Source: Pezizomycotina sp. ARF18 (Eukaryota; Ascomycota). Taken from it: a DNA stretch of 64,000 nt. Where the stretch lies: assembly GCA_002224055.1 (NCBI GenBank), contig AZLU01000021.1, positions 248,001 to 312,000 of the forward strand, in the 5' to 3' direction. Below, one piece after another: positions 1 to 64,000 of this stretch (within the stretch, counting starts at the first letter, position 1; each line of letters starts with the position of its first letter). The notes under the pieces were generated by a model that was given only the letters and a program-made list of their open reading frames with translations, was not told the DNA's origin and made no database searches. The position numbers and the translations under genes were made by a program.

Positions 1-1463
1 TCAACTTTTAATCCTTTCGCATCCTAAACAATACAATTGCGTCTCGTTTCGTCTATATTTGTCAACCTGAAGAGAAGAAGTCAGGGGTGTGTGCTGGATA
101 TTAGCACGTAATAGCTTAACTCATTTCCCTTAAGACCATTAGACTCTATACGATCGGTAAAGAGAATCGAATATGGATCAAGCTCGAGGCTCGCCAAGAT
201 AGCTTATTTCGTTATAAAATGGTCGTGATTCGTCCTGATAAGCGAAAAAAACGCCCAGGACTTATTTAAAATGGAAAATAAACCCCTAAAGGATTAGTTG
301 TTGCATCGTAACGGTCCGGCACAATCCGAGGGAATAAGGCCTGATGAGTGACTATTTTCGTGAGGCTTTCCCCCCTTTTCAGGAAGTTGTACAAGGGCTG
401 CTGCGAGGGATATAGCCGTGGTAAATGAGAAGGGATTGAAGAACTGTGCTTCAGACACAGTCCGAGCCTTCGAGAAGTAGGCTATCCGTCAATGGCTGTT
501 TTGAAAAACGATATCTCCATGATAGGAAAAAGGGAAGAATCGCATGCTGCGAAGCAGAGCTCTGAGGTTGCCGAATAGGACATCGTAATTCGTAAGCCAA
601 ATATTGCCCACCAATTGGCCTTGGCTATAGGCTGCTGGGCGCCATCTCTGCAAGGAACAGCAAGGGTTTAGGGCTGGTGGTAAAAAACGTGGCATTCGCG
701 GGAAAAAGCCTTTCGAGCCGCCGTGTTGTTTAGGACTCTCATTCCGGCTAACAACGCGGTTGAGAAAGCTTTTAGCTCTCCTCTTCTAAGAAGATGCTTA
801 CTATGGCGTATAGAAACATTTCACGCAGGTTCTTCGCTGTGCTGACAATCTTGAAGGCTGATTATTGCGCTGATTGGATCTTTGACGAAAAGTTTCGGTG
901 ATCTTTGGCTCGACATGACTTTGACCTGCTAGCGCTTGCACTGTTTTAAAAAGTAGCTGATGAGGGAAGAAACTGGTGGAGCTACTGTTCTCAAAGCCAG
1001 ATAGAGCCTGCTTCATCGCCGGTCCCGAGATAGGCGGAGATGGTTAGTATTCGCGCGGTCGCAGCGCCGGCCTCATGGTTGAGAAAAAGACCAAGTCTTT
1101 CCCAAGCTTAGGACTGCGCCGTATTCCTTATCTTCGCTGACTCTTGCCTCAACTTCTGAAAGACGGCCACAGCTCTCTGCGATGCGATGATGGCGAGATG
1201 CTGGCGAAATGACGGCGACGACGGCGACGATGGCGATGATGATGGATAACGTCAAGATGAGTTGTAGGTAAATAATTTTCACCTTTTTATTTTTATATAT
1301 CCTATTTTATTTGTTATTTTATCATTTATTTATTTATTTAATTTTCTTAAAGAATACATTTGATAAGCAACCTCACCAACTTCCTCATCACCTTCTACTA
1401 TAATAATACTCATTAATCGACTGCATTCCCCAATCTTCTAAAGTCGTTAAAACTAATAACGAA
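1..1463. other. Intergenic, no gene recognised
   Basis: No open frame here has a recognisable domain or fungal splice structure. It holds a short GAC/GAT-type triplet-like stretch at about 1211-1244 and a very AT-rich block at about 1280-1350 just upstream of the first gene. Short open frames of about 70 codons look like chance. Confidence 0.6.
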
Positions 1464-2857
1464 ATGGCAGATAAAAAAATGACTAAAGTCCTCATTATCC
1501 TCGTCAGTGCAGACGAGATGGAGGATCACCTCTGGGACTCTATGTGCGGCGAGTTTCGCGACAGCATTACTAGCAAGTAGACTACCAAGACCGTTACGAC
1601 CTGCGAAGCCGCCACCGAAGCCCTCGGCGACATCGGCAGCCTTCCTCACATCGTCCTCGTCGTTGCTGCGAGTATCTTCCAGAAGGGAAAGACGAGCACG
1701 GGCTTTCGCCTCCACCAGCTCCTCGCGTCGTACACGAAGAAAGGCGGTACCGTCGTCTTTTGCGGCATGGTCCCCAACTTCCTCCGCCCGAACCAGGTTC
1801 AAACTATTGTCGGAAGGCCTACGATCTCCCGTGGACCAATGGCGACTACGTCAGGTGCAACCACAGCCTAAACACGTCTATGAAGTCTGCATTTGGAGCT
1901 GACGCCTTCGGTAAACTGCCGAAGAAGTATTCCCGAAGGCTTTTTTCCTCGACAAAGTCCATCCGAACTCAATGCTTTATACCTCGGAGAATCATCCCGG
2001 AAAGGAGAGTCAGGTTGTCTTCCACGAGTACGGCAAAGGTCGCCTTGGTTTCGTTGGAGATGTCAATAACGAAGAGGGCTCAGTCGCTATCATTCACGCA
2101 ATGATCTGTACGGCTCAACCACCTATCTTCATTCATATAATCTTCAGGCTCTCAAATTTATATAAACTTTGAAGCTGACAATCTTTACTGAATTTTCAGA
2201 ATACGGCGTCAAGATCAGTCCCAAGCAATCTACTATCCCTGCAGGGTCTGCGGTAGGCTCTCGACCGAGAGCTGCTCCAAATGCAAGAAGGTGGCATACT
2301 GTGACCGCGGGTGCCGAGAATACGATTGGAAAGAGCACAAATCCAACTGCCAGGTTGGAAGAATCCCAAGTCCAACAAATTCGAACAGCTCTTCCGGGAA
2401 TGGGGACTGAAAGGAATCAAGAAAACATTGACAACGCTATCATCCGCCTCATCGACGCCTCTCCCATCTGGCACCACGAGCATTCGGACGTCGAGCCCCT
2501 CACGATTCGCGGCTACTCTATCGATTTTAGCGGATTCCATCTCGACGATGGCTGCAGCGATGAGATCATCGAGGGGTTCGAGACCTTCTTAGCCAGAGCG
2601 AAGTCCGCGAGCGCGATTCCAACCTGGTGGGACGAGGCGTGCAGGAAGAAGCAGTCGAGTGTGCTACTTGGGACTGGAATGGAGATAAACATTTGTTTAA
2701 GAATGTCAAATCTAATGTTTACATTGGAAGGAAGATCCAACCCGACCATGCTAAGAAGCAGTACGGCTGTACCGCCGAGTGGAAGAAGATCGAGCAGCTT
2801 TCCACCTTGATCGGCAAGGCGGAGGAACCCGGAGATAGTGACAAGGAATTCTGGTAA
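1464..2857 (+). pseudogene. GATase/ThuA-like plus MYND zinc-finger protein, frame disrupted
   Basis: The ATG at 1464 opens a Rossmann-like N-terminal domain (KVLIILVSADEM; later GGTVVFCGMVPNF and GFVGDVNNEEG) that aligns with the convergent neighbour at 3071-3974. A gap that may be an intron precedes a clear MYND finger at about 2240-2360: CRVCG, CSKCKKVAYC, C-x3-YDWKEHKSNC, with the Cys/His spacing of MYND domains. A C-terminal region follows with many Trp and acidic residues, ending EFW before the stop at 2857. MYND fingers bind proline-rich peptides; the N-terminal fold is inferred. The frame is interrupted by an in-frame TAG at 1578-1580, where the paralogue has Tyr (K-Y-T-T), and by several one-base shifts. 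Some shifts may be sequence error, but the TAG is not a homopolymer effect, so a real pseudogene is likely. Confidence 0.75.
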
Positions 2858-3070
2858 ATAACAGATTATGTGGAGAAGGATTTCAGAGATATATACGGGT
2901 ATTAAACACACGAAAAGTTATTACACGCTAATTTGCTATGAAAGGGGAAAAAAGGGGTAATTACGGGGCTTGGTACAGTTGACGGGGGGATATGAAGCCT
3001 GAAAGTTCTTCTTGTCATTATCACGATGTTAATATTAACCATCATCAAGGTTCTATTGATATATTTGATT

Positions 3071-3974
3071 TCAAAGCTTCTCTGAATTACAAGTTGAAAC
3101 GAGATGTTCAACAGTTTCGTCTTCAGGTCGAGGTTCGTTAGCCGCAGAGGGATTAAACCCGTCAGACCTTATCGCGACCCCGATCATAGCGTGGATAGCA
3201 TTAACAGCAGGCCTTCGTGGTTATTTACATCTCCAATCCAGCCAATATGACCGTTTCCATAACTCTGGAACGCTGTCATGCAGTCTGCATCCTCTTCCTT
3301 CTTCTGCCCATACTCATCGTCATCATCGCCGGCCGCTCCGCCTTCCTCATCCGAGCTATCCTCTTCGTCGTCATTATATTCGTACTTCTTCGGGACGTAC
3401 ATCATGCAGCCCTTGTCAACCCCGGAGAGGAAAACAGCTTTCGGGTAGTGCTCCTCCAATGTAGCGAACGCGGCTTCCCCGATCGTGGGTTTAATGAGCT
3501 CGTTGGGTACTTGCTCGACTTTTGTGTACGCAGCCATTTTCCACGGGAGGCCGTAGTGTTCGTTGAAGATTTTTGGGATCTGGTTTGGATTATCTTGTTA
3601 GCAAGCTGTGGCTCGAGTGTATGGCGAGAGGACATAACGAACCTGGTCCCACCTCCGAGGTTCGGGATCATGGCGCAAAATATGACGGTGCCGCCGGCAT
3701 CCTTAGCGAACGAAGCGAGCTGTTTATGCAGACCCGCGTAGTTTTTCTCGTGTCCGGGCTGGAAAAGCTCGGCGCATACGACGAGCGCAACGCGGGGAAG
3801 CTCGGTCTGGTTCGTGAGGGCGGAGATGACGGAGGAAACGTCTGTTACGATCCTAGTGGTATATTTCTCGGTAATGCCCTTGCGGAAGTCGAGGTACATG
3901 TCATCCAGAGGATTGGTCGTCACAGGTTGGCTGGGATTGATGACGTTGACGATTAAAACTTGGGTAGCGGCCAT
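3071..3974 (-). CDS. GATase/ThuA-like protein without MYND finger
   Basis: This is a paralogue of the gene at 1464-2857, facing it tail to tail. The ATG at 3974 gives MAATQVLIVNVINPSQPV, then ALVVCAELF and GGTVIFCAMIPNLGGGTRF, a Rossmann-like core with a probable catalytic or ligand Cys in FCAM. An intron of about 59 nt (GTTATGT donor, GCTAAC branch, CAG acceptor, roughly 3571-3629) restores the frame into IPKIFNEHYGLPWKM. Asp/Glu-rich loops (NDDEEDSSDEE, DDDDEY) follow, then GWIGDVNNHEG. One more base in the TT-type run near 3210 would continue to AVNAIHAMIGVAIRSDG and a stop at 3071, mirroring the paralogue's AIIHAMI. It lacks a MYND finger. The fold assignment rests on motif style, and the function is not known. 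Confidence 0.7.
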
Positions 3975-4442
3975 CTTCCCGAAAGTTTAAAGGATTTACT
4001 ATTGTCGCGAGGAGCAAACACGGAGTAAGGGAAATCTGCTCGAAATCAAGTAATACTCTTGGGGCAAGCGGTTTCAAGGTGTGGCTAGGAAAGAAAGAAG
4101 CCACAGGATCCCCGCGCCACATTACGGGCAATATTGACGCTCTTGTTAGCGCGGTAGGGTAAGATGACATACGATCTGGGTGGGGTGTGGCCCGCCCTAG
4201 CAAACCCCTTAATCCTTCCCCCCTTTTGATCAAGCTTTCTAGAATTCATACTAAATCTAGCAGCGCTCTCCACCACGAGGGTTGCTTCGGTAAATTTGGG
4301 CTTGAAAATCTCTATTTAAAGCTGGAGTAAAACACGTTGGACAAATTACGAGCCGGCACGGTACAGCTTGTCTCGTACCCAGCCTCTCTGCTATCTTGAA
4401 GCAAGGGAGAACAGCCCTAGTACACCTATTCAACCAGCGAAA
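3975..4442. other. Divergent upstream region, no gene
   Basis: This spacer lies between the start of the minus-strand GATase-like gene and the first BTB gene and must contain both promoters. No distinct element was recognised beyond AT-rich patches. Confidence 0.5.
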
Positions 4443-5431
4443 ATGAGTGGTGGTAAGGAGGTAGCATCCCTAGGGTGCGCCATTCTCTATCTAGATCTAG
4501 ATCCCAGTCATTTGATTCGTGCGACTTCAGAACCGAACCCGTGTCTATCTTGGAGGAGAACAGCCCTTATCCGAACAAGATCTCAGGGTACGTCTTTCTC
4601 TACCTCGCTTTGGTCATCTGGGTACATCACCTATTAACGGCAAACTGGCAGGATGTACTTGGGCGAAATAGTCAAGGTCGGCATCAAAGCCTCGGATTGC
4701 CCACCATTTGCCGTACATTATAACCGTCTGGTGGACACCAGCGACTACTTCAACGATGTCTTTCCTCAAACTTTAAAAAAGCCAGGACCGGGAGGTAAAA
4801 TTGGATCTCGACGCCCAATACCTCATTCCCCTGGGGTATTACGTCGCGTATCTGTATACCAATACATACACTGTGCCGGATGCTGCCACCTACATAGTCC
4901 CATCCCTCGCAACGGGGAGAAGAAACACGTCTCGGCTATGCGTGTACGAGGCAGGCATTGTTACACGCGCGGATTTTATCCTCGGTGAAGAGATACTTTC
5001 GGCGGTTTAAAGAAAATCGCCATTAAGAATCTCACAGAGGTATTGGCAGTGGCTTATAAATACGCACACCCTTCTGTCGGTAAAAACCAAGGTTGGAACT
5101 CGGCTTGGGCAGAGTGGCAGGGAACTCAGGACTTTCGGGAGTATCGAAAATTCTGCTGGGCAAATGTGAAGCCAGACGGAAAGGCGGCTGTCAAGGACCC
5201 CTTGATTTCTGCTCGCGATATTAAGGATATCGCCAAGTTGATTTATGAAAATACCCCAGGAAGACCGGCTCAAACGATGGAGATATACGCGGTATTATTG
5301 CTCTTTATTGCGCCTCCGCGATTGAATCTTTTAGGGCATCAGAGGACTTCCTGGCGCTTATGTCAACCAATTCTGACTTTCTACACGATGTGATGCATTA
5401 TATTAAGAATGGGAAGCCTATATGGATATAA
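4443..5431 (+). CDS. BTB/POZ domain protein, array copy 1
   Basis: First of six BTB paralogues. Exon 1 starts at ATG 4443 (MSGGKEV) and is Ser/Arg-rich (RHSLSRSRSQSFDSCDF). An intron at 4588-4651 (GTACGT donor, CTATTAAC branch, GGCAG acceptor) joins exon 2 in frame: S-G-M-YLGEIVKVGIKAS. The BTB core follows: FAVHYNRLVDTSDYFNDVF, then LDAQYLIPLGYYVAYLYTN. The C-terminal half carries the array's shared motifs: VAYKYAHPS, W-x2-W, DFREYRKFCW, DIKDIAKLIYENTPGR, YCASAIES and a final IKNGKPIWI. BTB domains dimerise and often recruit Cullin-3, but no partner is visible here. One-base frame jumps occur after the start and around 4790, 5000 and 5300. Confidence 0.75.
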
Positions 5432-6360
5432 GAATACCTTATGAAAGAGCGAAGATATAAACTCTAGTGGGTCATATAACTGTTGAATTCTAGTTTAGAT
5501 CATTTCAAGCCTTATCCTAAATTTGAATATAACACCGATAGTAACTTGAATGAGAAACCCTAAATGGTAGCGCTGCCATAGCCTATCGTCTGATTCTAAA
5601 TACCACTCCAGGGGGTAATCGTATTCACGCAATTTAATGCATTCTAAGGAACCTGTGAATGCTAGTGAATCCAGTTTTGAGATTGAGGATTTCGACGGAG
5701 TCACTGGTCTCTGAGGTCTGATCGGATTATCTGTAAAGGTCAACATTAAAAAAGGTAACAGTTCCTTCTTTCCGCACCCCTTATAATATGGCTTGCCGAA
5801 CTAGCACAAATTGTCACCGGTTGGCCTGTGGAGACTCGGAACTTAAAAAACGCCAGCTGTGACGATTTTTGGGCAGAAACCGCGCGCTTACGACGCCGCT
5901 GCTAATTTTTGATCTTGCAGTGTGCCTATGTGCGAACGAATTTTTCTACTGATATGATGCTGAAGGTATTACTGTGTATTTAATACGAGATGGAAGCCCT
6001 GTTCAAGGGCTGTTCTTCAACTTGTCATTTTCGCAATAGCATAACATACCTGGAAAATTTTCTTATTCGCGATCAATCATACGCAATCATGGCTACCAGT
6101 ATATTCGACGACTTGAAGCCGCGCCCTACTTGCTTCGGAACTCCACCAATGTTTGGGAGCACGGTCGCTAGTAACGGACAAGACACTGCTCTGGAAGGTC
6201 TACGAAGCTTAAAAATCGCATGAGGAGAAGTCTAAAGCGTTCAAGTTAAATAATTCCAATTCTAATGATGCTCAACCCGAGCATATCCTTATGGAAAAGA
6301 GTCCGCTAAGAAGCATTATATCTCAGTAAATATTATACTTTCTCAAAAACTCCGCCATAC
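5432..6360. other. Spacer between BTB copies 1 and 2
   Basis: AT-rich, with no domain recognised. A short open frame from ATG 6089 (MATSIFDDLKPRPTCFG, stop at 6221-6223) could be a leader exon of BTB copy 2, but no clean splice join was found. Confidence 0.4.
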
Positions 6361-7215
6361 ATGGAAGAAACCTCGACCTTGACTAATACTCCCGAAATTG
6401 CAGAAAGTACGCAGGCGACACAATCGATGTTCGGATCAGAGGAACCCCGCCGTTCACCATTCATCGTGGTCGACTCGCGACTAATGGTAATATCTCCAAC
6501 GGGAACTAGGGGCGCAGGAATTGGTCCTCGTCCGAAGAAATTTGTGATCGCAACGCGGAGGTAAAACTGGGCCTCAGCGACCATTTCCAAGTCTCCCTCG
6601 GATACTACGTCGTTTATCTGTACCACGGCCAATATAAATTGGAACCTACGCGCAAGCTATCACTTTACAATCAGCGACGCCTTCGTCTCTGGAAAGCTAT
6701 GCGGCCAATAGCTTTCACATTAGTTGCACTAGGCAAGCGCTGTTGCATGCGCGAATTTACATTCTTGGGAGAAGATTCTAGATTCCGGACTGAAAAGCTC
6801 GCTACTAAAAAGTTCCGGGAAACACTGGCGGTAGCTTACGACTATGCTCATCCGTCTATTGCGAAGCATGCATCAGCGGATTCGCCTTGGAGCAAATGGC
6901 GAGGAGAAGGTATCGATATGGCCGACTATCGCAGGTTTTGTTGGAATTATTCCACCTCAGACGGAAAAAAAGGGGGTTCATGGACCATTGATAACTGCTC
7001 GTGATATCAAGGATATCGCGGAATTGATGTACGAGAATACTTCCAGCGCCTTGCGACAGGACGAGAATATACGAGACCCAATGGCTCAATACTGTGCTTC
7101 GGCTATAGAAAATTTCAAAGACTCTAAAGAGCTCTTGGAGTTGATGACGGATGAGAGCGATTTCCGGCGCGATGTGATGAAGCACATACGGAATAGAGAA
7201 CACGTTTGGATTTAA
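6361..7215 (+). CDS. BTB/POZ domain protein, array copy 2 (BTB start poorly preserved)
   Basis: The first exon probably begins at ATG 6361 (MEETSTLTNTPEIAEST), short and acidic like the other copies. The beta-strand that normally precedes the BTB helix (VRVTI-type) was not found. Only a faint PFTIHRGRL match precedes AEVKLGLSDHFQVSLGYYVV and YLYHGQY. From there the family pattern is clear: FTFLGEDS, LATKKFRETLAVAYDYAHPS, W-x2-W, DMADYRRFCW, ITARDIKDIAELMYENTS, YCASAIENF and a final IRNREHVWI. It is closest to copy 1, sharing ARDIKDIA and the WI ending. Frame jumps lie near 6470-6550 and 6970. The N-terminus is either truncated or obscured by sequence errors, so the start is tentative. Confidence 0.65.
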
Positions 7216-7750
7216 ACCTTCGTTGCTGTAGCCATCTATCTTACAAGCGTGTGTGACTTCCTATTCTTGTAAGGCAATGTATTATAATTTTTGTTAGTTA
7301 TTCAGCTTATATACGCCTGTTTCATTGTCTGCGTCTATTCAAGTTTTAGGTATTCCCTTGAAGAGTTCACGCATCTTGGTTTGTCTTCGACATTTCTGAA
7401 GCCATAAAACAAGCCATGAAATATCTAGAATATTCTATGCTCAAAACGTCCAGACTATCAAAAAGTAATAAATATAGAGCAAGGCTGCGTACGGATTTCA
7501 CGGGGCGCGCGTAATGAAGCACCAATGCAGTGCGAAGAAAACCTTTGGATATAAGGAAGAGAGAAAAGCCTTTCGTCATTAGAATAAGTAACTGGTTCTG
7601 GGAAAAATTGCAGGTATAAAGATATAAGGGTCTCGAACCTTGCCCTTATAGACTTAAAGCTGAGATCTATGATAATGAAAACACTTACTACACGGACTTT
7701 CTACGAACATAGTCCGCGAAGAAATACGGCCAGCATATCCCAAACAAACA
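7216..7750. other. Spacer between BTB copies 2 and 3
   Basis: AT-rich 3' flank of copy 2 and promoter of copy 3. Nothing distinctive was recognised. Confidence 0.5.
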
Positions 7751-8726
7751 ATGTCGGAAGAGAAGCCCGAGGCTGACGATGGCTACTTGAATCAATTTTC
7801 ATCGTAAGCTTTCCCAAATTTCATAGATAGTTTTGCTTCAAAAAGATGTATCCAGAATTTAAAAGGGAAACGAGCCTGGCTAAGCAAAGCCACAATATTC
7901 AATTATAGGGACTTTCGGTCACCGATGGTAAGGATAACTATCTGCAAGAACGCGGTGGGTAATGGCAAGTCCTACTACGTACATAGCGAGCGCCTGAAGT
8001 CTAGCGATAGCGATTACTTTCACCACACTCTCTCCACTGATCCGGATTCTACATCGGATGTATCTCGGAAGTCCAACTGCAAATTGATGACCCCTATTAT
8101 GACTACTTCGGACATTACATTCAATATCTCTGCACTGGCAATTACTCGTTTGCCAAAGAGGTACAACCATCTACTCAGATTACTCCGAGACGGCGTCAAG
8201 AACCTTCGCTAGCTGAGTCTTGCCGAATGGAGGCTACCCTGCACGCCACGTCTACATCTTAGGCGAGCAGCTTTCCTCGATTGGTCTAAAGAAGCTTGCG
8301 CGACGAAAATTTCAAAGCGTACTATGGCTGGCTTACAGATATCCGCGTTACGATATGTCCCGGGCTTCTGGGGGTAGATTGCTCCAAGTGCGCAAATCTG
8401 AAAAGGATACCGATTGGTAAGCCTACCGCAAATTTTGTCATCGGCACCTCCAAGATCATATTTTTAGCACTATACTCGGAGCAGAGGCTCTCCGAGATTT
8501 AATAACACTGATTTACGAGAACACGCCAGACCAGCAGAAGCCAAATCGGGGAGATCCCGATATCAGAAGCGCTATCGGCCAGTTTTTAGCATCTTGTATT
8601 GAGCAGTTCAGCGGCGACCAGACTATAATCAAGATGCTGTTTGGAAACAAATCGCTGTTCGAACAGACATTGATGTTTGTTAAAAACGGGAATTTGTTAA
8701 CATTGCAATCTAGTGGGATATCTTGA
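7751..8726 (+). CDS. BTB/POZ domain protein, array copy 3
   Basis: Exon 1 (ATG 7751, MSEEKPEADDGYLNQFSS) is acidic. An intron at about 7805-7908 (GTAAGC to TATAG) joins in frame to DFRSPMVRITICKNAVG, so the exon boundary sits directly before the first BTB strand, as in copy 4. BTB core: YYVHSERLKSSDSDYFHHTL, then DDPYYDYFGHYIQYLCTGNY. The C-terminal family region has LHARHVYILGEQLSSIGL, KLARRKFQSVLWLAYRYP, AYRKFCHRHL, ALRDLITLIYENTPDQQ, FLASCIEQFS and MFVKNGNLLTL. Frame jumps occur near 8070, 8200-8250 and 8410. The stop is at 8724-8726. Confidence 0.75.
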
Positions 8727-9172
8727 AGCATTCACTGTATTTACATACAACGATATGATAGTAGTAAGAATCTATAAGAGTGAGAGATAGATGAGATTTA
8801 TTCAGGCCGCACCCGTCGTTCAAGCATGAACATGCCAGCGAGCTTCAGTTTAAAATACTTTCTGCGCTAATTGCTGGATTGTCACCGAAAAACACTCGGT
8901 TACGGTTTTCGCCCGTTGCAGGGGTAAAATTCGCACTCCTAATAGCAGACATCGGATATAGTATCAAATTAAATGATTGGAATTTTTGGGGGCTGATTCC
9001 CCACGATAACGCGTGTTCCACTCTGGAACATGACCACGTCGTTCACGAACCCCAAAGAGAACAACAAGTCACGGTCGAAATCTATCAAGTATCACCTATG
9101 TCTAGAACCCATCAGGATTCCATCTCGAGCCTTTGCGAAATCTTCGTGAACGTGGATGCAGACAGCGATAAG
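8727..9172. other. Spacer between BTB copies 3 and 4
   Basis: No gene was recognised. It probably holds the promoter of copy 4. Confidence 0.5.
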
Positions 9173-10096
9173 ATGTCCGATACCGCGAGAGAGAGCCATA
9201 GTTCCAGCGATATACAGACTATGGCGGCTCAAGTCAACGTTTTCTCTCAGTACGAGCGCCCCTATTTCCTAAAACTCGATTCACAGGGCTAATAAATTCT
9301 AGGAGTTTCATGAGCCCAATCGTCAGAGTAACGATAAGAGGCTGGCCGCACCCCCGCGGCAACCCTTCCAACTGCACCGCAACGCCTTGACCGAAACGAG
9401 CGAGTACTTCCGCGGCTGCCTGCAATCCGGGCTCAAGGAAAGCCAAAATTCAGAAGTCGACCTAGATCTCGACGAAGGCTACCGCACCGCCTTCGGACAC
9501 TACGTCGAGTTCGTCTACACGGGTTCGTACTCTGCATCCGAGGAAGTAACGATCTCCCACCCCGTGCCATTCAATGAGGACGAAGCGCATGAGTTGGGAA
9601 CGCGGTGCTCGCGGCAGGTGCTGCTGCACACGTGGGTGTACCTCCTCGGCGAGCAGATCCTTTCCAACGGCTTGAGGAAGTTAGCGCTGGAGAAGCTGCG
9701 GACGACGTTACTGGTAGCGTACCTATACCCGCACCGAGCGGCGCCGGCCGGTTCGTGTACCCCGCGTCCTGGGGTTACTGGAACGATATCACGGATTACA
9801 AGAGTTACCGAGAGTACTGCACGGCATGGACACGCAGAATTTGGAGGGACGCGGATACCGAGTACGACGCTGATCGGGCGGGACGAGCTGACGAGGGTCA
9901 TACAGCTCGTGTACGAGAATACACCGCACTCGCCGGTGGAAATGATGGAATACGGACTGTTCTTGCGAGATACTGTGCGTCGTGTTTTGAAGATTTAAGG
10001 ATGACGGCAGATTTCATGGACCTGGTGCACGGGAATAGGGAGCTGTTTGATGATCTTATGGGGTTCGTGCAAAGTGGGAAGAGTTTGAGGATATAG
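9173..10096 (+). CDS. BTB/POZ domain protein, array copy 4
   Basis: Exon 1 from ATG 9173 (MSDTARESHSSSDIQTMAAQ). An intron near 9257-9309 (GTACGA donor, GGCTAATA branch, TTCTAG acceptor) gives SQ-SFM-SPIVRVTIR, matching copy 3 across the same junction. BTB core: PFQLHRNALTETSEYFRGCL, QSGLKESQNSEVDLDLDEGY and AFGHYVEFVYTGSY. C-terminal region: LLHTWVYLLGEQILSNGLRK, ALEKLRTTLLVAYLYPH, SYREYCTAW, LTRVIQLVYENTPHSP, VLARYCASCFEDL and VQSGKSLRI, with the stop at 10096. Local GC is higher than in the other copies. Frame jumps lie near 9330, 9740, 9830 and 9950. Confidence 0.8.
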
Positions 10097-10577
10097 CGCT
10101 ACAGCGGAACTTTGAGGATCCGAAGGCATTATACTTGAGGAAGCAATGAATAGTAAAGTGGCAAATTAGGAGTAATCATATGCCTCTTAGCGTTTTGTTT
10201 ATAATAATGATAAGATAAAAAAGAAGCGACCGTGAAGTAATGTTTTATAATTCCCCATCCGGGCCACCCCGAAGATATAATACTTTGTTTCCTGCTAGTA
10301 GTTATTTTCAGAGGCGGCTGTCACTGCGATCAACAGTCTCGGGGAATAAAATCGGAAAGGATTGGCCTCTTGTTTCATATCCCTTGGCGCGTGTTACGTG
10401 ACCCATTCTCTGGGAGGGGTAAAAAATACCTCTAATATTCAAGCTTTGCGGGGAAATTTCGTATAAAACTTGTTCGAACTGGAATTCCATTATGATTGAA
10501 TATCGCCAGTTCACAATTTGTTAACATTCATTTACAGTCACGAAAGAAACTCGACGTTTGATTCCCGCTCTTTAAAT
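10097..10577. other. Spacer between BTB copies 4 and 5
   Basis: AT-rich, with no gene recognised. It is the likely promoter region of copy 5. Confidence 0.5.
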
Positions 10578-11506
10578 ATGTCGGGACAGAAAGTTACACT
10601 GAACCAAAAAGTGGAAGAGGATCCCGCAGAGAACCGCTCCTTAACAAATTCTCCCAGTAAGTTGCGTGGGATCGATCATGAATCCGCACCCGGCGAAATA
10701 TTAAGCTGAATACGCTATAGGTATTACACATCCCGATGGTTCAGATATCCCTTAAGGACAGCACACCGTTCTACGTAAACCGCCACCTCCTCATAGAAAG
10801 CAGCGACTACTTCAAGACGTGCCTCAACTCCACCGGATTCAAAGAGTCCCAGGAGCAATCCGTCAAGCTCGATCTTGGTGACGAATATTATGAGCCGCTA
10901 TCCATTACGTTCATTTCCTGTACAGCGACTACGTTCATTACACCGCTAGTGGAATAGGCGGCGACTATTACGAATATAACGACGTGCCCAATAACACTGC
11001 CGAGATGGAGGCGCACGGAACGAACATGACGCGCCACGCATTTTTGCACGCGAGGATATACATACTCGGGGAACGTATCTGCAGCGATAGGCTAAAGGAG
11101 GTAGCTGCGAAGAAGTTCAAGCAGGTTATGTTTTCGTCTTATATTTATCCGCACCCCGCACCTACGCGGCGTATACACTCTTCGGCTGGATAAGCAGGCG
11201 AAGGCAAATGATATGAAAGAGTACAGGGATTTCTGCCTCACGCATCCTAACCCGTGGGGCGGAAAGGTCGTGACACAGTCTGTTATTCCGGTTCGGGAAA
11301 TTAAAGAGCTTGCGGATTTAATATACCAGAATACACCGGAGTCTGCAGAAGAAATTAGAGGGACAATAGCGAAATATTGCGTTTCGGTCATTGAGGATCT
11401 TCAGAAGCAAGATGATGGAGGCTTTTTAGACGTTATTTGTGAGAATAGAGAGTTTCTGGGGGATATGATGAAACTGATGAAGAACGGAGAATGTTTAACG
11501 TTATAG
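10578..11506 (+). CDS. BTB/POZ domain protein, array copy 5
   Basis: Exon 1 from ATG 10578 (MSGQKVTLNQKVEEDPAENR) shares the MSG start with copy 1. A GTAAGT intron at about 10657-10720 (GCTGAAT branch, TATAG acceptor) leads to HPMVQISLKDSTPFYVNRHL, IESSDYFKTCLNSTGFKESQ and VKLDLGDEYYEPLS, then after a one-base jump YVHFLYSDYVHYTAS. C-terminal motifs: HAFLHARIYILGERICSDRL, KEVAAKKFKQVMFSSYIYPH, MKEYRDFCLTHP, IKELADLIYQNTPESAEE, IAKYCVSVIEDL and MKNGECLTL, stop at 11506. It is one of the better preserved copies, with only two frame jumps (near 10905 and 11160). Confidence 0.8.
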
Positions 11507-11664
11507 CCAGCTATGTATATTCTATGTACTTGATTAAAAAAGATCTGAATGAAAATGCAAATGAATCGATGATCCTTGCGCCATGTGTGTCTAATAAAAC
11601 CTGACGGCTACTATATGCTACTTTTCTTTATCAATGCAACGAAAAAAATAACGCGCTGTGCTAA

Positions 11665-12736
11665 TCAATTAAAATCTATCGCCGCCATCAGGTCATCGAA
11701 TATCTCCCTGTTTTCGAAAATCAGGTCCATGAACTCCTTTGATTTCCGCCACTCCCCAAAATACCTCGCACAGTATATAATCAGCTCCTTCCTAATACTG
11801 TCGCCGTAATTTTCCGTGGTAGTCGTCGTATTTTCGTATATAAACTTCAACACGTCGATCATATCCTCAGGTTTCAGTAGGGGGTTCTCTTCGGGATGTT
11901 TTCGGTAGCAGGGTCCTTCCGACCGAGGCAGAAATTGCGGTAGTGCGCGAAATCTGTGGTGTCCGCCAGTCCCGCCACTTCGTGCTCCCGTACGCGGTCG
12001 CGTCGTCGAGCCTGCTCGGGTGAGTATAACGCAGCGCGACGTCCAGCACGTCTTGAACCCCACTAAGGCTGCTGCTCTTCAAATCCTCTGCGCAGAGCTG
12101 GTCTGCGAGGAGGTGGATCTTGACGTGCAGGAGCAGCTGCTCACGGCAGGTCGTTGCGAGCGCCTCTTCCTGGCTGGCGTTTTCCGGTATCGGAGATGAC
12201 CTCAGAATTTCCCGGTATCTCGTATCCACCCTTATTATAGCAGCTGTCCACGAAATAGCCAAAAGCTATGTAGTACGGTTTATCGAGCTTGAGCTTTACT
12301 TCGAGGCTTTGGCTTTCTTGCATGCCTGATTGTAAACATGCTTGAAATAGTCGCTCGCCTGCGTTAGGACGTGGCGGTGACGAAGAATGGCGGTCGTCCT
12401 TCCCGATTATGATTTTGATGATGGGCGAGGTGGTCCCCTTGAGAAAAATGGGAAGGTGGAATGTCAATATCACAACAAGCGAGATTGTTTTTAAAATTTA
12501 GTGTGGAAGAGGAATTGAGAAACTTACTTAGCGAACTGATTTTCGTATCTATCTTCAGATGTTTCCGTTTCCGCTTCCTGGGCGGGTTCATGGTCTCCTT
12601 CCATCTCTGCGTCTGCATCATGAGTCTCATTCTCCATGGGTACGATGGTTTCCATGTCCATTGTAGGGTCACTTGTAGGGATTGCGGTCTCCGTGTCAAG
12701 TCCCGCGCCGGGGTCTGCGGCCTCCATATCCGTCAT
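11665..12736 (-). CDS. BTB/POZ domain protein, array copy 6 (inverted)
   Basis: This copy is convergent with copy 5 and ends the array. Exon 1 (12736-12528) is strongly acidic (MTDMEAADPGAGLDTETAIP). A GTAAGT intron (12527-12438) precedes SPIIKIIIGKDDR, the first BTB strand, so the intron position matches the other copies. BTB core: HRHVLTQASDYFKHVYNQAC, then MQESQSLEVKLKLDKPYYIA and FGYFVDSCYN. C-terminal region: LLLHVKIHLLADQLCAEDLK, VLDVALRYTHPS, AHYRNFCLG, DMIDVLKFIYENTTTTTENY, LIIYCARYFGEW and FENREIFDDLMAAIDFN. Frame jumps occur near 12370, 12200 and 11950. Confidence 0.75.
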
Positions 12737-14494
12737 GGCTAGAGATTTCGGGTATGATTATGTGCTTAAAGTTCGGCTTGTTCTACTGGAAATCGATATT
12801 AAAAAGTAAAGAATAGAGGCTTCTTGCTTAATAACAGCGAAGGATCAATTTTACGTGTTTTTTTCACCCTTATAAGCATGTTAATTGGAAGCTGAAGTTT
12901 CTGATATCCGGATTCGATTTCGTATTAATTTCCACGAGACGAAGGAAACCCCTTACACGCGTAAAAATAACCGAATTTAAACGTGGTAATAAAACGGCGC
13001 TAAAATTTAAGCTTAATTAAGCGAGTTTGTGTTTCGCAACGTCAACCTCTTCTGCGGACATCGTCATCTTCAACCTGTAAGAAAAATGTCTTCTGGAATC
13101 CTACGAATTTCAAGATACGCTGGAAAGGGCTAGGAGCTGCTTGTACATAGAGTTGATTGGTATATGTATCTTTTACTAATCTTTAGACTGACGTTGACGC
13201 CCATATTGTCTCTCCCAGTCTCCGAACTCGTTAGTTCTCGAGGGAGCATCAAATGGTAAAATTTTTATGAGAAGACCGTTGCCGTAGTTATAAATGGAAT
13301 CAGAGCCTTGCAGCCTATGAGCTTAGAGGTCTAATTGTGTGGGAGTTGAACATCTATCGTCGCAATCTGAACGAGCTAAAGCGATTGTTATTGGTCGGGG
13401 AGGGGGAAAAGTTAGAAGAAGTCCAACTTCACGCTGCACTAGTAAGCAGGCATATAGGAACAAAGACTAAGAGTATAGGTAGTAGACACGAGCTCAGCAT
13501 CAAAGTCAGTTCAAGAAGAGATGAGATATAATGGGCACAATGTGAAAAACTTTGCGGTCAATATCAGTAGGAGCTTCACGGATTGTCCGCGCTGGAGATT
13601 GAGTTCGCCTGTAACGCACGTAACATCCACCACGTCTCACCATGTGGCATTTGCCAAGCTCCTCTTGCTTGTTGAAGCTATATGGAAATAAAAGTGTCCA
13701 AAAAGCACTCTCTGTGTTTGAAAGATCGTGGCCATGATCAAGAGAGCATCTCAAGTTGTACTGTAAAACGTTGAAAGTCCGTAATCACGATCTCGAAGAG
13801 CGAGACCGCGCACAGAACGGGCGGTCATGAACCGCACGATCACGACCGTCCAAATCAACCGAGAGCAAGCCATACCCTTTAGCTCTCACATACGGATATA
13901 TCTACTCTAGCCCTTAACCCTAAGCCCTAATGTAAAGGTTGACACCAAATAATTTCAACCGCCTGCGCTCACGATGACGTGTATTACGCTATTAGGAAAT
14001 TTTCAACCTTCAAAAATATTGCGAGTCCGTACAATTGCCTAAAGGCGTATTGCTAATTTTTAAAAAGTAGTGATCTGGGACATTTTCGAAATCGTCGATA
14101 AATATGACCCTGGCCTCCTCCTCAACTCTAGACCCCTTCCAAATTCCTATCTTCACCATTATTCACTTTTACAAATCTCTTCATTCAAAAGCTCTTTACT
14201 CCTATATATAACCCACTTATATAAACTCCCACTTCTCTCTTACTCTAAACTTACTAAGTAAACAAACAAGCTCCTATAAACAAGGATCAAAAAGTAATAC
14301 CTCACGATCTCCCTTCTCCTCCCTTTTGCCCTGTAGATGCCCCTTCACCGTAGGCTTCACCTTGTAGATTGTAGATCTTAGTCCCTTCAACCCCTTCCCT
14401 TATATAAAGTCTATCCTTCACCACCCAAAGTTTCTCACTCGTAACTTCTTACTAATCCTTCTTACCCATTTCTTCGTAGTTCAGCATATAAAAA
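12737..14494. other. Intergenic, promoter side of micro-exon gene
   Basis: No domain was recognised. It contains a short telomere-like motif (13911-13930, CCCTTAACCCTAAGCCCTAA) and, from about 14100 to 14490, a long pyrimidine-rich tract typical of strong fungal promoters. Confidence 0.5.
14399..14494 (+). promoter_or_regulatory. TATA-like box and CT-rich leader
   Basis: A TATATAAAG element at about 14400-14409 lies about 90 bases upstream of the ATG at 14495. It is followed by a CT-rich stretch, a common arrangement for highly expressed fungal genes. Confidence 0.55.
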
Positions 14495-15353
14495 ATGCAG
14501 CCAATTGCCATCGTCACTCTTATCGTTGCCATCTTGGCTTCCATCACCCAGGGTGCTCCCACTGTAGGTTTCCACGTAAATCCCTTCCCTTGTTCATACT
14601 AACTTTCACCTTCAAGTTCCAGAGGGGTGATTCCCTTGCCAAGCGTGGCAAAGGGTACTGGCGCGATCCGTTTAACCAGGGACCCATTAAGTCTACTCAA
14701 GATCTTGTAAGTTTCTTTTCAGACCCTTTTTCTTTTCTTCCTGTCTCTCCTTTTCTTTACTAACTATTTCTTATAGAAATTGGAACCCACCTTGCAAGTT
14801 GAGCCCGTTGTCAAGTCCACCCAGGACGACGTAAGTACATGTTTTCCCAACTCTACCCCCTTTCCAAGCAATCTCTTGCTAATTATTCCCCATAGAAGGT
14901 CAAGCCCACTTTCAAGGTCAAGCGTGAGGTTGCGGTGGTAAACCTGACTTTTGCGTCATCCTCGACAACCTTCTCCCGTTGGCGCTGTCAAGGCCGTAGA
15001 GAGCTCGGAGCCTATCCTGGGCGCCCCAAGGCCGTTGCCCGTTCCGAGCCCAAAAGGCCCGAGGGGTGGGGTGCCCCCAAGAAGCCATCCGACTGTGGAG
15101 ACGGACATGCCCAATCATGGAGCTTCCTAAGGTGGCTGCAAGGTCTGACCATTAACTTTATTATCCCGGTAATAATCATTATCCTATCATGGATGCTCCT
15201 GAGCCTAGTGTTTAGGATTGGTTGTAAGTTTTCCCCCTTTCTCTTTCACTTCCCTTTTCCCTATTGCTTTCCGTCGTTAATCTTCGCTCTTTTCTAACAT
15301 TCTGTCTCCTTCTTCCAGACTGGTTTTGCCTAGATGGTGTTTTTTATATATAA
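14495..15353 (+). CDS. Small secreted/single-pass protein of phase-0 micro-exons
   Basis: Five exons: 14495-14563, 14623-14706, 14777-14830, 14896-15223 and 15319-15353. The introns have near-perfect signals (GTAGGT/GTAAGT donors, TACTAAC-type branch, YAG acceptors), and the first three are phase 0. Exon 1 is a signal peptide (MQPIAIVTLIVAILASITQG-APT). Exon 2 contains a Kex2-like site, LAKR followed by GKGYWRDPFNQGP. Exons 2, 3 and 4 repeat the motif KSTQD then K-x-x-PT-x-x-V, so they look like duplicated micro-exons. Exon 4 ends in a hydrophobic segment (INFIIPVIIIILSWMLLSLV), and the tail ends YWFCLDGVFYI. Exon 4 has three homopolymers that appear one base short (near 14934, 14975 and 15024); adding them makes the final phase-1 junction fit exactly. 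I do not recognise the family. Confidence 0.8.
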
Positions 15354-16598
15354 AAAGGATATCCACTGGATATAAATGGTTCTTTATTATTCATAGCAAA
15401 AAAAAATAATCATGGGTATCTTCTAGCAGTTAGATTTATATTTCTTATATCAACGGGTCTTGTTTGTTCGCTTCACTTTAACTAAAAAACAAAAAACAAA
15501 AAATATATCTTAGCTAGTAGCTTGGAGGTTTAACCACTCTTTTGTTCTCTTAATAGGGTTGTTTTTGCAATACACGAGGGAGGTCCTTGACTATTCTCCA
15601 AAACTAATTTGACTATTCTCCAAAACTAATTTGACTTAAGATTACTTCTATACTCGTAGGTAGAGCTAGGTAGCAATATGCTAGACATTTCCATTTAAAC
15701 ACTTCTACATCTTGGTTCTTTGTTACTAGAGATTCTCTTTGAAGATCTCGGTTTTACCTTACTCATTCATGTCCTCTGAGCTTTACAAAATATATTAGTG
15801 GAGAAGAAAGCTCAATGAGCCACCACTGACTTTTGCAAAGCATCGTGGGTATTGACAACATCATACATTTTATCCGTTCCCGAATCCTGGTGACTCATGA
15901 ATCGTTGTTGAGTACCTCAAGCTACTGAACAATTATCGTAAACATACTGTGGGATAATTCTATACATATATTCCGTTTCATGTCTGACATATTTTTGAGC
16001 TATAATTATCGCGATTTTCAATTGCTTCCCGATTGTCTCCATGAGTCCCGAACTCACGAATTTCGATCTTGAGACTAACTCCGTTAATTGCCTTGGACCT
16101 CTGACTGACTCTAGTATATTGCAATTACCTAGGTTCGTAATCCTCCTTGCATTCAATCACGATCGTGTAGCCAACCGGGTTCTCCGGGTCGATGTTGATC
16201 TTGCTGATCAACGAAAATCGCTCGGAAGAGAATTCCATGTGGGCTTTCCCGGACGCCCAAGTTCGTCACCTCGCATTTAAATTTGTCAGCAATTCCGTGC
16301 GACGTCAACTTGCAGAACCGAATCTTTGAAACCCGCTGAAAACGGGTATAAAACCTCCGCGTATTTCCTTGGAATTTCGTGATATCGTGTAACCACTCTT
16401 AGGGCACGCGTATATATACCTCCAAATCTTTGACATTTAAGAAGCTAACTGCTTAAGAAACCTAACGATAATATATTGCAGTAGCTTTAGCCAATCCGTT
16501 TGCCAAGTCATACCTCCAAGCGTTTGTGCGGCGAGCCGGTGTGTCGTTCGCACATAATATTCCAAACCTAAAACTCTCACAAGTAAACAACTTTAACC
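15354..16598. other. Intergenic upstream of HAD gene
   Basis: No gene was recognised. It contains the 22-bp tandem duplication listed separately and a TATATATA element at about 16411-16418, about 185 bases before the HAD start codon. Confidence 0.5.
15587..15635. repeat. 22-bp tandem duplication
   Basis: The unit TTGACTATTCTCCAAAACTA-AT occurs twice head to tail (15587-15608 and 15609-15630), followed by the first five bases of a third copy. It is non-coding. Confidence 0.9.
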
Positions 16599-17408
16599 AT
16601 GTCCGCCGATGACCAACGCCGTCGACTATCTTCCTTCAAAGTCTTGACCTTCGACTGCTACGGCACCCTCGTGGATTGGGCCAGCGGAGTAAATCCCTCC
16701 TTAGAACCTCTTTCACGCTTTGCGCCAACGAAAGTTCCCATACCGCAAATTATCCAGCTGTTGCATACCTTCGAGCGCGAAAATTTCGTAAACCACCCTA
16801 CCATGCCGTACGACCAAATCATGCTAAAAACCTATGATCAAACCGCGGAGCGATTGGGCATCGCATGCTCATTCGATCCGAGCCAGACGGCTCCGGAGAT
16901 CTTCATGGGCCGCCAATCTATCAATAAGACGGAAACGTGGCCTGCTTTTCCTGATTCTGTCGATGCGCTGAATAAACTACAGAAAGAGTTTGGGTATAAA
17001 CTCATGGTATTGAGTAATATTACGGTCGACATGTTCGATAAAACGCTGAAGACTGCTTTGAAGGATGTCAAGTTCGATAAGGTATACACGGCGCAGGAAA
17101 TTGGGTCTTATAAGCCGGATAAGAGGAATTTCGAGTATTTGCTGAACGGCGTCAAGGAGGAGTTTGGATTTGAGAAGGATGAGGTTTTACATATTGCGCA
17201 CGGGGTTAGCAGCGATCACGTTACGTGTAAATCTATGGGATCGAGAGTTGTTGGATATCGAGGGGTGTTAAGGATGTGGACGATGATGTGAAGAAGGATG
17301 TGGCGTTCGGTGGAGGTTCGATAGTATGGGGAGATGGTGGAAGCCGTAGCGAAAGAGGGAGGAAGCGAAGGAGTGATTGAAGACAATTCGACGACGGAAG
17401 TCCGTTGA
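16599..17408 (+). CDS. Haloacid dehalogenase-like (type II) hydrolase
   Basis: The ATG at 16599 follows a good leader. All four HAD motifs are visible: motif I FDCYGTLVDW with the nucleophile Asp, motif II VLSNIT, motif III Lys in GSYKPDKRNFEYLL, and motif IV region HIAHGVSSDHVTCKSMG. The cap-type region between motifs I and II and the FDCYGTL form match type II haloacid dehalogenases, which cleave C-X or phosphate bonds through an aspartyl intermediate. As given, the frame drifts after 17237. Three G-runs, each one base short (near 17237, 17309 and 17328), fully explain this. With them the protein continues through SCWISRGVKDVDDDVKKDVA to EMVEAVAKEGGSEGVIEDNS and stops at 17406-17408, about 270 residues, normal for the family. 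The gene is probably intact in the organism. Confidence 0.9.
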
Positions 17409-19097
17409 CGCTGTACCGAAAGTTTGTAAGTATTTAACTAATGCCACTCAACAAGTCCCAGAATTTAGACTGACTGGAGCGTCTTGGTGGAAGCACCACG
17501 CTTTCGTCTCTATATAAACGGAGGTTGGGCATCGTGATCAATCAGTATAACTAAGCATCATCACTAGCCAGGTATTCTGTATAGAGTACGCTACTTGAAA
17601 TGAATAGCGGACGTAAGTAAAGCACGAGAATGCTCGCATTTTAGTTCGCTAATCAATTTAGCCTGAATTGGATAGCAAATTACCTTTTGAAAGGAAAAAT
17701 GCCCTCCAGTCCATTTGTTCTATACAGCGCCCTCCATTTCGCTTCACTTATAGTCAAGTATACTTGCAGATCCGATTTTGCAATCCTAATCGCGCAGGAA
17801 ATGCCTGCCAGTTATATCGAGGATTGCGCCGATTCGATAAACCAAGCTGAGACCTTCCAGGCTTCCCAGCCCTTTTTGCAAACGGATGGAAGCGTCATTG
17901 TTCGAAAGCTTTGAACTATAAGCCAAGGAAACTTCTTGATTACCTTATGGCTACGGCCAAGAGGCCTGGGTTGCCATCGCGATATTTGTCTCTCATTTAT
18001 TGAGAATTGCTTGTATGGCATTCCGCGAAGCAGGTACAGGCCCATGGAGCTGCATGATATCTCTGTAGTACGGTCGTCTAAATAACTGCCGGTTTTACTG
18101 GATTCTTCGGCGGCTCGGCGCACGTGGGAAATGGATCCTTGGGAATCTGAATCATTTTTAGCGAAGTACTTATCATGGGTCTTTTAATCTGGATCATACC
18201 TTCTTCTTTTACAGAATCGGCTGGGGCTTGCAGGCGTTTCGCTTCCTGAAAACGAATCAGGAGGAGGCTATGTCTTCGAATTTTGGTTAGAGAACGCGGG
18301 GCTGGAAACTTCTTTCTGATGAGCCCCTGGACTAATAAACGGTGATATAATCATGAATGAGCCTGATCATAGAAATTAATGGATGGAAGGCTAAATAATC
18401 ATGAACGGCTGTTATCAGCGACTCCAAGTGGAATTTCAAGTTGTGAACCAGTATGATTTCGGCAGCTTCAATGAAAAATGATACCAACCCCGCTGTCAGA
18501 ACCTAACGAAAATTCCAGCCACGGCCAAGACGATAAGAAGAAACCTGCTGTTTTCTGATCGACGACGCAGATTTTTAGATATTTCGCCATGGTCGACCAA
18601 TCGTAATATCTACTGGGGGAAAAGAAGCGAAAAGCTGACGAGTTAACGGCACGATGAGCTTTTTAACCTTTTAAGCATGCTCCCCGCAACCGTTCCATTG
18701 TGCCCGGGCTTGCTTTTTGCCATCGGATCCGCCTTTTCGTCTCTCTTGTGTCTGCTTCGGGATAGCGTTATAAGCACTAGATTTGGACTCAACTAATCTG
18801 GGTGGGGTCATGCCTGGTGGGTGCCCACTGATTGTTGGGGAGGGCATTTTGGGGGCCGCGGGCTTCAATATCCCCTGGCAGGATGCGGCTTGGAGTCGAT
18901 ATAGCTTTTATTATTCCACGTTTATTTGGACTTGTTTAGCCGATGTGAAACAAATTATAAAATCTCCTAGTTCGCCACTGTGCAACTGCGGTGCTGGGGC
19001 ATTATTGCTACATTATTTGGCCATTGAATAGGAGGGCGCATCTTCGTCGTTGCTCACACCTGATCACTCATTAAAATCCTTGGGAATTCTCTTCAAC
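17409..19097. other. Intergenic, possible small ORF only
   Basis: A CTATATAAACGG TATA-like site lies at about 17511. A small open frame from ATG 17699 to 17914 begins with a moderately hydrophobic stretch (MPSSPFVLYSALHFASLIV), but there is no homology or splice support, so it is not called as a gene. No other feature was recognised. Confidence 0.4.
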
Positions 19098-20404
19098 ATG
19101 GCAGATCCCGCGATCACCAAGATATGGGTTCTCTTCGGAGTGGGGATACTGATAACTTTGATCCGCCTCGTATCGCGATGGACGGTCCTCACCTTCAAGG
19201 GTCTGCAAGGAGATGATTAATTATTTTGCTTTCATCGCTAGCGTACGTTGATATATTTTCTCTCGTACCTTTATATGTGTGACACACGAAAGGCTAACCT
19301 GTATACTTGCAACCAGGTATTCTGGTCCGCGATGGTCGTGACCGACACCAAGATCCGGGAGCAGCTCCCCTGCGCAACCCCAACATTGGCGAGCAGGCTG
19401 GTATCGCGATAGCGGCCAACAAGCCAATTTTGAAATCGGTAGTCCTGGCGCATAACGTCACGGAGTCGGACCTCGACTTTATGGCGCACCTGATGGGTCT
19501 CAACTTCACCTCGTGGATGCTGAAGCCGCCGATGCTATGGTCACTTAAAGCATGCATGTGCTTCTTCTTCATCCGGCTTACCGACAGCCTACCGAGGATG
19601 CGGATACTTACGTGGTTCACCATCGCAAGCTGTGTCCTCACATTCCTCGCGGTTGAGGGATTGATACTGCTGCAATGTGTACCTGTGAGCGTGAACTGGG
19701 ATATATTCCAACCGCGTGGAGGTACTGTAGCGACTCGACAGCCACGAGGGCTTTGATCATCAATTACCTCGTTGTTGGGTTTTGTAATATTTTGTAAGTT
19801 TATCGTCCCAAATAAAGAACATTTCCGTATTATGGAAATTCTCCTAATGTATAAACTTTGTTTTATAGACGGATATTCTTCTCATCGCCATCCCCATACC
19901 TATGCTCTGGCAAGTCCGCATCGCGCTCCGCAGGAAACTCCTTACGGGCTTCTTGCTCTGCTCCGGCGCCTTCATCGTCATCATGAACATCATCCACGCC
20001 GCCTACGGCATCGAAACCTACAAGACCACCGGCGCGAAGCAAGGCTGGTACAGAAAAGTTAGCTTTGCCTGGGGCATGCGTGAGAACTTCACCGCGGTCG
20101 TCATCGTGAACCTCATCGCGATAAGGCCGTTCTTCTCTTCGGCTCCGTGGATGAAACTGTACACATATATCAAGCGAGTCTCTTTAAAGAAGGATAAAGA
20201 GGATTCCGAAAGCGGAAGCCATGGCGCACTTGTGGAAGTCAAGCGCAAGAGCTCGCATCCGGAAAGCAAGAGCAGCCGTGGGCGCAGGAGCTGGAACTCG
20301 CTACGTCCGCGTCCGCGATGGATGTGGACCCCGAAAAGCAAATTGGGGAGAGGATTACAAGGGTGGATACTTCCTATACGGTGAAGTCTTCCAGAAGATC
20401 ATAA
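19098..20404 (+). CDS. Rhodopsin/PTH11-like integral membrane protein
   Basis: The ATG at 19098 gives an extracellular end and first helix (ITKIWVLFGVGILITLIRLV). An intron (GTACGT at about 19241, GGCTAACC branch, AACCAG acceptor at about 19316) leads to VFWSAMVVTDTKIREQ. The middle has the family's signature helix, PPMLWSLKACMCFFFIRLTD, then ILTWFTIASCVLTFLAVEGL and the loop with Cys and VNWDIFQP. A second intron (about 19795-19868) precedes TDILLIAIPIPMLWQVRIAL, LLTGFLLCSGAFIVIMNIIH, WGMRENFTAVVIVNLIAIRP and a charged cytoplasmic tail with Ser-rich, Lys/Arg-rich blocks ending TVKSSRRS. Fungal proteins of this class (PTH11-like, rhodopsin domain) sit in the plasma membrane as presumed receptors. 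A four-base TAAT excess and one-base jumps disturb the first third. Confidence 0.85.
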
Positions 20405-21780
20405 GGATTAGTCATGAGAAATACCCTCGTTTTATAATATTGTGGATATTTGATAATTTGTAGCTTGGGTGCGATTGTATAATTCTTTCGAACGTCTCAA
20501 CATTAACCCGCAGGCTCTATCGTGCTACAAAGAATCTTGAAATAAAAAAAAAAAATTTAATTTTAGCAATCTGATGATTTCTATGCTATCTTGATGACCA
20601 CTAGGCGGAAAGATCTTTCGGAGGCTTTGGGCTAGATTGTGGTCTTGGTCCTCCAACTTTCTCAAATGACCCCGCCGAACATGTTTTTAAGCATCTCCGA
20701 GTTAGGTCTTCCAGGGAAGGTATTCCCCGAGCCCCGAGAGTAGAACATGATGTGCGCAAGGACCGGTTTCCAGACTTGGAACTTTCAACTCAGCTCTCAA
20801 CTTGAGCCGTGCGAACTCTGCCTTACATGCGCTCATGGTCGGCTGCACAGAGCTTTGGTATATGGCAGAACGAGTGAGTGATTTGTGAACCCAATGCGAT
20901 GCCTAATTAACTAACTAACGACAAAAAGACGGTTTATATGATAATTTTCTGATCTATAGATGTATATAGGGGTTGTGATTCGCCTCAACAGCATCCTATG
21001 CCTCGTCATTGGCTTAATATACACATAATGCCGATATATACCTAAAGATCTTGGAAATCTTTCCCAATAAGCTTTGAGGATATGGTTCCTCGATAGCCAT
21101 CCGGGATTCCGCATCAAAAGCTAGCATATATTGTAAACTTGGAAGTGTTTAGATGTCAATTGAAGACTCGCCCATAACACACCATGATAATCAGTTGAAT
21201 GCCGATTTCAGGGACTAATAATATCATTCTGTTTCGAAACCAGAGTCTTAACATCTTTCATTAATACTCACTAACACAAGACCAAAAGTTACTAGAAAAT
21301 GAACGTCTGAGCGGATTTGAACAGTACCCGCCTGGTGCGCTTACTCCTAAACGCGAACAACGAAAACAAAAGAGCTCAGAGATAATGCTCAAACTAACTG
21401 ATACTCTAAACGCGATGCTTCGCTAACGATAAAATTATAAATCAAAATCACAACGGAAAAGTATAAGACGGTTGGATACAGCAATTGTAATTGTAAAGTT
21501 ACTAGCAATGCAATCCAACAACGATAATGTACCCAATGCGTGAAAAGTCAAGCAAGCGACGGACCTGTAACCACGTCGCAAATAATGAAAGAAAACGAAT
21601 TTCGACAAAGAGACGCCCTGGTGTGCGGTAAAGATGGGGATAGATGAGACGGTAGCAAAGTGTTGATACCATGAACTGCCAGTGGAATCAGGTTCACGGC
21701 TCCTTGGAAGTGAGCACATTCTGGGAGACAGGCACGAGAATTTCTCCCTTGTCTCTCTCTTTCTCCTCTCTAATTTTGAA
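20405..21780. other. Intergenic, no gene recognised
   Basis: AT-rich with an A-run near 20545. No domain, tRNA or repeat was recognised. Confidence 0.5.
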
Positions 21781-23370
21781 TCAAGCATCATTAGCAATCC
21801 CCGCTGATAGAAAATGATTATAATATATAAGAGAATTCACTCCTATTCTTAAGAGCCAGATTTCTTCGAGCCCGGTCGCGCCAGCTGAACTGGTTCTGCT
21901 GGAATTTGCCTTCGTCACGGACGAATCCGATCCCAATCGTCTCCTTTTCATAGCTTCAAAAGTGAAGTTGGTCTCGGCTCGTAAAGCATGATGGAATTTC
22001 TCTAGAATGCTGTTGTACGTCGATTCCGAGATATACGATGGCCTGCTTGGAAAACTCCAATTGTTGTAGAATTCTGGTGCCCAGCAGGAGTCTTCCAAAC
22101 AGGGAATCTAACTCGTGCATAGTTAGATTGAATATGTCGAAATATATCTCGCAACCGCGTATCTCGCAACCGGCGCGGAGCCTTTTTGAAACAGCGATGT
22201 AGCGGTATGGACGAAGGCGCTGATCGTGCCATTAGTTCAGCATGGTAATCTCAGCATGCACGTCTCGTGACTGCCGTTCAGTCACAGAGGACTTCTTCAT
22301 CTGGTCGGTCACGAGTCCTTTCTCCAATCTCATGTTGCCAAACATAGAGATTAGTACTTCGGTCGAATCCATGCCTCGACGGGGGCCGCGTAGGCCGAGG
22401 GGGACTGTGATAATATTGAGCGAACAGCTCTGAAACCAGGAGCCAGCTTTCGCGAGACCGCAGCACTGAGGAGGGTGGCTATGCATGCTGGAGCTTTGAG
22501 CATCTTATCAGTCTTATGTGCACACCTCCTAAGCTCTTCTGTGGCCCGGAAAATTGTTAGATATCCTCCTTTTTAGAAGCTGATACGTAATTTACAAACT
22601 TACCATTCTTTTCCATCGATAAAACCGTCCGTGGGTCCTTTACGATGCCAGTATAAACGTCTCTGGATCCCATCAAAAGGTCTAGAATTGAAGAGATAGA
22701 CTCCGCATCGCCTCGGACATGACCTTTGAGCTCGTGGCCGACTTGTTCTATCCATTCGCCCAGCAGATTCCAGTCCGCGCCCAGGTCGCTCTGCTGAGAC
22801 TTGCACGCCTTGGCGAAGTGCTCATAGGGAGGACTTTCCTTCGCCTCTTTTATAAAGCTATGGCGGATCTTCAGGAGATGGTATTCCAGTATTGAGGTAA
22901 TGGGGGCATCCCGGACTTTTTCGAGCTCCGGAGATGGTTCGGGAACGATTGGAAGAGAGTCGTCCTCGACCATATCATCACGGACGGTCAAATCGGGCTT
23001 TCGTACATTTTGCTCGTCCTAGAAAGCTTTTCCATACGCTTTCATGCCTTGCCATACCTTCTCGATCTGACTTAGCTTTGCTATGGGTACTTTTTGATTA
23101 CCCGCTATGTATAGGTAATCTCAGACTTCGCCCTTCGCATAGTCAAGGCGAGTACCTCTCCCGCGGCGCTTTCACGAGGACGGCCACCAAATCATCCAGA
23201 ACCCGCTTAATCCCGTCTCTATCCGCTTCAAACTCGTATCTTCGCTGCCTGTGGCCGGGATTGTCAATGACTAGGAATTTTGGCTGGTAAGCGGAGCTCA
23301 TCCCAGCTGCGGACAGCCATCTGATCATCGTCGGGATGGTATCAACTAGGATTATTTCAGTCAGCACCAT
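21781..23370 (-). CDS. Probable fungal deaminase-fold protein (OTT_1508-like)
   Basis: The N-terminal part (MVLTEIILVDTIPTMIRWLS; YEFEADRDGIKRVLDDLVAV; a helical domain with SILEYHLLKIRHSFIKEAKE and LGEWIEQVGHELKG) has no domain I recognise. The C-terminal part resembles fungal nucleic-acid-deaminase-like proteins: SWFQSCSLNIITVPLGL, then VHAEITML (the HAE zinc/catalytic motif), then PYRYIAVSKRLRAGCEI, where SK-x2-C-x2-C is expected, then FYNNWSFPSRP and a basic, Ser-rich end. In the Cys motif the first Cys appears as Arg (CGC), and a 12-base block (GGTTGCGAGATA) is repeated with a 3-base spacer at about 22146-22172. The family match is by motif only. Frame jumps occur near 23140, 22560, 22220 and 22100. 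Either a decaying gene or sequence errors are possible. Confidence 0.5.
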
Positions 23371-25329
23371 TTGGACAAGTTACTGATCGTTATTCTATAG
23401 CCGCACTGGGATGACATACTTGGCCTCGTATGAGTGATCGCCAATCCGTCCCTAGTCATGTTGAGTGTCCCAATGTTTCATTTTTTTTTTTTTTAATTTA
23501 AAGATGACCACGACCAACACATGGAATAGAAGGCTATCGCGGCTGGATGTATCAGACTAGATGAGATTTTTCGGCTACTGTTCAGGTTAAAACTCTCCTC
23601 ATTAGACTTGCCTACTTCGATAGGGAATATCAAGGCCAAAATAAAAACTATGGCACTGCTGCAAAGGCCGAAGAAGAGACTATATTCAATTGACTGGATT
23701 ACGGCTGGAGAAGCACAGCTGTAGGCTGTGTAGGGCTCCACAACCGGTGGAAAGAATGTAATAGCGAGGTTTCCAACGCTTATTTCCACAGACTTTCCTC
23801 GTAAATAGCGACTTAATACATAGGCTTTTAGGCAAAGAAATCGACACACTCGCCCACCACGCTCCGCTCCCCAGCATAAGGCCCCTGGCCAAAATTTGCT
23901 CTGGGTTTTACTAGTAAACCAGTCTTTGGATGCCTTATGGTGCCGTTTTGCTGATTAGAGATGGAATTTGCTGATAGTGGATAAAATATTGAGGGATTTT
24001 GAAGAAGCTATATGGTAAGTCAATGATGAGGGAATGGAAAGAAAGCACCGTGAAAATAGCGTAAAAAAGGTCAGAAAGGAAGCTAAAAAAATTGATAGTA
24101 AGGGTATAGAGCCTGGAAAAGATGAAATTGATCTATTCTTGATGATCGAGGATGGATGCAAAACAGGGAGATGGGGTGGCCGATGTGCGATTCGTGATGA
24201 TGGGTGATCGTAGAAGAATAATTTTGTTCCTCTCCTCACGGTCAAGTTTTCAATAAAGGACGAGAAAAGAAAGTTATAGCTTGTTTGAACAGCTTACTAA
24301 TTGAACTCTGTATGTACATCGCGTGATCGAGTCCAGTTAAGGTTTATGTTCATGTTTTGTAGCAGTAATTAGAATCTTCCTGTTCTAAGTTCGTTTTGGT
24401 GCATTTCAATATGTTGACTTTGCCTTGAAATTTAGAAGAAAAAATTGATACGCAAAAATTTAGAGGTTTCGTGAAATACCTCGCGGGACTGAAATCGCCG
24501 ATGAATCGATGGTATACTAGTAGCTCCCTACTACCAAAAGTAATGAGATACTTCATTAAGGACCCGTTCTTCGTGGGGGACATCTAGTACCTACCTTAAA
24601 AGAATAATGATACTATACTTGACGGGGCTCTTCGATTGCAAAGTTCTATTGAGTCTACAATCGAGCGTATAATGAGTAGCGTGAGTAAAATAGTCCTAAG
24701 AAAGGATGAGCTATTTTTGGTTCTAGCCCGATTCACCGTATAATTTTTCTTCTAACCGATATTGTAGGAAGGATACGGACGGGCTTTCGATCGTCAGGTG
24801 TACATTATCACCCATGCGTCTTGTGCACATGTGGGAGCACTGTGCTCCGAGTCTGCGCATATGAAGGGTCGCATACCCATCCTCATGTAAATCAAGCGTA
24901 GCTATATCAAAAGTTTAAAATAGTGTTCCAGCACATCTCATGGCGCCTTGACTTCGTCCATCTATCAGGAGCGGCCTCCGCTCCTACTAATTTAATCGTT
25001 TTCTAGATCGTTCACCGGAAAAAAATCCCTTGGGCAGCTTGAGAATCGGTATTCTCATTACATAGGATTCTCAATAGTATAAACTGTGCTATAGGTTCGT
25101 ACAGGGTTCCTTGTCTAAGAAAATCTAGTGCCAATGATGTGATAGATGTCCCGTTAAATGGAAGGAAAGCAGGTATATCTGCAACCAAAAAAAAAAAAAA
25201 ACCAAGAAAGAAATTGTATGACGTAACCTCAAGTTGGGAGCCGAAAGAGAGAGCAGAAAGCAGAGCATTATGCACAAGAGAATGTAAATATTTACAATAA
25301 AATTTTGAGCCATGGTTTCAAACAACTTT
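23371..25329. other. Intergenic, no gene recognised
   Basis: A 2-kb AT-rich spacer with a T-run near 23481 and an A-run near 25187. Open frames here are short and featureless. Confidence 0.5.
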
Positions 25330-26757
25330 CTAATAACCCTTAGGTTTCTCAGTCCACCAATGAACCTTTACCTTGGCGTTCCGTTCAACTTGGCGGATGA
25401 TGTTCCAATCAATTTTGTCTTGTTTGAGTCCAATCACGATAACATCAAACGATGACTCGAGTTCGGCGCTTGTAATGTGGTTGTCGCACTTGAGGACGTC
25501 GGGTACAGCGTCTGGCCTAACAAGAGGATCCATCCACTCCACGTAAGCACCTAGCGACTTGCACTTGCGAGCGAGAGCTAGTCCTGGTGAATTACTCAAG
25601 ACACTCTGTCCAGCCTTAAACCCAGCACCAACGACGAGCACTCTAGGTGGCGTACCCGTTTCCTCAATGTGCTTCTTGACAATCTCGACACCGAGAGCGG
25701 AAGGTCTCCGTTTGGACATCTCGGTGGCCTTCTCCAACAGTGGAAAGTCTAGGTTATGCATCAGGAAAAATGGGTTCTCGGGGATGCAGTGACCGCCTAC
25801 ACCCAAGGATGGAGAGTAAGGGGTATAGCCATAAGGTTTTGTAGCTGCAGCCGCAGCAACCTCGTAGGGATCGATTCCGATGGAAGCGGCGGCATCGGCC
25901 ATCTCGTTTGTAAACGCGATGTTGATCATGCGCTGACAATTTTCGTACAGCTTCGTCATCTCGGCAACTTCCGGTTTCGAAACCTTGACTAACGTCTCGA
26001 ATATACGTGAGTAGAGCGCTTCGATCTCGGATAGCGCCGAGCGGGTTAAACCGCTGATGAGCTTGGGAACTGATTCGAGAGCTGGAAATGTGCGACCAGG
26101 ATCGACGCGCTCCGGAGACATTCCGCCGAGAATGCTGCGTTCGCGAACGAGGGGCATGAGGAGTTCTCTTGTCATCCCTACGGCGACCGATGATTCGATG
26201 ACAATGACGGTACCGCGACGGGCGCAGCGGCGAACAGTTTCGAGTGCTGAATTGAGATACGATTTATCGACGCTGCCAGCGCGAGCTATTGTGGGAACAG
26301 AAATCAGGAAATGTGTCGCAGCCCGGAGGTCGGACGAGTCGGAGTAACATGGAGTCTTGGAACGTGCGCGAGGTGTGTTTGAGATACTCTACCCGCTTAG
26401 GGTAGACATCGAAGGCTATTACCGGGTATACGGCCCCAAAGGCTTCGACGAGGTGCTCTCCGACATAGCCGACGCCAATGATGGCAACGATTGGTCTGGT
26501 GCGAAGGTCGTCAGCGGAAAGAGGCTCGGTTGCTGCGCTCTCGTCTATTGAGAAGTCAAAGAATTCCCGCTGAAGCTCGTCGTCATCGGAATCCATATCA
26601 ACATCCGAAAGGAGATACGAGCCCTCAGAAGACGGAGGTGTCAGTGGAGGGAGATAGGCGCCTCCATGGGCGGAAACTTTGACTTCGAGTCGAGCACTGC
26701 AGACTTCTTAGAGGGCTGCTCGGGGGTGGTAGGTTGGATTTGAAGTCGGCTCCGCAT
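25330..26757 (-). CDS. Nucleotide-sugar (UDP-glucose/UDP-ManNAc type) dehydrogenase
   Basis: The ATG at 26757 starts a disordered leader (MRSRLQIQPTTPEQPSKK, then PPLTPPSSEGSYLLSDVDMD). The NAD-binding Rossmann motif is IVAIIGVGYVGEHLVEAFGA, followed by HFLISVPTIARA, VIVIESSVAVGMTRELLMPL and SPERVDPGR. The central domain has EVAEMTKLYENCQRMINIAF-TNE with the conserved Lys and Asn. The active-site Cys lies in GVGGHCIPENPFF (about 25785). The C-terminal UDP-binding domain has RVLVVGAGFKAGQSVLSNSP and YVEWMDPLV. These enzymes oxidise a UDP-sugar twice to the uronic acid using NAD+. Length is about 470 residues, normal. Two frame jumps (near 26665 and 26340) split it. The exact sugar is undecided: the SPERVDPG and GGHCIP forms fit both the UDP-glucose and UDP-N-acetylmannosamine branches. 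Confidence 0.92.
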
Positions 26758-29700
26758 TTTTCCTTTCAGCTGCCGCCCTCTATCTTTTTCTTGTCTTATA
26801 AATTCTTTTCTTTCCCCTTGCTTTTCGTATAGTGGTAAATAAAGTAATGACTGTACGAGTCAATATCAAAAAATGGTCGCAGGTCGGCTTGCTGGAGTCG
26901 AAAGTGATGTAAGAATTACGAGAAAAAGATGAATACCGGTCGTTTTGAGCTTTCGGTGCCGGCAAAGGAAATTTTGACAGGATCCGAAGGGCCTGCAATC
27001 TCTCCTTTTATAAACAATCCGCCATCGTGGAATGCCATGAGGTTGATACAGAGTTCGCTTATGTTGGTTCCAACGTATCAGTAAATCAGGCACCAGAAGT
27101 ATAACACCTATACACGACGCAAGGATAGTGACTCGGAAAATACACTCCTCGGACCCGGGAACCTGTTGTATAGATCTAGAGCCTGATCAAAATCGCCGCT
27201 CAGGACTTTCGTAATCAGGCAAGCGCCTAAACCAGTTAGCTTCAAATGCCGATAAAAGTTTTTTTTTTTCAACGCTATTGAGATCGAGACTGCGGCGGGT
27301 CGGCAGAAGCTACCGGCAGACCGATCACTGACGTTTCACCGATGCAATCCAGGGAAGGTTTGTCTCCTTACAATTAAAACATGGCCGTCGTGAGAGTTTG
27401 TCTATAGACCACGATTTCCATTTGGACTAAACAAATGCAGCATACGGAGATGGAATCGTAACTGGAACCGGCAATGGCAGATCATCTGGTATTTGTCTTG
27501 ACAAAAGACAAGGGCAAGACAGCGAACTCTATAGTGGCGTTGGAGAGCAGTGGCTTAGAGAAATGGCTATAATCGAAAACAGCAGAAACCTTATATTCAA
27601 GCCGGACGAATATGGTTTAGTGGATATATCAGCGGTAAAAAAATACGACGATGCATCTCGTGGTAAAAAGTCTGCCAGTTGCCCAGTCTTCTGGGAGTTT
27701 AAATGACGCCACTGTGAACCCACTTTGTCCGACAAATAGTCGACAGGTCTTAAACCTGCAGGCTCGAGTATCCAGTATAGTAGAAGCACGGAGTCCTTCT
27801 AGAATAAAGGGAGTTTTTCTAGAAATTAAGATTCTAGATATACTATTTGCCAGTATCCGAACTTAAACCTTAATTACATGATCACAGCACGATATCATTA
27901 CTATCAAATATAGCTTATAACAAGTATGAATAGCTGCTTTCGGAAAACCGGATCTATTTTCAAACCTGACTCCTATTGGTTGGGATAAGCTCTGCGGACC
28001 TATACAAGCTCAATTAAGACTCAACAACCTTATCAACCGGTGTTATAATCCCAACCTTTTCAAAATAGCCTTTACCTAATGCAGCTCGTAGATCAGTGGG
28101 ACCGTGAAGGCTTGCATTCGGCAAAGTCGTTTTTGCACGGCGATGGTTTCCCTCCGCCTCCAGAAATCGCTTGTTCTCGCCTTTGCTAAGCGACTTTTCA
28201 AAATCCGCTCAATCAAAACTCAAAAATCGTTTAGCGGAAAGTGCGTAAACTATACCCAGATCTGGAATAGAAACATGCGACCTGACGATCCCGTAACGGC
28301 CGAAGTTCTTATATTCGGGTCTATTAGAGATGATCGTGCGCGACGGTTAACTCTTGCCGAACTTTTTAAGTTTCATCACGACCGGTCAATTGAAGATTGT
28401 GGTGATTTAAGTGATTACTGAGCCTAGAAAGTGAAAACTTAATGTTGAATTTACTGGTTGGAGTCTTCGAAAAGGCTCAATTATCACCAGACCTAATGCG
28501 ACGGTTTCTTAATAACTTCACATGCATCAATTGGAAACGGGGATCACGAGAGCGATATTGTAAGTCTCAATTCAATACTTTCTTGATTTTTCCAGAAAGA
28601 ATTGAGCCATGTTTGTTTTCGAGATGTCTTTGCACCGTAGGTCCAGGTCAGAATTGCTATCGAAACTTGTTCGTCCTTAATGTGGGTGCATTCAATCGAG
28701 TGGGGTGATCTTTTGATAGTAAGTTCGTACTAGGTTTTAAAAAATATTCGGTGATGCTAAGCTTGCGACTCGTTCAAGACAACCACGGTTAAAGAATCCC
28801 TCGAATGGGAAATCCGATGAAACCTTACATGAAGGAACAAGTTTGTACCAAATTGTTTCATATAGGTATAGATCCTGGAAAATGCTATCGACAGTTACTA
28901 GTCTGAGTATCCTGAATCATTGGACCTAGATGACATTGGTGATGTCTCGATCTGTCTAAGACCTGTGTATTGGTAATACGAAACCAAAAAAAAAAAGGGG
29001 GACACATCCTATCCCCTCGAAAATGCCTTTGCCGTCCTTCTTTCTAGCGTTCATCTTGTATAAATCATATGGTATACAGAGCATTACAAAAGGCAGAATG
29101 GTTATATATCCTGTCGTAGCGGTTTATCTTGAGGGCATGACCGAGGCTTCCCTTACAAAATTCCCTTGATACTTCCCTCGTGAAGGGGTTTCTACTCTTT
29201 TGGAAAGTTTGAATAATAATCAAAGTGACGATCGCCACGATAACCGTTAGGAAATGTTAATTGCGCATGGCAATACGATGTCAAGGAGAGCGTTTTGGAA
29301 AGCGTTCCAGTCCTATTCGAAAGTGTTGATGCTAAAAACTCTATTCAAATACTCAACGCTAGACTACCTATTAAAGGGGGAGTAGGATTCGGGTAGCGGG
29401 CGGGAATAGTATAAAATAGTGGTAGTAACAAAAAAAGTGGGGTGGTTGGCCCTTCGCAGATTCCCATGTCTCTAGAGAATACAACCTTAATAGTATAGCC
29501 CTATATAATAGGACTATACCTAGTAATGATTATCTCATCATTTGCAAGCAATTATCGGACAGGACGACGCCAGCTCCTAGGTATAAGCGGTGATCACTTT
29601 CATACTGCGAAATATCCTTCATCTTTCGATCTTTCAAGACACCTCAAGACGATAATTAATACTTCATACTAGGCACGGTCAATTGGCATGGTCCACCAGG

Positions 29701-29924
29701 GAATAAACACAAAGGTAATTTGGTACTTAAAGTTCATAAGAGCTTCAATGACTTAATTTCTATTAGATTAACAACGGACTTCATAATTCTAGTTATAACT
29801 AGGGCTGTAAAACGAACGCTGGGATTAACATTAAAGAATAGCTAAAAACATTAATTCGTAACGGCTATATATATGCAGCGACGAGCACGCTTTCCAAGCC
29901 GTCTGAATGACACCGGCACCAGGC
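26758..29924. other. Large intergenic region, no gene recognised
   Basis: At 3.2 kb this is the longest stretch without a recognised gene. Two consecutive open frames at 28104-28421 and 28442-28708 have no domain, signal or splice logic that I can see. An A-run lies near 28986. No terminal repeats or transposase motifs were found. Confidence 0.45.
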
Positions 29925-31573
29925 CTAGTGAGATTCCGAACCAATAGATGTCGCCCGCCCTGATGGATATTTGACCATATCGGGATGTTCTGGCATTTCC
30001 AGATCCCCGGATGGAGAGACGCGAGTCATATGCACGGCCCATGTATCATCTTCTACGTCGCGTCGCTGCTGATACGTCACGACAGTGGATGTCCCTATCT
30101 CCCCGCTTCTCTCACTCTGAACATCCATGTCTATGTCTGTCCGTTTCCAAATGCCTGTGTATCCTCTGAACATTACATGCTTTGATACCCGACCTGTAAT
30201 TTTCTTTTTCCGCGTTAATGTTCCCCACTCCTTCTGTGCTTTATCAGTTACTGTGCCTGCTCGGTGTGTCTCATCATGTCTACTCCTTGACATGTTACCA
30301 AACCTGAAGAAGGTTTACCATGTGTCGTAAGTAGCCACTTCAGCGTGGGCGCGCAGATGACGCATATAGCTATAGCCATCTCCACACCGCCCAAACGCCA
30401 ACGGGCGGGAGAGCGAAAGATTTTCCGACTGTTATTGCCCGGCCGACCGTGCAGAGTATACATAAAGCGCCGAGAGCGAACATTGTGTATACGCCGTACT
30501 TTGCGCGCGTGAGAGCTGAAGGTTGCGAATAAGCGGGAACGGTAACGTGAAGATGAGGATATCGGTCATGAGGTGCAGGGACAGAGTAGCGAAATAAGAA
30601 CGGTAATCGCTAAAGGAGAAACAGGCTTCTTTGGGATCCAGGACCTGTACATGACAGCCTTATTAGCACTTCGAAATTCTATTCGAGGAATAGCACTTGG
30701 GTGGTGACCTACCAGTTCAGACGAATGGGGCGACACATGAACCAGTTCATTCCATTAGTCAAGAGGAAGGAAAATACTGTGAGGCTAATGTGAAATGGAG
30801 CGCGATCCTTAGCCACCGGAAGCCAGCTCGAGGAATCAGTTGGTAGTACCTTTGAAATGATCGAGATTAGTATTGATTCTTGTTATGAACTACACACTAC
30901 ACATGTCATTTGTGTTATCCACAATAAAAACTAACATGATTATAAAGGCGAATTTAATGCACCAAAGGGCGATGTAGTAGATGGGAACCAGCAACATAAA
31001 ACAGCTATCCACGAAATTTTAGTATGCATCTTGACTTCTTATTGAGTACTGTATGGGTTCATAACATATTTACCTGAACGTGATCCGTAAGTGCTTTGCC
31101 AGAGGAATGCTTACCGACGGATCCACAAATAATGATGCCCGTGAACCTAAAATAGCAACGTTAGCTTGGAAATAAAGAGGCGGTTTCTAGCAGAAGTAGT
31201 GGGTCCAAAATACCTAATGTTAGGATTGTCCCAAGCACCTATGCATCATCGAAGTTAATGTATTGGATGATTGTGATTAACTTTGGTATTATTTCATTTT
31301 CTGAGGGATGATACTAAGGCCCAGTTGGTAGTATTGGATATTGTAACGTAATAAATAGAATCCAGGCTACAAAAATTAGCAGGTCCGAGCTCGACAGATG
31401 AAAGAGTTTCCACCACCTCACGTACTAGATGACAAATAGACTCTGAGGTATATACTCCAGCGCTACGGAAAGATTGTTTCGATACTTACCATCCTCAGTC
31501 CGACAAAAATGGACGATATGAAAACACATATCCATTCTACTCGTTATCCGGCCGCCGCGGAAAGATGACCCAT
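29925..31573 (-). CDS. Rhodopsin/PTH11-like integral membrane protein, multi-exon
   Basis: Read on the minus strand, hydrophobic exons follow each other. The first is VEWICVFISSIFVGLRM (donor GTAAGTATCG near 31490), then DLLIFVAWILFITLQYPIL (about 31330-31390), FMLLVPIYYIALWCIKFAFI (about 30940-31010), FLLTNGMNWFMCRPIRLNW (about 30710-30770, donor GTAGGT), then the longest run: HLMTDILIFTLPFPLIRNLQ, YGVYTMFALGALCILCTVGR and VEMAIAICVICAPTLKWLL. A cytoplasmic tail follows (GIWKRTDIDMDVQSERSGEI; SPSGDLEMPEHPD), stop at 29925. TDI-helix, loop-Cys and VE-helix features fit fungal rhodopsin-domain receptors, as in the gene at 19098. The start (ATG 31573, MGHLSAAAG) is tentative because a stop codon interrupts it. 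Five or more exons are needed. The gene is easily missed because no long frame marks it. Confidence 0.7.
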
Positions 31574-33677
31574 TTGCTCTTTATTAATATTTCTATATCG
31601 TACTTGGGTGTTGAAGTACGTTTGCCGGTATTTCCTGAAAATAATAATGTAAGGATCGATAAGAATTTCTGGTTTTTAAAAGTTCTAGCTTCGAGAAGAA
31701 TGATATTGGAATGAAGGGTGCCCTTGCAATATCTTTACATAAGATTTTATAACTCCGCAATAACCAAAGAACACCAAGGAACCGGAAATCCCTCTATATT
31801 TAATATGACCAACGCACCGAGTACGCATGAAGAGGAATCGCCAATCGTTATGTGACAGACATTTCTCCTTGCCGATACGCGGTTGGAACCAGGGGCATTT
31901 TTCCGAGGCCATAGATAGGTCTTCTGAACTTCGAAAAGAGAAAGTGCGAGGATACGAGTGGGGGGACCTACAAAGTTTACTGTCCTTACTGCCCTAAGAG
32001 GATAATAATAACAGCGGGGAAATGAACCAGAAATTTCTTTACCGTTCATGAAAGATGAAGCGATTCGAGACATGTATGATGTATCCCCCTAGTCAAGGCC
32101 GTCGGGGAAGTTGGATATGTTTCTTCACTCCCTCCCAATTTCAATGTTCAAACCCTCATTAGAGTTTCTAGAGCAAGCCCTTGACGTGGTGCTCGAGGTT
32201 CCCCAGCGACTCGGCCTTATTACCGCGCCGAATAGGCGAAAATGGCTTGCAGCCACGTAAGATGATGGCTTTGCTCGAGGAGGACTAGGAGTTCAAGGTC
32301 ACGCACACACGACGGCGATAACTCGATAATGAGATGAGGCTTGTGTACCTATCGTGCATATTGTAGGTTTCTCCCACGAATCTCCAATTTGGTGTCCCAG
32401 AAAGCGAATATTAATTTGATAGCAGTTGCGGCGACACAGACTAAATAACATGAATGTACTCCGTGTCCCACACGGTCTGAAGCAATACTTGCTGCTTGAA
32501 AATATTAGAGATGAAATATCAAGGGTATCACCGTAAAGTATTAGACATGCATGAGCCAGTTCAAGTGCCTGCTTTTCTGGAAACCATGATATCAGTCGTC
32601 TTCTTTCCTCTCATTAGAGCTATCAAGTTATGTAGAAATCATACATATAGATACGCTTATGCTGCAAACTTCATTTACTTATGGGACCGGTTAATGGATC
32701 AAATTCAAGACTGACCTCTATCCTCGGTTGCATGTTCCAGAAGAATTATAGTAACCTTTCTCTGTGCGGAAGAGCCTGGTGACCCGCACTTAACCTGAAA
32801 CCCTCATCGAAGAGGGAAATTAAAAAGCGCAAATAGGCCTGAAGGTCCCAGCGCACGATAAGATCAAGTTAATGTCTAGACCGGCCTAACGGAAAATTAT
32901 ATACTATCTAAAATTTGAAGCAACTCCTGGGAGAATTTCAAGGTAGGCGCCGGTATCCCGAGATAGGATTTCCAGCAGCATTGACGCTTGAGCGAGCGCG
33001 GTGGCCAATGGTTTGATGACCGGAAAATCTTAGAGACATCGGTGACGTTTTGGCATTTTAACCGACTAATTGATCAAGATCCCTTCCGGAAGCAAAGCCG
33101 TTGAGAGTGGAGACGTGTGGTGTTTATCTGCGAGCATTGTCCTCTTGACTTATCAAGATTCTTAATATAAAACGAACCGGCCTATATAAATCAATTAGGA
33201 GTCCGAGAGATAAGAGTGTACTCGGGCTTCAAGTTTAATTAAATGGCAATAACAACTCCATGCTCATGATGAGCACTGGATAAAAGTCTTCCGGGGGCTT
33301 CTATCGAGCTTATTATATCGCGTTAGGACTCGGAAAGTCGTTTGTGATGAGCTCGCGGAGTCAAGGTATCGATCGGATTTTTAATATTGGCAAGATCGCT
33401 AAGATCTCATCATATGAAATAATAGGAGCCTTTTACGGCCCTTGCTCTTGTTATTGGGTTATAATTTGGCATGAATCACTCACTAACTACCGTCAAAGTT
33501 CTAATACATGCATGATACCCAAAGATTCCGGTATCACGTGTGCGGCTGTGAAATTTGCCCGGATGCAAGCCTTCCGTTTTGATCATCGAGCATGACTTGA
33601 AATTCATCCCTGGCAACCTGAACGTCGTGGTGCTCACTTGCAACCCTCTAACGTAGCATTGCAAGAATCCAATCGCG
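31574..33677. other. Intergenic, no gene recognised
   Basis: 2.1 kb between divergent genes. A minus-strand open frame at 31747-32073 has no recognised domain and might be an upstream exon of the membrane protein, but no splice join was identified. Confidence 0.4.
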
Positions 33678-36479
33678 ATGTCATCTTCCTCATCAGGATC
33701 GACACCGACGACGAACGCGACTACTATGATTTTCTCTTCGCGAAAGCGCAGAAGAAAGCCAGCTCCGAAGACTATATAGGGTCTGAAAAGATCCTCCGAC
33801 AACTGATCAAGAAAGAGAAAGTTAACAGATGCGCCTATCTACAGCCTGGCACGACCGTCACTATACACGACGAGTCTTCTCGTCGAGGTGCTCAGACAGC
33901 AAGGGAAGCTCACTGTAGGCCTAGAACTATGCGAGACTTCGATAGCGGAGATTGAGGAGGTTCTTGTGTCGATAATGTACTTGGTTCAATGTTAAAACAG
34001 GAGAGGGATGACCTAAACGAGGCAATACGGAGAAGCGGGGAAAACAACACGGGCGTTAGTGCTATCACGGAGGATGATGCCAGGGTAGAGGCTATAACGC
34101 AGACCGAAAGTGTCGCTGTTACACAAGTAGAAAACGCCGCGATCGAAAACCTGTCCACGTCTTCAATGCCGTTAAGGTCGCAAGCCACAGAAACAGAAGC
34201 TCTGGGTGGATCGCCAAGCGAGCGACCGTATTACGAGACCATGGCGGTAGAAGCTCCGCCGCATTTGAGGGAGACCATGGAGACTATGGCCCCATCGGAA
34301 CCAAACCAGGCCGTTAATGTGACCGAGACAGTAGCATTAGAAAGAAGTAGTAGTATCAGTGAGACCACTGCCGTAGAACTGAAACCCCAACCCTCAAGGT
34401 GGAGACGATGTCGCTGCCTGATACCCCTGTTGCTCCAAAACATACAGTCGAAGACGAAGCTCCAGACGCCAATTTATTGTCGCCAATTGGCCTCGAGAAC
34501 CCCGTGTCAAGATCTCAGAGCATATTTCGAAAGAAAAATGAAGAGCGTAAACTTGGCCAAAAAGGACCCCTATAATTTGTCAGAATACCAGGGCTTAGTA
34601 TGGCCGCCTACGATGAACAAAACGCTTTGAGCATCCTACTTGTTGGCGAGAGGGGTTGTGGCAAAACAATGCTGCGACGGTGAGTCGCCCTTTCCCTGTA
34701 CTTGGCTTGATCAATCACGTCTTTCAGTATTAACGCAATAAATACTATCGGTAGGCGGCTGCTGCGGACTTATAGACCCGATGACGAGGTGACTGGAGAT
34801 TTCCGAGATAAGAAGAGGCATGCTTGAGCATGTGCTTACATCGCTTTCCATAGTACTCACCAACGCTACCGGAGCACTCCATCCACGCAGGGCGACTTTA
34901 CGACAACAATGTGTATCCCAGCGTCAAAATCATGGAGGTGTCGGATCTCGGTGAATATCTCAACGACGCTCCAGATTCCAGCAGCGGGACAAGTCCAAAG
35001 CGTAGATTGGATTCTGAACAAATGCTCAGGCGGTTGGCGTTAACGCAAACCGATGTTACCTGCATCTGTTTCGACACCAGTGATATGCGAAGCCGCATAA
35101 TGCCGAGACGAAGGTATGTTACTACTTTTGTAGTTACATTGTTATGGCTACGGAGAAGCGTCCAGATTCTGATTGAAATATGCAGTGGTATCCCAAATCC
35201 AACGCTTGCACCAATCGTCCGGCATAAAAGCTCGTCCAAACCATCTGATGGTAGTGGCATGCCGAAGAGATGAAGGAGAAAATCAGAGTGATTATCTTGT
35301 ATGAGCTATACTTCCGATGAAAAATTACGAATATACCTTTGAATGCCGGGCTGCGAGTCTCCGTGCACTATACTGATTACATCGGCGCTTAGACTAGCAT
35401 GGGAGCAATGACAGCCAGATACATGAACGCAGAATATTTTGAAGTGCCGACGGCGAATTTGAACGATAACCCCGGTAGTATCGTTGAGCTATCGAAGGCA
35501 CTGGGTCAGCTAGCCTCACAGCCTCCTGCTGAGGTGAAGCTTCGACAGGCAACCAAGGTTCTCTTTATCGGTGATTGGCGTTGTGGAGTGTCATACTTGG
35601 TCAAGTAAGTGCAGACACTCCTCCCAAGTCTCCATCGTCTCAAGTATATCGTCTTCAGTCCTTTCATTAATAAAACTTGATGCTTTTGCAGGTCTCTGAA
35701 CGGAATCCCGTGGAAGCCACCGGTGGTAGGAAAGCATATTCCTCTGCTAAACTAACGCGACTAACAATCGTTTACAGCGAGACAGCGATCGTGACCCTAT
35801 ATACGAGCAATTTGAGCTCACTCATCGCTCGTCCAACGGTGAATATTTCCGGTTCGACATGTGGGACTTGTTAGGAGACGACAGTTACGACAGGGTGCGC
35901 CTAGTGACGTATCCCGGCACTAAAATCATTTGCTTGTGTTTCGACATCGGGAACCCCGATAGCTTGGACAATGTGGAGCATAGGGTACGTATCCTCTTGT
36001 CTTCCCTTCGTAGAATATCTAATTATTCTTTTTTCTTCTAATGTACGCGGGATGAGATATTGATGTTTGGGCCCGACGAATAGTGGCTACCTATATTCAA
36101 GCATTATCTGCCGGGGACACCGTTCATCATGGTAGGATTGCAAAAGACAGGCGGACGGACGAAAAAACCATAAAAGAGTTATCGAGCTGGAAGGCCCATC
36201 CTGTAACACCGGAAGAGGTATTTCAAGCCCTCATATTTCTCTAATTACTCGTAATGTCACTGACTGGGGTTAAACGTAGGGGAAGAAATGGCTCGAAGGA
36301 TCGGAGCGGCTAAGTATGTCGAGACCTCAATATACCTGGGCGAGGGACTCTTCGAGGTGAAAGAAGCGCTCGTGGATGTAATCAAGTCGTTGCCTCCCCG
36401 AAGGAAACACCCGTACGCAAGTCTTTCACAGGCAGTGTTAGAGACATCTTCAAGAGAAGAACTGCGTCAACTGATCTGA
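33678..36479 (+). CDS. Tandem Rho-like GTPase protein with helical N-terminus; second domain pseudo-GTPase
   Basis: ATG 33678 (MSSSSSGST) begins a charged helical region (YYDFLFAKAQKKASSEDYIG; VLRQQGKLTVGLELCETSIA-EIEEVL), then a Thr/Glu-rich linker. GTPase domain 1 (about 34640-35540): P-loop LLVGERGCGKTMLRR, intron, VYPSVKIMEVSDLGEYLND, LALTQTDVTCICFDTSDM, MGAMTARYMNAEYFEVPTAN. Domain 2 (about 35545-36440) follows Rho GTPases closely: KVLFIGDWRCGVSYLVK, RFDMWDLLGDDSYDRVRLVT, YPGTKIICLCFDIGNPDSLD, WLPIFKHYLPGTPFIMVGLQ, EEMARRIGAAKYVETS, LFEVKEALVDVI. It ends LETSSREELRQLI with no CAAX box. Domain 2 lacks P-loop Lys-Thr (VS instead), the catalytic Gln (Asp instead) and the T/NKxD Asp, so it probably does not hydrolyse GTP. 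Introns lie near 34680, 35115, 35607, 35985 and 36218. One-base jumps are present. Confidence 0.75.
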
Positions 36480-36947
36480 GGTCTTAGGCATTTGAGGAGT
36501 GCAATAACAAATTGTGTCCATGACAATGTTAGTCCATTTAGGTTCTTGTGGGAGTCGATTATTCTTCACCCTAATTTGTGTGGAATAGTTTCCAAGCCAG
36601 CATGTCCTACAGCTAATAATATGATTGAAGATATTGATTGTTCTATTATTAAAGCTTCTTTGGTAAAACTAAATATCTTGGGGGGGGGGGGGGGGGGTTA
36701 TAATCTAACGTCACAGGGAAAGTAGCGGGAAGGGGAAGGAAAAGGGGAAGGGTAACTAGTAATACATGTATCTAGGGATGAAGACTACTAAAAGTACGAG
36801 ATAGTGAAGCATAGACCCTGTCGCAAGGTGGGCTTAAATCTCTATACTCCCATCTTTAATGCTTAGCGACACCACCGATGTTGAAGGGTTTAAGGAACTG
36901 AGAAATGTTAAAGTTGGGATCGTTGCTAGAGATGGAAGAAGCACAGT
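36480..36947. other. Short intergenic region with poly-G run
   Basis: 3' flanks of two convergent genes. An 18-base G-run at 36680-36697 is the notable feature. Confidence 0.7.
36680..36697 (+). repeat. G18 homopolymer
   Basis: 18 consecutive G. Such a run may form a quadruplex and its true length is uncertain in most sequencing chemistries. Confidence 0.9.
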
Positions 36948-38541
36948 TCAATCCCGAAGCATCGCAGCCCCCAGAAACCTGGGTGCCGGGTTCGATGGAC
37001 CAACGCTGGTGTTCGCAGTGACACCGGAGGAAGCTGCCTGGTTTGCGGTCTGATCGGAGGCTGGGTTGGAGTTCTGGCGAGCGGTTTGTTCGATAGATTG
37101 GCTACCGGTATTGGAAGCCTCAGTGTCTGTGGACCCACTTTCTTGCCCGTTTACGCAGCCGTTTTCCGGATGGCATTTGGTAGGAGGGCAACTGGCTGGC
37201 CGAAGATATTTAAAGCTGGCTGTTCGCTAGCAGGTTGTTGATCGGCGGTGGCCCTGGCGGGTGTGCTAGCGCTATTGCTAGCAGCTTGCTGAGGCTCCTG
37301 AGCCTGAACAGGTTGAGCCTGCTGAGCCTGCTGAGCCTGAACAGGCAGTGCACCAGGGAAATTGCCACCGAGAGCCTGGCTTATTGCTGCCCCAACGTCA
37401 AAGTTCGGATCGTTGCTGGAAGTGGCGGAGGCGAAATTTCCCTGGCCGTCGCTTTGTGAGACAGTCTGCGTACCAGTAGTGTCAGGACCGACGTTGGCGG
37501 ACGCTGCGACATCCCTCTTGAAGTTGAGTGGGATTCCCAAAGCTTGGATTTGATCCCTAATGTCTTGAGGGAGGTCGAAGCGGGGCGCAGGGTGCCGTCT
37601 GTGCTGGAGAAAGACGAAGAGCAACTGTTTTCATCGCATTGGGAGTCGCTCTCGTGGCCGGGGGTAGGCCCCGTAGAGCTCGAAAAGGATGAGACATCTC
37701 GCTTGAAGCCGGGGACATGTTCGTTATGAAGTTGCTGCCTTACCGAAGTCGGAATATTGGCGGTAGGGATGTTGAAGTTCGGAATATTGATCTTCGGGAT
37801 GTTGACCGGTGCGCCGCCACCACGCTACTGCTGGAGAAAGATGAAGCGGAATTTCCCTTGCCGTCACGCTGGGAGTTGCTGACGGTTCTGCCGTTGCTGA
37901 AGCTTGTGGAGGAGACAGCCCTCTTGTTCAAGTTAACACCCTGAATTTTGGTAATACCCAGCGCTCTGAGCGTATCCTTTACGTTTTCAGGGAGCTCCAC
38001 GGCGGAATATTGATGTTCGGGATGGTAGGCTGCGGGATATTCGGCCGAGGGTATTCTTCCGAGAGGTATTCTTCTGAGAAGCCTGAGCAGGAGCGCCACC
38101 GCCACTGCTGCTAGAGAAAGATGAAGCGAAGTTCCCATTGGCGTCACGCTGCGAGTTGCTTACAGTACCACCGTTGCTAAAGCTAGTGGAAGATACGGCC
38201 CTCTTGTTCAAGTTTACACCCTGGATATTGGTGATACCCAGCGCTCTCAGTGTATTCTTGACACTCTGCGGGAGGTCCACTGGAGGAATATTAATGTTCG
38301 GGATGCTGGGTCGAGGGTTATTCTTCTGAGAGGCCCTAGCAGGAGCACTACTGCCGCTGCTGCTAGCGAACGAAGAAGCTAAATTCCCATTGCCGTCGCG
38401 CTGGCTGTTGCTGACAGTTCCTCCGTTGATAACACTGGAAGATGAAACGTGCCTCTTCTCCAAAGCGTCTTGAGGAACAGGAACAGCAATGGCGACGCCG
38501 GCAATGAGTGCGACGGTAGCAACAGTAGAAGCACCCTTCAT
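36948..38541 (-). CDS. Secreted five-module repeat precursor with Kex2-type KR sites
   Basis: ATG 38541 gives a signal peptide (MKGASTVATVALIAGVAIAV-PVP). Five Lys-Arg sites follow in register, at about 38452, 38200, 37920, 37699 and 37514 (EKR, NKR, NKR, FKR, FKR), about 62-93 residues apart. The modules begin [H/A/D]V-x-S and share GGTVSNSQRDGNGN-x-ASSF, a Pro/Asn/Ile stretch (IPNINIPPVDLP), then VKNTLRALGIT-x-IQGVNLNKR. Copies 1-3 are nearly identical, 4 and 5 diverged (VSQSDGQGNFASA). The last is followed by a Gln/Ala-rich tail (QQAQQAQPVQAQEPQQAA) and a Cys-containing end (CPPTKCHPENGC), stop near 36948. The pattern fits fungal kexin-processed repeat proteins, whose modules are cut in the Golgi and exported as peptides. 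No modification enzyme gene (such as the UstY/DUF3328 type) is seen nearby. Frame jumps lie near 38050, 37860, 37600 and 37195. Confidence 0.8.
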
Positions 38542-40263
38542 TTTAATAGATAGTATTTGAATTTGGATAATGGAAAAATAGGGAAATTAGAAAAGAGTGA
38601 GAAAGAATGCACGGCTAGCGTATTACTGTAAAAGCTTTCTGTCAAAGAAAAGACTATGAGAAGGCAATATCGTGAGAGATGAATGGTTTTAATCAGCGTA
38701 TCGTTTAGAGAAGGGAAACTTTCGAAAAGCACAGCTTATTCAAGAAAGTAAGTGGAAAGAATGGAAGATTGGTCGTAAAAGAGGAAGATTGTTGAAATGG
38801 TTGTTTGATGATGATGAGATTTCGATTCCAGAGGAGCGACGATGAGGTGTATTTATAACCAAGCGGGCAACGCTTTCTGCGATCATGAAGTCTTTCAATG
38901 TCAGTATAGGAAGACTGTTTGCTGCATGAGATAACCCGTCCTTCATACATGATGTACGACGCGATTGAATGTCGGCAGTCGGCGCCCGAATATTCTAAAC
39001 GTCGGCTCGTGTGCTGCTTGCATGAGCATACGCACGCGAATAAAAGTGTTCTCGTAGGTCTGCATGGACGTGGCTACGAGAAGTAGAATGTTTCTGGAAG
39101 AATGGGAAACAAACATTAATTTCGCGGTCCAAGGCAAGAGAGACATGGCCCCACTTACCCTGTATCTAATTGTCTCTTCAAACGCGAAGCATCGACGGGC
39201 GCAAACACACATCCATAGCCATATAGGGTCATGAAACGGAAAGAAAAGGCGATTAGGCGAGTTCCCAAGTGAGACAGAACGGTTGCATAAAGGTGTCATA
39301 TCAATCCGTAACGAGAGACCCGCTTTGCAGGGGAAAAAGGCGAGGACAGCGGTCATGGAACCATGGCTTGACTGAGACACCCTGGCGATCGCTTCGTCCC
39401 AAGCGAGAGGTTGATTGAATTCCTAACATACTTCGTTTCTTGATAGTCTGTCCTGCCTGACTATGATTTCCTCATGCTCAAGGGGAGAATTTTCCCCAAT
39501 GTTGTCTCCGTAATTTCCCCGTATGGGAGTCGTTTGGAGGAAAAATATTAATGTGCAAACTTTGAACTGTCTCAGCCTTATCAATCAACGACGGTTGAAA
39601 ATCACCTTGGCGAGACAGGTCAATCTTGGACCAAATAGTGAAATGGCATGAGATCGCGAAAGAGGGGTCATATTTATGACTGAAGCTGGCCTTGCTTAGA
39701 GAATAGATGTCAACCCGAAGGCTAGCAATCAAGTGAAGGATCGAGACATCGCGACTATAGGCCTTGCAATTTGAGCAATGAAGGGTGCTCATCTGATATT
39801 AAACGATGCTCACAAACTCCGGCAACCTCGAAACATCGAGAGAATCAAAAAAGGGTTTAAAAAAATCACTGGATATTGGGCATGACCAGCTCGGTCGCAT
39901 AACTTGAAGGCAATTGGCTGGGATACAAAAGTCCGTCGTTGAACATAGGCGTTTTTGTGTTAAATGCCACCTCCAATTACCAACCTAGGATAGGAAGCAA
40001 TCTCGATGATCGAGACATCATCATGAAAAAAATTCGAAACCTCTCGGGCATGAGACACGAAGCTTTTAGAAACAAATTTTGAATATCTCCCATAAGGACC
40101 CCAAGTCCTGAACTTTCCCGAGAAGAATGAAAAGAATTTCCTGAGGGCATCTGGGAAAGACAAATATTAGCGTAAAGTTCTCAGCCTATGCTTTCAGATT
40201 GGGTATTTATGCAGTATATATCTTGTTCGTGCACTAATTCAGTGTAAGTTTGAGTAAGCATTC
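38542..40263. other. Intergenic, promoter of repeat precursor
   Basis: Upstream region of the KR-repeat gene and 3' flank of the ankyrin gene. Open frames such as 38943-39380 (minus) have no recognisable domain. Confidence 0.45.
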
Positions 40264-42122
40264 TCAGTGGTGCTTCAGTAACAAAGCCTGCGTCTGCTCC
40301 GCATTCGCCTTGAGCGCGATGTCATACGCGGATTCTCCATTCACAGTAAGGGCATTGGGGTCAGCGCCCCACCTCAAAAGGATCATGCATGTCGTGACGT
40401 GATCTTCCCAGTAGCACCCATCGTGAAGCGGCGTATGCCCGTGTTTGCGGTCGCATTAACATCCGCCCCATACTCCAGGAGGAGTCGGATGGTCATGCAC
40501 GCCCCCAGCACTTTCCGTATCTGCGAAGGGCCGATGATTATACGAAGGGCTGTTCTACTGGTCCTCATCCTGTCTGACCGTCGGGTCGTGCTAAGCATAA
40601 GGAGGACGTGAACGATGTGGCCGTTGAATCTTCGACAAGCGTGTATCAGAGGTGTTCTTCCTTTGTATTTGTCGCTCAGTTTTGCTTTGTCGCCTAAAGC
40701 TCAGGCCATGTTCTTTTTATTAGCACTGTTACGGAAAGCTACAATTGAGCATCGTCAGGATTTCTTTAAGTACTCACGTCCATAGACAAAAAATATCAGC
40801 TTGTCAAGCAAGCCAATTTGCCCCGGGGTTGAGCCAGACGGCCAATACGGGACGTTAGCCTCCGTTACCCGCATACTCTTCAGTGATGCGGCTAATGTGA
40901 ATACCACACTTCTCAAGCAAGGAAATTTACTTTCGTTCTGGAGAACTGGGTGATGTCGACTGGTGTTTTGAGAAGGGCTTCCACATCGGACGCAGTGAGA
41001 TCTTTGGATAATGCCAATGGGGGGTGCTCATTGTCTCCTGGATACGGAACCTTGAACATATTAGTATCTGACGGGTCGTACTCGTCGGAAAATCATCCAC
41101 GGACAATCATCGTTTTAATAAAAGGCCTGTCGGCCAAATTCGGCCCTTTCACTTTCCAACGGCATCGGAAATAGTAGATTTAGCCACGTCCTTTGCACCT
41201 TGTCAAGATTGTACCACGAGGGTGGTTTGTAAGTTTCGGGCAATACGGATCTGTAAAACTTTGCCGAGGTCGATTCGCCTGGTTCGTGGTCCATGATGAA
41301 AGCCATCAGATAGGCAAGGTCGTTTGCAAATTGTCCCGGTTCTTTCAGCTTTCGTCTCCTCTTCAATACCTTCGCACAACTAGATTTGGCACTGTCCAGG
41401 TTACCCAAGTGGTACTAGATGATGGATTCCAATTACAGAATGAAGTGTTGCATTTCGACGGGGCAAGTATTGATATTCTCGGAGAGCAGAGCAAGAGATT
41501 CCATCACCTCTCGGAATTTGCCCTGTGCTGCTTGGCTCTGAGAAACCGCAACAGCCCAGTATACTGGACCCTGCGTATCTCTCAGAGCAGAGGCTTTGGG
41601 ATCCAGAGGGAAATTGAGTGCCGGCAATTTCGGCAGCAATTCGCGAGCCCGTCGCTCTGTCTCCTGCCAATTCTTCGCTAGGTATGCATTATATGCTTTG
41701 TCGATATGGAAGTCCAGTAGCCGTTGTTCTAGATCGGCGTCGACGGATTCGTCATCGCTATCATCGTCTATACCTGGCAGTTTGCTCTTCAGCCTTAACG
41801 TCTCCGTTGAAAACCCTTGTTTTGTACCTGTGTCCTTTGCCGCCATTTCAAATCGCTGAGACCCGGGTGTTACCGTCGATTTGGTGGCCGGCGTCTCCTG
41901 ATCGCGCCGCGAAAGAGGCTTCTTGGAATTCGCTTCGGTCGTTTCCAGCATGCCTTCAGACCGCGCCGCCGGCTCCGTCGATTCTGTGAAAGCTGCTTTT
42001 GGCATTGATTCGTGGCACCTGACATCACGGGCATCGACCGTTTCGTGGCCACCCTCCATTATGGCAGGCATACGCGGGTTCCAGCACCGCTTCCGTACCC
42101 GCGCTGGCCTCGCGGCTGCCAA
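40264..42122 (-). CDS. Ankyrin-repeat protein with TPR-like helical N-terminus
   Basis: ATG 42122 (an alternative ATG about 60 bases in gives MPAIMEGGHETVDARDVR) opens a disordered, charged region, then LPGIDDDSDDESVDADLEQR and a helical segment LLDFHIDKAYNAYLAKNWQE, ERRARELLPKLPALNF, YWAVAVSQSQAAQGKFREVM, NLDSAKSSCAKVLKRRRKLK. This region looks TPR-like and resembles the N-terminus of the Rho-like gene at 33678. A linker (VPYPGDNEHPPLALSKDLTA) leads to ankyrin repeats at about 40270-40900: IRLLLEYGADVNATA, HGHTPLHDGCYWEDHVTTCM, ILLRWGADPNALTVNGESAY, DIALKANAEQTQALL, stop at 40264. Ankyrin repeats mediate protein binding. Frame jumps near 41400, 41100 and 40430, and probable introns near 40720-40790 and 40920, split the gene. 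Confidence 0.7.
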
Positions 42123-42824
42123 GTTGTTTGTCCGGCGATATACGCCTCAGGCTGAGGCTAATGCTTTAAACGCAGCAGAAAGAGGCCGGTACCTGGTTCG
42201 TCAGATCGATATGATCGAGCTGTGCCTGGTAAATAGATATTAAGGACGGAGTGAAGCATATCGGAGAAGTTTGAATTGCAGGAGGTCCAGCCTTGATTCG
42301 TCTCTTCCTCTCTTCTCGGCGGCTAGATGTACAGACGGATTACATAAGCACATACTTTTTTTTTGTTTTTTTTTTTGGTGGTAATGGAGCGGAGCTCATT
42401 AATTTACGACGGTTCACACTCGTTTCAAGCACTCCTTCAAACACCAAAACACCAAAAACATCAAAGAACCTAACATCACGACATTTCGGCACTTCGGAAC
42501 TATCGTTTCAATTCGAGTCAAGCATGGAGAAACAATTTTACTACATCAAAAGGTTAAAGGATCGAGAGTTAAGGTTTCAATATATACGAGACGACGCCGC
42601 TTTTTCACCCTCTCGATTGGGACACTCTTACGAAGCTTCAAGTCTCTCTCAAACCATCCACTCATCTCCCTACGGTGATCAAGGTTAAAGGCTCTCACGG
42701 GTCTCTCGCCGAACATGCCGCCGGCATTGAAGCTCGATACCTTCCTTGGAGCTCTCCCTTCATGGCGAAAGCGACTGGGACCCGACTGGACATCCGGTTC
42801 GACCACGTCGGCTGGCCGTGCATC
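42123..42824. other. Intergenic between ankyrin and AAA genes
   Basis: Upstream of the ankyrin gene and downstream of the AAA gene. Contains a T-rich stretch at about 42355-42376. No gene was recognised. Confidence 0.5.
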
Positions 42825-43791
42825 TCACGATGGAGCCATCTTTTCCGGTCTTCTGAAGGGCTCGCGGTCGACATTATCGTCTCCAGTACCCATATCATCC
42901 CGGAGAATCTTTACCTGCCTCTTCATCTCCTCCACAACTCATACTTATCTAGGTCGTTATCATCGCCAAAGGGTACACCGCTTCTATGTTTCCTTGCTTA
43001 TTGTCATCCTGCTTATTGCCGGCAATGACGAGGAGAGTTGCGACGAAGGCCTCCTTGAGGTACGCGAAGCTGAAACCATCGGTGATGCCGGCAATAGCGG
43101 AGCATAGTTTGAAGGGAAGGTAATCGGCTTGTCATGCAGCTTCTTTCGCCAGTACTCGCAAGTACAAAGCTCGCTCATGCTCGCTGGCAGTGGAAGAAGT
43201 ACTTTCGATCGAAGCGGCTGGGCCGTTTTGATAGTCCGGGATCGAGTTTGTCTAGGTAATTGGTGGAGGCGACGATCATGATTCCTTTTTTTTCGTTTGA
43301 TGGATATCTTTCTCAACATTGACATCTTCTATTTCAAATTTCAGGTTATCCAGGCTTTGCTCACCGTCGTTATTCTCCAACCCGTCTACTTCATTGAAGA
43401 AGTAAGACCTATTCGGCGGGTGACGATCGTTTCGATATCCTCGAGAACCAGAAGACATGGAGAAAGTTGTCTAGCAAGGGAAAAGACGTTCGTGATGTCC
43501 CAGGTCTGGCTTGCTTCCCGGACGTAAAGGATATTCACGTTTTGTTTGCCTTTGTATTTCGTTGATATCTGGTTCATGAGGGCTTTTATGGATATGGTTT
43601 TGCCGTTACCGGGAGGACCATGGAATATGATGCCGCGCCTCCAGGGAACGCCGAGGTCCTTGTACACATCTCTGCCTTTAAAAATGGTCCAACGCGCGGA
43701 AAGGTAAGCCATACGTCCGTGCTATTATACCCTTTGGCGCAATATGAAAAAAAAAATCCAATGACTGACGATAGGGTCTTTCTTCACCTTG

Positions 43792-43832
<41 letters not shown>

Positions 43833-44736
43833 AAATACAAAAGAGGGATAGATGGATACTCAACTGTCAAGAATTTCTCGGTGATATCCGTCAAGCCGAC
43901 TTTCATGTCCTCATCAAGATAACATCCTTCCAGCTCGCCTTCTGAACCTCCTCCCAGAGCTTCTTACTCCTCGTCCAGCTATGCCAATCATAAACGTACA
44001 GGTACTCGTCGTTAGGCTTGCCCCATTTGGCGCCGCCTCGATGAGCATTTCCGACTTTTTATTCTGGCTCAGCGTCGTCTCGCCGCGTTCGACATCGGGT
44101 TCCTTCAGGATCCACAACCAGGAAGTGTAGCCCATGGAGATCTTGTAGACGATGAACTCCTCGCTCAACCAGGAAACAAGATATTTCCCCATTTCGATCT
44201 CCTCGCGGAGCTGGACGGGGTCGTCCTGCTTCAGACCCTGGGAGACGAAATAAAGGCGGTGGACGCCCTCGTTTCGCTGTCGAGGGTGATCTTCGCGTTA
44301 CCGCCGTTCGCGAACGCGATGATATCCGCCTGCGGTTCTGGGACTAAAGTGACGGAATATCGGGGATACCTGTGGCGCAAAGCGGCAGTGTAAGAAACCG
44401 CAGAGTTGACCGTGCGGGCGGAGTTGAGCCGCTCGTAGTCCGGGCCGAACTCGTGGCGGGATCCGGCACCGCGGAAGCGAGGCAAGGGGTTCCGAATTCC
44501 TCGAAACGTCGAAGGTGTCGGTGGTAGGGCTGGTGCCGAAGCTGCTGTTGCTGGTGAAGCTGCTGTCCCTGCTGTAGTAGCATGGGGCCGCGGTGATGCC
44601 GCTGCTGCTGCGGTTGTTGTTGCCACCTACCGACGTGTGAAGCCGATGGCGTTAGCGGCGTTTTCGTTCGCGATAGGTTCGAACCGGAGATGGTTCGCTG
44701 TTGCCCTTCGCGACCGGTATCTTGTTTGGCCTTCAT
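42825..44736 (-). CDS. AAA ATPase, BCS1-like C-terminal type (fungal family)
   Basis: ATG 44736 (MKAKQDTGREGQQRTISGSN) starts a Ser/Asn/Gln-rich disordered leader. A fungal-specific N-domain follows: PDYERLNSARTVNSAVSYTA, RHRYPRYSVTLVPEPQADII, MGKYLVSWLSEEFIVYKI, DEYLYVYDWHSWTRSKKLWE, KASWKDVIL. An intron with a 34-base homopolymer separates this from the ATPase: VYKDLGVPWRRGIIFHGPPG then NGKT (Walker A, about 43600), LSPCLLVLEDIE (Walker B), FFNEVDGLENNDG, GIMIVASTNYLDKLDPGL (sensor 1), SKRPSRFDRKYFF (Arg finger), then FAYLKEAFVATLLVIAG and an acidic tail. These proteins are ATP-driven remodellers; in this fungal group the substrate is unknown. Frame jumps lie near 44625, 44260, 44030, 43420 and 43200. 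Confidence 0.88.
43796..43829 (+). repeat. A34 homopolymer in the AAA gene intron
   Basis: 34 consecutive A on the plus strand (poly-T in the transcript), inside the intron between the N-domain and the ATPase domain. It could serve as an unusually long polypyrimidine tract. Confidence 0.9.
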
Positions 44737-47730
44737 GGTGTTTTTTGTTGTTTATTTATTTAAAAATTCGAACGGTTCGGGAATCAGTAACGCTTCGAGG
44801 GAAGTGCTTTTTGGAAGGACGGAGACGAGTGTTTTTGCTGAAGACGTCCTGGAGGGGCTCTCTGAGGACTTTTCTTTGGTTCGCGGCGTTTCCGCTGTGT
44901 CCTCCTCCTCCCTTAAAGAAGGGTGGGGAATCCCCAGCTTTTTGAAACTTCCAAAAATTGTTGATCTGGGAGTGACAGATACGAAAAAAGGAGTAAGTAG
45001 TGTGGGAAGAAGAACAGTCAGTTCAATTCGTTCAAGGGCTGAACGATACAAAGGGGAACATTGGAAGGCTGGGGAGAAAAAGGTGACAGTGGATGGATGT
45101 ATAGGGAATCGATTGGGGGGATCGTTAAGGTATTACTACGCTATTGTCACGGTGGGATCGGTTGGCGCTGTTTCGCAATGACTCAACGATTTCTTTCCTT
45201 TTGTGATTGCACTCACACCACGCATACGGTAACCACACCTTCGGGTCTCGGACCATCTCCGTCATCGACCCATTTGTGCACTGTACAAAAAGTGCAAGGC
45301 TTGGTAGGTCACCCAGTATCACCATTGGATCGAGAGTGCACAAACTCCGACTAATCTTTTGCATTTGGAGGTTTCTTCTCGAAGTTATGATTCCTTCCGC
45401 TTGGGCCGAAGATTAGCCTGGTATAAAAAGTCTGGGCAGGTTTGAGGCGGTGAAGAGGGAGATCAAGAAAAAAAGGACCCTGCTTGATAAGGCAATTCAT
45501 TGCGACGAAGTCGACTCCTCCCCTGTTCACATCGCGTGATAGGACTCATGGGAGGTAACGCGAAACGAGGCGGCGCTAATTATATTATTAAGCGTTAATA
45601 ATATACATCAGCTAACAATAGCAACGGCCAACAATAACGGCCCAAAACGCGAATCCCATTGTAGCCCTTCTCCTAGCCTGTACGAGGGTATGAATCGTGG
45701 TTTCATTGAACACCCCGTAGACATTTAAGCCCACCGCAGTATGTCGATAACTTTCTAGGAAATAACCCAAATTCATCCATGTCGCTGGCCGATAAGAGTA
45801 TTTTCCTGGCCGCGCAAACCCCCCCACTCGCGTTATTACATACATCATCTCGATGATCGAGCCGTATAGACTCCAAAGAATGCACAAGTTCGACAATGCT
45901 TCCCTTGAACAGCTCTGGGTTCTAGGCCGTGGATGTTCGCTTCGAATAATTTTTATTCTGCAAGCATTATCTTCGCAAGGAATACATTGTTCGGTGTGGT
46001 AACTACCATGAGGCAAGTTGATTTGCGAGCGCCTGGGGTCAGTAGGATATCCACAACTGAATACTGCCTTGCCACCAGGAACGCGTCTTCAACAAGCAGT
46101 CTATGACGCCGGTTAAGAGGCATCCTCAAAAACGAATTTGGCTACTTTGCGCATTCGGTCAAGATAAATGCAAGTTGGGCGAATCGAGCGATTGCTGACA
46201 TTCTGATGTAGATACCGAATAAAGCGTCAGACATATAATCCGTATTGACCGGAGTACGTGAAGAGTCAGCACTTCAACTCGTCGCCGCCCTTTTCTAAAC
46301 CAATATTTTGCGAAAGATACCACGCGGCCTCCTCGAACTGCTTCTCAGCGCCAAAAAATGTCACAGACGAACAGCCTAGATGGAGATGATGAGGAAAGCA
46401 AAGAAGCAAAATGCCAAGACGATCGCGATCTGTCGTGCGTCATTTTCAAAGCACAGAGGCGGCGGCTCCGGATATATTTAATCACTGGCCCTGACGCACA
46501 TTGCTGCGTACCCGATTCCCGTTATACAGATTTACAGCGCGCTCGCCGACGACCTAACGAATTTCCAGAGTTACACCGCTTGTTACCTAAGTAGGAGGAC
46601 CAGTTGGAAAATTATAGCACTACATCCTCATTCAAACTCCTATCGTCGCCTAGACAATGGATTTTGAGCATCGTAAAGCGATTTCTTTTCCCCTAGGCCA
46701 CTAGCTGGCATTTGATTCTATAAACGCGAGTTCTTTAAGCGTTCCCGCTTCGACGCGATACTATGCTATGGTATGGCGCGATATTGTCCTTTTGAAAATA
46801 GGCCCTAATTTCGTTTGTGGTGAGTGCTTCCCTCGAGTTCACTACGAGGAGAGCACTAGCCTGAGTCCTTGGAACAGAAAATTGGTAAGACTTCGAGGTG
46901 TCGGAGAACAACGAAATAAAGAATGTCAAAAGCTTAGATCAAAGGAGTGAGCTTGGTAGCCCACTATCCATCTAACAGTGCTCTATCCTCTAAAAGTTGG
47001 AAATTTGGAAATCAAGTTCCTGTTAATCTCCCGTGCTCACTCCAAATACAATCCATTCCGATAATTAGAAATTTGTTTCTTGGGGGATCTATGTTGTTTT
47101 TCTGATTTATGGATATGTACATCCTACAGGCTAAGAGCAGGTGTCGTAGACCCTCGATCTGATTCTTAATGTGTAGAGAGGCTGTAGACATCAATGTACA
47201 ACTTAACTTGGACGACTTTCCTCATTGAAATCATTTTGTTGCAATGCCATATTTTGAAGAGAATAGCTCCCACCGAATGAATTCTGCATCACGGTAAAGG
47301 CGATCAGATGCTAGTCTACATTAATGTCAGGTCTAATTTTTCCATTTCCTCCGCTATTGAGGAGTTTTGATATAAACTTTCCCCGGACTTTTGCGGCCTT
47401 ACTCGGGTTCTGTGCCACCAACCGAAAGAAAGATTCGAATTAGCTGCACATTAGCCGCGAGCTACTATTCCCCATAAAATAGATAAGATTGAAGCGAACA
47501 TTCCATATTTCGCAAAACCGTGATAAATATAACTTGCTCTGGGTATATATTGTACCAAAAATATGGCAATAAAACAAAAACCGCCCGTTATTAGGCGCCA
47601 AACCCATCCCAAGAAAAAGTACATCGTCTGTCACTCCTTCCAAGATCCACACAATGAGGCGAAGCCTCAAACTCAATGGATCCTATCGTATTTCACTACT
47701 TCCTTATGTAGAGGGGTGAAATCTCGCTAT
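44737..47730. other. Large intergenic region, no gene recognised
   Basis: 3 kb. The longest open frame (45612-46016, minus) has a weakly hydrophobic end but no domain I recognise. ATG 46358 opens a 78-codon acidic frame (MSQTNSLDGDDEESKEAK) without further support. No repeats or RNA genes were noticed. Confidence 0.4.
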
Positions 47731-48323
47731 TTAATCTTCGTCGGCATCGGCGTCGCTTGGCTTTTGGTGCATTCTACCGCCCACCGTCACCTTGGTCGAC
47801 CTCTTCCGGATGATATCGCTGCTCACAGTCGTTCCGGAACCGCTTGAACTGGAACTGCTCGAAGTGGAACCGCCCCCTCTGTGCTTTCTCGGTCCCTGCG
47901 GATGATATCGATGCGGAAGTTTCCTCCGGAACTGCTGCTGGTGCCGCCACTGGTTGAAGTCGAACTGGTCGAAGTCGAGCTGCTAGTCCTGTATTTTCTG
48001 GGGTCTCTGCGGATTATGTCGATACGAAAATCTCCGCCGGAGCTGCTGCTGCTGGAACTAGTTGAACCGGTGGAAGTCGAACTTTTCGAAGTGGAGCCGC
48101 TTGTATTGTGCCTTCTAGGTTCCGGCGGATGATATCTTCTTAGGATCCCGGCGGATGATATCAGCGAGATCCTCGCCGCGCGGGTTAAGAGCGGGAGCAG
48201 CGGCCGCGAGGCTATCGAGAGAAATATTATGAGCATCCATATGGCACTATCTAGCAACGGCTATAGTATACGGAAGACTACTTACGTGAGGAGGGAAGAA
48301 ATGATGACAAGTGACAGCTTCAT
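47731..48323 (-). CDS. Secreted DIIRR-repeat precursor protein
   Basis: Exon 1 (48323-48286) and an intron of 74 nt (48285-48212, GTAAGT to GATAG) join in frame to give a clean signal peptide, MKLSLVIISSLLTLAAAAPA. Five DIIR[R/K] motifs follow, at about 48148-48163, 48120-48136, 48006-48022, 47892-47910 and 47803-47818: DIIRRDPKK, DIIRRNPRRHNTSG, RIDIIRRDPRKYRTSSS, RIDIIRRDPRKHRGGG and SSDIIRKRST. The linkers are almost pure Ser/Thr/Gly (STSTSSTSTSGGTSSSSGG). The RR/KR steps are potential Kex2 cleavage sites and would release peptides of about 35-45 residues ending DII. The end is acidic (DADADED), stop at 47731. Three homopolymers appear one base short; with them the repeat stays in register throughout (about 170 residues). 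The family is not recognised. Confidence 0.75.
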
Positions 48324-50162
48324 ATTTGGAGGTGTTTGGTAGACGATGTGAGTACCGGACTCTGGCGTCTTAAGCTCTAAACGACGGAACGGGATGGATA
48401 AAATGGTTCGAAAGAAGACAGGACAATTGAGGACTCTGCTCAACCGCTTGCGGTAAACGAACGTGGAGAATGGAAGTGACTCTGAGGCTTTTGATCCCGA
48501 ATGAGCACGAACAACGATAACCATGGACAACGTTCAAGGGTCCTTTTTATATACCCTTCTGATCTTTATTCTTTTGTCCAACATTGGACGATCCGAATGG
48601 GGTAACTTTCCTGCGATATTTCTTGTTAAATTGCAACCGCGTTTGAGCAGCAAGCCACACGGCGGAGAGTCTATCAGTATACAGGAACATATTAAATTCG
48701 CTCTCCAGAATCTCCAGGAAACGCCAAAGGGACCCCACCACACGAAATTCCTGCGAAAATATACGGCATGTTATTTAGCCTCATATAAAAAAAAGATCTC
48801 GGGTGGGAAGCGTTTCGCTTCAAGTTAACTGCTTCGCATAGGCAATATCCCGAGAGAGCTGGTTTTGGAATTGCGGGGCGGGCGTTTGCGTTTATTATTA
48901 TTACCAAGACCTACATGCAGATATTTGGATTCATTTACTGTATCGTCGGTTTGCCGGGAAATTCGTTACGTTTTTTTTTTTTTTTTTCTTACGTAAAACG
49001 TGCGCATTCGTTTCGTTCAGATTGGGGATCTCGAGGCTTCTAAACAAGGAGACCCGATCATTTTCCCTTGGTTCGTACGCTAGAAGTTCAGAGGTAACCT
49101 TGGGCTCGGAGCATCAGTTAATATAAATTAATATAAGTTGATATCAATTATACCGTCTTGAGGGTCGCGATCGGCCTCTGTAGACGGAAGCCAGAACGAT
49201 GAGAACTCGGGAAAAATTCGTCGTTTGGATTTTCTCCTCTCAACCCCCCGAAGGAGTGTAGCGGATAATCATAGCGGATAATTATGAACACCAACAAAAA
49301 GGGGTCCTCCTTTTTGTACTGTATTTCGTAACGCCTCCAACGTCAAGGGCTTCAGGAAGCGAACCACTCGCCAACATTCCATGAAAAGGAGACCTGCAGG
49401 GACGGACATTACGGTGGAGTAAAGGGGCTTTCTTGGCCGTGTTTCTATTCAAAATTTTTTTTCGAGATCTTCAAATTTTGTTCTACACCCGTGTACTTAA
49501 ATGGGAAGGCAATCCGGTCTTTATTGCAATGCTGAGCATCGTTGCTCGCAAGGTTCGTCTATGTTTCTCTCTGTGTAATTTTTCCTACGAAATACCCGAC
49601 GCTGATCAGGATCTTCAGGGCTTTTCTCAAGCGATTCGCGTTGATTAAGAGACCCACTTTCAGTGTATCGAGATTTGCAAGACGAGACTGGGGAGACCCC
49701 ACTCGTTGACTGAATATCGCAGGTCAGTGTCGATGATGGCTAAATTGTCTCATCATATAACTGCTGGTAAATTCGCGAAACCTGGAGAACGATATAAATA
49801 GATTGATTGAAATGAAAATTTAATTTTGACTGCTAATCAGCTTTTAGAAAGCCGAAGACATCAATATAGTTAATTAGAAGTCTAATCTAAGGATTTGGTT
49901 AAGGTCATAAAGCGTTAACTGAAGAGTGTGAAGTTTTCTCGTCATGATGATAATCGCAAACATGCTAAAATGAGTGTCTAGTAGATATCCTTTTGTTCCA
50001 CCACAGCCAGAAATGCAAATGGGAGCTATTGTGCCAATACAGAACATGAATGGAGAAGATGAATTAAGATAGTTTCGCCGTAACTTCTGACCTTACTGCG
50101 AGTGCTCGGAGGTAGTATGTATATTAAAAATTACTTAGTTGTCAAGTGCCGACAACTCGAAA
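48324..50162. other. Intergenic, no gene recognised
   Basis: Promoter of the DIIRR gene and 3' flank of the His/Gly/Pro-rich gene. A T-run lies at about 48970-48987. No domain was recognised in short frames. Confidence 0.45.
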
Positions 50163-51108
50163 TCAGAACGGAGACCCCAGAGATGTTTTAGTAGCTAACG
50201 TAACATTGTTCTGGTAAGGCGGCGGGCTAGTCTTGTAAGGACCGGCACCACCGTGGTACTGGCCAAAGTTTGTGCTCGTGCCACCGTGTTGGGACTTCTC
50301 GTGCTGCTTGTTCCTGTAATGGCCGGACTGGCCGTTGTGTCCATACTTCTTGTCATCATCGCAGTCCTCTTCCTGGTTGTGCTTGTAGTTATGCGGAGCG
50401 GGCTGGTGCTTAGGCTTCTGGTACTTCGATTGCTCCGGGTGTCTGTAGCCGGCGTACCGTACGATTCACTGCGGCGGTGGTTATTTCCGTAGTGGACTTC
50501 CGTAGGCTTCTGCTGGGGCTTCTGGTGCTCGTACTGCTTATGCTCTTCGTGGTAGTGGTTCACCGGCTTCTTGTGCTTCTCTTCGTGGTACTCAGGGCCA
50601 CCATGTCTATACTTGCTGTCATCGTCGCAGTCCTCATCCCCTTGTTGTGATAGTTATGCGGAGGGGCGGGCCTGTGGTTCGGCTTCTGATCCTGGTAATG
50701 CTGGTTGTTGTTGTTCTCGTAAGTGTAGCTGCGGCGGTAATACATCGTCGGGCCGTTGCTGTGGCTGCTAGACTGGCCCTGGTGGGGGTTTCCTCCGTGG
50801 TAAGGACCGAAGTTGTGAGGCTGCTGGCCGTGGTTGTACTGGTTACCATAATTACCGTGAGGACGCCTGTTCTTGTCTTTCTCGTCGTCGCAGTCTTCGT
50901 CCTTGCCGTGGCCGTTAGGGCCCCTGTGAGGTGGCTGTGGGTGATGTACAGGGCTCCCGCCATGGTAGTTACTGCCGTGCGGCGGCTGCGGATGGACAAT
51001 GACGCCACCGTTAGCGCCGTTTTGGCCGTAGCCGGGAGCTTGGCCGTAGGTCGGGGCCGCGGAAGCGGCGGCGATGAGAGCGGAGAGAGCGATGATCGAG
51101 GCCTTCAT
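50163..51108 (-). CDS. Secreted His/Gly/Pro/Asn-rich repeat protein with CDD boxes
   Basis: ATG 51108 gives a signal peptide (MKASIIALSALIAAASA-APTYGQ). The mature part is low complexity: PGYGQNGANGG, HPQPPHGSNYHGG, HNFGPYHGGNPHQGQSS, and YENNNNQHYQDQKPNHRP. An acidic box with a single Cys recurs three times, roughly every 270 bases: KDEDCDDEKDKN (about 50900), GDEDCDDxSKYRHGG (about 50625) and QEEDCDDDKKYGHNGQ (about 50365), each preceded by a PHNYxxN-type stretch in the last two copies. The protein ends FGQYHGGAGPYKTSPPPYQN and stops at 50163. His-rich/acidic composition suggests metal or wall interaction, but that is inference. Frame jumps near 50630 and 50450. There is no Kex2 ladder. Confidence 0.75.
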
Positions 51109-52877
51109 TTTGAAAATTATTGAAGTCTTGGAAGTGAACGTAAATTTTGAAGTGCCGCTGTTAAGAGTGTCTTCGAGACTTTTCAAAGAAAGGAATGCGT
51201 TAAGGAAAAGAACGTAAAGAGCCGTGAAGGAGCTGGATATCTATCTAGAACGAATGTAGATGTTCGTGATGATGATGATGATGGAGAAGAGAAGCTCTGG
51301 GAGGTGGACTCACGGTCTCTTTATAACAATTTTACGCCAGGCTTCAAGAAGATGACACCCTTGAGACGTTCCTTCATCATCACTCTAGCTTTAGCTTATC
51401 CGAGTTCCCGTTGTTCTATGACGACCGCATGAGTCTGGGCGGTTTTCCGAGAACCGGATTGGCATGCCATAGGCTTACGCTTGTAACATCCGGATCGACA
51501 ACGCTCGGTGGTTCCTATCACGCTCTTGTTCCCGTTTCCGTATTAGTTTCTGTCGATACAAATCTTTCTTAAGTCAGAAAGATCAAGGTTCAGCCCTACG
51601 ATAGATAGCTTGTTCTCTCAAATGTCCTTTGCATAGTTTCTGTTTTCTGCACGAGTGTCTAATTGCAGAGTGCTGAAACATGCATGAAATGCCGTTGTCC
51701 CGAATCACCGCCGGTAAACGATAAGCCCCTCAACAGCATGGTGTACGCGTCAGCTGTCAGCAGAGATCATGTAGGGGAATTCGGTTAACCGTGTCATGAA
51801 ACAGCATCCAGCGTTTTTTTTTTTTTTTTTCCTCCATGAACCGAAACGAGCTGCCACGAGCCGAAATCCGACCAAGTTGAGAGCAGGAATGACACGAGAG
51901 TCGTGATATCACAAAAATTAGACCATACCCATACATAAACCGACAGCTAGAGCACAAGCAATAATTTTGAAGATTCAGCTGTGATTGGGGAGGATGCCAA
52001 TACGCGATAGCTACCCTTGCAAAAGTGTTGGCGGATGTTTCGTAAAACACGTGCAGAATTAAGTTATGCTAAAGAAACTGATACGAGAACCCCATGTCCT
52101 CTTTTGCGTCAGCGGCGAACGTTTGCTGCGGCACTTGGATGGGTTGCCCGCGCGATACTTACACCATCCAATAGTTTCTTTCGTGACCCTACAAAGACTC
52201 ACGATCCTCCGGTTCGGCTGATATCCTGAGTCATCGTTACGGACCTGAATAAATCAGTAGTTTGCATAGCTTGGTATAAAACAGACAGCGAGATACCATT
52301 AGATACTAATTTCTTTCATTAGGCCTCAGAAGGGCAAGGTCAATCTTGTATTTTATTGAATACCATCACCGCCACAGACCGATGTGACTCGTCTATATAT
52401 GCGTGTCAAAGGCCACAGGCTTCCTACTAACACTACGCGCCTTTACAGTTATCGATAGACATCAAGCTACAGGCGAGTACTTTAAAGCATATAGCTACAT
52501 GTATCGCGCCGCTATCAACGCCTGAGGAGGAGGCTCAAAAATCTCCATACATTTTCCATTGGGTTTGCTTCGCGGAGAATTCGCTGAATTTTAACCCGCA
52601 AGGTTGAGTCAGCCTCTGACGAGCAACCTTACAAAAAGTCTTATCAGTTTCCCACCGTCCCACGGATGCCATCGTCATCATACAACCAACATCTCAGAGA
52701 ACTTATAATCCAGTTTCAACTATTTTTGGGCTCCTCGAGAGCCGGTAATCATCACAAACTTTCGGAAGGTAAATTATAAAGCAGCTCGGGAGTCTGTATC
52801 GTACTTACGGAAAGAGATAGCTTGCTGACCGTTGACAGTAACAGTTAACAGCCAAGAGATCCGAAACAATTCGCGCC
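51109..52877. other. Intergenic, no gene recognised
   Basis: 1.8 kb divergent promoter region. A T-run lies at about 51814-51830, with a GAT triplet stretch near 51265-51285. No gene was recognised. Confidence 0.45.
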
Positions 52878-53573
52878 ATGGCCTTCTTCTCGATGTTATT
52901 CCACGAGGCCCCGACGGAGGACCCGCTGCCATGGGACCAACCTCCTGATAATTCCGTGAGTTCTCATCTAGATCCTAGACTTCCTCAAGTGATGCAATTT
53001 CACGGAACAATTATGCATTATGCCTTGTCTTCTGTCATTGTTCCATTGTTTCGGTCAGCAGTCAAATCCGAGCTCCCTGACACCTATCTCTAAATCTATT
53101 TTAAACATTCTCACGATTGCTTGGAATCTAATGTGAACGAGACTAGCTGCTAACACATTGTCTTATACTGTACGTCAGTCCCGTATTATTCCAGTTCCGC
53201 CGTGGGCAGACGATGACGATGATCAGGATTCCGACCACGAAGAATACGACGGTCGCTCCTACTATCACTATCTGGGAAACAATGTCAATGCTGATGAGCA
53301 ACGGCAGACTTCGGGTGAGTCCTTTCCGAGATTTTTTATGCGTTAGTTCTTACGTTTCGCAAATTGACCTTGGGTATATCAGGCGAACCCGTTCCGAACG
53401 ACGCAGACTTAACTCCACGTTCGACTGAGACTGCTTCCGAATCCAATCAGCCCGCGCAAAATACAGACGGAACGGACGCTATAGCTGCTCGACCGCCGGA
53501 GGAACAGGAGTCGAAAGGCGAAGGCAATCAACCCTCCGTAGAAGTAACCAACCCTGAAATTTCTACGGCTTGA
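52878..53573 (+). CDS. Acidic disordered protein of unknown function
   Basis: Three exons join without any frame jump: 52878-52955 (MAFFSMLFHEAPTEDPLPWD), 53179-53314 (SRIIPVPPWADDDDDQDSDH and YYHYLGNNVNADEQRQTSG) and 53383-53573 (EPVPNDADLTPRSTETASES to VEVTNPEISTA). Introns: 223 nt (GTGAGT, GCTAAC branch, GTCAG) and 68 nt (GTGAGT to ATCAG). The product is about 135 residues, Asp/Glu/Pro/Ser-rich, with no transmembrane segment and no clear signal peptide. It is the only tidy multi-exon gene in the window that needs no base change. The family is not recognised. Confidence 0.65.
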
Positions 53574-54617
53574 GCATTTTTTCTTTTTATTTCCATCCCG
53601 CTCAATAGGCTTTTTTCTTTCTCTTTTGTTAGGGTTAACATACGGAGTTCTTGATTATTGCTGTTCCTATCCTCGCATTACTGCCACCGTTGCATGCTGC
53701 TTTGTTGACTTCTTTTACTGCTTTCCAACGCTTTTTGCCATGCTTTATTCATCCTTAGAGATTTGCTAGATCATTCGGATTCATTCGATTTAATTATAAA
53801 TATATCGGAGAGTATTTGGGATTTCTTAAATACTTTTTTCATTCTTATATCGGGCCCGCAAAGCTTCTCAAACATTGCGATCGCCTTTGCACGGCTCTAC
53901 ATATCTCAAGGTTTTGTTATTCTACACTGCTGCCAACAGCTTTAACATATCGATTATTTCAACATCCAATTCACTAGTACATATGACGCTTTCATTGTTT
54001 TAGTAGGATTTATCGCTTGCCTCCCTGGCCTAGGAGAGCCCAGTCGTCAAACGGGCGTAACTTCGTTTCTACATCTGTGGACATTTTCTTTGCTACGAAA
54101 CTTATTCCGGATGGGACAATATTATTATAATGATAGCTGTTCAGTTTATACGCACTGCATGTGCCATAACTTAACAACGCAATGTAAGGAAGATCCAAAA
54201 CCTCAGAATACTACAGCCATGCGGTCACAGTCGTGGGCATGGCCGTACTTGACTTATAGTCTATTACATTGGCACAAATATTTAGCTAAATATGTATATA
54301 TGGTCATAGCTTGCCAAAGTAGCCTTGGAAGGAAAAGGAATTTTTTTTTAAAAAAAAAACCAGGTGGTTTACATAACTCTTTCAAACCTGAAGCAATGAA
54401 TGGGGGTCTTTAGTGTTGTTTCAAGACTTGGTCTTGTCTGGCCTTTCAAGCGGGAACAACAAAGAATCAAATATTGAAAACTTAAACTGGTTTATAGAGA
54501 AGTAAGATAGTACTTAAATTAGACCTCATCACCCTCTATAATCCGTGAGTACTGTATATCTCATCACTCCTTGGTCGAGTCCAATTACAAAAATATCATA
54601 ATATAAAAATTGCTCAA
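53574..54617. other. Intergenic, no gene recognised
   Basis: AT-rich, with an A/T junction run near 54341-54359. No gene was recognised. Confidence 0.45.
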
Positions 54618-55526
54618 ATGATGATGATATTGTCTTTATACATTTGGATCTTGACTATATCAATCATCGCACTTCAACTTCGCACACGTTGTGCCGCTAC
54701 TGGAAAGGGTAGACGGGCCGGCGCAATGTATCACAAGATGGGGTAAGTTTCTCTAATATAAACGATATTTACGAACGAGCCCGATTCCATTTTATATTTC
54801 TATAGTTACGAACTTGAAGTTGTCCACAATTCCTATTATGCGCGTCATGGATGCATGAACGCTAATCGAATTTAACAAGATAGTGCACCGCGCAAAATGA
54901 TTGCTGCCAGGTTCCCAGCGAGTTTCTGAGTTGCGTCTTGCCCGGCGCGGGTGGTGGGAACAGGGGCTTTTGCAAACCTACCTCTTCTCCCTCGAGCACT
55001 TACAGTACCACTCCGATACGGGCTACCACCACGCATACCCCAGTGAACTCGACCCCAATAGTCGCTCCGTCGCCACTCCAGACTCGGACCCAGTTGTCAG
55101 CTCGCATGCGGCGTCAACCCACACTTAGTCTCATAAAACTTCAAAACCTCACTCGTCAACCAAAACCTCGAAATCTCACTCGTCCGCCACAACCTCAAAA
55201 TCTCGCTCGTCGACTCGGACCTCAAGCACGTGCACGGAGTCTTCTTCGACTACGATGAAAACGACTCCGAAACCAATAATCACTCCGAAGCCGACACCTA
55301 ACTGGCCAGCAGTGCCGAAGGAGTCATCGTGCACGAGCGCTGACTCAGGTATGCTTTATCTTTATCTTCTGATACTACTCCCTTACTTGATATTCTCGCT
55401 AACAATTCTTCTTCAGTAATCTCGAACGGCTGCTGTACAAATACCGAAGCTTGCTGGGGAAATGAGCAATCTACTTAGATTTGCTGGAACGTCTCGGTCG
55501 GAACGCAGCCCGTACCCTTCAGTTAG
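54618..55526 (+). CDS. Cysteine-rich secreted protein, two Cys modules with Ser/Thr linker
   Basis: ATG 54618 gives a hydrophobic leader (MMMILSLYIWILTISIIALQ). After an intron region, Cys module 1 begins at about 54882: C-x5-CC-x8-C-x12-C (CTAQNDCCQ, LSCVLPGAGGGNRGFC). A Ser/Thr/Lys/Pro linker follows (SHKTSKPHSSTKTSKSHSS; MKTTPKPIITPKPTP). An intron at 55349-55417 splits module 2, CTSADS-VISNGCCTNTEACW, and a short tail ends PVPFS at 55526. Module 1 aligns residue for residue in its key positions with the gene at 63346-64000, and both have an intron just before the module. The spacing suggests a small disulfide-knotted fold (inferred). It is presumably secreted. The reading frame is not continuous as given. 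Confidence 0.6.
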
Positions 55527-56065
55527 TCGCCAGGAAAATATGGGCCGCCGTTTATCGGTGGTTTTTAACGTCTGGCTATGAATAAAAGTAGTGATGTGAA
55601 GTATCAAAATGTCATGCCGCCGGATTGATTCAACTATACTCTAGAAAGATCCTCAAAAATATGAAATATATAGACACGACGGAAAAATCCTATAACTTTA
55701 TCTCTGCAACGTGTATGTGCCATGTCGCGTCGATATCCAGTCGGAAGTCGGGCACTATGACTCCGACTTGTGTAGCCTGGTAATTCAAATACTGTCATAT
55801 TCGGCCGAGTCTCAGTTCGATCGTTACCACCTGGTAGGCTTTAGGGTATCGGCATTCTTTATCCATTTCATTTCCCGTTATTCATGTACGCGTGTATGAT
55901 CCGTGGATAGTAGCATCAGCTCAGATGCGAGACTTTCGCGGGGTAGATATATAAGAGGTCTCGTAAAGTATCGGTGTAAGCAGATATAATTGCATATATT
56001 CGTCCTAAGCTATCATTACGATTGACAACTTAAATCGAATCCAAGACGTCCACATAACAATAGAA
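55527..56065. other. Intergenic, no gene recognised
   Basis: AT-rich spacer and promoter of the NAD(P)-binding protein gene. A TATATAAG site lies at about 55948. Confidence 0.45.
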
Positions 56066-56933
56066 ATGCCTACGATAGCGGTACTCTTGGGCACGTCGCG
56101 TACCGGCAGCGAGATTATCTTATCGGCCCTTCGCGATTCCTCCGCTTCGTACAGGGTCCATGCCGTCGTTCGCTCAACCCCAAATTTTACCAGATGCATC
56201 CACAGTATTCGCCATCGAATGCAAACGTACCACCGAATCTTTTCGTCCACGCGGTCGATTTTACATATCCGAAAACGCTAGAACCAGCCCTACAAGACGC
56301 AGATACAATCTTTATATCAGTCGGCGGCGACGAGTTCAGACACCCGTGCACAATCTCACTTGACGTCACTGCATCAACGCTGGCTTGTATCGCTTCTCTA
56401 CCCAAGCGCGATAAAAAGTCGAAGATAGTGTTACTATCCGCGGGCTGGGTCAATAAGGGATTCCAACGCACTTCGCGAGGACCGCACACTTCATCGAACA
56501 AACATTTTTCGGTGGCCGATGTACGATCTGCGACTTGCGCAGCAGCTGCTGGAAAAGTTCTCAGATCTCGTGGAAGCGATATTCGTTCAGCCGGGTATGC
56601 TGGTGAGCGGAGAGAGGACGGAGAAATGGAGATAAAGGAAATATGGGGTGATAATCATAACCCATTAACTTATGCAGATTTGGCAGATGCGATGCTAGCG
56701 ATCGGAGCTGGTGCTATGTTGGAAACTCTGTTGAAGATTCTGATAAGAGGAGCATGGAATTAACGGCGGTCTCATTGGTCAAGCCTAATGTTCCGTGGAA
56801 AGATAGGAAGTCTCAATTGGAGGTGATGAGGTTTTTCATCGGGCAGAAGATATTGTTACCGTTGACTAAGTATCTCTTCTTTCTCGCTGTCGGAATTGCG
56901 ATTGGAGGACTTAAATGGCAGCGAAAGGGATAA
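56066..56933 (+). CDS. NAD(P)-binding Rossmann (NmrA/SDR-like) protein with C-terminal membrane anchor
   Basis: ATG 56066: MPTIAVLLGTSRTGSEIILS places a glycine-rich dinucleotide motif at the extreme N-terminus, followed by YRVHAVVRS, FVHAVDFTYPKTLEPALQDA-DTIFISVGG and KIVLLSAGWVNKGFQ, the order seen in NmrA-like and atypical SDR proteins. After a frame jump the protein continues PMYDLRLAQQLLEKFSDLVE, IFVQPGMLVSGERT, ADLADAMLAIGAG, VSLVKPNVPWKDRK, then a hydrophobic end (LPLTKYLFFLAVGIAIGG-LKW), stop at 56931-56933. Length is about 290. Such proteins use NAD(P)H for redox or sensing; the substrate is unknown. Jumps near 56180, 56470-56520 and 56720. The last fits a G-run one base short. Confidence 0.8.
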
Positions 56934-57852
56934 GAATCAGTGGATGGCAAGCTATCATAAGTAAATAGTGATATCGGTCACTATGCGATTGGAGTTTGAA
57001 CACTATTAAGGCTCACTGAGATCGTGAATCAGAATATATCCATTGAAATAAGTTGGTATAAGATTGAGTAGAACAAGGAAGAAAATATTCTACTCGTGAA
57101 ATGCTCTCTAAAGCGTGCACGAAGTCGTCAGAGACGTTGAACCAAATTCTAAACCGCTTGTGGCAGAGAATTAGTCTCGCTAGTAAGATGAATTGACCAC
57201 GAATTGACCGCTTCGCTAGCCTTGATTAATGCATCAGTATCCTGTAGTTCAGAATTGCCCTGAGCGGTGTCGCTTATAGCCTCCCGAAGTCCAAGAGACG
57301 TTTCCATGCCTGACACGCCGGCTAAAATCGGGATTTACCTGGAAAAGAGACATCCCTTCGCGCTTTGAACTGTCTATAACCTTGCGCTATACCTATTGCG
57401 ATGTAGCTGCATCGTCTAACGTTTGCTAACAGCTGCACGTTACCCTGGGATGAGTTTCTATTATAAATTGAAACTCCTGGGAGAACGTGATTTTGCGGGG
57501 TTGAGTCTGTTGAGGCCATGCATGCGTGGGGCACTGGGCATGAGCGGGGTTTATCCGAAAAAATCGCCGTCGCTCCTTACGAAAGTATCGATCACGGATA
57601 GGGGAGTAAACGGTTGATTATCTGTACGTTAATCCCTTAGAGGGGTTTTTTTAAATTGTGTCTATAAATGTCAGTACATGGCCGCCGACCGTAAAATATA
57701 CTTACATTACTACTAGAACACCAACACAAAGTTTCTCCATCGTGAAAGCTAACATACCTCATACCTCAAATTCAAACCATAGTTACTCTCTTGTTACAGC
57801 TTTCAAAGGTCCTCAAGAACGAAACAATCGATCCAGCTACTCAGATTGAAAG
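56934..57852. other. Intergenic, promoter of hydrolase
   Basis: No gene was recognised. The upstream flank of the hydrolase is AC-rich just before its ATG. Confidence 0.5.
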
Positions 57853-59050
57853 ATGGCAGACAAGCTCGCCGCCGATGTCGAGGGGCTAAAGATCTCCGGC
57901 GAAGGTGTCAAGGCCTTCAAGCTCGGTGACTTCAAACTGCAATCTGGCAGGTCCTCGAGAACGCACACATCGCTTACAAGACCTACGGCGACTTTTCGAA
58001 GCCTGCAATCGTCTATCCGACCTGGTTCTCTGGCTGTAAGTTCCCTTTCGAGATATTCTCTCGCGTTATTCGCTTATGTTAACCCTACTACTCTTACCTA
58101 TCCTCCTATAGTGATATCCGACAACGAATGGCTCATCGGTGACGACAAAGCGCTGAACCGGCCGACTTACTACATCATCGTCCCCGCAATGTTCGGAAAC
58201 GGCCAGTCCACCGCCCCCTCGAACTCCTCCAGCGTCCTTTTCCCTCAATTTACCCTCTACGACGACGTTAAGGCGCAATACCTGCTCGTCACGGAACACC
58301 TGGGCGTCAAGCACCTTCGCATGGTTCTCGGCTGGTCTATGGGCGCGCAGCAGACGTACCAATGGTCCGTACAGTACCCCGATATGATGGACCTCATTGT
58401 CCCTTTGCGGATCCGCGAAGACGAGCGTCCACAACTATGTTTCCTCGAGGGCGTGAAGAGTGCGCTGGTCTCTCCGATCAACGCCGGCGCAGACCCAAAG
58501 GATAAAAAGACGTGGGAGGCCGGATTGAAAGCCTTCGGTAGGGTTTATGCGGGTTGGGGCTTCAGCCAGGATTGGTGGAGGCAGAAGGAGTATTTGAAGC
58601 TGGGCTATAAAGACCTCGAGGATCACTTTGTCAACTTTTGGGAGAAGTGGGCTTTGAGTAAAGGTTCGTCGATTTATAAGACCAAGCCTGATGTTTTACG
58701 CGGCTAGGCAATGCTGACTTTCGGCTCGGATTCATGTACCAGACCCCGAAAATCTTCTCTGCATGCTGGACACTTGGCAGAATGGTGACTGCTCGAAGCA
58801 AGAGCCGTTCAACGGCGATTTCAAAGCAGCTATGGCGTCAATAAAAGCTAAAGCTCTGGTCCTTCCGGGAAAGACAGACTTGTACTTTCCGCCTGAGGAT
58901 TCCATGCTCGAATTCGAGGCCATGACGACGCATGCGTCCGTCGAACCGTTTCCGAGCAACTGGGGACACTGGGCTGGCGGACCAGGGACGAATCCTGTGG
59001 ATGTCAAATGGCTCGATGCTAAATTGAAGGATTTCCTGGCAAAACAATAA
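57853..59050 (+). CDS. Homoserine O-acetyltransferase-like alpha/beta hydrolase
   Basis: Exons 57853-58035, 58112-58663 and 58743-59050, with introns GTAAGT to TATAG and GTTCGT (GCTGAC branch) to CCAG; both joins are in frame (GD-x-NEWLIG; SK-DPENLLCMLDTWQNGD). Start MADKLAADVEGLKISGEG. Family landmarks: FKLGDFKLQSG, AYKTYGDFSKPAIVYPTWFS, YYIIVPAMFGNGQSTAPSNS, nucleophile Ser in VLGWSMGAQQTYQWSVQYP, GFSQDWWRQKEYLKLGYKDL, acid Asp in LVLPGKTDLYFPPEDS, catalytic His in PFPSNWGHWAGGPG. This is the full triad of the homoserine acetyltransferase (MET2/MetX-like) superfamily. The acyl acceptor is not certain, since many fungal members act elsewhere than in Met synthesis. Three homopolymers one base short (near 57947, 58404 and 58440) cause the frame jumps; the gene is otherwise complete at about 370 residues. 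Confidence 0.92.
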
Positions 59051-59125
59051 TGATCATTCTCGGTTCCTGTATACTCTATAGCACTTTAAACGCAGGAAGG
59101 GGCAATTTATATTTACTGTTATAGT

Positions 59126-59157
<32 letters not shown>

Positions 59158-60699
59158 GTCTGCTTCATCTTCAAGGATAGATGGCAGCATTCTGGACACG
59201 TAAATAGGGTGATCCAGAGGATTATAACGTCCTGCTATAGCTAATTATCTAGCTAGCTAGTACATCAAGATCGTCTTGACCACAGTCTGGACATTTTTTT
59301 TGTCAGGACTAGAAATAGACGAAGGTAGTATTCATAGATATTGATAGTATTAGAGAAGTCTGTAGGCCAATCCACTTGCAGAAATTGCCCTTGGAGAAAT
59401 GGGTCCTAGAGCACATAAACCAAATCATTTTTTAAACAGCAATAAGGCACTTTGTGGTTAAATTAAGGCTTGAAAACTATCTCGTGATCCGTGATCTTAG
59501 GCACGAGACGCATTGTGGTCGATTTAGAACACTCATAACAGGGCACCGACAATTCCACGGTAATATCGATTATCCGGAAGAATGGCTCCACTCGATATTA
59601 TCCAGAACCAAAATCTTGGGTTCCAGATCGACAACGCTAGACGTTTGCGCTTTTCTACTTCAAGGAAGAGTTGCAGGGCAGAAGATATTGTTCACCCCTG
59701 GGTGCTATGTGCGCCTGCATGCACCGTTGATTTATTTTTTCCCGCATGTTGACAGGCAGCTGTCAAATTCTTCAATCTCCGATTAAGCATCTAGATTGAA
59801 TTTTCTGACAATGAATACAGGTTAATCATACGATCGGTTTGGACGATTCGAGATCATTCAAGAAGCACCGGAACCTCTTCATCATGAATTATCAGTCAAG
59901 CTATATTTAGAACAAATGCATACTCACGGTTTAAAATACATTTGACTGCATGGCTTGACGGCGTCGAACGAGGGTTTCTCGCCAGTGAAAGTTGCGCAGC
60001 GGGAGACAAGCGTGTTTCCAAGGGCCTAGACGAATCTCTTGCAGCTTTTCTTTGCTTTTCGCTTCCTCTCGAGGTGTGGTAGACTAACCTTTCTGGGGGG
60101 AAACAGGCTAGCCTGAACTTATCTGATGCTGTATGTTTCCCAATTGTTCTTCATACTACATTGTCAGCGTGATCCATTTACTGTCACACCGACGTAACGG
60201 AACGGAATTTTTTTAAATACGGTCCCGTGAAAAGGGTTCAAACGTGCACCTTTTCTACCTTTGTTGCATCGATAGCGGATCTCAGAGCTCAGCTAGCAAG
60301 AGTCTTATATAAGAGAAACAATATCGGACTTCCAACTGGAAATCATTTGCCACAAACTGTCCACGCTAAGGGCTAGTTTAATTGCCTGTTGAGTCCTGAC
60401 AGATCGGTTCTAGAAACGTTGAACGAAAGGAAACCCTTACCGTACGGAACATTTTTACCGAGAGCTGGGAAAGATACACAAAAAGGCGAGAGTTAAAGCC
60501 TGTCACACACCCTCCCTAATCCATCGAAGCACAGCTTTGCCCCCGAGCCAAATAGCCCCGCATTCAGCTTCTCTCCCTTCTCTTTTTGTTTAACATGTCC
60601 GTATTATAACCCTTTTTTCTCTATCAGTCTCTATCAGTCTATTAATTGAAACCAATTTAAACATCGACTGATCGTTGCGTATTCCGGATTTTATAACAA
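59051..60699. other. Intergenic, no gene recognised
   Basis: Contains a T29 run at 59129-59157 just after the hydrolase stop. An open frame at 59454-59786 has no recognised domain. Confidence 0.45.
59129..59157 (+). repeat. T29 homopolymer
   Basis: 29 consecutive T, about 80 bases downstream of the hydrolase stop codon. Confidence 0.9.
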
Positions 60700-62400
60700 A
60701 AATCCATTTGCGTTTCCATACGACGATCATTTCCGCGTATCGATGTCTCTTCCACATTACCAGTCGGCTCACTTCCTCGACGCGTGTGTTGCAAGAGGCA
60801 GTTAAAGCGTGTGATGCTGGGAAGTCTCTATCGACAAGGTACGCGAGGAGCAAGAGAAGGCATGTAGAGATACTATCAGACGGATGGCTCTTACCGGTAG
60901 CCCTATAATCACAGATGGAGAGCAGAGGCGAGGTAAGTTTCGCGTTAATTCTCTAAATGGCTAGCGAATGGAGGTGTTCCGTAGCACACAGATTGCTGAT
61001 GGCAAATGGCTGATCTAAACTGTTCGTTTTCTACGAAGCTCGTTCGCGGCATTATCCATTCTTGTAAGTATATCCTTAATATCGCGTCTATTATTCACGT
61101 ATTAGATTGCAACGATATCCATTACATCGTATTCGAATACTAATATTCACCCCGCATAGAGATACTCTGGGAGGTATCGGTATGCCGCCGTGTCTCGATC
61201 CGGACGGTCAACTATTTGCAATATTTCTGGACGGGTATCAGCGCCGTTTACCGCGGCTCCTCTCGGGCCCGTTCAAATACAAAGCCTACGCGTACGAGCT
61301 CCTAGAAAGTCATTACCGTTATCCGACCGTCCGATGAAGCAAGCTGTGATTTTCCGAGCATGCTCAGCCTATTATCCCTTACATGAAGAAATCAAGGGCT
61401 ACTCGAGGGAGCAGTTTCATGATGATTTAGTGGATGAATGTGAAAAAGATATACGTGGTTGCTTCAGGGTTGGTGCGAAAATGGTACAGCTAGACTTCGC
61501 GGAAGGTAAGAGATGTTCCTATATATAATATAGTTTTCTTTTATCCCTTCCGTTCGAATCTTATATGGTAGCTATGCAAATAAAAGAAGGCTAATGTAGT
61601 ATTGTAATCAATGGAGGGTTGGGATCGGCTAGCGTGTAAGAGAGATCCTCGGAATCCATGGACGGGTATGAATCGCCCGCCCGAATGTATAGCCCTGAAT
61701 AACAGAGTTGCTCGACCGTTTTGCGCCCGATGAAAGGAAGAACATCGGAGTTCATAGCTGTCCTGGAGGTAACTATAAGCCCACGGTGATGAAATATGAA
61801 CGACTTTGGATCCCGAGAGAACGCTAAAACCCATTATCTGACGTTATACGGAAGATTAGGTGACTGCGATAGTGCCCATAGCGCCGATGTTGATTATGCG
61901 GAACTCCTACCGAGGATATTTCAAATGAATGCTGGATTCTTTTTGATAGCGATGTCGGTTCTCCATATTCCTGATATGTGACATTACAATCACGATTGTT
62001 GACTTGTTCACTAATATCGCGTCGAACTTTTCTCAGGCCAGCAGAAGCCCATAAGGAACGAATATATGAGATCTGTGGCAAGTACTCCAGAAACGATCAG
62101 GTAATAACTTCTTTCCCCTGCTGCTGTTGATATAATCCAATTCTGAATTCAAAACTTTTTAGATGGCTAACAATCATAAAGATGATATACATTGGCGTGA
62201 CAAATCCTACGAACCCGCGTGTCGAATCACCGTCTGAAATAGCGGCGGATCTCATCCTCGCTGCGAAGTATATACCACCCCATCGTCTAGGTGCCACGGA
62301 CGACTGTGGGTTTTCGCCTTTCAGCATGGATATGAAACCGAAGCATGGCGGCCCCGATGTTGCCCGTCACGTCGCGTTCATGAAATACGGAATAGGGTAA
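60700..62400 (+). CDS. Cobalamin-independent methionine synthase-like (MetE C-terminal type) protein
   Basis: Multi-exon gene matching the stand-alone fungal MetE/UROD-fold family. In order: NPFAFPYDDHFRVSMSLPHY, FLDACVARG, DKVREEQEKACRDTIRRMAL, TGSPIITDGEQRR (substrate-site Asp/Glu), intron with GTAAGT near 60932, FAIFLDGYQRRLPRLLSGPF, KYKAYAYELLESHYRYP, MKQAVIFRACSAYYPLHEEI, GYSREQFHDDLVDECEKDIR, GAKMVQLDFAEG, intron, GDCDSAHSADVDYAELLPRI, IYIGVTNPTNPRVESPSEIA, YIPPHRLGATDDCGFSPFS with the zinc-ligand-type Cys, DVARHVAFMKYGIG, stop at 62400. MetE-type enzymes move a methyl group to a thiol at a zinc site; the N-terminal folate half is absent here, so the methyl donor is uncertain. The HTC-type zinc motif is not clearly found near 61800. 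The true start lies upstream of about 60700 and is unresolved. Several frame jumps. Confidence 0.88.
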
Positions 62401-63345
62401 TTGGCGCAAAACTAGCGTGGGAGCAATTGGCGGTCTCATGACCTACGCGCGACGTGATTCACGATTGTCTAATGAAGCGGCTGTGTTGCTAATATTATGT
62501 ATTCCAACGATTTCTTTGACGGTCAAGGTTCTCATCGTGTTCCTCCTTTCATATTGCTGCAATAGTAGGGGTTTTTTTTTCCTGCGCAAATAGTGCAAGT
62601 ACGGTACATAGCCAGCTTATAATCAGCAATATTATCTCAGTTGATAAGAGGCTTTCTGAGGCTTCCACAGTGGTGTGACTGTCCGTGGCAAACAAGAAGC
62701 AAGAGAAAATTAATGGGCTCTTTTATACCTGGATGCTAGGTTTCGTGATATCGGATGCAAGGGTTCCTCTGCTAGAGAAGTCGAGTTCCGTCTTCTCCGT
62801 TCTTATTCATCCGTGTAGCCAATAAAACTCTCGCAATGACAACGCACTTTCGCCAATTCTCTTAGCATTTTCTTAGTACGAAACACTGCAGGCAAACTTG
62901 CTACACTCTATAAGGTAAGATTGCCTATTGAAGAGATAGAGCATACGTTAACCGTTAAGTTAAAGGAAACGCAAGTTTCCTACAAGATCACAACTTCTCG
63001 CGAAACCCCTTTCCTTTCCTCTTTTTCTTTCCCTTTGCTCCTCTTTCCTTCTTTTTTTTTTTTTTTTTTTCTATTGAAAAAATTTCAAATGCAAGACGCA
63101 GGCCATATGTAGTATTACATCTTTGACTGACGTTGTGGTGCTATTAAACATAAAAAGGAAGAACCGAGCAATAAAACATGACAGTCATTGATCCATATGT
63201 ATTAATCTGGCGGTAATTCGCGGTGTGGTAACGGTCGAGGAGGAAGTGACGATGCGATCCGACCATCCAACCATCCGACAATCAAAAACTCGATTTCATT
63301 TTGTACCGAATTGTCCAGGGGTTGGCGGAAGACAGATTCCAGTTC
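62401..63345. other. Intergenic, no gene recognised
   Basis: Convergent 3' flanks. A T-run lies at about 63052-63070 within a pyrimidine-rich stretch. No gene was recognised. Confidence 0.5.
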
Positions 63346-64000
63346 TCACAAGGAACGAGTACGGTTTCCAGTCGATGGGTCCTTGTCCCTGTGGCACATG
63401 TAGCCTGTGCAGCAGTCTTTGAAGTTAGTGCAGCAGGAGGCGTGACTGCCACATCCTCCGAGCCATCCTAATTAATTAGAAAGAGGGAAAGAAAATTTCG
63501 GGTCAGCATTACTATTAAGCTACGCCTTATCATGGCATGGAAATCAAATTGCGTATAGACCATATATGTGTTTACCTTTGGAAGGACAGGATGCGGGTGG
63601 TTTAGGAGCCGGTTTTGGCGGTGGCGGCGGCGGCGGCGGCGGTTTCGGCTTTGGACTTGGCTTTGGTGTACTCTTCGGGGTACTGGACCTCTTCGTTTCT
63701 GGTGGCCAATACGTTGTAGTAGAATAGTAAAAACTCGTGATGCTCGTTGTCCCCCAGAGAGTGGTAGTGCGTATACGTGGTGAGTTTGGCGGATTGTTTG
63801 CTGGCGGTGGAGGGGCTGGAGCGGGAGTAGGAGACGGGCCTGGGGGTGCTAACCCAGGGCTGCAAAAGCCTTTTTTCCCAGGTCCGGTCCCGGGCCAGAC
63901 GCATGTGAGTGACTCTGACTGACAGCAGTCGCTCTGAGTGGCACACCAGTCTGTGTTTAGGCATGTGGTTAGCCGAAGGTATCACATAAAAATAGCATGG
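63346..64000 (-). CDS. Cysteine-rich secreted protein, two Cys modules with Pro-rich linker (partial)
   Basis: The 5' end lies beyond the window. A probable acceptor (GGCTAAC branch, ACACAG at about 63952) precedes Cys module 1: C-x5-CC-x6-C-x12-C (WCATQSDCCQ, LTCVWPGTGPGKKGFC). The linker is strongly proline-rich (GPSPTPAPAPPPPANNPP; PKPKPPPPPPPPPKPAPKPP). An intron at 63468-63575 (GTAAAC, TTCTAAT branch, TTAG) joins in frame to module 2: C-x8-C-x5-CC-x5-CC-x4-C (GWLGGCGSHASCCTNF and KDCCTGYMC), ending GNRTRSL at 63346. The frame is fully open through both exons. Module 1 matches the gene at 54618 (C-x2-Q-x-DCCQ, L-x-CV-x-PG, GFC). A signal peptide is expected upstream. The function is unknown. 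Confidence 0.75.

What the first reader, a model, noticed from the sequence alone, without database searches (positions are those of the whole stretch)
47731..48323. DIIRR-repeat secreted precursor with Ser/Thr linkers
A tight signal peptide is followed by five DIIR[R/K] motifs separated by almost pure Ser/Thr/Gly. The motif is far better conserved than the linkers, and the RR/KR step is a potential Kex2 site, so DII may be a processed C-terminal end or a RIDII peptide core. I know no described family with this motif.
Basis: partly seen in the sequence, partly recalled or inferred. Interest (0 to 1): 0.75.

Follow-up and report, generated by a model that had tools for sequence, protein, structure and literature searches.

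The report
Secreted fungal repeat peptide precursor
A small fungal gene seems to encode a secreted protein in which one charged motif recurs five times between serine- and threonine-rich spacers; it looks like one more orphan of the common class of fungal proteins that are cut into peptides on their way out of the cell.

Summary
Removing a 74-nt GTAAGT...AG intron gives a signal-peptide-like start running into motif 1. The frame then slips by one missing base after motifs 1, 2 and 4. HSP70 and TCP-1 genes of this genome break alike (28 frame changes in 17.4 kb), so faulty assembly is likelier than decay, although this locus has more breaks than expected (P 0.02). Between motifs 3 and 4, which share a frame, 8 of 10 differences are at third codon positions, suggesting selection on protein; five other comparisons are not significant. 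The conserved block is DIIRR-x-P-[RK]-[RK]. A kexin and a Ste13-like peptidase are encoded; no UstYa match is on this contig. No paralogue was found; relatives could be sought only in viral and prokaryote collections. Best reading: an orphan Kex2-processed repeat protein, a known, diverse class. Against it, conservation surrounds the cut sites while the would-be core is low-complexity; an uncut Ser/Thr-rich secreted protein remains a serious rival.

The parts
48286..48323 (-). Exon 1, reads MKLSLVIISSLLT (start of signal-peptide-like segment)
48212..48285 (-). Putative 74-nt intron, donor GTAAGT, acceptor TTTCTCTCGATAG; its removal joins exon 1 in frame to LAAAAPALNPRGEDLADIIRRDPKK
47731..48211 (-). 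Exon 2, read in pieces in three frames; last piece ends in an acidic tail and TAA at 47731-47733
48148..48162 (-). Motif 1 DIIRR, followed in frame by DPKK; frame change before motif 2
48122..48136 (-). Motif 2 DIIRR; frame change directly after it
48006..48020 (-). Motif 3 FRIDIIRR, followed in frame by DPRKYR
47895..47909 (-). Motif 4 FRIDIIRR, in the same frame as motif 3; frame change directly after it
47803..47817 (-). Motif 5 DIIRK (DIIRKR), last copy before the tail
48033..48110 (-). Ser/Thr/Gly linker between motifs 2 and 3 (88% S+T+G)
47922..47993 (-). Ser/Thr/Gly linker between motifs 3 and 4 (92% S+T+G)
48546..48553 (-). TATA-like box (TATAWAAA) about 230 nt upstream of the ATG; 4 such boxes on the minus strand of the window, 11 on the plus

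Best explanation
A fungal gene for a secreted repeat precursor. Shown from sequence: five copies of DII[RK][RK], the first four within a longer block DIIRR-x-P-[RK]-[RK], spaced 26, 116, 111 and 92 nt; the last three gaps are filled by Ser/Thr/Gly linkers; the whole stands behind a signal-peptide-like start split by a putative intron. Inferred: the protein enters the secretory pathway, kexin cuts after the RR of each DIIRR, a Kex1-type carboxypeptidase trims the basic residues, and a Ste13-type peptidase may remove the Asp/Asn-Pro dipeptide. This would release linear, probably O-mannosylated peptides of about 30-39 residues with a basic front, a Ser/Thr/Gly middle and a DII end (FRIDII in two copies). 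The frame breaks are read as single-base losses in the assembly.
For: Motif number beyond chance. Signal-peptide-like start and an intron with consensus ends. In the copy pair readable in one frame, differences by codon position are 1, 1, 8 (binomial P 0.0034): selection on protein. Kexin with S8 and P domains. Ste13-like DPPIV with a hydrophobic, membrane-anchor-like segment upstream (read by eye). RR followed by Asp-Pro in frame in copies 1 and 3, and x-P readable just after copies 2 and 4, matching the XP dipeptide after Kex2 sites described in passages of PMC9769878 and section 9 of PMC6339444. HSP70 and TCP-1 genes carry the same kind of frame change (28 in 17,397 bp, 22 of 28 in the direction seen here).
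Against: The conserved part is around the cut sites; the would-be peptide is low-complexity, the reverse of described precursors with repeated cores. Of six block comparisons one shows a clear third-position excess; the other five have P 0.06-0.58. This locus has more frame breaks than the genome rate predicts (3 against 0.58 expected in 360 nt, P 0.02), all within a few nucleotides after a motif. Breaks are uneven: a UDP-glucose dehydrogenase-like gene in this window is matched over about 930 nt in one frame, and the Ste13-like gene has a 525-residue open stretch. No orthologue, transcript or peptide was available. No signal-peptide predictor was run.
Confidence: 0.5

Rival explanations
1. 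A secreted Ser/Thr-rich, O-glycosylated protein that is not cut: the conserved charged block DIIRR-x-PR[RK] is itself the working part, for example a repeated surface- or polymer-binding patch, with the linkers as glycosylated spacers.
For: Conservation sits in the charged block, not between the dibasic sites. Two linkers are 88% and 92% S+T+G. Dibasic residues occur twice per block (DIIRR and PR[RK]), as in a basic patch.
Against: Dibasic steps in a secreted protein are usual kexin substrates (recalled), and a kexin is encoded. No known binding domain: Pfam gave none at the locus and the PDB one match at E 0.34, taken as chance.
Confidence: 0.3
2. A decayed copy: the gene was once as described but has lost its frame.
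For: Three frame breaks in about 360 nt, more than the genome rate predicts (P 0.02). No intact paralogue was found. Some genes are unbroken over 0.9-1.6 kb.
Against: Housekeeping chaperone genes, other parts of the Ste13-like gene (by eye) and two neighbouring secreted genes (by eye) break frame in the same way. No second copy was found that would make this one redundant.
Confidence: 0.15
3. Programmed -1 frameshifting after the DIIRR units, so that one mRNA is read through all five motifs.
For: The three breaks lie just after motifs 1, 2 and 4 and all have the same sense.
Against: The same kind of break is spread over unrelated housekeeping genes. Motif 3 has none.
Confidence: 0.02
4. A modified cyclic peptide precursor (dikaritin type: ustiloxin, phomopsin and kin).
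For: Signal-peptide-like start, repeats and dibasic sites.
Against: The 4 UstYa matches found lie on contigs C87 and C96, none on the window's contig C21 (the tool calls its counts lower bounds). No modifying enzyme in six-frame Pfam scans of 40-60 kb.
Confidence: 0.03

Closest known systems
Kex2-processed repeat proteins (KEPs; Le Marquer 2019, Umemura 2020)
   Same: Signal-peptide-like start, several repeat units of 8-100 residues spaced by dibasic sites; orphan sequences are usual in the class (2560 of 7878 had no homologue, PMC7329392 section 6 part 1).
   Different: Conservation lies around the dibasic steps rather than in a core; the segment between sites is Ser/Thr/Gly-rich; no continuous frame in this assembly.
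Ascomycete alpha-pheromone precursors
   Same: Dibasic site followed by an X-Pro dipeptide, as for Kex2 then Ste13.
   Different: One X-Pro per unit in four of five copies; three of the four spacings are about 31-39 residues and Ser/Thr-rich; no pheromone-like core seen (by eye).
Rep1 repellent of Ustilago maydis
   Same: A KEP whose peptides need no or at most one step after Kex2/Kex1 cutting (passage in PMC9769878).
   Different: No sequence comparison was made; nothing here shows amyloid-like or surface-active peptides.
Dikaritin precursors (ustiloxin type)
   Same: Secreted repeat precursor with dibasic sites.
   Different: No UstYa match on the contig.

Membership tests
KEP (Umemura 2020 criteria) | Signal peptide for the ER | tested here: inconclusive
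   A typical-looking start appears after splicing, judged by eye; SignalP not available.
KEP (Umemura 2020 criteria) | At least 3 tandem repeats of at least 8 residues between KR, KK, RK or RR, none over 100 residues | tested here: inconclusive
   DIIRR-to-DIIRR spacings 26, 116, 111, 92 nt, about 9, 39, 37 and 31 residues; met only if pieces from three frames belong to one protein. The authors' repeat score was not computed.
KEP (Le Marquer 2019 criteria) | Cutting at KR/RR gives at least 4 fragments, at least 3 of them similar | tested here: inconclusive
   Five RR/KR steps in the motifs would give at least six fragments; their FIMO similarity test was not run and the frame is broken.
KEP (functional) | Cut by Kex2 to peptides | not testable with these tools
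   A kexin gene is present; no peptide data.
Dikaritin / ustiloxin-type RiPP | UstYa (DUF3328) genes near the precursor | tested here: not met
   4 matches in the genome, 3 on C87 and 1 on C96, none on C21.
Alpha-pheromone precursor | XA/XP dipeptides after the Kex2 site | tested here: inconclusive
   One XP per unit: Asp-Pro in frame in copies 1 and 3; in copies 2 and 4 the frame changes there and Pro is read in the following frame; copy 5 lacks it.
Alpha-pheromone precursor | Short conserved pheromone core repeated | tested here: not met
   The two linkers measured are 88% and 92% Ser+Thr+Gly, with no short repeated core between them; no pheromone profile was run.

The most novel reading that the evidence does not exclude
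A so far undescribed type of linear secreted fungal peptide: pheromone-style processing (kexin, carboxypeptidase, Ste13) releases Ser/Thr/Gly-rich glycopeptides in which only the two ends, a basic front and a DII (FRIDII) tail, are held by selection, so that the ends and not a core carry the message.
Probability: 0.22. Interest if true: 0.5.

Novelty: new member of a known kind. Interest (0 to 1): 0.3.

Why it matters
Secreted repeat precursors are widespread in fungi, and most of their peptides have no known function. This adds one with an unusual layout, conserved ends around a variable Ser/Thr/Gly middle. It also shows that such genes can be hidden in error-rich assemblies, where a gene finder would see only fragments.

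Tried and rejected
Searches that found nothing: relatives by the search for related loci in viral contigs and genome contigs (600 and 594 stretches matched a pattern, none confirmed). These hold viruses and prokaryotes, so their silence says little about fungi. Paralogues in the own genome were sought with three single-frame pieces and two DNA patterns (23 matches, 4 here, reversed-pattern control 10; 22 matches, 4 here, control 9). The one weak match outside the locus (C26, E 0.05, 42% over 36 residues) lies, read by eye, in a Ser/Thr- and Lys/Arg-rich stretch without a DIIRR motif in the part viewed, and was taken as chance. L026, an exact match to the pattern on C3, showed no repeat in the part viewed. 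The PDB gave one match, at E 0.34. Pfam gave no family at the locus.

A paper search for the motif letters gave 1,794 papers, of which 30 were listed; those were unrelated words, spider family names above all. Letters of the second repeat gene gave 3 unrelated papers.

Homopolymer explanation of the breaks: 1 of 10 break windows in HSP70 genes holds a run of 4 or more, against 7.5% of random windows, so no support. The 10 were chosen from the breaks as narrow and lying in loci already held.

First frame-change count (13 in 4,788 bp) used 22 of the 38 HSP70 rows, counted one largely overlapping pair as a break and counted overlapping bases twice. It is replaced, which used all 38 HSP70 and 33 TCP-1 rows. 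In that count 4 of 28 changes span gaps of 28-31 nt and are less certain than the abutting ones.

Within the window, homoserine acetyltransferase-like pieces lie in two frames, but the gap between them could be an intron, so this was not counted. A third frame gave nothing.

Structure prediction was not run: single-sequence prediction of a low-complexity piece would say little. The organism was not identified.

Full report
Where it is. The window is contig C21:248001-312000 of a 46.36-Mb, 408-contig assembly. Apparent introns, a kexin and UstYa genes point to a fungus (inference); the species is not known. The feature is on the minus strand, 48323 down to 47731.

The observation. Five DII[RK][RK] motifs start at 48162, 48136, 48020, 47909 and 47817. 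A first-order Markov model of the window gives 0.2 such motifs per 64-kb strand, and in 60 simulated strands never more than one per 593 nt. The window holds no other on either strand. In the whole genome, the pattern GAYATHATHCGSMRG has 23 matches, 4 of them here; the other 19 lie on 19 different contigs (reversed-pattern control 10). A longer pattern, with one mismatch allowed, has 22 matches, 4 of them here (control 9). DNA repeats of 53-73 nt at 60-81% identity underlie the units.

Frames. The motifs are not in one frame. Motifs 1 and 5 share one, motif 2 has a second, motifs 3 and 4 a third. Start-to-start distances are 26, 116, 111 and 92 nt, so three of the four steps are one base short of a whole number of codons.

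The start. Exon 1 reads MKLSLVIISSLLT and runs into a TAA that lies within a GTAAGT donor. Of 13 GT-AG models printed (introns of 40-200 nt, at least 35 residues), a 74-nt intron (48285-48212), ending in TTTCTCTCGATAG, leads in frame to MKLSLVIISSLLTLAAAAPALNPRGEDLADIIRRDPKK. Eleven others hold motifs 3 and 4 but not motif 1, and one holds motif 1 behind a GTCATC donor without this start. The chosen start has a lysine, a hydrophobic core and an Ala-rich end. I judge it a signal peptide by eye; no predictor was run. A TATA-like box lies about 230 nt upstream of the ATG; such boxes occur 15 times in the window on both strands, so this is mild support.

Are the breaks real? Genome-wide HSP70 and TCP-1 matches (38 and 33 rows) come in pieces that adjoin or overlap on the DNA and continue in the profile but change frame: 28 changes in 17,397 bp, 22 of them in the direction seen here. 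The Ste13-like gene on C24 and the two secreted genes next door also change frame by eye. Several essential genes are unlikely all to be dead, so I infer that the assembly loses single bases. Results that go against a simple version: the locus has 3 breaks in about 360 nt where 0.58 are expected (P 0.02), all within a few nucleotides after a motif; break sites in HSP70 show no excess of homopolymers (1 of 10 against 7.5%); a UDP-glucose dehydrogenase-like gene in this window is matched over about 930 nt in one frame; and the Ste13-like gene has a 525-residue open stretch. Decay is therefore kept as a rival at 0.15.

Selection on the protein. In the best block pair (48002-48054 with 47891-47943), both in one frame, differences fall 1, 1, 8 on codon positions 1, 2, 3 (P 0.0034), giving SSSSSGGDFRIDIIRRD and TSSSSGGNFRIDIIRRD. 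The other five block comparisons are not significant on their own (P 0.06 to 0.58). The block that follows the motif reads xPRRHN, xPRKYR and xPRKHR in units 2, 3 and 4. The conserved unit is thus DIIRR-x-P-[RK]-[RK], with two basic pairs; two linkers are 88% and 92% Ser+Thr+Gly.

Machinery and context. The genome holds one match to the proprotein-convertase P domain (C56; four stops inside, whether intron or error), with subtilase S8 pieces just upstream: a kexin. It has a DPPIV-N protein (C24) preceded by a hydrophobic segment that looks like a membrane anchor, read by eye, as expected of Ste13. UstYa has 4 matches, none on C21. Six-frame Pfam scans of 40-60 kb at E up to 0.01 gave an AAA ATPase piece near 43.5 kb (with weaker RNA-helicase and NACHT matches on the same stretch), ankyrin below cut-off near 40.5 kb, and an abhydrolase just below cut-off near 58.2 kb, in the homoserine acetyltransferase-like gene. 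No peptide-modifying enzyme was among them.

How it most likely works. Inferred: signal-peptide removal, kexin cutting after each DIIRR, carboxypeptidase trimming, perhaps Ste13 removal of the X-Pro pair, release of Ser/Thr-rich, probably O-mannosylated peptides of about 30-39 residues. That Kex2 prefers Arg at the cut and accepts acidic residues after it is recalled, not from a call. X-Pro or X-Ala pairs after Kex2 sites, with X often Asp or Glu, are stated in a passage of PMC9769878 and treated in section 9 of PMC6339444. The main weakness is that in described precursors the core between the sites is what repeats, while here the sites and their flanks are conserved and the middle is not. The uncut binding-patch reading (0.3) follows from the same fact.

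Known kinds. KEPs are defined in the methods of PMC7329392 (section 13) and PMC6339444 (section 24; sections 9 and 10 also seen). In the former, 7878 were found in 1345 of 1461 strains (abstract), and 2560 had no homologue (section 6 part 1). The formal criteria could only be tested on pieces. PMC12048977 was seen as abstract and outline, and PMC2515848 as passages. The lists of motifs in the papers' supplements were not available, so I cannot say that DIIRR is absent from them. The motif letters were not seen in a relevant paper among the 30 listed of 1,794.

Verdict. A real, probably living, secreted repeat-protein gene with a conserved dibasic block, most likely obscured by a faulty assembly. 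It is most simply an orphan member of the KEP class; function unproved.

Noticed in passing
window 36850-38541, minus strand: A second secreted repeat gene about 9 kb away: signal-peptide-like start and five KR steps (EKR, NKR, NKR, FKR, FKR); the first three units are alike, of the type KR-[AH]VSSxSxxNGxTVSNSQRDxxGNxASSFxSSS. It too is spread over three frames. A clearer candidate Kex2-processed repeat protein than the one reported (read by eye).
   Followed up: partly
window 50195-51186, minus strand: A third secreted gene, His/Pro/Gly/Asn-rich with a signal-peptide-like start (MKASIIALSALIAAASAAP), continuing over three frames (read by eye).
   Followed up: partly
whole assembly G000; HSP70 on C49, C70, C303, C208, C3; TCP-1 on C20, C24, C53, C54, C99: Conserved genes change frame about 1.6 times per kb, mostly one base short (22 of 28), so gene prediction on this assembly will be fragmentary.
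   Followed up: yes
G000 C87:88916-94127 and C96:141603-141797: UstYa-family matches, three of them close together on C87: a possible cyclic-peptide cluster elsewhere in this genome.
   Followed up: no
window 57853-59050, plus strand: Homoserine O-acetyltransferase-like gene, matched in two frames.
   Followed up: partly
window about 25400-26330, minus strand: UDP-glucose/GDP-mannose dehydrogenase-like gene matched over three domains in one frame, the C-terminal one below cut-off.
   Followed up: no
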